A stretch of DNA of 64,000 nt, from NCBI RefSeq assembly GCF_004217415.1, contig NZ_SHLI01000001.1, positions 248,001-312,000 on the forward strand, in the 5' to 3' direction. The stretch is from Spiribacter vilamensis. Lineage in GTDB: Bacteria; Pseudomonadota; Gammaproteobacteria; Nitrococcales; Nitrococcaceae. Below the pieces are notes generated by a model. The model was given only the letters and a program-made list of their open reading frames with translations. It searched no databases and had not been told where the DNA came from. The position numbers and the translations under genes are program-made. The first letter of the stretch is position 1, and each line of letters begins with the position of its first letter. Positions 1 to 64,000 of this stretch are shown piece by piece.

Positions 1-882
1 GACGAGGTGTCCCGCGAGATGGCGCTGGAAGGCTGGCGCGAAGGCCTCCGGCTTGCCGAGGAAAAGGGCCCGGCGCCGATCATGGAGGAGTCGTTCACGG
101 TCACCGAGCGGATGCTCGCCTGGCGGCCCGAGCTTCGCGACGATGGTTACGGTAGCGGTGACACGATCCCGGGCCGGGTGCTCTGGGGCCGCTACAGCCG
201 CTACATGCAGCGGATTGCCGGCGAGGAGCCGGAGCTGGTGGATGCGCTAGTCGAGAAGGGCGCGCGCTTTACGCACCACACCTCCATCGCGCCGACCGGC
301 ACGATTAGTCTGTCGCTGGCGAACAACGCCTCCAATGGCATCGAGCCGAGCTTTGCGCATCACTACTTCCGCAACGTGATCCGCGAGGGCAAGAAATCGA
401 AGGAGAAGGTGGACGTATTCAGCTTCGAGCTGCTCGCCTATCGCACGCTGATCGACGAGGGGGCGCTCCCGAGCATGGATGCAGAGACCCGGAACCTGCC
501 CGATTACTTCATTGCCGCGGATGATGTCACGCCGAAACAGCATGTCGACATCCAGTCCGCTGCCCAGAAGTGGGTGGATTCGAGCATCTCCAAGACGGCC
601 AATGTGCCCACCGAGTATCCCTACGAGGACTTCAAGGGCATCTATCAGTATGCGTATGACAACGGGCTCAAGGGCTGCACGACCTTCCGTTTCAATCCGG
701 AGGCGTTCCAGGGGGTCCTGGTCAAGGAGTCGGATCTGGAGAACACGACCTACCGCTTCCGCCTCGAGGATGGCCGCACCGTCGAGGTGAAAGGCGGCGA
801 TGAGGTCGAGTATGACGGCGAAGTGCATACCGCCGCCAACCTCTACGACGCCCTCAAGGAAGGGTACTACGGGAAATTCTGA
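1..882 (+). CDS. nrdJ: Adenosylcobalamin-dependent (class II) ribonucleotide reductase, catalytic part, 3' end
   Basis: Partial: the reading frame is open from the first base, so the start lies upstream. The visible 293 residues are the C-terminal part of the class II ribonucleotide reductase barrel, which makes deoxyribonucleotides using adenosylcobalamin. Family-typical stretches are PTGTISLSLANNASNGIEP (about residues 98-116) and KGCTTFRFNP near residue 225. The protein ends with GYYGKF and has no C-terminal redox CxxC. That cysteine tail is instead encoded by the next gene 11 bp downstream, which matches the split NrdJa/NrdJb arrangement known from Pseudomonas. Cytosolic. Confident of family; the full length cannot be judged. 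Confidence 0.93.
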   Translation, partial: DEVSREMALEGWREGLRLAEEKGPAPIMEESFTVTERMLAWRPELRDDGYGSGDTIPGRVLWGRYSRYMQRIAGEEPELVDALVEKGARFTHHTSIAPTGTISLSLANNASNGIEPSFAHHYFRNVIREGKKSKEKVDVFSFELLAYRTLIDEGALPSMDAETRNLPDYFIAADDVTPKQHVDIQSAAQKWVDSSISKTANVPTEYPYEDFKGIYQYAYDNGLKGCTTFRFNPEAFQGVLVKESDLENTTYRFRLEDGRTVEVKGGDEVEYDGEVHTAANLYDALKEGYYGKF

Positions 883-893
883 GGAAAGACGCC

Positions 894-1607
894 ATGGCAG
901 TAAAAATCGATAGCAAAATCGTCGACTACGAAGTCGCCCGGGCCGACGCCGAAGAGGCCTCCCCCAACGATGACGGTGGCGCCCCTGCGGCGGCCCCGAT
1001 TGAGCACATGCACGAGGAGCTCAAGCGCCCTGATCGCCTGGAAGGGCAGACCTACAAGATCAAGACGCCGCTCTCCGAGCACGCTCTCTATGTCACGGTG
1101 AACGACCTGGTTCTCAACGAGGGGACGGAGCACGAACTGCGGCGGCCGTTCGAGGTGTTCATCAACTCGAAGAATATGGATCATTTCCAGTGGATTGTGG
1201 CGCTGACCCGGATCGTCTCGGCGGTTTTCCGCAAGGGCGGCGACTGCACCTTTCTGGTCGAGGAGCTGCGCAGTGTTTTCGATCCGCGTGGCGGCTACTT
1301 CAAGAAAGGTGGTCGGTTCATGCCCTCGCTGGTGGCCGAGATTGGCGAGGTGCTCGAGCAGCACCTGCGCTCTATCGGCATGATCGAGTCGGGAGAACTG
1401 GACGAGCATCAGCGCCGCTACATCGAGCAGAAAAAGGCCGAGGCGATGGACCGTGCCCACCCGGGTGATTCGGCCGGGGATGCCGGGACGGACGATGACG
1501 GCTACCCGTCGGGGGCCGAGCTCTGCGGCAAGTGCCATGTCAAGGCCATGGTGGTCATGGACGGCTGCCTGACCTGTCTCAACTGCGGTGACAGCAAATG
1601 CGGCTGA
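894..1607 (+). CDS. nrdJb: Class II ribonucleotide reductase accessory subunit NrdJb (TSCPD domain, Cys-rich tail)
   Basis: A 237-residue protein directly downstream of the catalytic NrdJ part. The middle (about residues 55-170) is a TSCPD-type domain with FEVFINSKNMDHFQWIVAL and GGYFKKGGRFMPSLVAEIG. The C-terminus carries a cluster of cysteines (CGKCH, then CLTCLNCG, ending SKCG). This cluster probably relays electrons from thioredoxin or glutaredoxin to the active site of the neighbouring subunit. Residues 15-40 are acidic and low-complexity, a likely linker. The start is ATG, 11 bp after the nrdJ stop and preceded by GAGGAAAG. The two genes are surely one transcript. A strong hairpin without a T-run follows the stop. 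Confidence 0.88.
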   Translation: MAVKIDSKIVDYEVARADAEEASPNDDGGAPAAAPIEHMHEELKRPDRLEGQTYKIKTPLSEHALYVTVNDLVLNEGTEHELRRPFEVFINSKNMDHFQWIVALTRIVSAVFRKGGDCTFLVEELRSVFDPRGGYFKKGGRFMPSLVAEIGEVLEQHLRSIGMIESGELDEHQRRYIEQKKAEAMDRAHPGDSAGDAGTDDDGYPSGAELCGKCHVKAMVVMDGCLTCLNCGDSKCG

Positions 1608-1626
1608 TCGCCGCCGTCTGACGGCA

Positions 1627-1653
1627 CCGGACGGCCGATCGACGGTCGTCCGG
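1627..1653 (+). other. 11-bp inverted repeat (hairpin) between nrdJb and pilV
   Basis: CCGGACGGCCG and CGGTCGTCCGG can pair over 11 positions (one G-U) around a 5-base loop ATCGA. It begins 20 bp after the nrdJb stop. No T-run follows on either strand, so it is not a classical intrinsic terminator. It may protect the nrdJ mRNA 3' end or aid factor-dependent termination. Confidence 0.4.
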
Positions 1654-1682
1654 CCGCAGGCGGGCCCTGCTACGTTGGGGCC

Positions 1683-2075
1683 ATGCGAGTCACGAAAAAC
1701 CCGCGCTCCCCGAGCAACCAGGCCGGGAGCTCGCTCATCGAAGTGCTGGTCGCCTCTGCCATCCTCGGTGTGGGGCTGCTCGGCCTTATCCTCGGTCAGA
1801 CCCGGGCCGGCATCGACCTGCGCCACTCGCAGTGGCGGACCGATGCCCTTTTCCTCGCGATCGATCTCGCGGAGCAGGTTCGGGCCTACGGTCCCTCCGG
1901 TCTGCCGACCTCTCGTCGTTCGGCATGGCGGGATCGTGTCGTCAAACGGCTGCCCGACGGCGAGGCCACCGTCGAGTGGCCTGCCGAGGCCGGTGGTAGC
2001 GGGACCATCACGCTTGTCTGGCGTTTACCGGGGAACGCCGGTGATGCCGAGCTTCGCTATGTTTTCTTCTCATGA
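1683..2075 (+). CDS. pilV: Type IV pilus minor pilin PilV-like
   Basis: A 130-residue protein with a class III (prepilin) leader. About 16 N-terminal residues precede the cleavage motif G|SSLIEVLVASAIL, followed by a hydrophobic helix to about residue 37. Glu is present at mature position 5, as needed for pilin assembly. PilV homologues are minor pilins that prime pilus assembly in the inner membrane. The stop overlaps the start of pilW (ATGA), so the three pilin genes are translationally coupled. The length is typical for a PilV. Assignment rests on the leader, size and order pilV-pilW-pilX. Confidence 0.8.
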   Translation: MRVTKNPRSPSNQAGSSLIEVLVASAILGVGLLGLILGQTRAGIDLRHSQWRTDALFLAIDLAEQVRAYGPSGLPTSRRSAWRDRVVKRLPDGEATVEWPAEAGGSGTITLVWRLPGNAGDAELRYVFFS

Positions 2076-2926
2076 CGGCCGGCCTCCGTCGCCAGCGCGG
2101 GTTTACCCTTCTCGGGTTGCTCATTGCCACGGGCCTCGGGGCGATCGTGCTGCTGACGGCGGGGGAGTCGCTGTTGACCGCCCGCCAGATGGAACGGATC
2201 GACCGTTCGACGGCCCGCAACCTGGATGGGGCACGGCTCGCGCTGACGCTGATCGCAGGGTCACTGCGACAGGCCGGTTATCCGGGCTGCCATCCGGACC
2301 GTCGACGGAACCTTGTCAGCACGGGTGAAGACCCCGCCGTACCCGCCATCAGTACGAGTAACGGCCTCACTATCCGCACCCTGCGGAGCCTCGGGCAGAG
2401 AGGCATCGTGGGCGCACCGGTCACTGGCGAGTCCCTGTCGCTGGACCGGGCCCATGGGGTAGAACCCGGGCAACCGGTCGTCGTGGTTAATGCCAGCGGT
2501 AGTGGCTGCGTGCTGTTCCGCCAGGCGACGACCGCCATTGATACCCTCGATCGGGGGCCGGGCGCAGCAGCGATCAACCGGGTACCTGCCGAGGGCTACC
2601 GCCCGATGGGTGAACGGGTCGAGATCCTTGTACCCGAGCGGACGACTTTTTTCGTCGACACCGCGGTGGGCAGCGAGGATGGAAGCAGTCTATTCCGGCG
2701 TCGCGAATCGACAGGTGGCGACCGGGAGGAACTGGTCGTCGGTGTTCAGTCACTCACTGTCGAGGCGGGCATTGATGACAACGGTGACGGCTATGCCGAT
2801 CGAACCGTCACCGGCGCGGCGGGGCTGGACGGGCTGGATATCGTCTTTGTGGGTGTCGCCCTGCAGATGGCCGGGGCGAATCAGCGGGTAGCAACGACGA
2901 TCGCACTGCGGAATGCCCGTCCGTGA
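2072..2926 (+). CDS. pilW: Type IV pilus minor pilin PilW-like
   Basis: A 284-residue prepilin-like protein: short basic leader, cleavage site G|FTLLGLLIATGLG, hydrophobic helix to about residue 33, then a large periplasmic domain with two cysteines (in PGCHPD and GSGCVLF). The order and C-terminal layout fit PilW. The usual Glu at mature position 5 is replaced by Gly (F-T-L-L-G), which is unusual because Glu5 normally helps subunit docking. DDNGDGYADR near residue 235 is an Asp-rich loop that could bind calcium. It overlaps pilV by 4 bp and the next gene by 4 bp. Confidence 0.8.
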   Translation: MTAGLRRQRGFTLLGLLIATGLGAIVLLTAGESLLTARQMERIDRSTARNLDGARLALTLIAGSLRQAGYPGCHPDRRRNLVSTGEDPAVPAISTSNGLTIRTLRSLGQRGIVGAPVTGESLSLDRAHGVEPGQPVVVVNASGSGCVLFRQATTAIDTLDRGPGAAAINRVPAEGYRPMGERVEILVPERTTFFVDTAVGSEDGSSLFRRRESTGGDREELVVGVQSLTVEAGIDDNGDGYADRTVTGAAGLDGLDIVFVGVALQMAGANQRVATTIALRNARP

Positions 2927-3408
2927 GGGGTAACGAGCGTGGCGTTGCACTGATCGGGGTGCTCGCCGTGGTGGGCATTGTGGCGCTGATCACCCTGTCG
3001 GCGCTGGAGCGGGGCATGCTTCAGACCCGAACCGTTACCGCCGCGCTTGATCGCGCCCGGGCGCTCGAGGCCGCGGAGTTCGCCCTGCGCCGCGCGGCCG
3101 ACCATGCGACAGACTGGTCCCGGTCGTCCGTGGATCCGGTGCCGCCGCCGCACCGGGATGCATGGCAACCGGTGATCCGGGCCCGGGGACGGCCAGTGAG
3201 CGGTGCGCCCCATAACGCATTGCTGGACCGGGCCCCGGAGGTCCTGGTCGAGAGACTCCGCCCGATCGGTTCGAACGACTGCAGTGACGGCGACTGCGGT
3301 TACCGGCTCACCGCGTTGGCCGATAACCGCGATGACGGGGCGGATGTCGTGCTGCAGGCGCGGATTATCGATGGCTCGGCGGTCCGGATCTGGCGGGTGC
3401 TGCGGTGA
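2923..3408 (+). CDS. pilX: Type IV pilus assembly protein PilX-like
   Basis: A 161-residue protein starting at a GTG that overlaps the pilW stop (GTGA). The N-terminus RGVALIGVLAVVGIVALITL is a short leader plus hydrophobic helix of prepilin type without Glu5, as is usual for PilX/GspK-like tip subunits. The rest is a periplasmic domain with a CSDGDC pair near residues 122-127. Third gene of the pilVWX set. No pilY1 or pilE follows, as would be usual. Identification is mainly by position and leader. Confidence 0.7.
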   Translation: MRGNERGVALIGVLAVVGIVALITLSALERGMLQTRTVTAALDRARALEAAEFALRRAADHATDWSRSSVDPVPPPHRDAWQPVIRARGRPVSGAPHNALLDRAPEVLVERLRPIGSNDCSDGDCGYRLTALADNRDDGADVVLQARIIDGSAVRIWRVLR

Positions 3409-3447
3409 TATCCTCAACCGCGAATCGAGTGCCAGGGGAATCCAGGG

Positions 3448-4305
3448 ATGTCACGTATCGTCCATGTCAACGGCGAGTTTCTGCCGGAGGCGTCCGCCAG
3501 TCTGTCCATATTCGATCGCGGCGTTCTCTTCGCCGATGCCGTCTACGAGGTCACCGCCGTGCTCGATGGCGGGCTTGTCGACTTCGATGCCCACCAGGCA
3601 CGACTGCGCCGGAGCCTCGCTGAACTCGCGATCGATTTCGATCCCGTCGCGGCGGGTCTGATTGACCTACATCGAGAGTTGATTCGTCGCAACGATCTGC
3701 AGGAGGGGCTCGTCTATCTGCAGATCAGCCGCGGCGTGGCGGATCGCAGCTTTCTCCAGCCGGCGAATATCCGGCCTTCGGTGGTGCTGTTCACGCAGGC
3801 GCAGACACTGCTCGATGCGCCCGCGGCCCAATCCGGCCTGTCCGTCATCACCCGGCCGGACAAGCGCTGGCATCGGCGGGATATCAAGACGACCCAGCTG
3901 CTCTATCCGTCGATGATGAAAACGCTTGCCAACGAGCAGGGCGCGGACGACGTGTGGATGGTGGAGGCGGGACATGTCACCGAGGGGAGCTCGAGCAATG
4001 CCCATATCATTACCGCCGACGGCAGCCTGGTGACGCGCCCGACCTCGGAAGACATTCTCCATGGCATCACGCGTGCCGCGGTACTCGATTACGCGCGGGA
4101 AACCGGCGCCGAGGTCATTGAGCGGCCGTTTACCGTCGCTGAAGCGCAGGAGGCACGCGAGGCCTTCATCACCAGTGCCACCGCGTTCGTGACCCCGGTG
4201 GTGGCGGTGGATGGCGTTCCTGTCGGTGATGGCCGCCCGGGTCCGGCGACACGCCGAATCCGGGCCCACTATATCGACCACAGCCGCGACCGACTGCGGT
4301 ACTGA
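3448..4305 (+). CDS. dat: D-amino-acid (D-alanine) transaminase
   Basis: A 285-residue fold-type IV PLP aminotransferase. The D-alanine transaminase pattern is clear: N-terminal VNGEFLPEASASLSIFDRG, the PLP-lysine motif RRDIKTTQLLYP (Lys about residue 149) and the cofactor-phosphate region TEGSSSNAHII. The enzyme interconverts D-alanine and D-glutamate with their 2-oxo acids, feeding peptidoglycan precursors. Branched-chain transaminase or aminodeoxychorismate lyase are relatives, but the N-terminus and length fit Dat better. The ATG follows a CAGGG ribosome site. The stop codon directly abuts the stop of the convergent DsbG-like gene. Confidence 0.85.
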   Translation: MSRIVHVNGEFLPEASASLSIFDRGVLFADAVYEVTAVLDGGLVDFDAHQARLRRSLAELAIDFDPVAAGLIDLHRELIRRNDLQEGLVYLQISRGVADRSFLQPANIRPSVVLFTQAQTLLDAPAAQSGLSVITRPDKRWHRRDIKTTQLLYPSMMKTLANEQGADDVWMVEAGHVTEGSSSNAHIITADGSLVTRPTSEDILHGITRAAVLDYARETGAEVIERPFTVAEAQEAREAFITSATAFVTPVVAVDGVPVGDGRPGPATRRIRAHYIDHSRDRLRY

Positions 4306-5079
4306 TCACTCGGGGCGCGCCCCCCCCATCACGTCGATGAGCCGATCGTCGCGGGGCAGTCCGCGGGCCAGCCGGATTTCGCCATCCTGGTCACGATAGT
4401 AGACCGATGGCGTGCCACGTATTCCGAGGCGGCTCATGAGTTGGTTGTTGGCCTCGACAATCGACGCGGTGGATTCCGGGATCGGGTCGGCGGGTGCTAC
4501 CCCTCCCTGGTCAAACCGCGCTTCATGTGTTGCCAGGGCGGCGGAGGGGTCATCGTCCGCCAGTAGCGTCGCCGCCTTGCCGAGGCTGTCCTCTCGCAGC
4601 ACGCCTACCATGACGTGGCGGATCTGGACGTCGCCGGACTCGACCCAGTCCCGACTCTGATCGTAGAAACGACTGCAGTAAGGGCAGTTGGGATCGGTGA
4701 AGGCATAGATTACGCGTTCCGCATCGTCGCTGCCGTCGGCGATCCAGCCGGCATCACTGATCGCTTCCCACTCGCTTTCCGGCCGCGGGGCATTGGCGGC
4801 GGCGGAGAGAATCGGCTGCGACAGGTTGGTGCCATCATCATCCAGCAGTGTCCCGACAAGCACGTGCTCCCGGTCGGGAGTGACGTAGGCGGCCAGTGTC
4901 TGGCCCTGGAAGCTGACGGTATAGCCGGTGAGCTCGCCCGGAGCCTCGAAGGTCTCGCCGATTGTCGCGCCTCGATCCTCCAGTGCCACGATCGGAGCCG
5001 GGAGCGCTGAATCGTCGATCTGCGCGAGGGTGGTGACGGGTAGCAGCAGAGCCAGTGCGGAGAGTGCAAATCGCATCAT
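4306..5079 (-). CDS. dsbG: Thiol:disulfide interchange protein, DsbG/DsbC-like
   Basis: A 257-residue periplasmic disulfide isomerase/chaperone. Signal peptide residues 1-19 (cleavage near LAQ), N-terminal dimerisation domain, then a thioredoxin domain with redox motif CPYC at residues 132-135 and the cis-proline loop RGTPS near residue 225. CPYC is the DsbG signature (DsbC usually has CGYC). It would correct wrong or sulfenylated cysteines in exported proteins, kept reduced by DsbD. The open frame runs on upstream, but ATG 5079 begins the clear signal peptide. Convergent with dat without any gap. DsbB is encoded 5.6 kb away. Confidence 0.85.
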   Translation of the reverse strand: MMRFALSALALLLPVTTLAQIDDSALPAPIVALEDRGATIGETFEAPGELTGYTVSFQGQTLAAYVTPDREHVLVGTLLDDDGTNLSQPILSAAANAPRPESEWEAISDAGWIADGSDDAERVIYAFTDPNCPYCSRFYDQSRDWVESGDVQIRHVMVGVLREDSLGKAATLLADDDPSAALATHEARFDQGGVAPADPIPESTASIVEANNQLMSRLGIRGTPSVYYRDQDGEIRLARGLPRDDRLIDVMGGARPE

Positions 5080-5127
5080 GCAGGGTGCCTTGGATTGTGT
5101 TGGTGGATTGGTTCGGCTGTGGGCGCA

Positions 5128-5163
5128 AGAAAAACCCCCGACTCGAAGGACGAGACGGAGGTT
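5128..5163 (-). terminator. Intrinsic terminator of the HiPIP gene
   Basis: On the minus strand a 12-bp imperfect hairpin (arms at 5152-5163 and 5133-5144, two mismatches, 7-base loop) is followed by TTTTTC. It starts 23 bp after the HiPIP stop codon and separates it from the dsbG gene downstream. Confidence 0.7.
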
Positions 5164-5185
5164 CGAATTGGCACACATGTCTCTA

Positions 5186-5524
5186 CTAGCTGCTGGCTTG
5201 CACCCAGGCGCTGCACCAGCCGTTCGTGTTGACCGCCTTGCCCGGGAATGCCGTGCAACCGCCCCATGTATCGTCCGAGTTACCGAGATAAAGCCGGCAG
5301 TTGGCGCAGACCGCTCCCGATTCGCGCATATCGTCTTTTTCGGTCGCGTCATGCACGTAGTTAAGCGCCACTGCCTGCGGGTCGTCCTCGGCAAGCTTCG
5401 GCATATCCTGGGCGAGTGCGTTGGAGCCGCGAACGCCCATATAGCCGATCGGTGCGGCGGCCACACCCATCAGCGCACCCCGCAGGAGACGACGGCGGTC
5501 GTTGCGGAAATTATTATCGGTCAT
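5186..5524 (-). CDS. hip: High-potential iron-sulfur protein (HiPIP), Tat-exported
   Basis: A 112-residue precursor. The twin-arginine leader has RRRLLRG at residues 10-16, a hydrophobic stretch and a cleavage site near ALAQ (residue 39). The mature part has the four cluster cysteines at 73, 76, 90 and 104 (CANC, GGC, GWC) typical of HiPIP, with the conserved NY-H pair near residues 55-58. HiPIPs are periplasmic one-electron carriers between the bc1 complex and photosynthetic reaction centres or terminal oxidases. No photosynthesis gene is visible here, so a respiratory role is more likely. It sits next to the sulfide:quinone reductase module. Confidence 0.92.
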   Translation of the reverse strand: MTDNNFRNDRRRLLRGALMGVAAAPIGYMGVRGSNALAQDMPKLAEDDPQAVALNYVHDATEKDDMRESGAVCANCRLYLGNSDDTWGGCTAFPGKAVNTNGWCSAWVQASS

Positions 5525-5622
5525 GTCTTCACCCCTTGATGGTGGTCAGGAAATCGCTTTGGAAGCGTTTTAATTTTCACCATCAGCCTACCGACTGCGA
5601 ATCGTTCAGGAAAGCATGAGCG

Positions 5623-6579
5623 CTACTCGGGGACGCAGATCTGTCCGCGTCCTGCCGCCTGCAGGGTCAGCATCGACAGCCAGAGAATAACCCCGGTGGT
5701 CACCGTGATCAGGGCTACGCTCAGCCACTGTGCCCACCCAGTCCCAGTGTGCTGCTGGTAGATCAGCGTCGCGATAGTCATTGCCGCGAGCGGAAACGAA
5801 TAGGCCCAGAACGAGAGAAAAAACGGGAGACGGGCGAATCGACCGATCTGCGAGGCCACGAGCAGCGTCATGAAAAGCCCCGTGTTGAACAGGATACGGG
5901 CGAAGGGATCGATCGCATCCACCATGTCGACGTAGGCGATGAATCCGACCGCCGGTGGGGCGATAAGGATGAAAAGCGTGGGCAGGAGTCGGCCCGGCAG
6001 CGGATCGTGGAAGATAATGCGGTAGAAGATGATCGTCAGCAGAATCATCCAGAAAATCAGCCCAATGCTGAAGAAAAACCACGACGCTGCCTCGTAGCCA
6101 TGAGTCATGCCGGCGATGGGAACGAGGATGTTGCCCACCGCCGGGATAAACCAGGCCGGATTGATATGTTTGACCTGAAAGTGGTCATGGTGCATCCAGC
6201 GATCGACGATAAACAGTGTCAGCACCAGATGCAGGGACGCGCCGACCGCCCAGAGGGTCAGTGAGAGGTCTGGCAGCATATGCCGCGTCGCCGTACCCAT
6301 CAGGATCAGGCTGATCGTGATCGTGGCGAAAAAACTGAGTTTTACGGGATGATTCAGCTCCGCCCTTACCGCGTCGGGATGGCGCATTAGCTTGACCCCA
6401 TACGCTGATAGCAACAGCGCGAAAAGGGTGCCGGTCAGGACAAGCAGGCCCTGGCCGATCGTAACGGGTAAATCGAATATCGATGCGCACTTCTGCCAGA
6501 CCAGTGTCAGGCCGGAAAGGCCCATCACCATGGCGAACAGGGCGATGGGCAGGTGCTGAAGTCTTGGCGAGTCAGGCAT
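5623..6579 (-). CDS. TDT/SLAC1-family anion channel or exporter (TehA-like)
   Basis: A 318-residue integral membrane protein with about ten hydrophobic helices. It belongs to the tellurite-resistance/dicarboxylate transporter family, which includes bacterial TehA, plant SLAC1 and the yeast sulfite pump Ssu1. Typical features are PIALFAMVMGLSGL at the start and PAVGNILVPIAG in the middle. It ends the minus-strand set SQR - small membrane protein - transporter, 3 bp after the preceding gene, so it is co-transcribed. By context it may export an anionic product of sulfide oxidation, for example sulfite; this is inference. Substrate cannot be read from sequence. Confidence 0.8.
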   Translation of the reverse strand: MPDSPRLQHLPIALFAMVMGLSGLTLVWQKCASIFDLPVTIGQGLLVLTGTLFALLLSAYGVKLMRHPDAVRAELNHPVKLSFFATITISLILMGTATRHMLPDLSLTLWAVGASLHLVLTLFIVDRWMHHDHFQVKHINPAWFIPAVGNILVPIAGMTHGYEAASWFFFSIGLIFWMILLTIIFYRIIFHDPLPGRLLPTLFILIAPPAVGFIAYVDMVDAIDPFARILFNTGLFMTLLVASQIGRFARLPFFLSFWAYSFPLAAMTIATLIYQQHTGTGWAQWLSVALITVTTGVILWLSMLTLQAAGRGQICVPE

Positions 6580-6582
6580 CCG

Positions 6583-6930
6583 TCAGGCCTTTTTCCTCAT
6601 CATGAGCTGTAGGGGTGGATAGACGATGCAGGCCGACGCGAATCCAATCCCGACACCGGCGGCAATGATCGCCAGGTAGTCGATGGCGCTCTGGAGCTGC
6701 GTCAGGCTGGCGCCGGTCCAGGCCGGGAAGTAGAGCGCAGCGGCGATGCCGAATAGCACTCCGATACCGGCTGCGGTGCGGATGCCACGGGCCAGGTTGA
6801 GCCGACGGTAGCGGCCGACAACCATGGCGAAGATGAACAGATCCACGAGTATAACCAGCCCGAGGGGCAGGAGAATCGGCCGGAATAGCTCCAGCACCAC
6901 TGCGAGAATACCGAAAATCGAGAATTCCAT
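6583..6930 (-). CDS. Small integral membrane protein of the sulfide module, function unknown
   Basis: A 115-residue protein with three predicted membrane helices (about residues 8-38, 45-66, 82-104) and a short basic C-terminus (MMRKKA). I do not recognise the family with certainty. It lies between sqr (11 bp) and the TDT transporter (3 bp), with a good ribosome site (GGAGAGAC) before ATG. The tight coupling suggests that it works with one of these two, perhaps as a membrane anchor for the peripheral quinone reductase. That role is inference. Confidence 0.75.
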   Translation of the reverse strand: MEFSIFGILAVVLELFRPILLPLGLVILVDLFIFAMVVGRYRRLNLARGIRTAAGIGVLFGIAAALYFPAWTGASLTQLQSAIDYLAIIAAGVGIGFASACIVYPPLQLMMRKKA

Positions 6931-6941
6931 GATGTCTCTCC

Positions 6942-8276
6942 TTATACCCGGCCGCGGAGCATGGCGTTATAGGCCGCGTGCAGCATGCGCTCCTTGAGAA
7001 ACCACGGCGCCCACTGCGGCTCAAGCGCCTTGAGGAAATCGAACGAGGGCGTCATCTCGAGGCTGAAGTCGAATTCCACCAGCATCGCCTGGCCCTTTTC
7101 GGTGATCAGCGGGCAGGACGTGTAGCCCGTCCATTCCATCGGCAGTTCCCGATCATCGATGGCCGCGACCAGGTTGTCCGCCACCACCGGTGCCTGCGCC
7201 TTGACGCTGGCCGCGGTCTTGCCCACCGGTGTGCCGACCACATCGCCGGCACCGAATACGTTCGGATAGCGACGATGCTGCATGCTGTACTGATCCACTT
7301 CGAGCCAGCCCCGGAAGTCGCCCTCCTGCCAGCCGAGATCGCCGTAGCGGATCATGTCGGGAGCCGACATGGGCGGGACAACGTGGATAAAGTCGTAGTC
7401 CAGTGTCCGTGATCCCTCCGGCGTCGCGAAGGTCGCGCGACGATTCTCCGGATCAATCCCTGCCAGCGGATGGTTCCAGTCGATGGCGATGTTTCGCTTC
7501 TCCGGGAGATAGGATACGAGAAAATCGTTGGTATCCGGCTGCGAGAAAAGCCCCTCGGCCGGCGGCAGGTAATGCATCTCCGCCCGATCGCGCATGCCGC
7601 TGTCCTGCAGCGCATCCTCGGTGAGCATCATGACCTTGAGTGGCGCACCGGCACACTTGATCGGTCCCGGCGGGCGGGTAAATAGCCCGACACCACCATT
7701 GCGGATATAGTCGCTGGCGGCATTCCAGGTCCCGGCGGCGTTATCCGGCGTGTCGTAGACGCAACCGATCCCGTTGCTGCCGATGAGACTCGGATCCATT
7801 CCCTCGATCTCATCGAAGTTGAGTTGCAGTCCCGTCGTGACGACGAGGTAATCGTAGTCGACCCGGCTGCCGTCTGCCGTTTCGACCTGGTTGCGATCCG
7901 GATGGAAGGCAACAACATCATCCTGGATCCATTCGGCGCTATCCGGCATGTAGCGGGCGTTGCGATCCGCGACGTGATCCGCCTCCCAGATGCCCGTGGC
8001 CACCAGTGTCAGTCCGGGCTGATAGAGATGGACCTGGTGACTGTCGATGAGCGTGATACGAGCGCCATCAAGCTGGCGATTGAGCCGTGTTGCGATCGAT
8101 AGACCGGCGGCGCCGGCGCCGGCAATAACGATCCGGGCATTGGTGGATACGGCTTTTGCGGTACCACTTTTAAACAGCGCTCCACCGCCTATACCGCTTG
8201 CCGCCGCGCCCGCCGCCATGGCGGATCCGGCCAGAAAACGCCGACGGGAAGTGTCCGTTGCATTTGCTTTTTCCAT
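6942..8276 (-). CDS. sqr: Sulfide:quinone oxidoreductase with Tat signal
   Basis: A 444-residue FAD enzyme that oxidises sulfide to sulfane sulfur and passes electrons to the quinone pool. A Tat leader (SRRRFLAG at 10-17) precedes a Rossmann FAD motif GAGAAGLS at 53-60. Three cysteines sit at the positions expected for SQR: C172 (GCVYD), C208 (IKCAG) and C388 (TSCPL). FGAGDVVG near 341 is the second FAD motif. A strong AGGAGG ribosome site precedes the ATG. The Tat leader suggests a periplasmic-face enzyme. First gene of a three-gene operon, divergent from a Crp/Fnr regulator. Related flavoproteins (flavocytochrome c subunit) are less likely because all three SQR cysteines are present. Confidence 0.88.
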   Translation of the reverse strand: MEKANATDTSRRRFLAGSAMAAGAAASGIGGGALFKSGTAKAVSTNARIVIAGAGAAGLSIATRLNRQLDGARITLIDSHQVHLYQPGLTLVATGIWEADHVADRNARYMPDSAEWIQDDVVAFHPDRNQVETADGSRVDYDYLVVTTGLQLNFDEIEGMDPSLIGSNGIGCVYDTPDNAAGTWNAASDYIRNGGVGLFTRPPGPIKCAGAPLKVMMLTEDALQDSGMRDRAEMHYLPPAEGLFSQPDTNDFLVSYLPEKRNIAIDWNHPLAGIDPENRRATFATPEGSRTLDYDFIHVVPPMSAPDMIRYGDLGWQEGDFRGWLEVDQYSMQHRRYPNVFGAGDVVGTPVGKTAASVKAQAPVVADNLVAAIDDRELPMEWTGYTSCPLITEKGQAMLVEFDFSLEMTPSFDFLKALEPQWAPWFLKERMLHAAYNAMLRGRV

Positions 8277-8310
8277 GTTTCCTCCTCGGGGAAGGCAGGT
8301 TGCCTTTATT

Positions 8311-8357
8311 CTTATAGTGTCCTGTGATCAGGGTCTGGTACACAGTGACAATGTCAC
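8311..8357. promoter_or_regulatory. Candidate operator/promoter between sqr and the Crp/Fnr regulator
   Basis: In the 138-bp divergent spacer a perfect inverted repeat GTGAC-AAT-GTCAC lies at 8345-8357. A second repeat, CCTG-TGAT-CAGG, is at 8321-8332. On the minus strand a TATAAG -10 element (8311-8316) precedes sqr, with no good -35, as expected for an activated promoter. The first repeat is centred about 47 bp upstream of the predicted sqr start. It is not a canonical FNR box, so binding by the adjacent regulator is inference. Confidence 0.4.
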
Positions 8358-8414
8358 CGATTAGCCGACGCGATATTGAAAGAATAGCCCCCCTACCGAG
8401 ACGCACAAGGTGCC

Positions 8415-9215
8415 ATGGAAAACAACGCTGAATCATCGCCCTGCCTGGCGCTGGATGCGGCCTCGCCGGCCGTTCTCGGTGAGCCGGTCGTGGAGCGTCT
8501 GCGTCATGTTGCCACGCAGCATCCACCGGTAGCGCCCGGCACCCGGATCTATACCGACCGGACCCCTTTTTCGGCGATTTTCGCCGTGCGCTTCGGTGCG
8601 GTCAAAACGGTCGAATTCGACGATAACGGCGATGAGCAGGTGCTCTCGTTCCACCTGCCGGGGGAGTTCTTCGGGCTGACCGCGATTCATGCCGAGCGTT
8701 ACGTCAACACCGCCATCGCGCTGCAGCGTACGGCGGTATGCTCGCTGTCGTATCAGGGGCTGTCGCGGGTCGCGGATGAATCCCCGCCGTTGCGACGTCA
8801 ACTCATGCGGCTGATGAGCGGGGTGATCCTCACCGAGCAGGGCGCTTATGCAGCGATGGCTGGCCATGCCGCCCCGGCCCGGCTGGCCTTCCTGCTGCTG
8901 TCGCTGCGGCTCCGGATGGGGGGTGGTCGGCCGTTAGCCGATACCATCCGCCTGCCCATGTCCCGGGCGGAGCTCGGGTCCTCCATTGGTCTGACGCCGG
9001 AGACCACCAGTCGCATGTTCACCTATTTGCGCCGTGAGGGTCTGATCGAGGCGAGTGGCCGTAATGTACGCTTTGTCGATCCGGATCGCCTGCAGGCCAT
9101 GGCCGACCCGATTGCGGCGCTGAATAGCCCGGATCAGGTCCCGCAGAACGTGGCCGGCACCACTTCGTCCGCGGAAGGCGGGGAGCGCAGCCACGGCGAG
9201 GCCTCCGGGAGCTGA
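8415..9215 (+). CDS. Crp/Fnr-family transcriptional regulator
   Basis: A 266-residue regulator. The cyclic-nucleotide-binding-like sensor fold spans about residues 40-130, followed by a dimer helix and a winged HTH with recognition helix TPETTSRMFTYLRREGL. E196, S199 and R200 match the E-xx-SR residues by which FNR reads TTGAT half-sites. Only two cysteines (10 and 109) are in the first half, so the FNR-type 4Fe-4S cluster is not expected; heme, redox or another ligand could be sensed. Divergent from sqr with 138 bp between starts, it is the likely controller of the sulfide module. Its 3' end overlaps the convergent selO by 82 bp. Confidence 0.82.
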   Translation: MENNAESSPCLALDAASPAVLGEPVVERLRHVATQHPPVAPGTRIYTDRTPFSAIFAVRFGAVKTVEFDDNGDEQVLSFHLPGEFFGLTAIHAERYVNTAIALQRTAVCSLSYQGLSRVADESPPLRRQLMRLMSGVILTEQGAYAAMAGHAAPARLAFLLLSLRLRMGGGRPLADTIRLPMSRAELGSSIGLTPETTSRMFTYLRREGLIEASGRNVRFVDPDRLQAMADPIAALNSPDQVPQNVAGTTSSAEGGERSHGEASGS

Positions 9216-10642
9216 TAAGGCGAGCGAAGCGCCACCATTAGCCGCTCCGCCGGATCCATGTCGCCCTGCCGGGCGGCCTCGATGGCCGTCTCGATCCGGT
9301 AGTTGCGAGGGATGATGGCGGGATTGGCATGGTCCATGTGAAGCCGCCGCCGCGACTCGCTGACTCCCGCCCGTTCGAGGCGGTTCGCATAATCCGCCAT
9401 CCAGTGCCTCAACTCGTCAGTATCCCCCAGCCACTGGCTCATGTGATCAATCTGTGCAGGGCTATCGGGTGGTCCCTCTGCCAGTGCGCGCCAGCTGTTC
9501 GTGAAGTCGGCCTCGTGCCGCGCCATGAGCCCCAGGAAGCGCTCACCCAGTTCGCCATCCTCGGGAGATGCCGTCGTGACCTCGTCCTCGCGGTCCAGCA
9601 GCCCCAGTTTCGCGGCTAGCACCCGGTTATAACGGGCCTCGAATTGGGCCGGGTAGGTCTCGAGAATGGTCTCGGCGCGTTTGACGGCGGCGTCCTCGTC
9701 ATCGTCCAGCAGCGGGATGAGGCACTCCGCCAGTCGGGTCAGGTTCCAGTGACCGATCCGGGGCTGCTGGTTCCAGGCATAGCGCCCGCGGGCGTCAATG
9801 GAGCTGAAAACCCGGTCGGGTCGAAAACCGTCCATGAATGCGCAGGGTCCGTAATCCAGCGTCTCGCCGCTGATTGTCATGTTGTCGGTGTTCATGACGC
9901 CGTGAATAAACCCGACCCGCAGCCACTCGCTGATCAGCGTGGCGGTTTGCTCGACGACCCGCTGCAGCAGTGCTGCCGGGCGTTCCGCGGGAGGTAGCGA
10001 GCGCAGGTCCGGGTAATGCCAGTTGATGGCATTGTCGGTGAGGGTCTGCAGCGCCGCCGTATCACCGCGATGGGCGAAGTACTCGAAGGTCCCGAAGCGC
10101 AGATGGCTTGCCGCGACGCGGGTGAGTACCGCGCCTGGTTCGGGCCCGAACTGCCGATGGATGGTCTCACCGGTTGTCGCCACCGTCAGCGCCCGGCTCG
10201 TGGGGATGCCGAGCGCATGCATCGCCTCGCTGACGATATACTCTCGCAGCACCGGGCCCAGCGCCGCTCGGCCGTCGCCGGCCCGGGAGAAGGGCGTCGG
10301 ACCCGATCCCTTGAGCTGGAGATCCCGCAGGCGTCCGTCCCGGTCGGTGAGCTGGCCAATGATCAGCGCCCGGCCGTCGCCGAGCTGCGCGACCGGTTGC
10401 CCGAACTGATGACCGGCATAGGCGAGGGCGACAGGACGAGTGCCGGGGGGTAGTTGCGTCCCTGTCCAGAGGGCCGCTGCGCCGGTACCCCGGAGCCACT
10501 GCGAATCGAGACCCAGGTCGGCGGCCAGGTCGTGGTTGACGAGCCGCATGGCGGGAGCGGGGGCCGGTGTCGGCTCGCAGTACGCGTAGCCGCCTTCGGG
10601 GGCCTCGTCGGGATAGCGGTTATCGAGCGATGTCATTGTCAT
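9134..10642 (-). CDS. selO: Protein adenylyltransferase SelO (YdiU/UPF0061)
   Basis: A 502-residue pseudokinase-fold enzyme that transfers AMP from ATP to Ser/Thr/Tyr of target proteins, linked to redox stress. Typical stretches: YAGHQFGQPVAQLGDGRA (about 75-92), LQLKGSGPTPFSRAGDGRAA (109-128), and NTDNM then DYGPCAFMD (around 250-270), the active-site loops. The protein ends TFCGT: the penultimate-region cysteine is the position of selenocysteine in eukaryotic SelO and forms a regulatory disulfide in bacteria. This supports the full reading frame even though the last 82 bp overlap the convergent regulator gene. Confidence 0.92.
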   Translation of the reverse strand: MTMTSLDNRYPDEAPEGGYAYCEPTPAPAPAMRLVNHDLAADLGLDSQWLRGTGAAALWTGTQLPPGTRPVALAYAGHQFGQPVAQLGDGRALIIGQLTDRDGRLRDLQLKGSGPTPFSRAGDGRAALGPVLREYIVSEAMHALGIPTSRALTVATTGETIHRQFGPEPGAVLTRVAASHLRFGTFEYFAHRGDTAALQTLTDNAINWHYPDLRSLPPAERPAALLQRVVEQTATLISEWLRVGFIHGVMNTDNMTISGETLDYGPCAFMDGFRPDRVFSSIDARGRYAWNQQPRIGHWNLTRLAECLIPLLDDDEDAAVKRAETILETYPAQFEARYNRVLAAKLGLLDREDEVTTASPEDGELGERFLGLMARHEADFTNSWRALAEGPPDSPAQIDHMSQWLGDTDELRHWMADYANRLERAGVSESRRRLHMDHANPAIIPRNYRIETAIEAARQGDMDPAERLMVALRSPYQLPEASPWLRSPPSADEVVPATFCGT

Positions 10643-10707
10643 GGGGTCACCGTATCCGATGACGAAAGGGGATGGCGAGGCCGGGACCCATTCGGCAAAC
10701 TATACGG

Positions 10708-11217
10708 ATGATCGCGTTTATCAGGCACCAGTGGCGGCAACCGGCCCGGGTCAATCTCTTCATTGCACTGATCTGTTTCGCCCTGGTGGGGGTGGCGCTG
10801 CTTCTGGAGGCCATCGGCGGGATGGAGCCCTGCCCGCTCTGCGTCTTCCAGCGGATCGCATTCCTCGTGATCGGGGCCGTCCTCCTGGTGGGGGTTTTCT
10901 TCCCCGGGCGTATCGTCGCCGCGTCCAGCCTGGTCGGAGTGGCTGCCGGTATCGGTCTCGCGTGGCGGCATCTCTGGCTGCAGTCACTGCCCGCTGATCA
11001 GGTCCCGGCCTGCGGCCCCGGCCTGGATTACCTGGTGGGTGTATTCCCTATGACCGAGGTGATCGGGATGGTGCTTGCGGGATCCGGGGAGTGTGCCGAG
11101 GTCGATCGGGTGCTCGGGGTAAGTATTCCGCTGTGGACGTTGCTGATCTATGCGCTCCTGGGCGCCGTTGCCATTTACGTCAACCTGGGTGCCGGGCGGA
11201 GAGCGGTACAGCGATGA
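10708..11217 (+). CDS. dsbB: Disulfide bond formation protein DsbB
   Basis: A 169-residue inner-membrane protein with four helices that re-oxidises DsbA and passes electrons to quinone. The first periplasmic loop has the redox motif CPLC (residues 42-45), followed by VFQR; the second loop has the PACG and GECAE cysteine pair. ATG 10708 gives a short cytosolic tail as in known DsbB; an in-frame ATG at 10672 would add 12 residues and nearly touch the divergent selO start. The stop overlaps the start of the yoaA gene (ATGA). Confidence 0.9.
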   Translation: MIAFIRHQWRQPARVNLFIALICFALVGVALLLEAIGGMEPCPLCVFQRIAFLVIGAVLLVGVFFPGRIVAASSLVGVAAGIGLAWRHLWLQSLPADQVPACGPGLDYLVGVFPMTEVIGMVLAGSGECAEVDRVLGVSIPLWTLLIYALLGAVAIYVNLGAGRRAVQR

Positions 11218-13142
11218 CCGCATATCCAGCGGTCGACCGCGCACTGGCAGCTGATGGCCCCCTTGCCGACGTCCTCGATGACTATGCGCCGCGCGACGAG
11301 CAGCTGCGCATGGCGCACGCGGTCGCCGCCGCCATCGAGGCCGACGAGTCCCTGGTGGTGGAGGCGGGGACCGGGACCGGCAAGACGCTCGCCTACCTCA
11401 TCCCGGCGCTTCTGTCGGGGCAGCGGGTGGTTATCTCCACCGGGACGCGAACGCTGCAGGATCAGCTCTATCATCGCGATCTGCCACTCGCCCGCGACGC
11501 ACTGGGGCGTCCGGTCCGTACCGCGCTGTTGAAGGGGCGGGGGAATTACCTCTGCCTCTACCGCATGGAGCGGACTCTTGAAGAGGGTCGTCTGGAGACC
11601 ACGGCGATGGCCGACGGCCTGCAGCAGCTTCGGGCCTGGGCGGGGCGGACGCGCAGCGGTGATCTGGCCGAGGCGCCGGCCGGCAGTGCCGAGGGACGGC
11701 TGCAGCCACGGGTGACGTCGACGGCGGATAATTGCCTGGGTCAGAACTGCCCGCTCTATGCCGACTGTTTTTTGATGGAGGCCCGCCGTGAGGCCCAGGA
11801 AGCGGATGTCGTGGTGGTCAATCACCATCTGCTGATGGCCGACTGGGCGCTCCGCGAGGGCGGCTATGGCGAGGTGCTGCCGAGCGCGGATGTCTACATC
11901 CTCGACGAGGCCCATCAATTGCCGGAGACCGCCGCGCGATTCTTTGGCGTCACGATTTCCAGCCGTCAGCTACAGGATCTGGTGCGCGACACCCGGCTCG
12001 AGCAGCAGCGCGAGGCCGGTGATTCGGCCGACCTGGCGGAGCGTGCCGGAGCGGTGGAGCGTCAGAGCTCGGTGTTGCGACTCACCCTTGGTGATGGCAC
12101 TCGGACCGCATGGGCGGAAGCGCCCGAGGCGGCGGTCGAGGCGGCGACGGACCTTGCCGCCGCCCTCGAGTCGCTGACCGAGGCGCTCGCCCCCCAGGCC
12201 GCCCGTGGCCGGGGACTGGAGAATTGTCACAAGCGCAGTGACGAACTCCATTCCTCGCTGCGCGGCTTTCTCGCCAACGAATCCGACACCCGCGAGGTGG
12301 CCTGGGTGGAGACCCGCGGCCAGGGGTTCGCGCTGCGGCTGACACCGCTGGATGTCGCCGAGCATTTTCGCAGGAGCCGTTCACGCCACGGCCAGTCCTG
12401 GGTGCTCACTTCGGCCACGTTGAGCGTCAACGGGTCGTTCGAGCATTTCCAGCGCCGGCTCGGGGTGGAGTCGGCGCAGACATTGCAGCTCGACAGCCCC
12501 TTCGACTATGCCGCCAACACCCTCCTGTACCTCCCGGCGTCACTGCCGGAACCGCGGGACCCGCGCTTCAACGAGGCCTACCTGCAGGCGGTGGAGCCGG
12601 TACTGGAGGCGAGCGAGGGGCGGGCATTCATGCTGTTCACCAGTCACCGGGCCCTGCAGCAGGCGGCCGAGTGGCTGCGTGGCCGCGGCTGGTCGGGCCT
12701 GATGGTGCAGGGTGACGCCGCGCCCAAGCAGCTGCTGGAGCGCTTCCGGCAGACAACCGGGGCTATCCTGCTGGGCACCCAGTCCTTTTGGGAGGGCGTG
12801 GATGTTCGCGGGCCGGCGCTATCCTGCGTGATGATCGACCGATTGCCCTTCGCCTCGCCGGGAGATCCGGTTTTGCAGGCGCGGGCGGCGTGGCTGCGCG
12901 ACCAGGGCCGTAACCCGTTTGGCGAATATCAGCTGCCGGAGGCCATTATCGGTCTTCGCCAGGGCGTTGGTCGCCTGATCCGCGATGCCGCGGACCGGGG
13001 CGTGCTGGTACTCGGTGACAGCCGTCTCGTCAGCAAGCCCTATGGCCGGCTTTTCCGCCGCAGCCTGCCGCCGATGCCTCTGGTCCGCGACCTTGATGCC
13101 GTGACTGCGTTCTTCTCGGATCAGTCCTCGACGAGCTCGTAG
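11214..13142 (+). CDS. yoaA: ATP-dependent DNA helicase YoaA/DinG family (Fe-S, XPD-like)
   Basis: A 642-residue superfamily 2 helicase. Walker A AGTGTGKT near residue 44; four cysteines for a 4Fe-4S cluster (LCLY, NCLG, NCPLY, DCF) between about residues 115 and 190; DEAH box [10 protein letters not shown]-terminal helicase motifs [12 protein letters not shown] and GVGRLIRD. YoaA and DinG are 5'-3' helicases used in repair and replication-fork rescue; size and motif spacing favour YoaA. ATG 11214 overlaps the dsbB stop by 4 bp. The 3' end overlaps the convergent ectC by 22 bp. Confidence 0.9.
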
Positions 13143-13510
13143 GAGCCATCGGCGTCGTGGGTCTCACGACCCGTAACCGGCGGGTTGAAGGCGCAGATGA
13201 GGCGCATGTCTTCGGTCCCGCCGCGCAGGACATGGCGATCGTGCTGGTCGAGGGCATAGAGCACGCCATCCCGAATCTCATGGCGTTCGCCAGTCGCCAG
13301 GTCTTCGATGCTGCCATTGCCCTCGACGCAGTAGACCGCCTCGAGATGATTCTTGTACCAGAGCGTCATTTCGGCGCCGGCAGGGATGATGGTCTCGTGG
13401 AAGGAGAAGCCCATGCCATCCTTTTTCAGCAGCAGACGACGGCTGGTCCAGCCGGGGCCCTGGATTTCGCGCTCGGAGCCCTTGATGTCTTCCAGATCAA
13501 CGATTTTCAT
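13121..13510 (-). CDS. ectC: Ectoine synthase EctC
   Basis: A 129-residue cupin enzyme that cyclises N-gamma-acetyl-diaminobutyrate to the compatible solute ectoine. Nearly full-length family match: start [16 protein letters not shown], then [20 protein letters not shown], an iron-binding cupin core [10 protein letters not shown]...[14 protein letters not shown], and the C-terminal [12 protein letters not shown]. Length is canonical. It lies 47 bp downstream of ectA on the same strand. The transaminase gene ectB, normally between them, is absent. It ends inside the 3' end of the convergent yoaA. Confidence 0.95.
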
Positions 13511-13557
13511 TCTGTGAGTCCTTGTGTCGTTTCGGGTGCGTGTGTGGGAGCGCCCGC

Positions 13558-14091
13558 TCAGGGGGCGAGTCGATTGAGGGCCGACGGGCGATAGGGGCCG
13601 ATCGTGAACAACTCCTCCGCCGGGTGGCCGGAATCCGGGAAGTCCTCCGCCCGAAAGCAGGGATCGATCCGGCATTCCGCATCCAGCTCCCGCGCCATCG
13701 ACTGGAATAGCGCCCGTGAGGCCTCGTTATCGGGGGCGATGGTCGTCTCGAGCATGCTGGCACGATCGGCGCCGGGCTGGCGCAGGAAAGCGGCGATCAG
13801 GCGCTTGCCCAGTCCCTGTCCCTGCAGGCCGGGACGGATGCCGACCTGCCAGAGAAACACCACTTCGGGGTGTCGCGGTCGGCGATAGCCGCTGGCAAAT
13901 CCAACGATCCGGCCGTGATGCTCGGCAATGACGCAGGTATCGGCAAAATCCCGCGCAAGCAGCATGTAGAGATAGCTCGAGTTGAGATCGAGCGTTTGTG
14001 TATCCCGTGCGACCGTCCACATTGCACCGCCCTCATCCGCCGTGGGTGAGCGCAGCCGGATACCCTTGTCAGGGATCTCTTCGTCGATCAA
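13558..14091 (-). CDS. ectA: L-2,4-diaminobutyrate N-acetyltransferase EctA
   Basis: A GNAT acetyltransferase that makes N-gamma-acetyl-diaminobutyrate, the substrate of EctC. Recognised by [37 protein letters not shown] (acetyl-CoA P-loop) and [17 protein letters not shown] prefer a TTG start at 14091 (177 residues) preceded by GGGGGCAGGA. The frame is open to ATG 14175 or 14169, but those starts would collide with the divergent MFS gene and leave no promoter. Length with the TTG start fits EctA. Followed by ectC; ectB is missing here, so diaminobutyrate must be made by a gene elsewhere. Confidence 0.88.
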
Positions 14092-14169
14092 TCCTGCCCC
14101 CGTATTGGCCTGTCCGCGTGGCTCCCGATAGTAGCAATGCCGCGGCAGGTCGACTATCCTCCGACCCAT

Positions 14170-15459
14170 ATGCACCGCACGCTTTCACCGCTAATTGCAC
14201 TGTTCGTGTCGTTCGGACTGCTGCTGACTGGCGGCGGCCTGCTTACGACGCTGGTCGGTGTGCGTATGTCCGAGGAGGCCTTCAATACCGGTGTCATCGG
14301 TATTGTCACGGCCGGATACTCGGTGGGATTCGTGCTGGCAACGCTGGTCTGCGCCGGCATCATCTCGCAGGTGGGCCACATCCGCAGTTTCGCGGCATTC
14401 GCGGCCATGGCGGCAATCAGTACCCTGGTCTACCCCCTGCTCATCGATCCGTGGCTCTGGGGCGCGATGCGGGTTGCCTACGGGTTCAGCCTCGCGGGCC
14501 TCTACATGGTCACCGAGAGCTGGCTCAACGACCGTACGCCGAGTGACCGGCGGGGCCAGGTGCTCGGCGTCTACAGCATCGTCAGTTATGTCGGTCTCGG
14601 CGGTGGGCAGTTCCTGCTCATGATCGGCAAACCGGGCGGGTTCGAGCTCTTCAGCCTTGCCGCGATGCTGATTGCCGCAGCGGTGGTGCCGGTGACGATC
14701 ACCCGGATCGCATCGCCGGCGTTACCCGTGGTCGAACGCGTCGGCCTGCGTGATCTTTTCGATGCCTCGCCACTCGGCGTAGTCGGTTCCGCGCTTGCCG
14801 GGACGGTCGGTGGCGCGTTCCTCGGTCTCGCGCCGGTCTATGCCCGTAGTGCCGGCTTCACTGACAGCCGCATCGCGTGGCTGATGGGGCTGAGCATCCT
14901 TGGCGGTTTCCTTTTGCAGTGGCCGATCGGCCATCTCTCGGATCGTTTCAATCGCCGCGATGTGCTGATGGGGGTAAGCTTCCTCATGACGGGGACCAGC
15001 CTGGGTATCGTCTACGTCACCGGGCATAGCGAACTACTGGTTATCGGCATGGCGATTCTCTGGGGCGGGCTCGCCTTTACGCTCTATCCGATCTCGCTGT
15101 CGCTGGCGAATGACTTCATCAAGCCGCAACAGATGCTCGGCGCCAGTGCCAGCCTGTTGCTGGTCCATGGTGCGGGGATGATCCTCGGGCCGCTGATCGC
15201 CTCGCAGCTGATGTCGTTCACGGGGCCGGCGGGGCTGTTCTGGACCCTGGCGGGGGCCGGGCTGTTGCTGGGTAGTTTCGCCTGGCTGCGGCAGCGCATT
15301 GGTCCGCCAATCCCCGTGGGGGAGCCGGCTACCTACCGGATCGTGCCCCAGGAAGCGGTTTACGCCGGCGGCCTTGACCCCTACTACGAGGAGGTCCAGC
15401 TGGAATTCGATTTCGAGGCGGGTATCGCCGATGCGCCTGAACCGGAGGCCGAGCCATGA
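14170..15459 (+). CDS. MFS transporter, YcaD-like
   Basis: A 429-residue major facilitator with twelve predicted helices. The pattern resembles the YcaD subgroup: GLLLTGGGLLTTLVGVR in helix 1, VTESWLNDRTPSDRRGQVLG at the central cytosolic loop of the N-half, and WPIGHLSDRFNRRDVL in the C-half. The last about 45 residues form an acidic cytosolic tail. The substrate is unknown. An in-frame ATG at 14137 exists, but 14170 starts right at the first membrane helix. It overlaps tsaB by 4 bp. Confidence 0.82.
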   Translation: MHRTLSPLIALFVSFGLLLTGGGLLTTLVGVRMSEEAFNTGVIGIVTAGYSVGFVLATLVCAGIISQVGHIRSFAAFAAMAAISTLVYPLLIDPWLWGAMRVAYGFSLAGLYMVTESWLNDRTPSDRRGQVLGVYSIVSYVGLGGGQFLLMIGKPGGFELFSLAAMLIAAAVVPVTITRIASPALPVVERVGLRDLFDASPLGVVGSALAGTVGGAFLGLAPVYARSAGFTDSRIAWLMGLSILGGFLLQWPIGHLSDRFNRRDVLMGVSFLMTGTSLGIVYVTGHSELLVIGMAILWGGLAFTLYPISLSLANDFIKPQQMLGASASLLLVHGAGMILGPLIASQLMSFTGPAGLFWTLAGAGLLLGSFAWLRQRIGPPIPVGEPATYRIVPQEAVYAGGLDPYYEEVQLEFDFEAGIADAPEPEAEP

Positions 15460-16232
15460 AACCATTGCCCGTGATTCTCGGCATTGATGCGACCACCGGG
15501 ATCTGCAGTGTCGCCCTGGGCGTCAACGGGTCAGTTCGTACCCGCACTGTGCATCAGCGCAAAGGCCAGACCTCGACGACCCTCGCGTTCGCGGATGAAC
15601 TGCTGGCGGAGGCCGGGTTGGGTCGCTCCGCCATCGATGCCATCGCCTGTACCCGGGGACCCGGTGGTTTCACCGGCGTGCGCATCAGTACCGGCATCGG
15701 TCAGGGCCTGGCGTTGGGGCTGGATCGGCCGGTGGTGGGTTTGTCGACCCTTCGGGTCGTCGCGGAGACCGCCTTGCAGGCCGACGCGGCCGCAGCCGGT
15801 GCGCTGGTGATGCTGGACGCGCGGATGGGGGAGATCTACGGCGGGATGTTCCGTCGCGGCGTGGCGGAGGGGGAGTCAACCACCGCGGCGGTGACCGGGG
15901 AGTGGCTCGGGGCGCCGGTCAGTCCGACCCTGCCCGCCGGGCGGTGGATCGGTGCCGGCAGTGGCTTCGCCGCCTATCCGCCGCTGGCCGATGCGACCGG
16001 ACTGATCGGCGTGTGGCCCGACTGCGCACCCGACATGGGGGCGGCCATGCCGCTTGCGCGGCGTTGTCTGGAAGAGGGAGACAGCCTCCCCGGCGAGCGG
16101 CTGGAACCGGTTTATCTGCGCAACCGCGTGGCCCAGCCGGCCCAGGGTTTCGCGGACAAGGCCGAGCGCTTAGGCTTGTCGTCCGTACCAGGAGATGAGG
16201 CGGATGGCGGTTTTCCCCGGCGACGATCATGA
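15456..16232 (+). CDS. tsaB: tRNA threonylcarbamoyladenosine biosynthesis protein TsaB
   Basis: A 258-residue ASKHA-fold protein, partner of TsaD and TsaE in making the t6A37 tRNA modification. Typical motifs are ILGIDATTGICSVAL at the start and ACTRGPGGFTGVRISTGIGQGLA near residues 66-88, followed by VMLDARMGEIY. The ATG overlaps the MFS stop. Its 3' end overlaps the Fur-family gene by 38 bp. Confidence 0.92.
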   Translation: MKPLPVILGIDATTGICSVALGVNGSVRTRTVHQRKGQTSTTLAFADELLAEAGLGRSAIDAIACTRGPGGFTGVRISTGIGQGLALGLDRPVVGLSTLRVVAETALQADAAAAGALVMLDARMGEIYGGMFRRGVAEGESTTAAVTGEWLGAPVSPTLPAGRWIGAGSGFAAYPPLADATGLIGVWPDCAPDMGAAMPLARRCLEEGDSLPGERLEPVYLRNRVAQPAQGFADKAERLGLSSVPGDEADGGFPRRRS

Positions 16233-16692
16233 TCACCAACACTGTATTGACGAGGCGCTGGCCGAGGCCGAGCGCCTCTGCGCGCAGCGGGGGCGACGGC
16301 TCACCGCGCTGCGGCGCCGGGTGCTGGAGCTGATCTGGGAGAGCCATCAGCCGGTCAAGGCCTATGATCTGCTGGCAAGGCTGCGCGACGGGAACGCGTC
16401 GGCGGCGCCGCCGACCGTCTACCGGACGCTGGATTTTCTCATGGCGGAGCGATTCGTCCACCGGCTGGCATCCATTAATGCCTATGTCGGTTGCGGCCAT
16501 CCCGAGCACAGTCACAACGGCCAGTTCCTGATCTGCCGCTACTGTCACCGGGTGGCCGAGCTTGATGATGACGCCATTGAGGCGTCTCTCGACCATCGGG
16601 CCGGCGACCTCGGCTTCGTGCAGCTTGAACAGACCGTGGAAATCGAGGGCATCTGCCCTCACTGTCGCCCGCTGGTGGGTGATACGTCCTGA
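16195..16692 (+). CDS. zur: Fur-family metal regulator, Zur-like
   Basis: A 165-residue Fur-family repressor. Winged-helix part with RLTALRRRVLELIWESHQPVKAYDLL and PPTVYRTLDFLMAERFVHRL; C-terminal metal/dimer part with FLICRYCHRV and GICPHCRPL, two CxxC pairs that bind structural zinc. The N-terminal His-rich DDHDHQHC and the zinc-knuckle layout favour Zur over Fur or PerR. ATG 16195 lies inside the end of tsaB (ATG 16204 is an alternative). No zinc-uptake genes are next to it in the window. Confidence 0.82.
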   Translation: MRRMAVFPGDDHDHQHCIDEALAEAERLCAQRGRRLTALRRRVLELIWESHQPVKAYDLLARLRDGNASAAPPTVYRTLDFLMAERFVHRLASINAYVGCGHPEHSHNGQFLICRYCHRVAELDDDAIEASLDHRAGDLGFVQLEQTVEIEGICPHCRPLVGDTS

Positions 16693-16714
16693 TCCCGACG
16701 GAGGGCCCCAAGCC

Positions 16715-17539
16715 GTGGCCGGAATGAACATTGCGATCGTTCTACTGCTGCTGTGCCTCTCGGCGGGGGCAGCGGCGCTGGAGATGGACGGGCCGCTTCG
16801 ACAGGGCGGGCTGTTGCAGGGACGGGTGGCCCCCGATGCGGAGGTTCGCGCGATGGGCCATGAGGTGCCCGTGGATGCCGAGGGCCGATTCGTGATCGGG
16901 CTCGGCCGGGATGCGCCCGAGACCGCGACCGTAACGGTCATTCACGCTGACGGGGCGCGTCAGCAACGGACCCTGCGGGTGGCCCGGCGCGATTACGACA
17001 TCCAGCGTATCGATGGCCTCGATCGCAACCAGGTCAGCCCCGATTCAAAAACCCTGGAGCGGATCCGTCGCGATGCGGCCGCAGTGCGGTCGGCGCGGTC
17101 CGAGCGGCTGCCGGCGCGCCACTTCGATGCGGGCTGGATCTGGCCGCTGACCGGTCCCGTTTCCGGGGTCTTTGGCAGTCAGCGCATTCTCAACGGCGAG
17201 CCGCGTCAGCCCCACTACGGCATTGATATCGCTCGACCGACCGGGACACCGGTCCGCGCACCCTCGGACGGAGTCGTGACCCTCGCCGCCGAGGATCTGT
17301 TTTTCTCCGGCGGAACGCTGATTCTCGATCATGGCCAGGGGCTGTCGTCGAGCTTCCTGCATCTGTCCGCGATGCGGGTAGAACCGGGCGACCCGGTCCG
17401 CCAGGGTCAGATCGTTGCCGAAGTGGGGGCGACGGGTCGGGTAACCGGGCCACACCTCGACTGGCGAATGAACTGGTTTGATCAGCGTATCGATCCGTCG
17501 ATGCTGGTTCCCCCCATGCAGGAGGCAAGAAGCGAATGA
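16715..17539 (+). CDS. M23-family peptidoglycan endopeptidase, secreted
   Basis: A 274-residue exported protein. Signal peptide from residue 4 to about 20 (MNIAIVLLLLCLSAGAAAL), a beta-rich N-domain, then a LytM/M23 domain with HYGID (zinc His and Asp, about residue 164) and GPHLDW near the end. The usual HxH zinc motif reads HLD here, a variation that may be typical of this subfamily or may impair zinc binding. GTG 16715 is chosen because GGAGGG lies about 10 bp upstream; the ATG at 16724 is too far from it. It overlaps the photolyase start (ATGA). Confidence 0.85.
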   Translation: MAGMNIAIVLLLLCLSAGAAALEMDGPLRQGGLLQGRVAPDAEVRAMGHEVPVDAEGRFVIGLGRDAPETATVTVIHADGARQQRTLRVARRDYDIQRIDGLDRNQVSPDSKTLERIRRDAAAVRSARSERLPARHFDAGWIWPLTGPVSGVFGSQRILNGEPRQPHYGIDIARPTGTPVRAPSDGVVTLAAEDLFFSGGTLILDHGQGLSSSFLHLSAMRVEPGDPVRQGQIVAEVGATGRVTGPHLDWRMNWFDQRIDPSMLVPPMQEARSE

Positions 17540-19089
17540 ATACACCTCGGCGACTGATCGTCGTGCTGGGCGATCAGCTCGATCGCAATGGTCCGCTACT
17601 CGACAATATCGATCCGCAGCGGGATGCAGTCTGGATGGCGGAGAGTGTCAGCGAGCCAACGGGCGGGGCGGTGCACCAGCAACGGCTGGTGCTCTATTTC
17701 GCCGCCATGCGGCACCTGCGCGATGAGCTGCGTGAACGCGGCGTGACCGTGCACTACCACGCCGCCGACGATGCCGACTCGCCTGCCGCGATCGACGGAC
17801 CGGCGGGCCGACTGGCCGCGGATCTACAGCGGCTGCAGCCGGAGACAGTGGCGCTGATGGAGGCCGGTGACTGGTCGATCGAGCAGGCACTGTGCGATGT
17901 CGTGGCGGCGGCGGAAGCGACGCTCGAGTGGCATCGCGACAGCCATTTCCTCGCAAGCCGCGAGGCGTTCCAGAAGTGGGCGGAAGGGCGAAAAAGCCTG
18001 ACGATGGAATATTTCTACCGCAGCATGCGCAAGCGCCACGACGTCCTGATGGACGGCGACAAGCCGAGCGGCGGCGCCTGGAATTTCGACAAGGATAACC
18101 GCGCGGCCTTTGGCCCGGCGGGGCCTGGCGAGTTGCCGGCGCACCCGGCTTTCGAGCCGGATGCCATTACCCGCGGGGTGATCGATATGGTGCACCAGCG
18201 CTATGGCGATCACCCCGGCGATGCCGCCGATTTCAATCAGCCCGTGACGCCCGATCAGGCACAGATCGCACTCGATGACTTCATCCGTTATCGGCTACCG
18301 GAATTCGGGACCTGGCAGGATGCGATCTGGGTGGGTGAGCCGCTGCTCTATCACGCCCGGCTCTCGACCTCGCTCAATCTGCATCTGCTTGACCCGCGAG
18401 CCTGCCTGGAGCGCGCGGAGGCAGCATTCACGGCCGGCGATGCGCCGCTCAACGCGGTCGAGGGGTTTGTCCGCCAGATCCTTGGCTGGCGGGAGTTCAT
18501 TCGCGGTGTGTACTGGCTTCGGATGCCGGAGTATGCCGATCTGAATGCCCTCGATCACCAGGCCGATCTGCCGTCTTTCTTCTGGGACGGGCAGACGGAC
18601 ATGGCCTGTGTCGCCGATGCGATGTCGGCGCTACTGCGCCATGGCTATGCACATCACATCCAGCGCCTGATGGTGCTCGGGCTGTTTGCCCAGCTCTACG
18701 GTGCGCATCCGTACGCATTCCACGAGTGGCATATGGCCCTTTATCTGGATTCGGCCGACTGGGTCAGTCTCCCCAATGCCCTGGGAATGAGCCAGTTCGG
18801 TGACGGGGGCGTGGTGGGAACCAAGCCTTATTGTGCGAGCGGTGCCTATATCGACCGGATGAGCAACGCCTGTGGCCAGTGCCGGTACAACCCGAAAGAG
18901 GCGGTGGGCGAGAAGGCCTGTCCGTTCACGACCTTCTACTGGGATTTCCTGGATCGTCACGAAGACCAGCTGGCCGGCAATCGCCGACTCCAGTTCCAGT
19001 ATCGCAACCTGCAGCGCAAGACCGACGACCAGCGCGCCGCGATCCGCCGGCAGGCCGAGACACTGCGGGCTCGCATGGGCACGACCTGA
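17536..19089 (+). CDS. phrB: Iron-sulfur cryptochrome/photolyase (FeS-BCP, PhrB-like (6-4) photolyase)
   Basis: A 517-residue member of the bacterial FeS cryptochrome/photolyase group that repairs (6-4) UV photoproducts with light, FAD and a lumazine antenna. The N-terminal antenna domain starts RRLIVVLGDQLDRN. The C-terminal FAD domain has ILGWREFIRGVYW, HHIQRLMVLG and NALGMSQF. Four cysteines (PYCASG, NACGQC, KACPF, residues about 433-460) would hold the 4Fe-4S cluster. Length is canonical. It is coupled to the M23 gene by a 4-bp overlap. Its antenna, 6,7-dimethyl-8-ribityllumazine, comes from riboflavin synthesis. Confidence 0.93.
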   Translation: MNTPRRLIVVLGDQLDRNGPLLDNIDPQRDAVWMAESVSEPTGGAVHQQRLVLYFAAMRHLRDELRERGVTVHYHAADDADSPAAIDGPAGRLAADLQRLQPETVALMEAGDWSIEQALCDVVAAAEATLEWHRDSHFLASREAFQKWAEGRKSLTMEYFYRSMRKRHDVLMDGDKPSGGAWNFDKDNRAAFGPAGPGELPAHPAFEPDAITRGVIDMVHQRYGDHPGDAADFNQPVTPDQAQIALDDFIRYRLPEFGTWQDAIWVGEPLLYHARLSTSLNLHLLDPRACLERAEAAFTAGDAPLNAVEGFVRQILGWREFIRGVYWLRMPEYADLNALDHQADLPSFFWDGQTDMACVADAMSALLRHGYAHHIQRLMVLGLFAQLYGAHPYAFHEWHMALYLDSADWVSLPNALGMSQFGDGGVVGTKPYCASGAYIDRMSNACGQCRYNPKEAVGEKACPFTTFYWDFLDRHEDQLAGNRRLQFQYRNLQRKTDDQRAAIRRQAETLRARMGTT

Positions 19090-19109
19090 GGGAGGAGATC
19101 ACAACGCGG

Positions 19110-19137
19110 TTGACGGGAGTCCTGGAAGTGGTATATT
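19110..19137 (+). promoter_or_regulatory. Sigma-70 promoter in the phrB-pdeM spacer
   Basis: TTGACG (19110-19115), a 16-bp spacer and TATATT (19132-19137): five of six consensus bases in each box. It lies 20 bp after the photolyase stop and points to a terminator only about 55 bp further on. No open reading frame follows on the plus strand, so it would drive a very short transcript. Confidence 0.6.
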
Positions 19138-19143
19138 GCATTG

Positions 19144-19200
19144 CAACACGGACTTACTCTCTCTCCTCCTCTTGGCCGACATTATTGTCGGCTTTTTTTT
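19144..19200 (+). ncRNA. Candidate small RNA with CU-rich, anti-Shine-Dalgarno loop region
   Basis: About 57 nt between the promoter's expected start point and an intrinsic terminator. The 5' part is unstructured and pyrimidine-rich (ACTCTCTCTCCTCCTCTT), containing CCUCC motifs complementary to ribosome-binding sites. The 3' part is a strong terminator hairpin with a long U-run, as in Hfq- or ProQ-binding small RNAs. Predicted from promoter plus terminator only. The alternative is a simple terminator for phrB. Confidence 0.42.
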
Positions 19201-19202
19201 GG
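19175..19202 (+). terminator. Intrinsic terminator after phrB / candidate small RNA
   Basis: GCCGACA (19175-19181), loop TTAT, TGTCGGC (19186-19192), followed by about ten Ts. A perfect 7-bp GC-rich stem and T-run on the plus strand; the minus strand has no T-run, so it does not terminate pdeM. Confidence 0.85.
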
Positions 19203-19209
19203 CCAGCCG

Positions 19210-19878
19210 TCAGTCCGCCGTCTCACGCGTGTCGATGCCGAAGACCGCCGCCTCGCTGGTGACGTAGCGCCGTCGCCCCGGTCGACGCTCGACCAGCGCC
19301 CCACCGGTAAGGCCGCCAAACGCCGGCAGCACCAGGCCACCGTCCGGTTCATGGATGAATGCCGGGAGTCTCAGGCTGTCCCCGCCGGCGGCCAGGCGTA
19401 CCACCGGATGCCAGTGGCCAGCGATCCAGGGCGCTTCCGTCGGGGTCTCCGGGGGGTGGTGTCGAAGTGTCAGTCCGGCTCGCTCGAGGCCCTCGACCTG
19501 GCAATCGATGACCGGCTCGAGTCGGCGGATATCGCGATCGTGATTGCCGATGATGGCGGTGATAGCGAGGTCGGGATGGCTTGCCCGCCAGTCCAGCAGC
19601 TGCCGGTGCAGTGCCGGGTCGGTTGCCAGTGAGGTGTGCATGATGTCGCCGAGCAGGATCAGCGACTGCGGTTGCCAGGCGCTGATCAGCGCATCCACGC
19701 GTTGCAGTGTCGACTGGTTGTCGCCTTCGGGAATGGCAAGCCCGGCGCGTCGAAAGGTCGCGGCCTTGCCGAGATGCAGATCGGCCAGCAGCAGCGCGCC
19801 GGTCTGTCGCCAGAACACGGCGCGTTGCGGGAGCAGATCCAGTGTCTGGCCGGCGAGGTTGATTGACTGCGCCGTCAC
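19210..19878 (-). CDS. pdeM: Ligase-associated metallophosphoesterase PdeM
   Basis: A 222-residue calcineurin-type phosphoesterase, last gene of the ligase-associated DNA damage operon. Metal motifs in order: LLADLHLGKA (D-x-H, about residue 32), LLGDIMH (GD), IIGNHDRD (GNHD, about 110) and AGHWHPV (GHxH). These proteins cleave phosphodiesters, and the Pseudomonas homologue (MPE) has been studied with its partner helicase. The start overlaps the stop of the helicase gene by 4 bp, so it is translated as part of the operon. Confidence 0.92.
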   Translation of the reverse strand: MTAQSINLAGQTLDLLPQRAVFWRQTGALLLADLHLGKAATFRRAGLAIPEGDNQSTLQRVDALISAWQPQSLILLGDIMHTSLATDPALHRQLLDWRASHPDLAITAIIGNHDRDIRRLEPVIDCQVEGLERAGLTLRHHPPETPTEAPWIAGHWHPVVRLAAGGDSLRLPAFIHEPDGGLVLPAFGGLTGGALVERRPGRRRYVTSEAAVFGIDTRETAD

Positions 19879-22334
19879 GATCGACCGGCGGCCTTCTCGA
19901 GCTGCGCGACCATGCGCGCGACGCGATCCTGCCAGCTCTGTGTCGTCAGCCGGTTGCGCAGCCGTTCGGCCCAGAGCGGGAAGGCGAGCGGCGTGAATCG
20001 ATCGGTGGTGTGGATCAGTCGATCGGCACGCGCCATCTGCTGCAGGGCCGTGCGCACCCGCTCCACTTCGAGGCCACTGTCGAGCACCTCGCGGCGGGCC
20101 TGGTGAATTAGCCGATTGTCCGGGTCGTAACGATCGATGGTGTCGAACATCAGTCCGCTGGAGGCCTGCAGCTGTCGGGCGCTCTTGCCCTTACCGGGAT
20201 ACCCCTGGAACACGAGTCCCGCCACACGGGCAATGTCGCGGAACTGGCGGCGGGCCAGTTCGCTGGCGTTCATGGCGCCCATCAGGTCATCGACCAGATC
20301 CTCGCCATCGAAAAGCGCCTGCCAGCCGGCCGGATCCATATCCGGGATGGTGTGGCCCAACAGCTCAAAGCCATAGTCATTGACGGACAGGCTGAAGGTG
20401 GCCGGCGTTTGCTGGCCGAGCCGCCAGGCAAAGAGCGTCGCCAGTCCCTCGTGGGCGAGCCGGCCGGCGAAGGGGTAGATAAACAGATGCTCTCCCTCGC
20501 GGGAGCGTGTCCGCTCAATGAGCAGCGCCCCTGGCCGCGGCAGGGACGACCATTTCGCCTGAACGCTCAGCAGGGGCCGGATGGCGGCCATCTCCGGTGT
20601 CTCGAAGCGGCCCTCGGCGGCTTCGGCCAGCAGCGCGAGGACATGATCGGCAAGGGCGGTTGACAGCGGCAGACGCCCGCCCTGCCAGCGCGGAACGGCC
20701 TGTCGCCGGGCACTGGACCGGCGGACGTAGGCCGTCAGGTCGCGCACTCGTACCAGGGCGAGGCTGCGACCGGCAAAGAGGAAAACATCGCCCGGCCGCA
20801 GACGGGCGATGAAGCTCTCTTCAATCGTGCCGATATGTCCGCCGCCCTGGTAGCATACTGCGATGGCGGCATCGCTGGTGATTGTCCCGATGCCCATGCG
20901 ATGGCGGCTTGCGTGACCGCGACCGGCGATTCGGTAAGTCCCCTCGGCATCCTGAACGACGCGCTGGAAATCCGGATAGGCGGCGAGCACCGGCCCGCCG
21001 CGGGTAATGAAATCGAGTGTCCACTGCCAGGCCGATGTGTCCAGCTCGGCAAAGGCATGCGTATCGCGGACCTCCGTGTAGAGTCGGTCGGCGTCAAAGC
21101 CGTCGCCGGCCGCGAGGGTGACCAGGTGCTGGGCGAGGACATCAAGGCTGTTGCGCAGCGGTCGCCGCGCCTCGACCTCGCCCGCTGCCCAGGCGCGCCT
21201 CGCCGCGGCGATCTCGATCATCTCCAGGGCATTGGTGGGGACACACAGCACCGTGCTGCGGCGACCGGGCTGATGACCACTGCGTCCGGCGCGCTGGGCC
21301 AGTCGGGCCACGCCCTTGGGGCTGCCGACCTGGATGACGCGGTCTACCGGCGCGAAATCCACGCCCAGATCCAGGCTGGCGGTGGCGACAACGCAGCGGA
21401 ATTCCCCGGCGGCGAGCCCCGCCTCGATCCGGTCGCGCAGTGAACGATCGATGGAGCCGTGATGCAGCCCCAGTCCCTCGATCCAGTCCGGTCGGGCGCG
21501 CACCAGCGATTCGAACCATAGCTCCGCCTGTGATCGGGTATTGGTGAAAAGCAGGCAGCTGCCCGACCCCTCGAGCTCGGCGATAACACCGTTAATGAGT
21601 CGGGTGCCGAGATGACCCGCCCAGGGAAAGCGCTCGTCGGTGTCGGGCTCGAGGGTGCGGATATCGATGGGACGCGCGGGCGGCCCTTCGACCAGGCGCC
21701 CCGCCTCGGACCCGGCGCCGAGCAGGCAGTCGCGGGCCTCGTCGAGATTGCCGAGGGTGGCGGACAGCCCCCACGTGCGCAGGCCGGGGGAGAGCCGCCG
21801 CAGCCGCGCCAGGCAGAGCTCGAGCTGGACGCCCCGCTTGGTGCCGATCAGCTCGTGCCACTCATCGACAATAACCGCCTGCAGCGATTCGAACTGACGG
21901 CCGGCGTCGCGGTAGGAGAGGAGTAGCGAGAGGCTCTCGGGGGTGGTGACCAGGGCCTCGGGTGGCCGTCGGCGCTGACGGGTGCGGGCGCTGCTACTGG
22001 TATCGCCGGTGCGCTTTTCGATGCGCCAGTCGAGGCCGACACCGGCGGCGGCCGTCGCCAGGTTGTGGACGGTATCCCCGGCGAGGGCCCGCAGCGGGGT
22101 AATCCAGAGGACCCGGAACCCGGCGCGGCGCTGGCCGCTCGCGGCGGCCTCATCGAGCCCCTCGATCAGTGGCCCGCCCCAGGCCGCCAGCGACTTGCCC
22201 GAGCCGGTGGCCGAGTGGATGAGTCCGCTCTCGCCCCGGGTGTAGGCGTCCCACGCGGTGTGCTGGAAATCGGCGGGTTGCCAGCCGTTGTCGGCAAACC
22301 ACCCGATCAGCTTTGTGCGCGACAGATCACTCAA
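19875..22334 (-). CDS. lhr: Ligase-associated DEXH-box DNA helicase (Lhr-Core type)
   Basis: An 819-residue superfamily 2 helicase. Q-like motif near FQHTAWDAY, Walker A HSATGSGKSLAAW (about residue 38), TTPESLSLLLSY, DEWHEL box, SATLGN, C-terminal helicase domain with HHGSIDRSLRD, VATASLDLGVDF and QRAGRSGHQPG, then the winged-helix and Lhr-specific C-domain. Lhr-Core enzymes are 3'-5' translocases with RNA:DNA unwinding. I choose TTG 22334, which overlaps the ligase stop (TTGA) and gives the family's normal length; the frame runs 207 bp further upstream but only inside the ligase gene. Sandwiched between ligase and pdeM in one operon. Confidence 0.9.
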   Translation of the reverse strand: MSDLSRTKLIGWFADNGWQPADFQHTAWDAYTRGESGLIHSATGSGKSLAAWGGPLIEGLDEAAASGQRRAGFRVLWITPLRALAGDTVHNLATAAAGVGLDWRIEKRTGDTSSSARTRQRRRPPEALVTTPESLSLLLSYRDAGRQFESLQAVIVDEWHELIGTKRGVQLELCLARLRRLSPGLRTWGLSATLGNLDEARDCLLGAGSEAGRLVEGPPARPIDIRTLEPDTDERFPWAGHLGTRLINGVIAELEGSGSCLLFTNTRSQAELWFESLVRARPDWIEGLGLHHGSIDRSLRDRIEAGLAAGEFRCVVATASLDLGVDFAPVDRVIQVGSPKGVARLAQRAGRSGHQPGRRSTVLCVPTNALEMIEIAAARRAWAAGEVEARRPLRNSLDVLAQHLVTLAAGDGFDADRLYTEVRDTHAFAELDTSAWQWTLDFITRGGPVLAAYPDFQRVVQDAEGTYRIAGRGHASRHRMGIGTITSDAAIAVCYQGGGHIGTIEESFIARLRPGDVFLFAGRSLALVRVRDLTAYVRRSSARRQAVPRWQGGRLPLSTALADHVLALLAEAAEGRFETPEMAAIRPLLSVQAKWSSLPRPGALLIERTRSREGEHLFIYPFAGRLAHEGLATLFAWRLGQQTPATFSLSVNDYGFELLGHTIPDMDPAGWQALFDGEDLVDDLMGAMNASELARRQFRDIARVAGLVFQGYPGKGKSARQLQASSGLMFDTIDRYDPDNRLIHQARREVLDSGLEVERVRTALQQMARADRLIHTTDRFTPLAFPLWAERLRNRLTTQSWQDRVARMVAQLEKAAGRS

Positions 22335-23926
22335 CCTAGCAGTGCCCGCGCCTGGGTCAGCGTGTCGGCGTCGGCCGGCCCCAGATCCTCGCGCCATCGG
22401 GCGATGCGCGGGAAGCGCAGCGCCAGCCCCGATTTGTGTCGCGACGAGGGCGCAATGCCCTCGAAGGCGAGTTCGAACACCTGGACGGGCTCGACGGAGC
22501 GGACCGGTCCGAACCGTTCCCGCGTATTGCGCCGTATCCACCGATCCAGACGCCGGATCTCCCGGTCATCCAGCCCGGAGTAGGCCTTGGCGATGGGCAC
22601 CAGCTGATCGCCGTCGGCGACCGCGAAGCTGTAATCGGTATAGAGGTTGGCGCGCCGCCCATGACCGGGCTGGGCATAGAGCAGCACTACATCGAGGGTC
22701 AGGGGACTGACTTTCCACTTCCACCACGGACCCCGGGGGCGGCCGGTTCCATACACCGTGTCACGCCCCTTTAGCATGATGCCCTCGACGCCTCGGTCAC
22801 GGGATTCATCCCGGCGCTCGGCCAGATCCGACCAGCTGTTCGATTCGATGAGCGGTGAGAGCATGAGGGGAGGTTCCACGGCTGCCATCAGGGCCTCGAG
22901 CCGGGCCCGGCGCGATGTCAGTGGCGCGTCGCGCAGGTCCTCGCCGTCGGCCTCGAGCAGGTCATAGGCCATCAGCCGAACCGGGACCTCGTTCATGAAC
23001 CGGCGCGTCACGCGCTTGCGGCCGAGGCGGCGTTGCAGCTCGGCGAAGGGCAGCACACCGTCGCGCCAGGCGAGGACTTCGCCGTCGATCACGGTATCCG
23101 CGGGCAATGCGTCGGCCCCGTCGATCAGCTCGGGGAACGTCTCGGTCACCAGCGCCTCGCCCCGCGACCACAGATAGACCGCATCGGCCCGTCGTACCAG
23201 CTGGGCGCGAATGCCATCCCACTTCCACTCCAGCTGCCAGTCGGTGATGGCGCCGAGGGATTCGGCGGGATCGCCCTCGAGCGGATGCGCCAGGAAAAAG
23301 GGATAGGGCCGCGAGGCATCCTCCTGTCCGGAGCTCGCATCGAAGAGTCCCGTATAGAACGCCGGCTCCGGCGTCCACTGGCCCATCATCCGATGGGCGA
23401 TGACCGGACGCGGGTGACCGCTTGCCCGGGCCAGGGCGCGCTCTACCAGGGTCTGCGAGACCCCGACCCGAAGGGCCCCGGTGAGGAGCTTGGTATGAAG
23501 GAATCGCCCTGCCTCGTCGAGCTCGCGCCATGCCTGTGTAACGCGCTCGCGGCGGGTCTCGTCATCGAGATCGCGGAGCGCGAGGATACGTCTTTCGACC
23601 CAGGTGGCGAGCCCGGCGTCGGTGGGACTGGTGGTCACTCCTGGCGGTGTCTCCAGCATTAGCGCCACCGTTTCGGCGAGATCGCCCACGTGCTGGTGGG
23701 TCTCCTCGACCAGCCAGGCGGGCAGACCAGTCATCTGCGTCAGCCACTCGCGCAGCTGCACGGGACCGATCAGCCGCTTCAGTCGACGTCCGCTGAGGAA
23801 GTACACCGCCCAGGCGCCGTCCGCCGCCGACACCTGGCCGAAGTACTCTGCCATTGCATCGACCTTGGCGTTGGTGCCGCGCTGCTCGTCGAGCTCGCGA
23901 AACAGATCGGCGAAAGCCCGCATCAC
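22331..23926 (-). CDS. ATP-dependent DNA ligase (ligase-associated DNA damage operon)
   Basis: A 531-residue ATP-dependent ligase separate from the essential NAD ligase. An N-terminal DNA-binding domain (about 1-205) is followed by the adenylation motif EWKWDGIRAQ with the nucleotidyl lysine near residue 229. Further nucleotidyltransferase motifs are WSRGEA, VIDGEVLAW and GIMLKGRD; WKWKVSPLTLDVVLLYA links to the OB-fold C-domain. It seals nicks in a repair route with the neighbouring exonuclease, helicase and phosphoesterase. The start overlaps the exonuclease stop by 4 bp (ATGA) and the stop overlaps the helicase start. Confidence 0.93.
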   Translation of the reverse strand: MMRAFADLFRELDEQRGTNAKVDAMAEYFGQVSAADGAWAVYFLSGRRLKRLIGPVQLREWLTQMTGLPAWLVEETHQHVGDLAETVALMLETPPGVTTSPTDAGLATWVERRILALRDLDDETRRERVTQAWRELDEAGRFLHTKLLTGALRVGVSQTLVERALARASGHPRPVIAHRMMGQWTPEPAFYTGLFDASSGQEDASRPYPFFLAHPLEGDPAESLGAITDWQLEWKWDGIRAQLVRRADAVYLWSRGEALVTETFPELIDGADALPADTVIDGEVLAWRDGVLPFAELQRRLGRKRVTRRFMNEVPVRLMAYDLLEADGEDLRDAPLTSRRARLEALMAAVEPPLMLSPLIESNSWSDLAERRDESRDRGVEGIMLKGRDTVYGTGRPRGPWWKWKVSPLTLDVVLLYAQPGHGRRANLYTDYSFAVADGDQLVPIAKAYSGLDDREIRRLDRWIRRNTRERFGPVRSVEPVQVFELAFEGIAPSSRHKSGLALRFPRIARWREDLGPADADTLTQARALLG

Positions 23927-24936
23927 TCGTTCTCCCCGCTTTCCTCGTCATCGCCGTAGAGCGTTGCCAGTGGTCGCGCCCGAAGGCCACGCTCACCCAG
24001 GTAGCGGACCAGTTCGTCGGCGCGGCCATGGGTGGTGAGAACCTCGCGGGCGCCGGTGTCCTCGATGGTCTGCAGCAGTCCCGGCCAGTCGACATGATCG
24101 GAGATGACGAAGCCACGATCGTAACCACGGCGCCGGCGATTGCCGCGAATGCGCATCCAGCCGGAGGCAAAGCCGAGCGCTGGGCGGCGAAAGCGGCGCA
24201 TCCAGGTCGATCCCGCGGCACTCGGCGGCGCGATCACAAGTGCAGTGCCGTAGTCCTCGTCCTTCGGCGCTTCGCTGACCCGATGGGTATCAGGCAGGGC
24301 GACGCCCGCTTCGCGATAGTCTTCGGTAAGTGGCGCCACCGCCCCATGCAGGTAGATCGGACCGGGGCGCTCCATCGGCAGCGCCGCCATGAGGCGCTGC
24401 GCCTTGCCGAGGGCATAGGAGAACAGCACCGTCGTCCGCCCGTCCGCGGCGTTACGCCGCCACCACTGATCAATGTCTGCCGCCACCGTTTCCACGGCCG
24501 GCCAGCGATACACCGGCAAGGCAAAGGTGGCCTCGGTGATGAAGGTATCGCAGCGCACCGGTTCAAAGGCCGCGCAGGTCGGGTCGACATCACGCTTGTA
24601 GTCTCCGGAGGCGACCCAGACCTCACCGTCGTGCTCGACACGGATCTGTGCCGATCCGAGGACATGTCCCGCGGGATGGAGGCTGACCGTCACGGGGCCG
24701 AAGCGCAGTGTCTGGCCGTAGTCCACGCCGTTGAGCACCGCCTTTTTCCCCAGCCGTCGCCGCATCAGGCCGAGTCCCGCGTGGCTGCCCCAGTACTCAT
24801 CGCTGCCGGGGCGTGCATGATCGGCATGGGCATGGGTGATAACGGCCCGGGGCACCGGCCGCCAGGGATCGATGTGGAAATCGCCGGCGGCACAGTAGAG
24901 GCCCAGATGAGTGGGCTGGATGAGCGGAACTGCCAT
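23923..24936 (-). CDS. Ligase-associated DNA exonuclease, metallo-beta-lactamase fold
   Basis: A 337-residue MBL/beta-CASP nuclease of the SNM1/Artemis kind, first gene of the ligase operon. Metal motifs: THAHADHA (HxHxDH, about residue 34), HPAGHVLGSAQI, SGDYKRD, then beta-CASP features LFSYALGKAQRLM and TTHGRADE near the C-terminus. Predicted to trim DNA ends before ligation. ATG 24936 is chosen since it opens with the typical PTHLGLYC..GDFHIDPWRPV block; upstream ATGs overlap the divergent SDR gene. A TATACT box 7 bp upstream would give an almost leaderless mRNA. Confidence 0.92.
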   Translation of the reverse strand: MAVPLIQPTHLGLYCAAGDFHIDPWRPVPRAVITHAHADHARPGSDEYWGSHAGLGLMRRRLGKKAVLNGVDYGQTLRFGPVTVSLHPAGHVLGSAQIRVEHDGEVWVASGDYKRDVDPTCAAFEPVRCDTFITEATFALPVYRWPAVETVAADIDQWWRRNAADGRTTVLFSYALGKAQRLMAALPMERPGPIYLHGAVAPLTEDYREAGVALPDTHRVSEAPKDEDYGTALVIAPPSAAGSTWMRRFRRPALGFASGWMRIRGNRRRRGYDRGFVISDHVDWPGLLQTIEDTGAREVLTTHGRADELVRYLGERGLRARPLATLYGDDEESGENE

Positions 24937-24942
24937 AATGAA

Positions 24943-24950
24943 AGTATAAC
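24943..24950. promoter_or_regulatory. Overlapping back-to-back -10 elements between exonuclease and SDR genes
   Basis: In a 33-bp divergent spacer the sequence AGTATAAC reads TATAAC to the right (24945-24950, toward the SDR start at 24970) and TATACT to the left (24943-24948, toward the exonuclease start at 24936). The two -10 boxes share four bases. No good -35 is seen on either side. Confidence 0.35.
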
Positions 24951-24969
24951 GCGGCATGAGGACGGACGG

Positions 24970-25737
24970 ATGAATACGCTCGATGGTGACTCGAACGTGC
25001 TGGTGGTAGGGGCCAGCGGGGGGATTGGTGCGGCGCTCGTCGAGCAACTGCTCGACGGTTCATCCGCCCGCCGGGTATGGGCGGCCACCCGGACACCGGA
25101 GAGCCCGCGGCTCAAAGCGCTTGTCGAGACCTACGGCGAGCGATGCGCGCCGGTGGCGGTGGACATCCTCGATGAGACCAGCATCGCCGCGCTGGCACGG
25201 ACCATCAGTGATGACAGTCCGCGTCTGCACCTGCTGATCAATGCATTCGGCCTGCTCCATGACGAGGATCGGGGGATCTGGCCGGAAAAGCGCCTTGAAG
25301 ACATCACCAGCGATGCGATGCTGGCGAATTACCGGGTCAATGCACTGGCCCCGGCGCTAATCGGCCGCTATTGCCTGGGACTGCTCAACCACACCGATCG
25401 GGCGGTGTTTGCCAGCCTTTCGGCCCGGGTCGGCAGTATCACCGACAATCGGCTGGGTGGCTGGTACGGGTACCGGATCAGCAAGGCAGCGCAGAATATG
25501 TTCACCCGCGACATGGCCATCGAATGCCGGCGTCGGGCGCGGCGGGTGATCTGTCTGGCGCTGCATCCCGGTACCACCGATACCGGGCTGTCGGAGCCAT
25601 TCCAGAGGCGCGTCCCCGAGGGCAAGCTGTTCGGAACCGAATTCGCCGCCGGCAAGCTGCTCGAGCGCATCGATGCGGCCAGCCTCGAGGACTCGGGCGG
25701 CTTTTTCGCCTGGGATGGAGCGCCGATTCCCTGGTAG
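24970..25737 (+). CDS. Short-chain dehydrogenase/reductase (CsgA/C-factor-like)
   Basis: A 255-residue SDR. NAD(P) motif GASGGIGA at about residues 16-23, NAFG in place of NNAG near residue 96, catalytic Ser in SLSARVGS and the YxxxK pair in YRISKAA (about residue 161-165), then HPGTTDTGLSEPF. It resembles the C-factor/CsgA-like SDRs found beside photolyase and repair genes in many proteobacteria. Substrate unknown. ATG with GAGG upstream. Divergent from the ligase operon by 33 bp, so the two may share control. Confidence 0.85.
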   Translation: MNTLDGDSNVLVVGASGGIGAALVEQLLDGSSARRVWAATRTPESPRLKALVETYGERCAPVAVDILDETSIAALARTISDDSPRLHLLINAFGLLHDEDRGIWPEKRLEDITSDAMLANYRVNALAPALIGRYCLGLLNHTDRAVFASLSARVGSITDNRLGGWYGYRISKAAQNMFTRDMAIECRRRARRVICLALHPGTTDTGLSEPFQRRVPEGKLFGTEFAAGKLLERIDAASLEDSGGFFAWDGAPIPW

Positions 25738-25748
25738 CGTCCGGCTCC

Positions 25749-27170
25749 CTATCCGGCCGCCGCCTGGGCGGCCAGTGCCTCCGCCACCACGCCGCTGAGG
25801 CGTTTTGCCATGGGCATATGGAGGAATTCGTTGGGGCCGTGGGCGTTGGAGCCCGGACCGAGTACCCCGGTGACGAGGAAACGCGCTGCCGGGAAATGTC
25901 GCCCGAGCAGGTTCATCAGCGGGATGCTGCCACCTTCGCCCATGAACACCGCCGGTTTGCCGAACCAGTGGTCCGAGCTTGCGACCAGGCTGTCACCGAG
26001 CCAGCCCTCGAATGCCGGGGCGTTCCAGCCATTGGCGGCACCGGCGGCCCGGAAACCGACCTCCGCGTTCTGCGGCGGATCGGCCGTTAACGTACTCTCC
26101 AGTGCCCGGGTCGCGGCGTCGGCGTCCACGGTGGGGGGCAACCGGAGCGAGAGTCGCAGCGTGGTCTCGGAGCGCAGCACATTGCCGGCCTCGGCGCGTG
26201 ACGGCAGGCCGTCGGCGCCGATCACCTCCAGTGCCGGATACCAGGTACGGTTGAGGATCAGCGCCGGCGTGTCATCGCTGCTCGGTCGCGTCCCGCTGGC
26301 CCACGGGAACTTCGCGACCAGATCGCCGCCGACCACCTCCGCCGCCTGCTGCGCCTGCGCCTGCCGCTCGGCGGGGACATCGGCCTGCAGCGCCGGTAGG
26401 CGGATCGCCCCGGTCGCGGCATCCTCGATGCGATCAAGGAGTGCGCGGGCGATGCGAAAGCTCGACGGCACGACACCGCCGGCATCACCGGAGTGAACGC
26501 CCTGTTCGAGGACCCGCACCGTCAGATCCCCCGCGGCCATGCCGCGTAGCGAGGTGGTGACCCAGAGCTGCTCGTAGTTGGCGCATCCGGAGTCGAGGCA
26601 GACGACCATTCCGGGCTGGCCCAGGCGGCTGCCGAGATAGTCGATGTAGGCAGGCAGATCCGGGCTGCCACTCTCCTCGGCACACTCGATGAGCAGCATG
26701 CAGCGGGGGTGGGGGATGCCCTGTTCGTGCAGCAGCCGGACCGCCTCGAGCGAGGCGAAGACGGCATAGCCATCATCCGCCGCCCCGCGGCCATAAAGCC
26801 GGTCGCCCTCGACCACGGGGGTCCAGGGGCCCTTGTCGCTGTCCCAGCCGCTGGCCTCGGGCTGCTTGTCGAGATGGCCGTAGAGCAGTGTCTCGCCGGT
26901 GCCGGTGCCCGGCACGTCCACCCACAGCAGCGGTGTTCGTCCTTTCAGGCGAACCACTTCGACGTGACTGCCGGCCGGTGCCTGCTGCCGGCACCAGTCC
27001 TCGGCCAGCGCTACCGCCGCGTCGATATGCCCGTTGTCGGCCCAGTCACGGTCGAAAGCGGGAGACTTGGCCGGAATACGAATGAACGCCTCGAGTGCCG
27101 GGCGGATGCTCGTCTGCCAGTCCGCTTCCACCATTTCCCGTGCAAGAGCGGGATTGAAATGCGCGTTCAT
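25749..27170 (-). CDS. M20-family metallopeptidase (dipeptidase/carboxypeptidase type)
   Basis: A 473-residue cytosolic zinc peptidase. Metal and catalytic sites: LLYGHLDKQPEA (GHxD), GRGAADDGYA (bridging Asp), CAEESGS (catalytic Glu, zinc), CLDSG, and the C-terminal FMGEGGSIPLMN and SNAHGPNEF (zinc His). The M20 dimerisation insert is in the middle. It probably cleaves dipeptides or acylated amino acids; the exact substrate is unknown. ATG 27170 follows GGAGG with good spacing; a TTG just upstream is less likely. Confidence 0.88.
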   Translation of the reverse strand: MNAHFNPALAREMVEADWQTSIRPALEAFIRIPAKSPAFDRDWADNGHIDAAVALAEDWCRQQAPAGSHVEVVRLKGRTPLLWVDVPGTGTGETLLYGHLDKQPEASGWDSDKGPWTPVVEGDRLYGRGAADDGYAVFASLEAVRLLHEQGIPHPRCMLLIECAEESGSPDLPAYIDYLGSRLGQPGMVVCLDSGCANYEQLWVTTSLRGMAAGDLTVRVLEQGVHSGDAGGVVPSSFRIARALLDRIEDAATGAIRLPALQADVPAERQAQAQQAAEVVGGDLVAKFPWASGTRPSSDDTPALILNRTWYPALEVIGADGLPSRAEAGNVLRSETTLRLSLRLPPTVDADAATRALESTLTADPPQNAEVGFRAAGAANGWNAPAFEGWLGDSLVASSDHWFGKPAVFMGEGGSIPLMNLLGRHFPAARFLVTGVLGPGSNAHGPNEFLHMPMAKRLSGVVAEALAAQAAAG

Positions 27171-27223
27171 CAAGGCCTCCGATGAGTTGTTCCTGGTCGT
27201 GGCGACAGCCTAGCGGTCCCGCC

Positions 27224-29014
27224 CTAGAGGGGCCATACCCTTGGAATAATCAGCAGGGCCAGGGTCATGGCGATGAGGTTGAGAGGCAGGCCGAAGCGAA
27301 CATAATCGCTGAAGCGATAGCTGCCGGGGCCGAAGACCATGAGATTGGTCTGATAGCCGATGGGTGTAGCGAATGCGGCGGACGCCGCGATCATGATCAC
27401 GACGGCAAACGGCGTGGCCGACACGCCGAGTGATTCGGCGGCCGCCATGGCGATGGGGTACATCAGCACCGCGGCGGCGTTATTGGTGATCATCTCGGTG
27501 GTAATCATGGTCAGCAGATAGATGGCGCCAAGGGTCAGCAGCGGCTGGTCGGCGGTGATCGTCATGACCTGGCTGCCGATGGCGGCCGCGGCGCCGCTGT
27601 TATCCATGGCCTGACCGATGCCGAGCGCCGCGCCGATAACCAGTAGCACATTCCAGTTGACGTTACGGATCGCTTCGCCGAGGTCCATGCAGCGCGTTAC
27701 CACCAGTGCGATGGCGGCGAGCAGGGCGGCGTTGAGCATGCTCATCCAGGGGGTTGCAGCGAGGGCGACCATGGCGAAGAGAATCGGAATGGCCAGCCAT
27801 GCCTTATCGTGCTGAGGGGGTGCCGAATCCTCCACGCCACTGACGAGGTAGAAGTCGCGCGTATCGCGCTGGCGACTGACGAAACTCGCGTGGGTCTCGA
27901 GTAGCAGCGTGTCGCCGGGACGCAGGACGATGTCGCCGATTTTGCCCGGCAGCTGACGCCCACCGCGGGCGACGGCGATGACCGCGGCCTGGTAGCGCTC
28001 CCGGAAACGCCCCTCGCGGATGCTGCGGCCCACCAGGGGGCAGGCCTCGGAGACAACCGCCTCTACAAGGCAGCGCTCGCGCCGCGGCTCGCCGAGATCC
28101 TCGACCGCCCGGGTGGCCGGCCGCAGTCCCCGCATTTTGTGTAGATCGACCACGGATTCCAGCACGCCGACGAACACCAGCCGGTCGCCGGCCTGCAGCC
28201 TTTCGGTGGGACCAACGGCGGGGATGACCTGGCCGTCGCGCTCGATCTCGGCGAGGAACAGGCCCGGCAGGTGGCGCAGCCCGGCGTCCCGGATCGTTTT
28301 GCCGATCAGTGGCCCGTGGCGGATCACCTCCACCTCGACGGTGTACTGTCGCGGGTCGAGGCGATCGGCCGCGCTGTCGCGACGGTCGGGCAGGAGCCAG
28401 GGAGAGGCGGTGAACAGATAGATGAGTCCGACAACGGTGATCGGTACGCCCACCCAGGCGAGATCGAACAGGCCGAGGCCCTCCATTCCCCGACTGCCGC
28501 TCGACAGGTCGTTGATGATGAGGTTGGTGCTGGTGCCGATCAGCGTGCAGGTGCCCCCCAGGATGGCGGCATAGCTCAGGGGCAGATAAAGGCGTGAGGC
28601 GGGCAGTTGCAGACGCCGCGCAAGGTCATCGACCACCGGCAGGAAGACCGCAACGATGGGGGTGTTGTTGAGAAACGCGCTGAGACCGGCAACCGGTGTC
28701 AGCAGACCCAGCTGGGCGGAGCGCAGGCCGCGGGACCGGGCAATGAGTGGCTCGGCGATCATCGCGATCGCTCCGGTGCGGGTGAGCCCGGAGGCGACGA
28801 CAAAGAGCAGTCCGACAGTGATCAGTCCACTGCTGCCAAACCCCGCCACAGCGGTTGCGGCGTCCAGCAGTCGTTCGCTACCGGTAACCGCGGTTGCGGT
28901 AACCAGCAGAGCCAGCCCCGTGAACAGGATCCCCACGGGAGAGGCGAGACCGGTCGCCAGTCCGCCGAGCACCGTGAGCACGACGAAAATCGTCAGCCAG
29001 CCTTCCCAGGCCAT
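27224..29014 (-). CDS. SLC13/DASS-family permease with two RCK-C (TrkA-C) domains
   Basis: A 596-residue membrane protein. N-terminal helices (about 1-180) with [13 protein letters not shown] and GTSTNLIIN, the family's substrate/sodium loop; a cytosolic insert (about 205-385) with two TrkA-C/RCK-C units ([20 protein letters not shown] and [19 protein letters not shown]); then the second membrane half with [12 protein letters not shown] and [11 protein letters not shown]. Such proteins carry sulfate, dicarboxylates or other anions, and the RCK-C units may gate transport. The substrate is not evident from context. Confidence 0.87.
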
Positions 29015-29028
29015 CGGCAGGGACGGAG

Positions 29029-29211
29029 TCAGCGTCGGCGCCGTTGTGCCTGGTGATGTCGATCGATCCAGGCCTGCCGGCTGAGATGGGATTGCAGATC
29101 CTGGCGGAGGCCTTCTTCGAACGCGCGCGCCTCGAGCTCTGTCTCGATCCGGTTGCGCAGGGAATCCAGCGCGTCCCGGCTCAATGCCTTCAGATCAATG
29201 GATGGGTTCAC
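29029..29211 (-). CDS. Small hypothetical protein (60 aa), downstream of proQ
   Basis: A 60-residue basic protein, mostly one predicted helix (SIDLKALSRDALDSLRNRIE) with a RRRR tail. GTG start 29 bp after proQ; the ribosome site is weak (AGGTAAC). Codon bias fits the neighbours and the antisense frame is not a better candidate. No family recognised. The charged helix and arginine tail would suit nucleic-acid or ProQ partner binding, but this is only a guess. Confidence 0.5.
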   Translation of the reverse strand: MNPSIDLKALSRDALDSLRNRIETELEARAFEEGLRQDLQSHLSRQAWIDRHHQAQRRRR

Positions 29212-29240
29212 TGAGGTTACCTGTTGCCGGTTGGTAAAAG

Positions 29241-29687
29241 TTACTGATTGAAGCGATCGGCGAGCTGCGAGAGCTTCTCCTGGCGCTTGCGGGCTTCGGC
29301 CTCCTCGGCCTGCTGGCGTTTACGCTCCGCAGTCCGCTGTTTCTGCTCGGCACGCTGCTCGCGGGCGCGGCTGATCGCGGATTCGGTGACCGCTTCCACC
29401 GCCTCGCCCTGCAGATTGACGCGATCGTGCCCGGCGATGATGGCATTCAGGTACGCCGGTGATCGCGTATACCGGGCAAGTGCCTGTCGAATCAGCCAGT
29501 TGGGAGCCGCCTGATCGCCATCGTCGTGGTCGAGCGCAGCGCGCAGGGCCTTCTCGATTCCGATCTCGAGGGGGCGGATTGCGTCGCGGTTGCCGGTGAA
29601 ACAGGCCGGGTAGCGTTGAGTCATTTCCTTGAGGAAGTCGCGTGTGCGCTCCGCGCGCCGCTGTCTCTGGCGGATCGAATTGGACAT
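29241..29687 (-). CDS. proQ: ProQ/FinO-family RNA chaperone
   Basis: A 148-residue RNA-binding protein. The FinO fold spans about residues 10-95, with YPACFTGNRDAIRPLEIGI and ALARYTRSPAYL typical of ProQ. A long Arg/Gln/Glu-rich helical linker (about 100-140) follows and replaces the C-terminal Tudor-like domain of E. coli ProQ. It binds 3' terminator hairpins of small RNAs and mRNAs. The open frame extends upstream to 29807, but ATG 29687 starts the conserved region. Confidence 0.85.
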   Translation of the reverse strand: MSNSIRQRQRRAERTRDFLKEMTQRYPACFTGNRDAIRPLEIGIEKALRAALDHDDGDQAAPNWLIRQALARYTRSPAYLNAIIAGHDRVNLQGEAVEAVTESAISRAREQRAEQKQRTAERKRQQAEEAEARKRQEKLSQLADRFNQ

Positions 29688-29818
29688 GGTCGAGTAGCCG
29701 TCGCTCTGCAAATCATCTTCGACCCCGAGAGCATACCCGATGCGGATATGGGTCAACAGACCGGCGGTCGGGTTGTATGATGACATTAAATAGACAGGCG
29801 ACCGCAAAGGTGGACTTG

Positions 29819-30241
29819 ATGAGAGCAGAAGCCGTTATTCCCAAAAAGGAGCTCCTGCAGATCCTCGAAGACAATCCATTCGAGCACCTCTCGAGCAGTG
29901 TCCACGTGATGGATAATCAGCGCGGCAGTGGCCACGAGCTCGCCGGCGTGTCGCTGTATTCCAACGCCCGCGGCTGGATGGCGCAGGTGAACTGGCGCGC
30001 GATCGTCGATGCCGACGAAATCACTCTCCGGGTTGGCGATGGTGACAGCGGCGAACGGGCGTACGAACTCCGTGACCAGGACCACTCCCGGCTCGCCGTG
30101 GGCGACGATGATGGTGGTGATCCGGTCAGCGCGGACGAGGTCTCCGCGCTGGTCGCACAGTCGCCGCTGGCCAAGAGCTGGGAGGAGGACGTGGTCGGCG
30201 TCCTCAAGGAAACCCGCGAGCGCCAGGCAACCGTGCATTGA
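29819..30241 (+). CDS. Hypothetical acidic protein (140 aa)
   Basis: Starts at ATG 29819 behind AAAGGTGG, giving 140 residues; ATG 29777 in the same frame would add 14. The C-terminal half is strongly acidic (DGDSGE, GDDDGGD), typical of salt-in halophile proteins. I recognise no family; no signal peptide or membrane helix. It is 1 bp from the uracil-DNA-glycosylase-family gene, so probably one transcript with it and the creatininase gene. Divergent from proQ. Confidence 0.7.
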   Translation: MRAEAVIPKKELLQILEDNPFEHLSSSVHVMDNQRGSGHELAGVSLYSNARGWMAQVNWRAIVDADEITLRVGDGDSGERAYELRDQDHSRLAVGDDDGGDPVSADEVSALVAQSPLAKSWEEDVVGVLKETRERQATVH

Positions 30242-30242
30242 C

Positions 30243-30923
30243 ATGCGAGATCTCCCCGCCGCCCTGATGGATCGGTTCCGGTATGCCTCGGTGGATCTTG
30301 CCGGGCGCGACGAGGGCGTTTACGAGGCTGCCGGCCGGCCAACGACCGATCCGATCTTCGGTCTTGGCCCGGCCGACGCCCGGATCGCGTTTTTCGGTCG
30401 TGATCCGGGGCGGGACGAGGTCCACGTCGGCGTTCCGTTCATCGGCGCCGGGGGGCGCCAGGTACGGCGGGTGCTGTTCGAACGCCACCACGGCGGTGTA
30501 ATGCGTGGTACCGACGATGCCCTCATGGCGGGCAGGTCTTATTTCTGGGCCAACACCGTCCCCTACAAGCCGAAGGGCAACAAGGCCTGGTCGATGGCGG
30601 TCAAGCGGCGCTTTCAGCCGCTGGTCGCCGAGGTCCTGTGCGATCTGTGGCATGGCGGTGACGTCATCACACTCGGTCGCGAGGCCTTTTTCTGGTTTGG
30701 CCTTGGACAGTCCGCAGGCGCCCGCCGTCAGCTGGAGCAACACTGGCAACGCGAAGATCGTTTCGAGCAGTCCCTCGGACTCGACTATCGTGGCCCCGAT
30801 GACAGGGTCCGTCAGCTCACGCTGCATCCGCTGCCGCATCCCTCACCGCTCAATGCCACCTGGTTCAAGCACTTCCCGGGGCTGCTGGCGGCACGCCTGG
30901 ATCGGCTGGAGGCCTCACCGTGA
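30243..30923 (+). CDS. Uracil-DNA glycosylase superfamily protein
   Basis: A 226-residue protein with the UDG fold. Motif 1 FFGRDPGRDEVHVGVPF..GAGG (about residues 50-73) is like the GExPG..ED..G.PF.G pattern of family 4/5 enzymes; motif 2 is HPLPHPSPLN near residue 197. The catalytic-site residues differ from classic family 4 (Asp rather than Glu after Arg) and the four Fe-S cysteines are absent (a single Cys). Uracil removal is plausible but not certain. Its stop overlaps the creatininase-family start (GTGA). Confidence 0.75.
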   Translation: MRDLPAALMDRFRYASVDLAGRDEGVYEAAGRPTTDPIFGLGPADARIAFFGRDPGRDEVHVGVPFIGAGGRQVRRVLFERHHGGVMRGTDDALMAGRSYFWANTVPYKPKGNKAWSMAVKRRFQPLVAEVLCDLWHGGDVITLGREAFFWFGLGQSAGARRQLEQHWQREDRFEQSLGLDYRGPDDRVRQLTLHPLPHPSPLNATWFKHFPGLLAARLDRLEASP

Positions 30924-31729
30924 CGATATCGGAGTGGGGGGGCCACACCACGCAATCCCTCCGCGCCGTCGGCGGATCCGAACCCGTCGCCCTGCTGCCG
31001 CTGGGCGCCGTTGAGCAGCATGGTCCCCATCTGCCTCTCTCGACCGATGCCCGCATTGCCGAGGGACTGTCACAGGCCGCCATCGAGCGCTGCGCCGACG
31101 ACGTATCGGTGTTGCGCCTGCCAACACTCAACATCGGCCAGAGCATTGAGCACGCGGACTATCCGGGAACTCTGGCTCTGGAGCCGGCCACCTTCGAGGC
31201 AATGCTCTACGATATCGGCGCGTCGGTAGCCCGCTCGGGGTTTCGTCGACTGGTCATGTTCTCGGCCCATGGCGGCAATCTCGCCGCCATGGATACCGCG
31301 GCACTGCGACTGCGCCGCGATCTCGGGCTGCTTGTGATAAAGGCTTGCTACTTCGACTTCCCGCCCCCCGTGGACGCGATCAGTGCCCGCGAGGCGCGTG
31401 AGGGGCTGCATGGTGGTGCGCTTGAAACGGCCCTGATGCGGCATTTTTCGCCGGCGCAGGTGGTCGATCATCAAGTCGATCATGCGGTTTCCGTGGAATA
31501 CGATGCCCTGGCCGCGTTCGAGTGGATTGGCGCGGAAACCCGGCCGGCGCGATTTGCCTGGCTGGCCGGCGATCTCAATCCGACGGGTGTTACGGGGGAC
31601 GCCCGGTGCTCCGACGCGGCACTCGGCGCGCGGCTCGCAGCGCACTACGCCGAATCACTGGCAGCAATCGTGGCCGAAACCGCCGGTTTCCCGCTGGCGC
31701 GGCTGTCGACGCCGCACCCGCTTACCTAG
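30920..31729 (+). CDS. Creatininase-family amidohydrolase
   Basis: A 269-residue creatininase-fold metal hydrolase: LGAVEQHGPHLPLSTDARIA (metal Glu, His, Asp, about residues 29-48), FSAHGGN (His about 115) and GGALETALM (metal Glu). The family includes creatininase, MftE and the archaeal deformylase ArfB, which acts right after GTP ring opening in flavin and F420 synthesis. It sits next to a GTP cyclohydrolase II gene, which makes an ArfB-like role attractive; this is inference. GTG start overlaps the upstream stop. Convergent with ribA, overlapping by 4 bp. Confidence 0.85.
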   Translation: MTISEWGGHTTQSLRAVGGSEPVALLPLGAVEQHGPHLPLSTDARIAEGLSQAAIERCADDVSVLRLPTLNIGQSIEHADYPGTLALEPATFEAMLYDIGASVARSGFRRLVMFSAHGGNLAAMDTAALRLRRDLGLLVIKACYFDFPPPVDAISAREAREGLHGGALETALMRHFSPAQVVDHQVDHAVSVEYDALAAFEWIGAETRPARFAWLAGDLNPTGVTGDARCSDAALGARLAAHYAESLAAIVAETAGFPLARLSTPHPLT

Positions 31730-32838
31730 CGGGACTGGCGGCGGGCGGCGTTGGTAATCGCCTCGCCCAGCCAGTGGCCTGCCCGTTCGGCCTTGGTCGT
31801 CAGATAACGTTCGTTATGGCGGTTAACGGCGCCGTGGAGCGCCTCACGACCGGCAATCTCGATGCCGTGACGCTCCAGTGCAGCGATTTTGGCGGGGTTG
31901 TTTGTCATCAACCGGACTCGATGAATATCGAGATCGTTGAGCATCGCGGCGGCTACCTCGTAACGGCGCTCATCTGCTCCAAACCCGAGCAGCCGGTCGG
32001 CGTCCACGGTGTCGAGCCCGGTGTCCTGGAGGCCGTAGGCGCGGAGCTTGTTGGCAAGGCCGATGCCACGGCCTTCCTGGGCAAGATAGAGGAGGACACC
32101 ACCGCCCTCGGCGGCAATCGTGCCGACAGCGCTTCGGAGTTGCTCACCGCAGTCACAGCGTAGCGAGCCGAACAGATCGCCGGTAAGACAGGCGGAGTGC
32201 ATGCGCAGGGCAGGGGTCTCGGGCCAGTGATCGGGCTCACCGACGATCAGCGCGACGTGCTCCAGCAGCCCGTCAGCCTCGCGATAGAGGATAAACCGCG
32301 ACTGCTCCGCCTCTGCCAGAGGCACTCGCGCCTCGCTGATGCGTTCGGGCTGTCGGGCGTTTTCGATGCAGGCGGTGCGAATATCCGCTATATCGACGGA
32401 GAGGATTTCGCCGCACCGGATCTCGTCATCGAGCCGCGTATCGTCGCGGCCGGTACCAAGAGCCACCAGTGCCGGCAACAGGGTTGCCTGTCGGGCGAGG
32501 TGCAGCGCCTGCTGCTCTGCAGGATCGGCAGCCCGGCCGGGTCGTTCGGTGCGGGGAGCGGCTCGGTCGCTGGCGAGCCTGATCGCGGTTTCGACGGGCT
32601 CATCCGCATCCAGTGCCATGGCCAGATCGTGATCGTCGTCGTTCTCCAGCCCCACTGCGTGGGCGCGGTGCCGCGTGATCAACAGATACGGGTCGTCCGT
32701 GGCCAGCGTCCGGGCCCGTGCCAACAGGGCCTCGCTCAGGTTTTCGAGGGCCAGTATCAGCATCCCGCCTTCCGGGTGAGCCAGATGGACGGGCTCGCCC
32801 CGCCTGAGGTCGATCAGTGCGCGCCGAATGCGCTGCAT
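31726..32838 (-). CDS. ribA: GTP cyclohydrolase II with a degenerate RibB-like N-terminal domain
   Basis: A 370-residue protein. Residues about 195-370 are a complete GTP cyclohydrolase II: zinc cysteines in CLTGDLFGSLRCDCG, YLAQEGRGIGLANKLRAYGLQ, DTVDA and LMTNNPAKI. It opens GTP to formate, pyrophosphate and 2,5-diamino-6-ribosylamino-pyrimidinone phosphate. The first about 190 residues resemble a DHBP-synthase fold (IRRALIDLRRGEPVHL) but lack the acidic catalytic DREDEGD-type motif, as in the long RibA of alphaproteobacteria. ATG 32838 behind AAGGAG. Divergent from the RibD-type reductase by 62 bp; likely a specialised rather than housekeeping copy. Confidence 0.88.
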   Translation of the reverse strand: MQRIRRALIDLRRGEPVHLAHPEGGMLILALENLSEALLARARTLATDDPYLLITRHRAHAVGLENDDDHDLAMALDADEPVETAIRLASDRAAPRTERPGRAADPAEQQALHLARQATLLPALVALGTGRDDTRLDDEIRCGEILSVDIADIRTACIENARQPERISEARVPLAEAEQSRFILYREADGLLEHVALIVGEPDHWPETPALRMHSACLTGDLFGSLRCDCGEQLRSAVGTIAAEGGGVLLYLAQEGRGIGLANKLRAYGLQDTGLDTVDADRLLGFGADERRYEVAAAMLNDLDIHRVRLMTNNPAKIAALERHGIEIAGREALHGAVNRHNERYLTTKAERAGHWLGEAITNAARRQSR

Positions 32839-32900
32839 GCCTGCTCCTTGGAAACGATTTCTCGCAATAGACCGTCCGGCCCTGTAACAATTCCGCCAAT

Positions 32901-33731
32901 ATGGCACAAAATAATGCATCAGAAACGGGGTTGCGGCCAGAATCGGTTTGGCCTGAACTCGTTCGCCGCTGTCGGGGCGACTCGCTGAACGGCTCCTCTC
33001 CGGCTGATTCGCAATGCCCGGCGCCCGCGGACGTGACCGGGCGCTCCGCCCGTGAACTCGTTACCGAGCTGCAGGCACGCTACGCACCACTGGTCCGGCC
33101 GGTGACCGAGCGGCCACGGGTCGTCGCCCAGCTCGGGCAGAGCCTGGATGGCCGGATCGCCACGCCCACCGGCCACTCACACTACGTCACCGGCGAGGCC
33201 GACCGGGCCCATTTGCATCGCCTCCGGGCGCTCTGCGATGCGGTGCTGGTCGGGGCGGGGACCGTTGTCGCTGATGACCCGCGGCTGACGGTCCGTGCCG
33301 TGGAAGGTCCCAACCCGACCCGCGTGGTCGTGATGAGCCGTGATGACCTCGCGCCCCGGCGGCATCTGTTCGAGGATGGTGCCGCGCCGACCTGGGCGGT
33401 TACCGGGCCGACCGCCGTGCCCCCGCCGGTGGATCGCCACTTTTCGCTGCCGGAACTGTCACCGGCGGCGGTACTGGAGTGCCTGTCCGCCGCCGGTATC
33501 CGGCGTTTGCTGGTCGAGGGCGGGGCGCAGACGGTCTCCGCCTGGCTTGCTGCGGGATTGGTGGACTCGCTTTATCTGGCCGTAGCGCCAGTCATTATCG
33601 GTTCGGGGCCGACCGGGCTGAACCTGCCTGTCATCGAGCACATGGACCAGGCCTGGCGTCCCGCCGTCGAGGCATTCGATCTGGGGGTCGACCGGCTCTA
33701 CCGGCTCGACTTCACCGTCGCAGAAGGGTGA
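32901..33731 (+). CDS. Stand-alone RibD C-terminal-type reductase (Rib7-like)
   Basis: A 276-residue dihydrofolate-reductase-fold protein. Residues about 75-270 match the RibD C-terminal domain: VVAQLGQSLDGRIATPTGHSHYVTG, LRALCDAVLVGAGTVVADDPRLTVR, RRLLVEGGAQT. This domain reduces the ribosyl side chain of pyrimidine intermediates with NADPH. The zinc deaminase half of RibD is missing; instead there is a unique N-terminal about 70 residues. Divergent from ribA and convergent with the flippase-like gene (20 bp overlap). With GTP cyclohydrolase II it could act on the deaminase-independent (2,5-diamino) intermediate as in fungi and archaea. Confidence 0.85.
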   Translation: MAQNNASETGLRPESVWPELVRRCRGDSLNGSSPADSQCPAPADVTGRSARELVTELQARYAPLVRPVTERPRVVAQLGQSLDGRIATPTGHSHYVTGEADRAHLHRLRALCDAVLVGAGTVVADDPRLTVRAVEGPNPTRVVVMSRDDLAPRRHLFEDGAAPTWAVTGPTAVPPPVDRHFSLPELSPAAVLECLSAAGIRRLLVEGGAQTVSAWLAAGLVDSLYLAVAPVIIGSGPTGLNLPVIEHMDQAWRPAVEAFDLGVDRLYRLDFTVAEG

Positions 33732-34593
33732 TCAGCCCGGGTGTGCTCGCCACCAGCGACAATGCCCCGTAAAGCACTGCGGCACTGACACCCTCGGCGA
33801 CCGGGAGGCCGGCGAGCGGCCAGAGAACGGCCGCGGCCCCCTCGCGCAGCCCCCAGCCGGCGATGCTCGCCGGGATCAGCATGGCAAACAGGACCAGTGG
33901 AATCAGCGGTAACCAGGTCCCGGGCGATGATTCGGGGCCCAGTGAAAGCACGCAACAGGCGTAAACGCCAATGTAGCTGATGGCGACGACAATCGAGGCA
34001 ATCAGCTGGACGGGCAGGACACGTGGCGCAAGCAGCGCGTAACGCAGTGCCTGCCACCAGTCGATCAGCCAGTGCGGGCGCCGGCCGCTGATCAGCGCCA
34101 GCGCCACGATGATTGTGCCGGCACCGCCGATGACCGCCACCGCCCCGGAGAGCCAGCCGTCGGGGAGGGTGAGTGCCTTGCCCGGTGGCCAGTATCCCCA
34201 TACCCCCAGCGCCAGCCCGACCATAGCCAATTGCCCCGAGAAGCGTTCGATCACAACCGCCTGGAACGCGGGTCCGCGACGGGGGGCATCGTGGCTATGG
34301 CGCCAGGCGCGTTGGGCATCGCCGACAACACCACCGGGCAGGACCTGGTTGATCAATGTCGCCAGGTAGTATTCACGGATCGCGACGCCGCGGCGCAGTG
34401 ACAAGCCCAGCCGCGTGGCGGTGAACCGCCAGCGCCACGCCGATAGCAGCACCTGGGCCACCGTGATCAGCAGACCCGCCACAAGCCAGCGCCAGTCCAC
34501 CTGCTCGAGCCGCTCCAGGACGCCGGCACCGAATCGCTCGGCGATGAAGCCGAGCATCAGGAGGCTGATCAGCAGTCGGATCAGTCGCGGCAC
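33712..34593 (-). CDS. Lysylphosphatidylglycerol-synthase-like / flippase-like membrane protein (UPF0104)
   Basis: A 293-residue protein with about eight membrane helices, of the LPG-synthase transmembrane/AglD family. Typical signs: LSAWRWRF near residue 55, INQVLPGGVVGDAQRAWRH (the conserved N-x-x-LPGG-GD-R motif), ERFSGQLAMVG and the C-terminal AGWGLREGAA. Members move lipids or lipid-linked sugars across the membrane. GTG 34593 is chosen: it lies 13 bp inside the methyltransferase 3' end and begins just before helix 1. Last gene of the minus-strand part of the pterin-like cluster. Confidence 0.82.
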   Translation of the reverse strand: MPRLIRLLISLLMLGFIAERFGAGVLERLEQVDWRWLVAGLLITVAQVLLSAWRWRFTATRLGLSLRRGVAIREYYLATLINQVLPGGVVGDAQRAWRHSHDAPRRGPAFQAVVIERFSGQLAMVGLALGVWGYWPPGKALTLPDGWLSGAVAVIGGAGTIIVALALISGRRPHWLIDWWQALRYALLAPRVLPVQLIASIVVAISYIGVYACCVLSLGPESSPGTWLPLIPLVLFAMLIPASIAGWGLREGAAAVLWPLAGLPVAEGVSAAVLYGALSLVASTPGLITLLRR

Positions 34594-35399
34594 GGGATGG
34601 CCAGCAGATCCTGATGACCGACAAGGATGCGGCTTTGATCGAGCAGTCGCAGCCGATCGTTGAGCCATGTGTCGATGGTCTCGGCAGCGTCGGGGCGCTG
34701 CGCGCGGGCGGCCTCGTGCCAGCCCTCGATGAGGAGCTTCTGTAGCGACGCCTCCTCGGGGCCGAGTTGCCAGTCACTCCAGCGACGTTCAACCGTTATC
34801 CCCCGCTCGACAAACATCCGGGCCGCAACGTCGGTTGCGTCCGGTCCCAGGGCGGGTCCCATGTCCTTTGTACCGCGTTGATGGGCGAGGATCGCCGTCT
34901 CGATAAGCTCGTCTCCGGTCACCGCTGGTGCGAGTGACATCCGGCCATCCACGCTGAGGGCGAAGAGCGCTGGGATGCATCGCCGGGCGCATGTGTCCAC
35001 GACCCGCTGCATCCATTCCCCGGTGACAAGATCGAGCAGGGCGGAAGCGGTGAGCAGATCGGGGGTTCCGGGCAGGCAGTCGGGGAAGTCGTTCAGATCG
35101 GCCGGGTGGGCATAGGCATGGATCCGGGTGTCACTTGCCCACCTGTCGCCGGGAGCGGTGGCCACGGCACGGTCGAGCAGATCGGTGTCATGGTCAATAA
35201 GGGCCCACTGCTGGGGTTGTGGCAGCCGTGGCGCGAGGTAACGGAGATTGCTGCCAGCCCCGGCGCCAAGATCGGCGACATGGACGCGGCGGTCTCCGGG
35301 CAGCAAGCCGGCGAGGGTCAGTGAAAGGTCGTCGGCGCGGGCCGTATGATCGACGGGCTCACGCAGTGTCAGCCACTGGGCCGCGAATCGCTCGGGCAT
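34581..35399 (-). CDS. Class I SAM-dependent methyltransferase
   Basis: A 272-residue Rossmann methyltransferase: motif I VADLGAGAGSN (about residues 41-51), motif II IDHD, motif IV LLTASALLDLV. The target is unknown. It overlaps the glycosyltransferase gene upstream by 31 bp and the flippase-like gene downstream by 13 bp, so the three are tightly coupled. The cluster context suggests that it methylates the small molecule built by the neighbouring enzymes. Confidence 0.83.
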   Translation of the reverse strand: MPERFAAQWLTLREPVDHTARADDLSLTLAGLLPGDRRVHVADLGAGAGSNLRYLAPRLPQPQQWALIDHDTDLLDRAVATAPGDRWASDTRIHAYAHPADLNDFPDCLPGTPDLLTASALLDLVTGEWMQRVVDTCARRCIPALFALSVDGRMSLAPAVTGDELIETAILAHQRGTKDMGPALGPDATDVAARMFVERGITVERRWSDWQLGPEEASLQKLLIEGWHEAARAQRPDAAETIDTWLNDRLRLLDQSRILVGHQDLLAIPCRD

Positions 35400-36445
35400 G
35401 ATGAGTCCTCCTCGAGAAGATCGATAAAATCGGCGACGCTCTTGTTCCAGCTGTTGAGCTGATCCCGGGCGCGTCGGGCGCCGCGGGCCAGATCATGACG
35501 TCGTTCGGGGTGGTCGAGAACGCTCGCCAGCGCCGTCGCCAGTGCCTCGGGGTCATCCGGCCGGACAGCTATACCGGCGCCCTCCGGCAGAGTGGTGGCC
35601 AACGCACCCCCGGTGGTGGTCACGATCGGCAGGCCATGGGCGACCGCTTCACTGATGACCATGCCGAATCCCTCGTAAACCGAGGGCAGGATGAACAGAT
35701 CCGCCGTGCGATAGGCCGTGTCGAGCTGATCGGCGCCGACGGCGCCATCAATCTCGACGCGATCGCCAAGGGCCAGCCGATCGCGCTGCGCCGCAATCGC
35801 CGCGGCGTAGTCGGGATCGAGATCAGTGGGGCCCACCAGCCGGCAATACCAGGGCCGATCGGTAAGCCGGGAGAGTGCGTCGAGCAGGTGATGCTGGGCC
35901 TTGCGGGGGGTCAGTGAGGCGACGCACAGCAGCACCGGATTGTCACCGGGTGAACCGGTGGCGAGCGGTCGGGGCGCACAGCCCGGTGGTATGACATGAA
36001 CGCTACCGTGATGGATGCCCAGTACGCTGAGGCGGTGCGCGGTGAACCGGCTGGTCGTAATAACCCGCTCGGCGAGGGCAACGGCCCGGGCCTCGTCGGC
36101 GAGCCATTGACGCGCTCGATCCGGGTCAATACCGGTCTCATCGGCGAGCGGGTGGTGAATCAGCGCGTCGAGCCGCAGCCGTTGCGCATGCCCGGCGAAT
36201 ACGTCCGCCAGCCCGCCCAGGACGAGGCCATCGACGATGACCCGCTGACCTGCCGGTATTCTCGATAGCGCGGCGGCCACGGTCTGGCGGGCGGTCGCAT
36301 CGCCATCGGGGTAGCGCCCCGGGAGCTCGTGCACCGCCACCGATCGCCCGGCTGCGCGCAGGCCGGTAACAATTGTCTGGTCATAACGGCTGCCCCCGGT
36401 GGGTCGGTCCAGCGCCCCGGGCACCAGGAAATGGCAGTCGGTCAC
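35369..36445 (-). CDS. GT4-family glycosyltransferase
   Basis: A 358-residue GT-B enzyme. N-domain starts CHFLVPGALDRPTGGSRYD (sugar-acceptor loop). The C-domain has LLCVASLTPRKAQHHLLDAL, DLFILPSVYEGFGMVISEAVAHGLP (the E-x7-E nucleotide-sugar motif, about 265-290) and TTTGGALATTLP. It probably transfers a sugar from a nucleotide donor to a small molecule or lipid. It overlaps the PTPS-like gene by 4 bp upstream and the methyltransferase downstream. Acceptor unknown; the neighbours suggest a pterin- or pyrimidine-derived acceptor. Confidence 0.85.
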   Translation of the reverse strand: MTDCHFLVPGALDRPTGGSRYDQTIVTGLRAAGRSVAVHELPGRYPDGDATARQTVAAALSRIPAGQRVIVDGLVLGGLADVFAGHAQRLRLDALIHHPLADETGIDPDRARQWLADEARAVALAERVITTSRFTAHRLSVLGIHHGSVHVIPPGCAPRPLATGSPGDNPVLLCVASLTPRKAQHHLLDALSRLTDRPWYCRLVGPTDLDPDYAAAIAAQRDRLALGDRVEIDGAVGADQLDTAYRTADLFILPSVYEGFGMVISEAVAHGLPIVTTTGGALATTLPEGAGIAVRPDDPEALATALASVLDHPERRHDLARGARRARDQLNSWNKSVADFIDLLEEDSSCPSDSRPSG

Positions 36446-36846
36446 GGTTGCAGCGGTCGCTCGTACGCGGCCGAAGCGATATGCGATTCATGCAGCGTGA
36501 TGCGGATCCGGTCCAGCGTGCGCGCCGTCTCTCCGAGCTCACCGGCGTGAATGGCGGTCGCGAGCGAGTCGGCGATATGCCGGGCGAGATGCTCGGTGGT
36601 GGTGTTGACCCCCTCGAACTCCGGCAACCCGTCGAGATTGGTGAGGTTATAGCGGCTCAGTATTGTGTGGAGGACCTCCGTGGCGCGGGCGATGTCGACC
36701 ACCACGTTGTCGGCGTCGAGCCGATCGCGAAAGAAGGTTGCATCGGTGACATAGGTTGCGCCGTGAAGCGCCTGTGCGGGTCCGAAGGTCTCACCCTTGA
36801 AGCTGTGCGCGATCATGAAGTGATCACGGACGTTGACGCGGTACAT
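36442..36846 (-). CDS. Divergent 6-pyruvoyl-tetrahydropterin synthase / QueD-like protein
   Basis: A 134-residue T-fold protein. Family layout is visible: MYRVNVRDHFMIAHSF at the start, ALHGATYV, VVDIARATEVLHTIL, NTTTEHLARHI and LHESHIASAAYE at the end. Key residues are changed. Of the three zinc histidines, H14 and H28 remain but the third is A30 (HGA instead of HGH). The catalytic Cys four residues before HGH is Ala. The Asp-His pair of LDHxxLN is lost (YNLTNLD). Standard PTPS or QueD chemistry is therefore unlikely; a related aldolase, epimerase or binding role is possible. Starts 9 bp after the dehydrogenase gene. Confidence 0.8.
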   Translation of the reverse strand: MYRVNVRDHFMIAHSFKGETFGPAQALHGATYVTDATFFRDRLDADNVVVDIARATEVLHTILSRYNLTNLDGLPEFEGVNTTTEHLARHIADSLATAIHAGELGETARTLDRIRITLHESHIASAAYERPLQP

Positions 36847-36855
36847 GCTGACTCC

Positions 36856-37827
36856 TCAGTAGTTGATGCGATGACACAGACCCGAGCCGTTGACGATGTC
36901 GGCCATCGCCTCGGGGAGTTTGTCGAAGGCCGTTTCGCCGTCGATCAGGCAGTCCCAGCGGGGGTGATCGGCGAGCAGCGCCAGGGCCTTGCCCAGGCGC
37001 CGGGCGTGGCCCCAGCGCGGTCGCATGGCGGGCGAAATCTGCCCCACCTGGCTGGCGCGAAGGGTGAGGCGGCCGGAATGAAAGGCCTCGCCGAGCGGGA
37101 CACGGGGCTGGCGGTCGCCAAACCAGCTGGCCTCGACCAGGGTCGCCTCGTCGGCGGCGACCCGCAGCGCGAGCGCGAGCCCGTCCTCGCTACCGCTGGC
37201 ATGGATGACCCGGTCGTTGTCGCCACGGGCGTCGTCCGGGTGAGCGAATTCGACACCCAGTGGATCGGCGAGGAAACGCCGGGCCGGATTGATATCGACC
37301 AGTTCGACCTCCGTCCCCGGTATCTCGGCACACAGGGCGGCCGTCAGGGCCCCGACGACGCCCGCGCCGATGACGCTGATCCGTTCGCCCGCCCGCGGGG
37401 CGGCATCCCAGCAGATATTCAGCGCGGTTTCGGTGTTGGCGGCGAGAACCGCCCGCTCGGGCGGCAGCGTCGCTGGCAGCGGCTGAACGGCGTCCGCCGG
37501 TACGGTGTAGCGACTCTGGTGCGGATAGAGGCAGAAAACGGTCTGGCCGCGCCACTCATTGGGCCCGGCCTCGACGACGCCGACGCTGGCATAGCCGTAT
37601 TTGACCGGTGCCGGAAATGATCCCGCCTGAAACGGTGCCCGCATCCGATCGTGCTGGCTCTCGGGGATTCTTCCGTGCCAGACCAGCGATTCGGTGCCGC
37701 GGCTGATCCCGGAGTGGAGTGCCCGGATACCGAGTTCGCCGGTTGCGGGCTCGGGCACGGTTTCCGCCCGAAGCGCTCCGGTGCCTGGATGCGTAATCCA
37801 GAAAGCCCTGCTGCTACGCTCATCCAT
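36856..37827 (-). CDS. MDR-superfamily (zinc-independent) dehydrogenase
   Basis: A 323-residue medium-chain dehydrogenase. N-terminal GroES-like domain with SGISRGTESLVWHGRIP (SRGTE replaces the zinc ligand C-G-T-D of true alcohol dehydrogenases) and KYGYASVGVVEAG; Rossmann domain with ISVIGAGVVG near residue 152 and VELVDINPARR. No structural-zinc cysteine loop. Automatic names such as zinc-dependent alcohol dehydrogenase are therefore misleading. First gene of the five-gene minus-strand operon; divergent from the CDP-alcohol phosphatidyltransferase by 66 bp. Likely oxidises or reduces an alcohol on the cluster's product. Confidence 0.83.
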   Translation of the reverse strand: MDERSSRAFWITHPGTGALRAETVPEPATGELGIRALHSGISRGTESLVWHGRIPESQHDRMRAPFQAGSFPAPVKYGYASVGVVEAGPNEWRGQTVFCLYPHQSRYTVPADAVQPLPATLPPERAVLAANTETALNICWDAAPRAGERISVIGAGVVGALTAALCAEIPGTEVELVDINPARRFLADPLGVEFAHPDDARGDNDRVIHASGSEDGLALALRVAADEATLVEASWFGDRQPRVPLGEAFHSGRLTLRASQVGQISPAMRPRWGHARRLGKALALLADHPRWDCLIDGETAFDKLPEAMADIVNGSGLCHRINY

Positions 37828-37893
37828 TACGCCGTTACGCTCCCCTGTGCTGCTAGAATTCGGGCAAATCGATCGGATAACCGGAGCGTAGCA

Positions 37894-38610
37894 TTGGTTC
37901 CCCCTCGGACAGACGAGTCGCCGTTACAGATTCTTCCCGATTTCCTCGTGGCCGCCATCGTGTTGACGGGGGCCGCGGCAGGGCTGCAGCGGGCGCTCGA
38001 TCTGCCCGCCGGTGTAATGGTCCTCGCGCTGTTGGCCTACGCGGCGATGGCGTTGCTGGTCTGGCGCCTGCGCGGCAACCGGCCACTGACACCGGCCGAT
38101 CGGGTAACCCTGGGCCGCGGCCTGCTGGTCATGCTGCTGATCGGGCTGTTGCCGTCGGCCGGCGCGCTGCCTGCCGAGCCCGCCCTGCCGTTTGCACTGG
38201 GGATAACCGCGGTTTTGCTCGATGGCGTTGATGGATGGGTGGCGCGTCGACTCGACTGCGTCACGGCGGCGGGGGCCCGCTTCGATATGGAGCTGGATGC
38301 CGTGCTGCTTCTGGTGCTGACGCTGTGGCTTTTCAAACTCGACCTCGCCGGTGTCTGGGTGCTCGCGATCGGCGCCTGGCGCTACGCATTCATCCTCGCC
38401 GGTCGTTGGCGCCCGTCGCTGCGCCAGTCCCTGCCGGCGTCGCAGCGACGCCGCATCATCTGCGGGATCCAGGCAAGTGGTCTGGCGGTATTGCTGGCTC
38501 CGGGGTTTCCGTCGCCATGGATTCCTCCCCTCGCGGCGCTCCTGCTAGTACTGCTCAGCTATTCATTTATAGTGGATATCGCCGCCCTGTGGCGGTTTCT
38601 TCGTCATTAA
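37894..38610 (+). CDS. CDP-alcohol phosphatidyltransferase family membrane enzyme
   Basis: A 238-residue membrane protein with about six helices and the full family motif DGx2ARx8Gx3Dx3D at about residues 112-134 (DGWVAR, then G, FD and ELD). Such enzymes join a CDP-activated alcohol (for example CDP-diacylglycerol) to another alcohol or phosphate. Start TTG 37894 with GGAG 8 bp upstream; no ATG or GTG fits better. Not the normal PgsA or PssA by size (extra N-terminal helices). Divergent from the MDR dehydrogenase and followed 11 bp later by yceI. Confidence 0.82.
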   Translation: MVPPRTDESPLQILPDFLVAAIVLTGAAAGLQRALDLPAGVMVLALLAYAAMALLVWRLRGNRPLTPADRVTLGRGLLVMLLIGLLPSAGALPAEPALPFALGITAVLLDGVDGWVARRLDCVTAAGARFDMELDAVLLLVLTLWLFKLDLAGVWVLAIGAWRYAFILAGRWRPSLRQSLPASQRRRIICGIQASGLAVLLAPGFPSPWIPPLAALLLVLLSYSFIVDIAALWRFLRH

Positions 38611-38621
38611 GGAGATGTGTC

Positions 38622-39215
38622 ATGGCGCGATTCCGGCAGCAGTTAATCCTTCCCGTCCTTGGTCTGGCCGCCGCTACTGCGGTTCAGGCGGAGCCGGAGC
38701 GTTTTCAGATCGATGAGAGTCACGTCAGTGTCGGCTTCCTGGTCGGGCATGCCCGGTTCGCTGATGTTCTCGGCCAGTTCACCGACGTCTCCGGCGGCTT
38801 TGTCTATGATGCGGACACACAGACGCTGACCTCCGGACGCGTCGAGGTCGTGGCCGAAACGGTCTTCACCGGCCATGACGAACGCGATGATCATGTGCGG
38901 GACGGCGACTTCCTTGATGTCGACGCCCACCCGGTGATCGTTTTCGAGGCGAGCGGCTACCAGCCCGTTGACGACCGTCGGGGCGTGCTGAAGGGTGATT
39001 TGACGCTGTTGGGGGAGACTCGCCCCATCGAGCTGGATCTGACCCTTAACCGCCGTGGCGACCATCCAATCGGCGGTGCCGATACCCTCGGAGGATCCGC
39101 GCGTGGAACGATCCAGCGCAGCGACTTCGGCATGGATTACGCGCTACAGGGTGATCTGGTCAGTGATGCCATTGAGCTGATCGTCGAGTTCGAGGCGGTC
39201 CGACAGGATGACTGA
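38622..39215 (+). CDS. yceI: YceI-family periplasmic lipid-binding protein
   Basis: A 197-residue exported protein: signal peptide to about residue 23 (AVQA|EPE), then the YceI lipocalin-like barrel with FQIDESHVSVGFLVGHARFADVLG, TGHDERDDHVRDGDFLD and GETRPIELDL. Homologues bind polyisoprenoids or ubiquinone. Good AAGGAG site before ATG. It follows the CDP-alcohol phosphatidyltransferase and overlaps the patatin gene by 8 bp: a three-gene lipid-themed transcript. Confidence 0.88.
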   Translation: MARFRQQLILPVLGLAAATAVQAEPERFQIDESHVSVGFLVGHARFADVLGQFTDVSGGFVYDADTQTLTSGRVEVVAETVFTGHDERDDHVRDGDFLDVDAHPVIVFEASGYQPVDDRRGVLKGDLTLLGETRPIELDLTLNRRGDHPIGGADTLGGSARGTIQRSDFGMDYALQGDLVSDAIELIVEFEAVRQDD

Positions 39216-40176
39216 ACCGTCGGCCCCGGTCCGGCGGTCGAGCATTGGTCTCGCCCTCGGGGGCGGCGCCGCTCGTGGCTGGGCACACATCGGGGTCATT
39301 CGTGCGCTGCAGGCGCAGGGGATCAACCCGGACATCATTGCCGGGACGTCGGTGGGGGCGATCGTCGGCGCCATGTCTGGCAGCGGCCGGATGGATGCCT
39401 TCGAAGACTGGGTGAGGTCACTCAAGCGTCGCGACATCTTCAGCTATGTCGATTTCGCACTCGGCAACGGCGGCTTCGTCCAGGGCCGGCGGCTGATGGC
39501 GCAACTCAACAGGACACTGGGCGCGGCGGATTTCGCCGAGCTCGGCTGTCCGCTCGGGGTGGTTGCCACCGACCTCTACAGCGGCCAGGAGCGCTGGCTG
39601 CGCGAGGGTGATCTTGCCACCGCGGTGCGAGCCTCGATGGCCTTGCCCGGGGTCTTCACGCCGGTGCAGGTGGAGGGTGAGTGGCTCGTGGACGGCGGGC
39701 TGGTCAATCCGGTTCCGGTATCACTCTGCCACGCCATGGGGGCGGATCGCGTCATCGCCGTGAATCTCAGCGGGGGGCTGGTCGGCCGTCGCATCCAACC
39801 CCCGGTGCGCCACACGCAAACGCAATCGGCGGCCGCCACCCAAAGGCCCGATGCGGAATCGATCACCCCTCCCGACTGGTGGCATCGGCTGACCAGTGGA
39901 TTCCGGGACGGCGCCGAGACACTGCAGGCGCAGTTCGAGAAAGGCGGTGCGGAGTCGGCGCCCGGGGTGTTCGATGTGATCGCCACCTCCATCAACGTCA
40001 TGCAGGATCGTATCACCCGCAGCCGCATGGCCGGCGACCCCCCCGATCTGATCGTTACGCCGGATCTGTCCCATATCGATCTGCTTGAACTGCACCGTGG
40101 TGCGGAGGCGATTACCGAGGGGGCAGCGGCAGTCGCTCGCCTGCAGCCGGCGATCGACGCCCTTTTCGGGGATTAG
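39208..40176 (+). CDS. rssA: Patatin-like phospholipase (RssA type)
   Basis: A 322-residue patatin-fold serine lipase. Oxyanion loop LGGGAARGWAHIGVI (about 16-30), nucleophile elbow GTSVG (Ser about 48) and catalytic Asp in DGGLVNPVP (about 168). The C-terminal part has a longer variable insert (about 195-245) rich in Gln/Thr/Pro. RssA-type proteins are cytosolic or membrane-attached lipases of unclear substrate. The last bases overlap the convergent phosphoribulokinase stop. Confidence 0.85.
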   Translation: MTEPSAPVRRSSIGLALGGGAARGWAHIGVIRALQAQGINPDIIAGTSVGAIVGAMSGSGRMDAFEDWVRSLKRRDIFSYVDFALGNGGFVQGRRLMAQLNRTLGAADFAELGCPLGVVATDLYSGQERWLREGDLATAVRASMALPGVFTPVQVEGEWLVDGGLVNPVPVSLCHAMGADRVIAVNLSGGLVGRRIQPPVRHTQTQSAAATQRPDAESITPPDWWHRLTSGFRDGAETLQAQFEKGGAESAPGVFDVIATSINVMQDRITRSRMAGDPPDLIVTPDLSHIDLLELHRGAEAITEGAAAVARLQPAIDALFGD

Positions 40177-41186
40177 CCGCTCAACGCGACGATGCGATTG
40201 AGCATTGGCCACGCGACCAGCATCTGGGCAAAACGGACCGTGGCCGGCTGCCCTTCGTCAACGCCCGGATCAGCCGCCGGTGCATCCAGACCGACAAAGG
40301 CCGAAATCGCGTACTCAAGGGTTTCGAGCGCCGTTGGCGCCATGTAACCGTCAACATGCAGCACGTTGACCGCCTCACCGCGAAACCGGCTGGGGACCGT
40401 CGCGAGCATGAACGGCATCGCCTCTTGCCGGGTCATGTTACTCAGGTCGACCGGCAGGAACAGCGGCTGCTGGTCGTCGTCGCGCGGTGTCACGATCATC
40501 TCCAGGTGATAGCAGGTCTCGGGCATCTCGGCGCTGAGCTGACCGACGGCCAGACGACTCAGCTCGCTCGGGTGGATGCGCAGGATGACATCGGCGACAT
40601 CCTGCTGGCCGGCGATCCACTGCTCGTACTGGTTTGCCCGGCGCTCGATCTCCGCCGCGGCGTCGGTCTGGGCATAACCCCGCTCCCGGGTGTCGCGACG
40701 CTGCTTCCAGTCGTGCTTGACCGACGCATCCGTGTCGACATAAACGGAGAAGTCGAGCAGCGGCTGAAAGGCCGGGTAGAGCGTGTGCAATCCCTCGACC
40801 ACGACAATCGGTGTCGGCGTGTGCAGACGCGGTGCGCGGAACGAGCCTGATTCGTGATCGTAGATCGGTACCTCGACCGCCTCGCCCGCGCGTAGACACT
40901 TGATGTGACTGACCGCCTGTTCCAGGTGATTGGCGTCGGGGTCGAGAGGGGTGCGACCGGTGATCCGTCGGGTGGCCCGGTCCTCGGCATGGTAGCCATC
41001 GAGACTGATCTTGCTGACGCGCTCCGGCCCCAGTAACCACTCAATGCCCTGGGTATAGGTGCTCTTGCCACTCCCGCTGTCACCGGCCACGCCAATAATG
41101 ATGGGACGCTCGCGGGCGGCGAGTCGTGAAGGCAGCTGGCTGGCGCCGGGGCGAGGCGCCCCGCTGGGGGAAGTAGTCGGTGTCAT
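40173..41186 (-). CDS. prk: Phosphoribulokinase / uridine-kinase-like protein
   Basis: A 337-residue P-loop kinase: Walker A GVAGDSGSGKST (about residues 33-44), SLDGYHAEDRATR, TPLDPDANHLEQ, PIYDHESGSF, VVEGLHTLYP (Walker B). It resembles the plant/cyanobacterial phosphoribulokinase type but the regulatory Cys of GDSGCGKST is Ser. It would phosphorylate ribulose 5-phosphate for the Calvin cycle; no RuBisCO or other cycle gene is in the window. ATG 41186 is chosen over an upstream start that adds an unrelated proline/arginine-rich stretch. Confidence 0.82.
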   Translation of the reverse strand: MTPTTSPSGAPRPGASQLPSRLAARERPIIIGVAGDSGSGKSTYTQGIEWLLGPERVSKISLDGYHAEDRATRRITGRTPLDPDANHLEQAVSHIKCLRAGEAVEVPIYDHESGSFRAPRLHTPTPIVVVEGLHTLYPAFQPLLDFSVYVDTDASVKHDWKQRRDTRERGYAQTDAAAEIERRANQYEQWIAGQQDVADVILRIHPSELSRLAVGQLSAEMPETCYHLEMIVTPRDDDQQPLFLPVDLSNMTRQEAMPFMLATVPSRFRGEAVNVLHVDGYMAPTALETLEYAISAFVGLDAPAADPGVDEGQPATVRFAQMLVAWPMLNRIVALSG

Positions 41187-41294
41187 CCGCTGTATTCTCC
41201 GCCGCGGCGGCGGGCTGTCAAACCAAAGCAACGCCGGAGTTGCTCGGCATCCGGCTGACCGTTAGCGTTGGGGCATTATTCAAGGAGTTTCCGG

Positions 41295-41774
41295 ATGGCA
41301 ATCAAGACGACAGACCTCTGCGATGACCACGCCGACGAATTGCGGGTGCTTGCCCCCATTTTCGGTGATTACGGCGGCCGGCACGGTTTTTCGGGGCCGA
41401 TTCAGACGGTGAAGACATTCGAGGACAACAGCCGGGTACGCGAGGTGCTGGAGACACCCGGCGAGGGACAGGTACTGGTCGTGGACGGATCGGGTTCCCT
41501 GCGCTGTGCGCTGATGGGCGATCAGCTGGCCGCCAGGGCCCGTGATAACGGCTGGGCCGGGCTGCTCGTTTACGGCTGCGTTCGCGATGCCGCCGATCTC
41601 GCCAACCTCGATATCGGCATCAAGGCACTCAATACCCATCCCTGTCGCAGTCAGCCCGACGGCGAGGGCGAGGTGGGTGTGGTCGTGACCCTCGCGGGCG
41701 CCACACTGACGCCGGGTGAGTGGCTCTGCGCCGACCGTGACGGTATTGTAATCGCGGACACCGCGCTGGCCTGA
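41295..41774 (+). CDS. rraA: RraA-family protein (RNase E regulator / HMG aldolase fold)
   Basis: A 159-residue protein with the RraA fold: start TDLCDDHADELRVLAPIFGDYGG, central GDQLAARARDNGWAGLLVYGCVRD (the G-D-x20-R-D aldolase metal/substrate motif) and ADRDGIVIA. RraA in E. coli inhibits RNase E; relatives are class II aldolases for 4-hydroxy-4-methyl-2-oxoglutarate. The N-terminus is the RNase-E-regulator type. ATG with AAGGAG upstream. Confidence 0.87.
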   Translation: MAIKTTDLCDDHADELRVLAPIFGDYGGRHGFSGPIQTVKTFEDNSRVREVLETPGEGQVLVVDGSGSLRCALMGDQLAARARDNGWAGLLVYGCVRDAADLANLDIGIKALNTHPCRSQPDGEGEVGVVVTLAGATLTPGEWLCADRDGIVIADTALA

Positions 41775-41804
41775 CCGGCGTTATAAAAATCGGAGGAGAG
41801 TGGC

Positions 41805-42263
41805 ATGCCCAATACGATGCGATCGCTGCTGCGAGACGGCAGCGGCAGCCTTCAGGCGCTCGGTCCCGACGGCTCGGTCGCTGACGCCGTGGCGCTGATG
41901 AACCGTCGTAATATCGGTGCGGTACTGGTGATGACACCGGACGAGGCCTTGCTGGGGATCTTTACCGAGCGCGATGTGCTGCGGCGTGTACTCGGCCAGC
42001 GGCTCGATCCGGCGGAGACGCCGCTGGAATCGGTTATGACCCGTGAGGTGTTCTGGATCGCCCCTGCGGCGACCACGGACCAGGCGCTTGCCCTGGTCGC
42101 GCAGCGCAATGTCCGGCACCTGCCGGTGATGGATGACCAGCGCGTGCTGGGCATGATCTCGGTGCGGGATCTGAGCGCCGCCGTGGTCCGCGAGCGGGAC
42201 ATGGAAGTCGCGGCCCTGACCAGCTATCTGCACGGTAGTTATGGCGGCCATGTCGGCGGCTGA
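41805..42263 (+). CDS. CBS-domain pair protein
   Basis: A 152-residue protein made of two CBS motifs: VADAVALMNRRNIGAVLVM..LLGIFTERDVLRRVLG (about 25-65) and TTDQALALVAQRNVRHLPVMDDQRVLGMISVRDL (about 90-125). Such stand-alone CBS pairs bind adenosine nucleotides and regulate partner enzymes. Partner unknown. It overlaps hslR by 23 bp. Confidence 0.87.
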   Translation: MPNTMRSLLRDGSGSLQALGPDGSVADAVALMNRRNIGAVLVMTPDEALLGIFTERDVLRRVLGQRLDPAETPLESVMTREVFWIAPAATTDQALALVAQRNVRHLPVMDDQRVLGMISVRDLSAAVVRERDMEVAALTSYLHGSYGGHVGG

Positions 42264-42645
42264 TTCGGTTCGCCTCGATCGCTGGTTGTGGGCGGCGCGT
42301 TTCTTCAAGACCCGTCGCCAGGCCGTTGACGCGATCAAGGGGGGCAAGGTCGATGTCGACGGGGTCCGGGCCAAGCCGGCCCGCGCCGTCCGGATTGGCC
42401 AGCGGCTCGTGATTCGCAAGGGGCCGCAGACGTTCGAGGTCCACATCGATGGCCTCGCCGAGCAGCGCGGTCCGGCCACCGAGGCGCAGGCGCTCTACAC
42501 CGAGACTCCGGATAGCATCAGTGCGCGGGAGCGTCAGCGTGAAGAGCTGCGTGCCGCCTCGGCGGCGCAGCCGCGACCGGATCACCGTCCCGATCGCCGC
42601 GACCGTCAGCGCCTGGCCGACTTCAAGCGGGGCGACCGCGACTGA
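42241..42645 (+). CDS. hslR: Heat-shock protein 15, S4-domain RNA-binding protein HslR
   Basis: A 134-residue basic protein. The S4 domain (VRLDRWLWAARFFKTRRQAVDAI..GGKVDVDGVRAKPA, about 10-55) is the HslR signature. It binds free 50S subunits carrying nascent tRNA and helps recycle stalled ribosomes. The C-terminus is Arg/Asp-rich. ATG 42241 or 42250 (both in frame) lies inside the CBS gene. Confidence 0.9.
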   Translation: MAAMSAADSVRLDRWLWAARFFKTRRQAVDAIKGGKVDVDGVRAKPARAVRIGQRLVIRKGPQTFEVHIDGLAEQRGPATEAQALYTETPDSISARERQREELRAASAAQPRPDHRPDRRDRQRLADFKRGDRD

Positions 42646-42651
42646 CCGGCC

Positions 42652-48064
<5,413 letters not shown>

Positions 48065-48072
<8 letters not shown>

Positions 48073-50088
48073 GGTGGATCCTCGGGCTTTGGGCAATGAG
48101 GTGGCGCAGTCGGGCAATGGCCTCGCGGCGGCCGGACATCCCGGCCGCTCGCGCCATCGCGGCGGTATCGAGTGGCCGCTCCACAGCGGCCGCAATCAGG
48201 GCCCGGTCGCGCTGCGACTCCTGGACGCTGGCGGTGGCCTGCCGCGCCCAGCGTGACAGCGCGGCGTGACTGTCCAGCAGCGGTCGGTATCCGCTGGCGA
48301 AGGCCTCGAGGTCCGCTTCATCGATAGCATCGCATTCATGGTCACCGAGCGGATCCGGTCGAAGGCGGCTCCGCATGAAGACGGACAGACCGCGCAGGCT
48401 ATGGTTCAGCTGATCCGGCAAGTGGCGCGCAAAGCGCCGCTCGGCTGCGGCCTCCAGCGCTTCGCCGGCGGCGTTCAGTGCGCTTAGTAGAATGACCGAA
48501 AACGTCCCGCTGCTCGCGTCGCGGCGGTTGCCGACTCGCACCGGTCTGAACCCGCAGGCGGTCCAGAAATCGAGAAGTTCGGTGGTCATGCCGAAGCTGG
48601 TACCGAGCCAGTCCATCCCGGCCGCCATCGCATCCCGACGCGCGGCCTCGACAAGACGCCGGCCGATACCCCGGCGTCGATAGTCGTCGTGGACGGCAAT
48701 ACGCTGGATGCGCCATCCATAATACCGTGCGGCATCGGCTATACCGGCGTGAAAGGTGAGTGATTGGGCGATGAGATGACCGCCGGGTCGTCGTCGACCC
48801 CGATGAATCGCCGCGCAGAGTTCGGCATCGATCCCGCCCTCGGCCCGCGCCGCCAGTACCCCGATGATCCGCCCGCCGTCCCGTGCGACATGGAGCCGGA
48901 CGGAGGGGTCGTCGAGTAACTGGCGCAGATCCCGCGGCCGGGTCTGGTAATGGCTCGCGACCAGCAGTCCGAAGGCAGCCCGCAGGTCGGTTTCGGAAGC
49001 GGCCAGAACCCCTGGATCGATGCGCTCAATGACTACCGCCTGCGCGCTGCCATGGGGCTCGGGCTCCACGCTCAGCAGCAGGATACGATCGATAAGGGCC
49101 TCGAGAGGATCATCACTGGCCCACCGAATCGGCTCGGCAAGATGCCGGTGCTCGAACCACCGCTCGGGGTCGGCGAGCGCTCCGGCAAGGCGCAGGATCA
49201 TGCCGCGGCCGCTGCCCTCATAGCCGTGGACGGTACCGGTCAGCACGCAATAGGGATTCTCGTCGACCAGCCGGACCACCAGCGGCAGGGGCAGGGCGGC
49301 CGCCTCGTCGACCAGCAGCAGCGACGATTCCGGCGTGACCGCCTCGGGTGCGAGAAACCGGAGGGGGCGATCACCGGCACAGGCGATCGCCGTGGCCGTC
49401 GCGGCCCGCGAGGGGGCGGCCAGTCGCGGTGTCTCGGCCAGCGCCATGGTCTGCATCGCCATGCCCAGTGCTGCGGATTTACCCCGTCCCCTGTCGGCGG
49501 TGATCAGCAGTGTCCCGGGGTCGGGTCGTCGGGACAGGGCATTGATCGCCTCGATGACCTGTCGCTGATCATGGGTGGGCTGCAACGGTGTATCCGCGAT
49601 TCGGGGGGTCGCATACGTCGGTAGCGCCTGCCCGGCGCTGGCCTCGCGGTGGACCGCCGGATCATCCGTCAGGTAATCAATCAGCCGTGCGATGAAAAAC
49701 GAGCCACCCGGATCGGGCGTGACCCCCTCGCTGAGCAGTCTGGCAAAAGCGGGGTCCGGGCACGTGGGCCAGACCGCCGCCGGGGGCGTCAGCAACAGGA
49801 GCACACCCGCTCCGTCAATGGCGCCGGCGAGCGCTCCCAGGTCATCGGGATCAAACCCGGTATGCGCATCGAGAACGCCACCGGTCAGCGTCCGTCCCAG
49901 CAACTGTCGTCCGTGGCCGGGTGGTACGGGTTGGATTGAGGATGCGAGCGACCCGTCGCGGGTATCCAGCGGCGCGCCGATCCAGCCGATAGTAGCCGCT
50001 GGCTGTTCGCCGAGGAGTTGCAGGGCACGCTCCCGGCAGGTCGCGGCGTCACCCTCGATCCACACCAGCGAACGCTGGCCGTCGGCCA

Positions 50089-50089
<1 letters not shown>
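48065..50089 (-). CDS. tmcA: tRNA(Met) cytidine acetyltransferase TmcA
   Basis: A 674-residue enzyme that makes N4-acetylcytidine at the wobble position of elongator tRNA-Met. N-terminal domain, then an RNA-helicase-like ATPase with Walker A TADRGRGKSAALG (about 200-212) and LLVDEAAALPL (Walker B); GNAT acetyltransferase with IQRIAVHDDYRRRGIGRRLVEAA (acetyl-CoA loop) and WLGTSFGMTTELLDFW; C-terminal tail domain. ATG 50089 overlaps the ABC exporter stop (a GTG just upstream is possible). The end overlaps the uvrA start by 8 bp, so the three genes are co-transcribed. Confidence 0.93.
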
Positions 50090-51933
<1,844 letters not shown>

Positions 51934-51979
51934 CCGGCCAGTTTAACGCATGCGGCAGGGTGCAGGCGGCACCGCGCGG

Positions 51980-53815
51980 TCAGCGATGAGAGGGGTCGGG
52001 TAGTGCCGCGAGCGTGTCGAGGAAGGCCTCGCCGTAACGCTCTAGCTTGCGGGCGCCGACGCCCGGCAGTGCCGCGAACTCCTCGAGACTGGTGGGCTGC
52101 TGCTCGACCATGGCCAGCAGAGTGGCGTCATGGAAGATGACGTAGGGCGGAACACCCTCGGTCTCGGCGAGCCGGCGTCGCTGGGCCCGCAGCGCCGCCC
52201 AGGTATCCGGGGCCATGGCCACATCGGCGGCGGCCACCCGCGAGCGTGGCTCGGGACGACGCACCGGGAGGTCTTCGCGCAGCGACAGTCCACGCTCGCC
52301 ACGCAGCAGCGGCCGGCAGGCGTCATTGAGGCGCAGCCCGCCATGTCCTTCCGGATCGGGCTCGAGATAGCCATGAGCGAGAAGCTGACGGGCCACCGAC
52401 TGCCAGGTGGCGCGGGGCAGATCCGTGCCGATGCCGAAAGTGCTCAGCCGGTTGTGACCGCGCTGGCGTATCCGTTCGTTGTCCTGTCCCAGCAGGACGT
52501 CGATTACGTGCGTGGCGCCGAACCGCTGCCCCGTTCGATAGACACAGGACAGCAGGCGTCGCGCCGGATCGGCGGCATCCCAGGTGCGCGGTGGCGTCTG
52601 ACAGTTGTCGCAGTTGCCGCAGGGGCCCGCGTAGGACTCGCCGAAATGCGCGAGCAGGGTAGGGCGGCGGCACCCGCTGGTCTCGCAGAAACCCAGTAAC
52701 GCCTCGAGGCGCTGCTGCTCGCGGCGCTTGTGGCCCTCGCCGGCCTGCGACTCCGCCCCCATCTGCCGAATCCGGTAGATATCCTGCAGGCCGTAAACCA
52801 GCCAGGCCTCGGCCGGCAGTCCGTCACGGCCGGCGCGACCGGTTTCCTGGTAGTAGGCCTCGAGGGTCTTGGGCAGGTCGAGATGCGCTACAAAGCGGAC
52901 GTCGGGTTTGTCGATACCCATGCCGAAGGCGACGGTGGCCACCATCACCAGTCCCTCTTCGCGGATGAAGCGGGCCTGGTGGTGGGCGCGGAGCGTCGGT
53001 TCCAGGCCTGCGTGGTAGGCCAGTGCCGGGACGCCCCGGGTATTCAGCCAGTCGGCGATCTGCTCGGTGGCGCGGCGTGACATGCAGTAGACGATCCCCG
53101 ATTCGCCGGCATGACGGTCGCGGATGAACTGCAGCAGCTGATCCCGGGGTCGCTCCTTGAGGCCGACCTCATAGCGGATATTGGGTCGATCGAAGCTGGA
53201 GACGAACGACGCGGCGTCGCCCGGAAGCAGGCGATCGCGGATCTCCTCGCGGGTGCGCTGGTCGGCGGTAGCGGTGAGGGCGATCCGGGGTACGCCGGGG
53301 AATCGCTCGGCAATGACGCCCAGCTGCAGATACTCGGGGCGGAAATCATGCCCCCACTGGGAAACGCAGTGTGCTTCATCGATGGCGAACAGCGCGACGT
53401 TGACGGTCGCCAGGCGCTGCATCAGGTCGCTGTTGAGCAGGCGTTCCGGAGCGATGTACAGCAGATCGATATCGCCGGTGTGCAGGGCACGCTCGGTTTC
53501 CGCCCGTTCTTCGGGTGGCAGGCTGGAGTTGAGGGCGGCGGCCCGCACGCCCTGCTGTTTCAGGGCGGTGACCTGATCGGTCATCAGGGCGATTAAAGGC
53601 GATATGACCACGGCGACACCGGTGCGGAGCAGCGCCGGGATCTGGTAGCAGAGCGACTTGCCGCCACCGGTCGGCATCAGCACGAGGGCGTCGCCGCCGC
53701 CGACTACGTGCTCGATGATCTCGGCCTGACGGCCGCGGAAATGCGAATAACCGAAGACCGCCTCGAGAACACGGCTGGCGGAGCTGGCGGGTTTGCTGGA
53801 TATCGCGTCGTGCAT
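51980..53815 (-). CDS. recQ: ATP-dependent DNA helicase RecQ
   Basis: A 611-residue 3'-5' helicase. Walker [16 protein letters not shown] (about residue 47), [18 protein letters not shown] (DEAH), [31 protein letters not shown]; RecQ-Ct zinc site [19 protein letters not shown] (about 385-410), winged helix, and a C-terminal HRDC domain ending at YGEAFLDTL. Length is the E. coli type. ATG 53815 gives the standard N-terminus; the open frame upstream is not conserved. It lies 64 bp downstream of dnaE2, so it may be read from the SOS operon. Confidence 0.94.
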
Positions 53816-53879
53816 GCGTTGAATCAGTGGGCGCCCGTTGGACAGAGGCTGCCATCTTATCGCCGCAACGCGGAGGACG

Positions 53880-56800
53880 TCAGTGGAAATCCCGTGATCG
53901 GGTCTGCAGTTCGCCCAGTAGATCGCTGTGGTCCTCCAGCCGACCGGCGACAAGATGCTGGACATCGCCACGCTGTTCCCAGATACCGACCACGCCCAGA
54001 AGCCGGGCGCTGACCACCAGGGAGCGCTGCCGGCGGGCGAGATCCTTCCAGACGACCACGTTGATGCTGCCCGTCTCGTCCTCCAGCGTCAGAAAGACGA
54101 CGCCACCTGCCGCCCCCGGACGCTGGCGGTTAATGACAAGACCCGCCCCGCGGGCAATCCGCCGGTGGCCACTCTGCGCCAGTTCCGTGGCCGGTCGGTA
54201 GCCGCGCTGTCGCAGTCGCGCCCGTAACAGCGCCAGGGGGTGGCGCCCCAGGCTCAAGCCCAGACTCCGGTAGTCACCGATCAGGTCCTCGGCCTCCGAG
54301 GGGGCGGGGAGGTCCGGTGCAGTCTCTGTCGTCGATACCGGCTCGAGGAGCGGGCCGCGCGCTTCAATGCCAAGGACCTGCCACCAGGCCTGGCGCCGAT
54401 GCCCGCCGATGCCTGCCAGCGCACCCGCATCCCCCAGTGCCCGCAGGTTCCGGCGATCCAGTTTGGCGCGACGGGCAAGATCGGTGACATCGGTGAACGG
54501 GCCATCGCGCTCGCGGCTCTGGCACAGGCGTTGCGCCGGCTGGACGCCAAGCCCATGGATCAGTCGCATCCCCAGGCGCAGGGTAGGGTGCGCCGACGGA
54601 TCGCGATCGTGCTCGAGGGTGCAGTCCCAGTCGCTGAAGCGGACATCCACCCCTTCGACGTCGACGCCATGGGCACGTGCATCGCGGACCAGCTGAGCCG
54701 GCGCGTAAAACCCCATGGGCTGGCTATTGAGCAACGCGCAGACGAACACCGCCGGGTAATGGCGCTTGATCCATGCGGAGACATAGACGAGCAGCGCAAA
54801 ACTCGCGGCATGGGATTCGGGGAAGCCGTAATCGCCGAAACCGCAGATCTGCTCGAAAAGGCGTTCGGCGAATTCCGGCGCATAGCCGCGGGCACGCATG
54901 CCGTCGAGCAGCCGCTCGCGGAACGATCCCAGTCCGCCGCGCTTTTTCCAGGCGGCCATGGCGCGCCGTAGCGAATCCGCCTCGCCCGGGCTGAACCCCG
55001 CCGCGACAATGGCGAGCTGCATGACCTGCTCCTGGAAGATCGGCACCCCCAGGGTGCGCTCGAGCACACCACGGACGGCCTCGCCGGGGTAGTCGACGGC
55101 CTCCTGTCCGTCGCGGCGGCGCAGGTAGGGATGCACCATATCGCCCTGGATGGGACCGGGGCGGACGATGGATATCTCGATGACCAGATCGTAGAAGCAG
55201 CGCGGTCGAAGGCGCGGGAGCATGGCCATCTGGGCCCTCGACTCGACCTGGAATACGCCGACCGTGTCGGCCTGATCGAGCATGTCGTAGACGGCCGGAT
55301 CCTCGGCAGGGATGTCGGCCAGCCCCAGGCATCGTCCGTGATGGCGTTCGATGAGCTCGAGACTCCGCCGCACGGCACTGAGCATGCCCAGTGCCAGGCA
55401 GTCGACTTTGAGCAGGCCCAGGGTCTCGAGATCGTCCTTGTCCCATTGAATGATGCTGCGCCCGGCCATCGCTGCATTCTCGGTGGGAACGAGTTCACTT
55501 AGCGGCCCCTGGCTGATCACGAATCCGCCGACATGCTGGGACAGGTGGCGGGGAAATCCCACCAGCGCCTGAACCAGCGTGAGGAGGCGGTGGATCATCG
55601 GGTTGTCGGGATCGAAGCCCGCTTCCCGGAGCCGGTCATCGTCGATGGTCTGGCCGTCCCACCACTGCAGCGTTCCGGTCAGGCGGTCGATCTGATCGCT
55701 GTCGAGTCCCAGCGCTTTGCCGATATCGCGTACCGCGCTTCGGGGTCGGTAGCAGATCACGGTTGCGGCGAGGGCGGCGCGATGCCGGCCGTATTTGCGA
55801 TAGATGTACTGAATGACCTCTTCGCGTCGGTCGTGCTCGAAGTCGACGTCGATATCCGGTGGCTCATTGCGCTCGCGGGAGATGAAACGCTCGAAGAGCA
55901 GCCGCGAGCGGGAGGGGTCGACCGCGGTGATGCCCAGGCAATAACAGACGCTGGAGTTGGCCGCCGAGCCGCGCCCCTGGCAGAGGATGCCCTGGCGGCG
56001 GGCGAATTCGACAATATCGTCGACGGTCAGGAAGAACGGCTCGTAGGCGAGCTCACGGATCAGTTCCAGTTCATGCTCGATGGATGCTCGAACCCGCTCG
56101 GGAATGCCCTCGGGCCATCGCCGGCGGGCACCGGCATCCACCCGCTCGCGCAGCCAGCTGGCGGGCGTATGGCCCGCCGGGACCAGCTCTTCGGGATATT
56201 CATAACGAAGCTCGTCGAGGCGGAAAACGCAGCGCTCGGCAATGCGGATGCTCTCGGTGATCATTGCCTCGGGGTAATCGCGGGCGATATGCCGTCTCGG
56301 TCGCAGATGGCGCTCGCCATTCGCCATCACGGCATTGCCCAGCTCGCCGAGTTTCCGCCCGTGGCGAATGGCGGTCAGGGTGTCCTGCAGTGCCCGTCGC
56401 CCACGGCGGTGCATGACGATGCCGCCGCTCGCCACCGCCGGCAGTTGCTGGTCGTGGGCCAGGCGCTGACAGTGCCGGAGCCGTTCCGCGTCAAGACCAT
56501 CGCGGCGGACGGCCGTGGTCAGCCAGGCCCGACCCGGGAATGTGCGCTTGAGCCAGTCAGCGTCCTCGGCGGCGCTTTCCGGCCCGGTGACAAGCAGTGC
56601 CAGGCAGCCCGGCACGCCATCCTGAAGATCGGTTCGGTCGAGCCGGTAGTGGCCTTTGTCGGCCTGGCTCCGGCCGAGAGCGATCAGCGCCGACAGCCGT
56701 GCATAGGCCGAACGGTCCGGAGCCAGCAGCACGAGGTGCAGGCCATCATCAAACCGGAATTCGCTGCCGATGATGAGCTTCAGATCGTGATCCCTGGCGG

Positions 56801-56972
56801 CGGCATGGGCGCGAACCACACCGGCAAGGGAGCACTCGTCGGTCAGCGCAAGCGCCCGATAGCCGAGCGCATCGGCCTGGCGCACCAGCTCTTCGGGATG
56901 CGACGCCCCGCGCAGAAAACTGAAGTTGCTGATGCAGTGGAGCTCGGCGTAGGCCGCATCGATAACCGCCAT
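53880..56972 (-). CDS. dnaE2: Error-prone DNA polymerase III alpha DnaE2
   Basis: A 1030-residue C-family polymerase of the damage-tolerance type. N-terminal PHP domain ([40 protein letters not shown]), polymerase palm with [18 protein letters not shown] and [12 protein letters not shown] (catalytic Asp residues), [10 protein letters not shown], helix-hairpin-helix, and a C-terminal OB-fold ([17 protein letters not shown]). It lacks the beta-tail extension of replicative DnaE. With ImuA and ImuB it carries out SOS-induced lesion bypass and mutagenesis. Start 5 bp after imuB. Confidence 0.94.
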
Positions 56973-56977
56973 GAGGG

Positions 56978-58426
56978 TCAGCCGAAAATCCCGTGCAGAT
57001 ACCAGTCCCGCTGCCCCCGCCGATCGCGGAAGATCCAGATTCGCTGTCCGTTCGCGGTGCGCGCGTGGTAATAATCGCGGGTGATGTCGAGTCCATCCCA
57101 CCAGCCGGTCTCGATGCGCTCCGGGCCCGATTCCAGCACCAGCGGTGCCCCGTTGTGCTCCGGTCGGCCCCGGGGGCTTCGCAGGGGCAGCGGCTGTTCG
57201 AGCAACCAGGCAGGTCGCGCGGTCCCGGATGGCTGTGCCAGTGGCTCGACGGTCCTGCCGGGGCGTTGATAGCACCAGGCACGCTCCGGTCGATGCTCTG
57301 CCAGCGGTTTGACCATGCAGACCCGCTCTTCACCCAGGCGGCTGTCGAATGTCTCGATGAGTGTCCGCCAGTCGGCATCCGTGGTGTGCCGATCATCCCG
57401 ATCGAGCAGATCCAGTGCCTCGCTCGTGCCGTGCAGGGCGTGGAAACGTCCCGCCTGCAGGCTGACAGCGGTTACATCGGCCGTCAGCGCGATGTTGTCG
57501 AGTTGCTGATCGACCAGCCACTTCAGGTGGCCAGCGTCGCGGGTAGGTGACAGGACACCCAGCGGAAGTCGTGTAGGCGGCCTTTCGCGATGCCGGAGTA
57601 CGAATCGCAACCGCATGATACCGGTGTCGCGGTAGCGAAGATCGGTGCAGAGGCTATCGATCAGCTGCCGGAGTATCGGGCGCAGGCCATCGACGGTTGT
57701 AATTGCCTCAAGGTAATCGATCCGGCGCTCGAAGCGGTTAGGTGGCTGCCAGTTCCGACGCGGGTCGGGCCGTTCGCCGTGTGCCCGCTGGAGGGTTTCG
57801 AGCAGCGCGCGACCCAGGCGTCGTGCTACCCCGTCATCGGGAAGGGCACGAAGCGCGCCGATGGTCTCGCAGCCCAGGCCCTGAAGGGCGTCCGTAGCGC
57901 GTTGCCCCAGGGGCAGGACGTTCACTGACAGGCTGGCCAGACGTTCCGCCAGCGCCGGTCGTGCCGTCACCGGCGTGCCGTCGCCCGCCCGGGCCAGAAT
58001 CCATGCCGCCGTGGGCGTTGGCGCAATGGCCGTGTTCGCACGGTGACCCCATTGCTCGAGGCCCTCCGAGATCTGCCGTCGCAGTGGTTCGATGCCATGG
58101 AAATAGCGCAGGCTCCCCTCGATCTCCAGCAGTAATGCCATGGGCGGTTCGATGCTGACCCGCGGTGTGAACTGAACCGCCCAGGTGGCCAGCCGCTCGA
58201 GCATACGTTGCTCCCGGTCGGGATCGCGCAGCCGGTGACGGCCGTCTTCCGTAAGCGCCCGGGCGGCCGTTGGCGTCATCCCCGATCGGATGCCGAGATG
58301 CCGGGCCGGTCGGTTGCCTCCGATGACACGGCCCGCCTGGGAGACGAAAAGGGGAAATGTCTCCCCCTCGGTGTCACCGAAACACTCGACCGGCAGATTG
58401 AAGAAGTGCAGGCACAGCCAGAGCAT
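56978..58426 (-). CDS. imuB: Inactive Y-family polymerase ImuB
   Basis: A 482-residue Y-family-like protein. The N-terminus MLWLCLHFFNLPVEC lacks the first catalytic Asp, and the palm Asp-Glu pair is also absent, as expected for ImuB, which is a non-catalytic bridge between the beta clamp and DnaE2. The C-terminus has the ImuB-specific GWWDGLDITRDYYHARTANGQRIW stretch. It lies between imuA (34 bp) and dnaE2 (5 bp) in the lexA-led cassette. Confidence 0.92.
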   Translation of the reverse strand: MLWLCLHFFNLPVECFGDTEGETFPLFVSQAGRVIGGNRPARHLGIRSGMTPTAARALTEDGRHRLRDPDREQRMLERLATWAVQFTPRVSIEPPMALLLEIEGSLRYFHGIEPLRRQISEGLEQWGHRANTAIAPTPTAAWILARAGDGTPVTARPALAERLASLSVNVLPLGQRATDALQGLGCETIGALRALPDDGVARRLGRALLETLQRAHGERPDPRRNWQPPNRFERRIDYLEAITTVDGLRPILRQLIDSLCTDLRYRDTGIMRLRFVLRHRERPPTRLPLGVLSPTRDAGHLKWLVDQQLDNIALTADVTAVSLQAGRFHALHGTSEALDLLDRDDRHTTDADWRTLIETFDSRLGEERVCMVKPLAEHRPERAWCYQRPGRTVEPLAQPSGTARPAWLLEQPLPLRSPRGRPEHNGAPLVLESGPERIETGWWDGLDITRDYYHARTANGQRIWIFRDRRGQRDWYLHGIFG

Positions 58427-58460
58427 TACTGCGCATTCACCCGGTTACGAGGGCGCTGCC

Positions 58461-59135
58461 TCATTCCTCCAGGGGGAGCGGATGCTGTGGGCGTACCGGC
58501 GCGGTCGACCAGCTATCCAGTGCGACCGCGCCGGGCGGAGTGCCCCGGCATTTGAGTACACGGATGTTCAGCTGCTGACCGCTGCTCTCGCCTAGTGCGA
58601 GCCGGAGCGCCGCCGGTGAACGTTCGGTGGCGGCGGTCGAATCGCGAAACAGCATGCCCACGCTGTCGCCGGATTCAGCGGCCAGCTGGAGACGACGCAG
58701 GCTGCGGTCGTCGCAATGGCTCGGCCAGGCCATGACCGCCGCGCAGGTGCCGCTTCTCAGTGCCTGTTCGACGGACCACAGTGCCTGTGGTCCGTCGTTT
58801 GGATGGATAACCAGCAGACGTGACAGGTCGATGCCCTGAGCCGCCAGTGCGGGGGCATAGGGCACGAAAGGCGGCGCGATCATGGCGATCCAGCGGCCGC
58901 TCCGCGATAGCCGGGCAAGGGCTGGCATGACCAGCCGCAGTTCGCCGACGCCATGGGCCTCGTACAGGATCTCCGTGAGTGCACTACCGGGGAAACCACC
59001 GCCAGGCAGTGCCCGGTCCAGTGCTGCAAAGCCGCTGGGGACATGATCCCGCGCCGGAGAAGACGGACCGCGGTGCGGTGTATTGGCGCGCCAGATACCG
59101 GGCTGGTCGAGCAGCTCGTGGATGGCTTCTTTCAT
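58461..59135 (-). CDS. imuA: SOS mutagenesis protein ImuA (SulA/RecA-like)
   Basis: A 224-residue RecA-fold protein without a normal Walker A (GGGFPGSALTEI near residue 45 stands in its place). Typical lines: PSGFAALDRALPGGGFP, LVIHPNDGPQALWSVEQALRSGTCAAVMAW and PAALRLAL. ImuA binds RecA and ImuB and is needed for the DnaE2 mutasome. Second gene of the cassette, 24 bp after lexA. Confidence 0.9.
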   Translation of the reverse strand: MKEAIHELLDQPGIWRANTPHRGPSSPARDHVPSGFAALDRALPGGGFPGSALTEILYEAHGVGELRLVMPALARLSRSGRWIAMIAPPFVPYAPALAAQGIDLSRLLVIHPNDGPQALWSVEQALRSGTCAAVMAWPSHCDDRSLRRLQLAAESGDSVGMLFRDSTAATERSPAALRLALGESSGQQLNIRVLKCRGTPPGAVALDSWSTAPVRPQHPLPLEE

Positions 59136-59159
59136 GATGAACCTCCTGTGGATTCAGGC

Positions 59160-59795
59160 TTAGAGCCCGGAACGGATCACACCCACACCGATTCCCTCGA
59201 TGACCAGTTCGTCCTGGCGCAGATCGAGTTCTATGGGGGTGAATTCGGGGTTTTCCGGGAGTAACTGGACGTGATGGCCGGTCCGGGAAAAGCGCTTGAC
59301 CGTCACTTCGTCCTGAATGCGGGCGACGACGATCTGGCCGTCACGAACCTCGGTGGTGGAATGAACCGCGAGCAGGTCACCATCGAGGATGCCGGCGTCG
59401 CGCATGCTCATGCCGCGAACCCGGAGCAGATAGTCCGCGCCCGGAGAGAACAGTCCGTCACTGACCCGGTAATGATGATCGATGTGGGCTTCCGCGAGCA
59501 GCGGGCTGCCGGCGGCCACCCGACCGATGACCGGTAGCCCCTCCGCTTCTCTACCCTCGATGTCATCGCTCGAGGCCGACACCTGCTGACGTAACCGGAT
59601 GCCGCGCGAGGCACCGGGCTGGAGGGTGATGAAGCCTTTGCGGGCGAGGGCTCGAAGGTGCTGTTCAGCGGCGTTGGCCGAACGGAACCCGAGCTCTGCC
59701 GAAATCTCGTTACGTGTGGGCGGGTAGCCGGTACGCTCCAGAAAACGCTGGATAAACTGGAGGATCTGGTCCTGACGGGGAGTGAGCGCGTTCAT
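59160..59795 (-). CDS. lexA: LexA repressor
   Basis: A 211-residue SOS repressor. N-terminal winged HTH ([41 protein letters not shown]); self-cleavage site Ala95-Gly96 (VAAGSPLL); catalytic Ser130 (RGMSM) and Lys167 (TVKRFS). First gene of the operon lexA-imuA-imuB-dnaE2. A perfect CTGT-N8-ACAG box lies 29 bp upstream of the start, so it represses itself and the cassette. It may be the only LexA or a second, cassette-linked copy. Confidence 0.96.
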
Positions 59796-59823
59796 GGTTT
59801 GCTGCCGATCAGTCTTCGATTAG

Positions 59824-59839
59824 CTGTTAATCTATACAG
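59824..59839. promoter_or_regulatory. LexA (SOS) box
   Basis: CTGTTAATCTATACAG: perfect CTGT-N8-ACAG as in E. coli SOS boxes. Located between divergent lexA and relA, 29 bp upstream of the lexA start and 45 bp from the relA start. Confidence 0.85.
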
Positions 59840-59841
59840 TA

Positions 59842-59857
59842 CTGTATGGATGTTCAA
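59842..59857. promoter_or_regulatory. Second, imperfect LexA box
   Basis: CTG-N10-CAA (CTGTATGGATGTTCAA), one base off the CTG-N10-CAG pattern, 2 bp from the perfect box. Together the two overlap a 14-bp perfect palindrome ATACAGTACTGTAT at 59834-59847. Tandem boxes are usual in front of lexA. Confidence 0.5.
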
Positions 59858-59883
59858 TACCTACAGGCGATAGAATTCTGTCC

Positions 59884-62100
59884 ATGGTGAAAGTGAGTGA
59901 TAATTCGACCGTCGGTCGTCCCGGTGATCAGTCCGTCATGGACTGGCTGGAAGCCATGCCCCGGCAGCCCGGAGCGGAGGCGCGCGAGCGTCTCTCGAAT
60001 GCCTGGGACTATGCCGCCGCGCATTACGGCGAAGATGTTCGGACCACCGGGGACCGCCGCTTCGATCATGCCGTTGCGGTTGCCGATATCCTGAGCGGCC
60101 TCGAGCTTGATGCCGATTCGATCATTGCCGGTCTCCTGCATGACCTGCCTGCCTGCGGCGGACCTGATCTGGCCGCCATTCGGGCACGGATGGGCGACAC
60201 GGTTGCGAGTCTGGTGGAGGGCTGCCTGCGCATGGGGCAGGTCAGCCGCCTGCACATGGCCGGTGCCACGGAGAATGAAAGCAAGCGGGCCGAGGCGCTG
60301 CGCAAGATGCTGCTGGCGATGGCCCGCGACATTCGCGTGGTGTTCCTGGTGCTGGCGGAGCGCCTGGATGACATGCGTGTTCTTGGCGTCCTGCCGGAGG
60401 CTGACCGGCAGCGAATGGCCCGGGAAACCCTCGATCTGCATGCCCCGCTGGGGAATCGGCTGGGGATCTGGCAGATCAAATGGGAGCTCGAGGATCTGTC
60501 ATTCCGCTACCTGGAGCCGGAGAACTACCGGCGGATTGCCGGGTTGCTGGCCGAGCGGCGTGTCGATCGCGAGCGTTTCATCGAGGCGATGAAAGCCCGT
60601 ATTGAAACGCATCTTGCCGAGGCGGGCCTGAGTGCCGAGGTCACCGGTCGGCCCAAGCACATCTACAGCATCTGGCGGAAAATGCAGCGCAAGGGGCTGG
60701 GTTTTGATGAGCTGTTCGATCTGCGTGCCGTGCGCGTCCTGGTGGACAGTGTCCCGGCCTGCTATACCGCGCTGGGGATCGTCCACAGCCTCTGGCAGCC
60801 GATCCCGCGCGAGTTCGACGACTACATCGCAACCCCCAAGGAGAATAACTACCGCTCGCTGCATACCGCCGTGGTGGGCGATGGTGGTCGCTCTGTCGAG
60901 GTCCAGATCCGTACCCGCGAGATGCATGATCAGGCGGAACTGGGGATTGCCGCGCACTGGCGCTACAAGGAGGGGCGCAGTGAGGATCCCGATTTCGATG
61001 CGCGGGTGGCCTGGCTGCGCCGGCTGCTCGAATCGGCATCGGACAGCGATAGCGACGGCGATCTGATCGACCGCTTCCGTGCCGAAATCTTCGAAGACCG
61101 GGTCTACGTGATCACGCCCAAGGGGGATGTCGTTGATCTGCCGCAGGGGACGACCCCACTGGATTTCGCCTACACCATCCATAGCGACATCGGACACCAC
61201 TGTCGTGGTGCGCGGGTGAACGGCCGGATGGTCACGCTGACACAGCCCCTGCAGAACGGTGATCAGGTGCAGATCCTCACCGCCCGGCACGCCCGTCCCA
61301 GCCGCGACTGGCTCAACCCGGCGCTGGGGTATCTGAATTCGCCCCGGTCGCGGGCGAAGGTGCGCGCCTGGTTCCGTCAGCAGGATCAGGACAAGACCGC
61401 GCAGCTCGGCCGTGAGCTGCTCGACCGCGAGCTGCATCGGCTGGGTCTGGCCGACGTCAACCTCGAGACACTCGCAGCACGCTCGCGTTTTCGGCGGCTG
61501 CCGGAATTCCTTGCAGCGATCGGGCGGGGCGACATCACGGGTGGACAGATCGCCAGCCTGCTGCGCGACCGCCTGCTGCCGCCAGAGCCGGAAACCGACG
61601 AGCAGCTGTTACGTCGTCGCAGCGGTAAGGCCTCGACCCCGACCGCACCGGAGGACGATGTCACCATCTATGGCGTCGGTAATCTCATGACTCGCATGGC
61701 TCGCTGCTGTCAGCCGACGCCGGGCGACACCATCCTCGGTTTCATTACCCGCAGCGAGGGCGTGGCGATTCACCGTACCGACTGTCCGAATATCCGCCGG
61801 CTGCAGGAAACCGCTCCGGAGCGGCTGATCGAGGTCAGCTGGAGTCGGGGTTCAGGGCGGGCCTACCCGGTAGACATCGTGGTGGAGGCGTATGACCGGC
61901 CGGGGCTCATCCGCGATATCTCTTCGCTACTGAATAATGACGGTATCAATGTCACGGCGGTGAACACCCGGACCGACCCCGATGACCAGGTTGCGCGCAT
62001 GGTCATGACCGTCGAAGTGGCCGATGTCGATCAGTTGAGCCGTGTCATGCAGCGAATGGTCGGTCTGCGCAACATTCGTGATGTCCACCGTGCGGTCTGA
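59884..62100 (+). CDS. relA: (p)ppGpp synthetase RelA
   Basis: A 738-residue RelA/SpoT homologue that makes the stringent-response alarmone from GTP and ATP on stalled ribosomes. The HD domain (about 40-190) keeps H86-D87 (LLHD) but the following EDT is PAC, so hydrolysis is probably lost. The synthetase domain has GRPKHIYSIWRKM and the acidic EFDDYIA motif typical of monofunctional RelA. TGS domain (VYVITPKGDVVDLPQGTTPLDFAY), zinc-finger region MARCCQPTPGD, and C-terminal ACT domain follow. Divergent from lexA across the SOS boxes. Confidence 0.93.
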   Translation: MVKVSDNSTVGRPGDQSVMDWLEAMPRQPGAEARERLSNAWDYAAAHYGEDVRTTGDRRFDHAVAVADILSGLELDADSIIAGLLHDLPACGGPDLAAIRARMGDTVASLVEGCLRMGQVSRLHMAGATENESKRAEALRKMLLAMARDIRVVFLVLAERLDDMRVLGVLPEADRQRMARETLDLHAPLGNRLGIWQIKWELEDLSFRYLEPENYRRIAGLLAERRVDRERFIEAMKARIETHLAEAGLSAEVTGRPKHIYSIWRKMQRKGLGFDELFDLRAVRVLVDSVPACYTALGIVHSLWQPIPREFDDYIATPKENNYRSLHTAVVGDGGRSVEVQIRTREMHDQAELGIAAHWRYKEGRSEDPDFDARVAWLRRLLESASDSDSDGDLIDRFRAEIFEDRVYVITPKGDVVDLPQGTTPLDFAYTIHSDIGHHCRGARVNGRMVTLTQPLQNGDQVQILTARHARPSRDWLNPALGYLNSPRSRAKVRAWFRQQDQDKTAQLGRELLDRELHRLGLADVNLETLAARSRFRRLPEFLAAIGRGDITGGQIASLLRDRLLPPEPETDEQLLRRRSGKASTPTAPEDDVTIYGVGNLMTRMARCCQPTPGDTILGFITRSEGVAIHRTDCPNIRRLQETAPERLIEVSWSRGSGRAYPVDIVVEAYDRPGLIRDISSLLNNDGINVTAVNTRTDPDDQVARMVMTVEVADVDQLSRVMQRMVGLRNIRDVHRAV

Positions 62101-63727
62101 TTTCTGGCTGCCGGCAGCCATCGTCATGGCCCTGCCGGGCCTGGCGATGGCATCCACTGAGCCGAGCTGCGGCGCCTCGGGTTCGACATCGCTGGCGGAT
62201 GTCCGTGGCCTCGACGGGCCCGCCGTCGCCGAGGGGCGACAGATCGAGGTGGAGGCCGTCGTGAGCGGCCGCTTCCCGGGCGATCAGGGGCTCAATGGCT
62301 TCTACCTTGCAGCGGACTCCCCGGCGGCGGGGCTGTTTGTCTACGCCCCGGATCTGACGCCGGCAACAACGCCGGGGCGTAACGAGCGCTGGCGGATTCG
62401 AGCCCACAGTGGTCGCTACCGGGGAGATGTTCAGCTCGAGCGCATTGTGTCGATGGTTTACTGCGGGCCGGAGACGGTGACGCCCGCTGCATTCGAACCC
62501 GATGACGATGCGGCCTATGAACGCCTGCACGATCGACTCGTGCGCATTGACGGACCGCTGAGCGTCGCCGAGGTCTACGATCTGGGGCGCTACGGCACCC
62601 TGCGGCTGGCACGGGGCGAGCGGTCCTTCCATCCGAACAATGGCGTCGGCGGCGGCGAGCGACTGGATCTGCTCGTGGACGATGGCAGCTATCAACGTGA
62701 TCCGCGCCCCGTTCCCCATACCGATAACGGTGTTCGACGCGCGGGGGATCGCGTTGAATCGGTAACCGGGATCCTTGCCCGGGCTTTCGGGCGCTGGCGA
62801 ATCCACCCGACTCGACCGCCCACCTTCCGCGCCGCGAATCCCCGCCCGAGTCCTCCACCGGGCGGGGAGGGGATTCGCGCGGTGCAGCTCAACCTGCATA
62901 ACTACTTTACCGATCGCAGTGGTCGAGGGGCCCGAACCGAGGCGGCGTTCCAGCATCAGCGGGAACGTCTGCGCCGTTTCGTGCGCGCCCTTGACCCGGA
63001 TCTCATCGCGCTCCACGAGATCGAGAACAATCCGGCGACGATGGATGATCTGACGGGTCTGTTGAATGACGGCCTGCAGGTGTCCGAGGCGTATCAGGCG
63101 GCGGTCCGGGGCCGCAGCGATGCGGTCATTCGCAGCGCGCTGCTCTATCGCCCCGTCCGGCTGTCCCGGGTCGATGGGGCGCACCAGGTCGATCCTGTTC
63201 ATCCGCGGGATCCGATCCAGGCGCGCTTCCGCACCGCGAGCGGAATCGGCTTTCGCGTTGCGGTTGCCCATTTCAAGTCCCGCGGCGGCTGTCCCGACCA
63301 CGGTGATATCGACCGCGGGGAGGGCTGCTGGGCCGAGCGCCGACAGGCCCAGAGCGAGGCCATGCTCGACTGGCTGGAGGATACCGGCGAACCGAAAGCC
63401 GCGGATCAGCCGCCGCTACTGGTGATGGCCGACTTCAATGCCTATCCGCAGGAAGAGGCCCTGTCCCGCTGGACGTCAGCGGGCTACACGGATCTGCTGG
63501 CCCGCTATGTGAAGCCGATGGCACGCTACACTTACAACTATCACGGGCGGGCAGGCTACCTTGATCATGCGCTGGCGAATCCGGCCCTGCTCGAGCACGT
63601 CGCCGATGTGGAGCTCTGGTCGATCAATGCCGATGAACCGGCCTACTTGAGGCGCGAGGGAAAGGGATACTGGCGACTATCTGACCACGACCCCGTCATC
63701 GTCGATATGTTCGCGCCGGCACCCTGA
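62081..63727 (+). CDS. Exported endonuclease/exonuclease/phosphatase (ExeM/NucH-like)
   Basis: A 548-residue secreted protein: signal peptide residues about 8-25 (PAAIVMALPGLAMA), N-terminal OB-like domain (about 30-250) of the extracellular nuclease type, Pro-rich linker near residue 265, then an EEP domain with QLNLHNYF, LIALHEIENN (metal Glu), VAHFKSRGG, MADFNAYPQEE, YLDHALAN and LSDHDPVI (catalytic His-Asp). Homologues are extracellular DNases used for phosphate gain or biofilm dispersal. It starts inside the relA 3' end (ATG 62081; GTG 62090 also possible). Confidence 0.85.
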   Translation: MSTVRSDFWLPAAIVMALPGLAMASTEPSCGASGSTSLADVRGLDGPAVAEGRQIEVEAVVSGRFPGDQGLNGFYLAADSPAAGLFVYAPDLTPATTPGRNERWRIRAHSGRYRGDVQLERIVSMVYCGPETVTPAAFEPDDDAAYERLHDRLVRIDGPLSVAEVYDLGRYGTLRLARGERSFHPNNGVGGGERLDLLVDDGSYQRDPRPVPHTDNGVRRAGDRVESVTGILARAFGRWRIHPTRPPTFRAANPRPSPPPGGEGIRAVQLNLHNYFTDRSGRGARTEAAFQHQRERLRRFVRALDPDLIALHEIENNPATMDDLTGLLNDGLQVSEAYQAAVRGRSDAVIRSALLYRPVRLSRVDGAHQVDPVHPRDPIQARFRTASGIGFRVAVAHFKSRGGCPDHGDIDRGEGCWAERRQAQSEAMLDWLEDTGEPKAADQPPLLVMADFNAYPQEEALSRWTSAGYTDLLARYVKPMARYTYNYHGRAGYLDHALANPALLEHVADVELWSINADEPAYLRREGKGYWRLSDHDPVIVDMFAPAP

Positions 63728-63798
63728 GTGGACAGGGCGACATCGCCATGCTGCACTGCTAACCTTGTCACACAAACGTCATGGCCCGGGGATGCTGC

Positions 63799-64000
63799 AT
63801 GGATGAGGCCGCGATCGAGCTGCGCGGGATTTACAAGCGCTTTGGTGATCTGGAGGTCATCAAGGGGATTGATCTCACCGCCCGGCGCGGAGAAGTCGTG
63901 GCGCTGATCGGCACCAGTGGTTCGGGCAAGAGCACGCTGCTGCGTTGCGTCAACCTCCTCGAGCAACCCGATGCCGGCGAGATCGTTTTCAACGGCGAGA
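63799..64000 (+). CDS. Amino-acid-type ABC transporter ATP-binding protein, 5' part
   Basis: Partial: the window ends after 67 codons. The visible part has the A-loop/RFGDLEVIKGIDL start and Walker A GTSGSGKSTLLRCVNLLEQPDAG, the pattern of polar amino-acid ABC ATPases (GlnQ/HisP). ATG 63799 follows GGGG; an in-frame ATG at 63781 would add 6 residues. Substrate-binding and permease genes should follow outside the window. Confidence 0.88.
   Translation, partial: MDEAAIELRGIYKRFGDLEVIKGIDLTARRGEVVALIGTSGSGKSTLLRCVNLLEQPDAGEIVFNGE

Follow-up and report, generated by a model that had tools for sequence, protein, structure and literature searches.

A run of genes in which enzymes for GTP-derived heterocycles stand among glycosyl-, methyl- and phospholipid-transfer enzymes raises the question of whether these genes form one pathway and what such a pathway would make. 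The run lies in a 64,000-nucleotide stretch of the Spiribacter vilamensis genome, referred to here as the window. All nine genes that the initial annotation had named from the letters alone are present where it had placed them; Pfam supports eight of the nine, and the MDR dehydrogenase was recognized by its NCBIfam relatives. In most gammaproteobacterial copies the adjoining YceI gene is a tenth member (Table 1). Because the start from GTP resembles vitamin B2 synthesis but sugar, methyl and membrane-lipid enzymes end the block, the product is most likely an undescribed GTP-derived lipid or glycoside. In our main reading, one dedicated pathway would convert GTP into a tailored ribityl-diaminopyrimidine, joined to a phospholipid in most hosts; we give this a probability of about 0.5.

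Table 1. Genes of the block, with their positions in the window and supporting matches.
Gene product	Position	Strand	Support
Creatininase-family hydrolase; putative formamidase	30920..31729	+	PF02633 4.9e-60
RibA-like GTP cyclohydrolase II, degenerate N-terminal domain	31726..32919	-	PF00925 (GTP_cyclohydro2) 6e-57; PRK08815 8.6e-99
RibD_C reductase, stand-alone	32901..33731	+	PF01872 1.8e-41
Flippase-like membrane protein, MprF N-terminal / TIGR00374 type	33712..34668	-	PF03706 (LPG_synthase_TM) 1.5e-35; TIGR00374 1.7e-8
Class I SAM methyltransferase, cluster-specific family	34581..35399	-	Methyltransf_25 1.3e-4; AlphaFold model
GT4 glycosyltransferase	35369..36445	-	PF00534 (Glycos_transf_1) 2.9e-30
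PTPS-IV family T-fold protein	36442..36846	-	PF01242 (PTPS) 2.3e-21
MDR-superfamily dehydrogenase, BchC-like	36856..37827	-	TIGR01202 3.2e-12
CDP-alcohol phosphatidyltransferase	37894..38610 (open frame from 37651)	+	PF01066 (CDP-OH_P_transf) 1.8e-12
YceI-like secreted lipid-binding protein, signal peptide	38622..39215	+	PF04264 3.9e-35

Linkage was counted in a set of 55 full-flank loci, drawn from Actinomycetota, Proteobacteria, Gemmatimonadota and Acidobacteriota. Near the PTPS gene, the MDR dehydrogenase was found in all 55, GT4 in 54, the methyltransferase in 51, the CDP-alcohol transferase in 48 and the flippase-like gene in 45; the least often present were RibA (41), the creatininase (36) and RibD_C (24), the last being absent near most actinobacterial clusters. 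The genes that flank the block in the window were found again in only 1 of 80 loci. Relatives keep the identical gene order, and the same set turns up in several phyla, in the distant ones in other orders and on other strands, so that chance does not account for it. The gene block is a conserved unit, and the linkage expected by the initial annotation holds in all four phyla, with the genes staying together instead of scattering.

Two unrelated neighbouring pathways, a riboflavin-like operon beside a glycolipid operon, could also produce such an arrangement, given that the genes lie on both strands and that RibA, the creatininase and RibD_C are the ones most often missing. We consider this improbable, as the pieces reunite in different arrangements in distant phyla, archaea have an unrelated GTP cyclohydrolase in place of RibA, and gene distances co-vary; no other gene pair correlates as strongly between groups as RibA and the creatininase (r 0.84). 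Linkage thus supports one linked pathway, as first suggested, in which a GTP-derived heterocycle front end is combined with glycosyl, methyl and phospholipid-type enzymes.

The distribution of the block is patchy and comprises Streptomyces soil actinomycetes, salt-loving and small-genome proteobacteria, Gemmatimonadota and haloarchaea, the latter with a related version of the cluster. Reduced clusters were seen in Halobellus (MDR-PTPS-methyltransferase), Methylosinus (MDR-PTPS-GT4-methyltransferase-RibD) and Rhodobacteraceae SC52 (ribokinase-MDR-PTPS-methyltransferase-RibD). PLSDB holds five plasmid-borne copies, three of them on Haloarcula plasmids carrying PTPS-IV, and in the one examined of two Natrarchaeobaculum records the PTPS-IV gene overlaps that of the MDR dehydrogenase. 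Among phages, no match to the cluster was found. In a reduced neighbour comparison, FkbM, a membrane sulfatase-like protein, cytochrome b561 and MdoH/MdoG were recurrent neighbours.

Regarding the front end, the RibA-like protein retains the zinc cysteines C54, C65 and C67 and the core domain of GTP cyclohydrolase II (CLTGDLFGSLRCDCGE, aligned). About 190 additional N-terminal residues look like a degenerate RibB domain, and the true start is possibly near 32841. In a residue comparison, for which the RibA and QueD numbering was taken from E. coli sequences serving as rulers only, Ala replaces Arg90 (AQEGR) and Tyr105 is kept. This difference holds against the housekeeping RibA of the same genome too, which has RQEGR and the Tyr. 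Proteobacterial cluster RibA proteins retain Tyr105, and residue 105 is Met in the Streptomyces cluster RibA, a change that Spoonamore and Bandarian reportedly found to halt SCO6655 at the formylated pyrimidine. That R90A would halt the RibA reaction early is our guess.

No cluster was found to have the creatininase unless its RibA departs from the canonical residues at these two positions. Canonical RibA (R90 and Y105, the residues expected in enzymes that complete the deformylation) was seen in 0 of 61 creatininase-bearing clusters, all of which are changed at position 90 or 105, against 9 of 16 clusters without creatininase, counts that do not represent independent events as many loci are close relatives. 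Seven clusters have a non-canonical RibA and no creatininase within reach. The window creatininase carries the metal-binding motifs of its family (EQH..TD, SAHGGN and HGGALE), and E32, Q33, H34, D43, H117, H164 and E169 are near-invariant in 65 sequences. Because of its co-occurrence with RibA altered at 90 or 105, the creatininase is likely a formamidopyrimidine deformylase that yields the diaminopyrimidine. The altered RibA looks as it would for a GTP cyclohydrolase that halts at the formamidopyrimidine and leaves a creatininase-family formamidase to complete the reaction. In the case of RibD_C, the protein consists of the reductase domain, with the motifs SLDGR and DDPRLTVR and no deaminase domain, and its closest solved relative is the 2,5-diamino-6-ribosylamino-pyrimidinone 5'-phosphate reductase 6p8c (3.6e-28), which acts on the undeaminated substrate. 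In Haloarcula, RibA gives way in the cluster to GTP cyclohydrolase III, an unrelated archaeal enzyme (6.6e-81). Altogether, the GTP-opening front end of the cluster is well supported.

RibA, the creatininase-type formamidase and RibD_C are all of riboflavin type, which could suggest that the cluster is a second branch of riboflavin synthesis, serving for instance the secretion of flavins; parallel branches, with RibBA and BrbF in Sinorhizobium, have been proposed (PMC9478397). For the present cluster this is very improbable. The genes at 30-41 kb of the window include no deaminase, working RibB, lumazine synthase (RibH) or riboflavin synthase (RibE), and the MDR dehydrogenase, PTPS-IV, the methyltransferase and GT4 are without a known role in flavin synthesis. 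Moreover, RibA, RibBA-type and full RibD proteins are also encoded elsewhere in the genome. These housekeeping genes exclude a riboflavin-only reading of RibA and RibD_C and set the cluster apart from housekeeping riboflavin synthesis, as the reading of the initial annotation required.

The T-fold protein belongs to PTPS-IV and is the sole COG0720 member of the genome. It carries FGPAQ (F21, G22, P23, A24 and Q25, all invariant), given as the PTPS-IV signature in PMC5445326. A relative, SCO6650, has been solved (PDB 3d7j, 1.6e-65). PTPS/QueD enzymes of types I-III have a catalytic Cys (CxxxHGH or CxxxxxHGH), with ExxHGH in type III. The bacterial PTPS-IV motif FGPAQxxHGA has neither Cys nor Glu at this catalytic site. 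In the window protein, Asn-Leu replaces the catalytic Asp-His and HGA stands in place of HGH, the third zinc His being Ala in every bacterial PTPS-IV member aligned; the ring-anchoring Glu is retained. Of the suggestion that this protein acts on pterins, the assignment to the PTPS family was confirmed (Table 1), but with the Asp-His pair, one zinc histidine and the catalytic Cys all missing, a pterin step cannot simply be assumed.

These residues also bear on the idea that PTPS-IV serves a known cofactor, be it queuosine, folate or F420. All annotated records examined that list PTPS-IV name it a queuosine or tetrahydropterin enzyme (PGAP: 6-carboxytetrahydropterin synthase), and an unpublished remark ties it to F420 (PMC5041015). 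In the genome, however, there was no PF06508 match over cut-off for QueC and no TIGR03551 or PF01933 match for CofH and CofD, and no queuosine or F420 gene was found in the cluster. PTPS-IV as a queuosine or F420 enzyme was excluded because of these absences together with the missing PTPS/QueD catalytic residues, and service to any of the three cofactors appears very unlikely.

The MDR dehydrogenase matches BchC/threonine dehydrogenase-like models. In zinc-dependent MDR alcohol dehydrogenases, Cys and His-Glu usually provide the catalytic zinc ligands; here GISRGTE and KYGYA occupy these positions, with S42, Y77, G78 and Y79 near-invariant. The sequence match of the methyltransferase is weak, and its AlphaFold model with alignment reached a pLDDT of 94.6 (a single-sequence model, pLDDT 36.7, was not usable). 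The top fold matches were SAM methyltransferases (Z up to 19) spread over many substrates, so by its modelled fold the protein is a class I small-molecule SAM methyltransferase. The GT4 gene shares 4 bases (ATGA) with the PTPS gene at the stop of the latter.

On the lipid side, the CDP-alcohol transferase has the complete motif D-x2-D-G-x2-A-R-x8-G-x3-D-x3-D (DGVDGWVARRLDCVTAAGARFDMELD), with D191, D194, G195, A198, R199, G208, D212 and D216 near-invariant in 91 sequences; a search for solved relatives of this protein found none. Judging from homologue length, its start is probably the TTG at 37894, not 37651, and the true start of the flippase-like gene is likely near 34593. The YceI start lies 12 bases past the transferase stop with a good ribosome-binding site ahead, and the two genes adjoin in 17 of 20 loci of the own order, in most other gammaproteobacterial loci and in a genome of 1.1 Mb.

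Both the transferase and the flippase are absent from the Methylosinus and Halobellus clusters and from a Rhodobacteraceae locus (L149), which leaves room for a soluble core product. The core would then make a soluble, nucleoside-like, methylated and glycosylated pyrimidine or pterin, and the transferase, flippase and YceI would be a neighbouring membrane module or an export aid. The minimal clusters of Halobellus, Methylosinus and Rhodobacteraceae SC52 are consistent with this. The linkage of the transferase in 48/55 and of the flippase in 45/55 full-flank loci argues against it, as does the presence of the transferase in haloarchaeal clusters, whose hosts have different membrane lipids. Overall, a soluble product is possible but rather unlikely, and lipid anchoring is plausible.

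According to the main reading of a dedicated pathway from GTP, the modified GTP cyclohydrolase II would open GTP and halt wholly or partly at the formamidopyrimidine nucleotide. The creatininase-family enzyme would take off the formyl group to give 2,5-diamino-6-ribosylamino-pyrimidinone 5'-phosphate, and RibD_C would turn the ribosyl into a ribityl chain. Tailoring would follow by the invariant core of MDR dehydrogenase, PTPS-IV and methyltransferase, together with GT4. Here the MDR dehydrogenase may oxidise the ribityl C2' to a ketone with which the free 5-amino group could condense, and PTPS-IV, keeping its ring-anchoring Glu, may bind and close the ring; a dihydroneopterin-like pterin would then arise with no need for GTP cyclohydrolase I. 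In most hosts the CDP-alcohol phosphatidyltransferase would join the product to a phospholipid, the flippase-like protein would move it to the outer leaflet, and in gammaproteobacteria it would be handed to periplasmic YceI. Gene content, conserved linkage, the separate housekeeping genes, the residue changes and the archaeal replacement of RibA are observations; we infer each of these reactions, as well as the lipid anchor and what the product is and does.

In its boldest form, which we regard as unlikely, this would be a pterin route without GTP cyclohydrolase I, built from GTP cyclohydrolase II or III, formamidase, RibD_C, MDR dehydrogenase and a remodelled T-fold, and leading in bacteria and haloarchaea to a methylated, glycosylated, phospholipid-attached lipid with a pterin or pyrimidine head on the outer face. 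Because cytochrome b561 and YceI recur beside the cluster, such a lipid is possibly redox-active.

If true, the pathway would settle the role of PTPS-IV and may supply the missing bacterial formamidopyrimidine-type class of GTP cyclohydrolase sought in PMC9478397. A novel type of membrane lipid, or of extracellular redox group, may come with it. Given the proposed entry reaction from GTP, the product becomes findable.

Among known systems, toxoflavin and vicine-type diversions combine RibA/RibD-type enzymes with methyl- or glycosyltransferases, and their known products are soluble; PTPS-IV, MDR dehydrogenase, CDP-alcohol transferase and flippase are not known to be part of these routes. In the literature searched, no paper describing the cluster was found, SCO6650-SCO6655 appearing in just two papers and there only in single mentions. 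The initial annotation knew of no pathway with this gene set, and none has been described there, but the neighbourhood itself was not new: a 2017 network paper records PTPS-IV with FGPAQ and with PF00925 and PF01872 (RibD_C) neighbours, giving no pathway (PMC5445326). FolE2 is its name for the PF00925 enzyme, and in the passages found there is no mention of partners of the MDR, GT4, methyltransferase, CDP-alcohol, creatininase or flippase kind. In Sinorhizobium and Brucella, BrbF is a bacterial creatininase-family formamidase shown to deformylate the formamidopyrimidine intermediate, and the GTP cyclohydrolase it should pair with has been reported as missing (PMC9478397). BrbF works for riboflavin synthesis, with linkage to marR and cobW, and the window creatininase is likened to it by family and proposed reaction only. 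With archaeal ArfA-ArfB-ArfC, the cluster shares the proposed order of a GTP cyclohydrolase giving formamidopyrimidine, a creatininase-family deformylase and a reductase acting before deamination. Unlike that system, bacterial clusters use RibA, their creatininase is distant from the ArfB model (0.0094 and 15.7 bits in the window, cut-off 180), and the later genes are not those of riboflavin or F420. A further feature shared with the archaeal front end is seen in Haloarcula, where GTP cyclohydrolase III itself lies within the cluster.

All nine genes that the initial annotation had grouped were confirmed at their places in the window. Eight had Pfam backing in the profile search; the exception, the MDR dehydrogenase, was recognised through NCBIfam relatives (BchC, 3.2e-12). 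In the case of the methyltransferase, the sequence match was weak, the predicted model was confident (pLDDT 94.6) and its closest solved folds in structure comparison were SAM methyltransferases, so that predicted model and fold matches confirm this identity. The MDR, PTPS, GT4, methyltransferase and flippase genes form one minus-strand run in which they overlap or almost touch, and the CDP-alcohol transferase gene is divergent from it. The genome, 2.08 Mb in size, is that of an Ectothiorhodospiraceae-like gammaproteobacterium.

Scattering of the set in relatives was tested, and linkage was found to be kept both within the genus and across phyla. The PTPS gene is present in 13 of 14 genomes of the genus (own genome counted), and the order and strand of the nine genes were unchanged in nearly all genus neighbourhoods read. 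When 84,980 species genomes were scanned, at least 585 relatives of the PTPS protein turned up. Within 9 kb of the PTPS gene, the best 80 of these at least 585 loci contained MDR 80 times, GT4 79, methyltransferase 71, CDP-alcohol transferase 68, flippase 59, RibA 53, creatininase 45 and RibD_C 34 times; the flanking genes of the window (ProQ, UDG-like, citrate transporter, patatin, PRK, RraA) recurred in one. In a stricter sample, limited to the 55 loci that had 7.5 kb on each side and spanning Actinomycetota, Alpha-, Beta- and Gammaproteobacteria, Gemmatimonadota and Acidobacteriota, the corresponding numbers were 55, 54, 51, 48, 45, 41, 36 and 24. Gene order and strand vary among phyla, a pattern that favours repeated selection of linkage over inertia. 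Altogether, the cluster is one unit, a real, widely shared and uncharacterised biosynthetic cluster.

In most gammaproteobacterial copies YceI is also part of this unit. It adjoins the CDP-alcohol transferase in 17 of 20 loci from the taxonomic order of the host, and likewise in Halomonas, Thioalkalivibrio, Wenzhouxiangella and some betaproteobacteria. The core is retained even in a gammaproteobacterial genome of 1.1 Mb (99% complete, with 28% G+C over the part that was read); that so small a genome keeps it suggests that its selective role is strong. The cluster occurs patchily (5 of 140 genomes in an evenly drawn gammaproteobacterial sample, own genome counted), several bacterial groups are intermixed in the MDR tree and copies were found on plasmids, together pointing to horizontal transfer. 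One isolated PTPS-IV-like gene on a Streptomyces plasmid carries an FGSAQ variant and adjoins a MEKHLA-domain gene, with no MDR, GT4, methyltransferase or CDP-alcohol gene as neighbour.

Features with coordinates (C1, own chromosome; L numbers, genomic loci)
Feature	Location	Strand	Remarks
CDP-alcohol transferase	window, start probably 37894		
YceI	window, 38622-39215	+	signal peptide; 11 bases after CDP-alcohol transferase
Housekeeping RibA	C1:1957262		outside cluster
RibBA-type gene	C1:1294666		outside cluster
Full RibD	C1:1296495		deaminase domain; outside cluster
Third, divergent RibD_C	C1:822282-822902 (L006)		45 bits; uvrC and a CDP-alcohol transferase nearby
Cluster of 1.1 Mb genome	L158:7092-13416		YceI, CDP-alcohol transferase, MDR, PTPS, GT4, methyltransferase, flippase, RibD_C in a row
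Isolated PTPS-IV-like gene	L138:10001-10426		plasmid
GFO/IDH/MocA oxidoreductase	L147:4919-6889; L140:5643-7382		haloarchaeal; one fused to aldo/keto reductase
Cytochrome b561-type	L139:13055-13582; L141:12528-13085; L144:12011-12544		Rhizobiaceae, Thiodictyon
Ribokinase/PfkB	L149:6834-7754; L148:10997-11887		Rhodobacteraceae; one also with inositol monophosphatase

RibA and the RibD-type reductase might have been the only riboflavin genes of the organism; a separate housekeeping set was found (see table). A classical RibA carries out two steps, GTP opening and removal of the formyl carbon, which archaea divide between GTP cyclohydrolase III and the creatininase-family deformylase ArfB. The S. 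coelicolor RibA homologue SCO6655 is reported to halt at the formylated pyrimidine because Tyr105 (E. coli numbering) is replaced by Met. Deformylation of this same intermediate has been demonstrated for BrbF, a bacterial creatininase-family enzyme (PMC9478397). In alignment, Streptomyces cluster RibA accompanied by creatininase has Met at 105 and that of Actinomadura His; where actinobacterial clusters keep the canonical Arg90 and Tyr105, creatininase is absent. In Proteobacteria, Gemmatimonadota and Acidobacteriota, cluster RibA keeps Tyr105 while position 90 is occupied by Ala, Asp or Gly, and creatininase is present in nearly all of these clusters. Several different changes (Met, His, Ala) share one partner. 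RibA was canonical at both positions in 0 of 61 creatininase-bearing clusters versus 9 of 16 without creatininase, rows that are not independent. Two of the seven exceptions (non-canonical RibA, no creatininase within reach) are Rhizobiaceae (L139, L144), a group in which BrbF is reported to be encoded elsewhere in the genome (PMC9478397). Between groups, RibA and creatininase distances correlated best of all gene pairs (0.84).

Haloarchaea provide a counterpart. In Haloarcula halophila, GT4, CDP-alcohol transferase, MDR, PTPS and methyltransferase genes stand together with GTP cyclohydrolase III (PF05165, 6.6e-81), an enzyme unrelated to RibA that performs the same GTP-opening step; this substitution indicates that the step belongs to the pathway. 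Among 72,556 plasmids, only 5 carry GTP cyclohydrolase III; three of these are Haloarcula plasmids that also have cluster-type PTPS, and in the one Natrarchaeobaculum record examined its gene overlaps the MDR gene. Creatininase lies a few kb from the cluster in H. marismortui and H. sinaiiensis. MDR, PTPS and methyltransferase are fixed haloarchaeal partners and GT4 is usually present; the heart of the pathway is therefore MDR, PTPS-IV and methyltransferase, with GT4. A haloarchaeal GFO/IDH/MocA oxidoreductase is possibly a stand-in for RibD_C.

We propose that RibA or GTP cyclohydrolase III would convert GTP to the formamidopyrimidine nucleotide, creatininase would remove the formyl group and RibD_C would reduce ribosyl to ribityl, entry reactions to which we assign a probability of roughly three in four. 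The best solved RibD_C relative, 6p8c, is a reductase for the undeaminated substrate. MDR, PTPS-IV, methyltransferase and GT4 would then tailor the ribityl pyrimidine, followed by phosphatidyl transfer, flipping and periplasmic binding; for lipid attachment in hosts with the transferase we see an even chance. In Rhodobacteraceae versions of the cluster, ribokinase/PfkB, in one together with inositol monophosphatase, occupies the place of CDP-alcohol transferase and flippase. The additional genes that recur are an FkbM methyltransferase, a sulfatase/LtaS-like membrane protein (read from sequence and record annotation; the one tested had no Pfam match), cytochrome b561 and the osmoregulated periplasmic glucan genes MdoH and sometimes MdoG. 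These glucan genes repeatedly adjoin the cluster in Gemmatimonadota and in alpha- and gammaproteobacteria, and the sulfatase/LtaS-like protein does so in other loci (L088, L090, L095, L125, L127, L131, L137); the head group of the lipid might act as a donor to such glucans. Cytochrome b561 directly beside RibD_C, and YceI elsewhere, hint at a redox role in the membrane.

In a chemically simple course for the tailoring, ribityl C2' would be oxidised to a ketone and the 5-amino group would condense with it, giving the carbon skeleton of 7,8-dihydroneopterin; such ring closure would require a T-fold protein able to hold the ring. If true, pterins would here be made without GTP cyclohydrolase I, which we regard as unlikely. 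Compared with QueD in alignment, PTPS-IV is without the catalytic Cys and Asp-His, has HGA in place of HGH and retains the Glu that holds the ring in this family; haloarchaeal members retain both His. The profile search found no QueC, CofH or CofD in the genome of the window, nor is there a second COG0720 gene. Because catalytic residues and these three genes are missing, "6-carboxytetrahydropterin synthase", as the protein is now labelled automatically, is very probably a wrong name. A close relative is the structural-genomics entry 3d7j (SCO6650; 1.6e-65). The FGPAQ motif, invariant in the PTPS protein, is the published PTPS-IV signature, and the neighbourhood with GTP cyclohydrolase II and RibD_C is recorded in the same source, which assigns it no pathway (PMC5445326); a role of PTPS-IV in F420 is mentioned elsewhere as unpublished (PMC5041015). 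The linkage was partly noted before; the full gene set, the entry chemistry and the archaeal counterpart are new as far as the literature searched shows.
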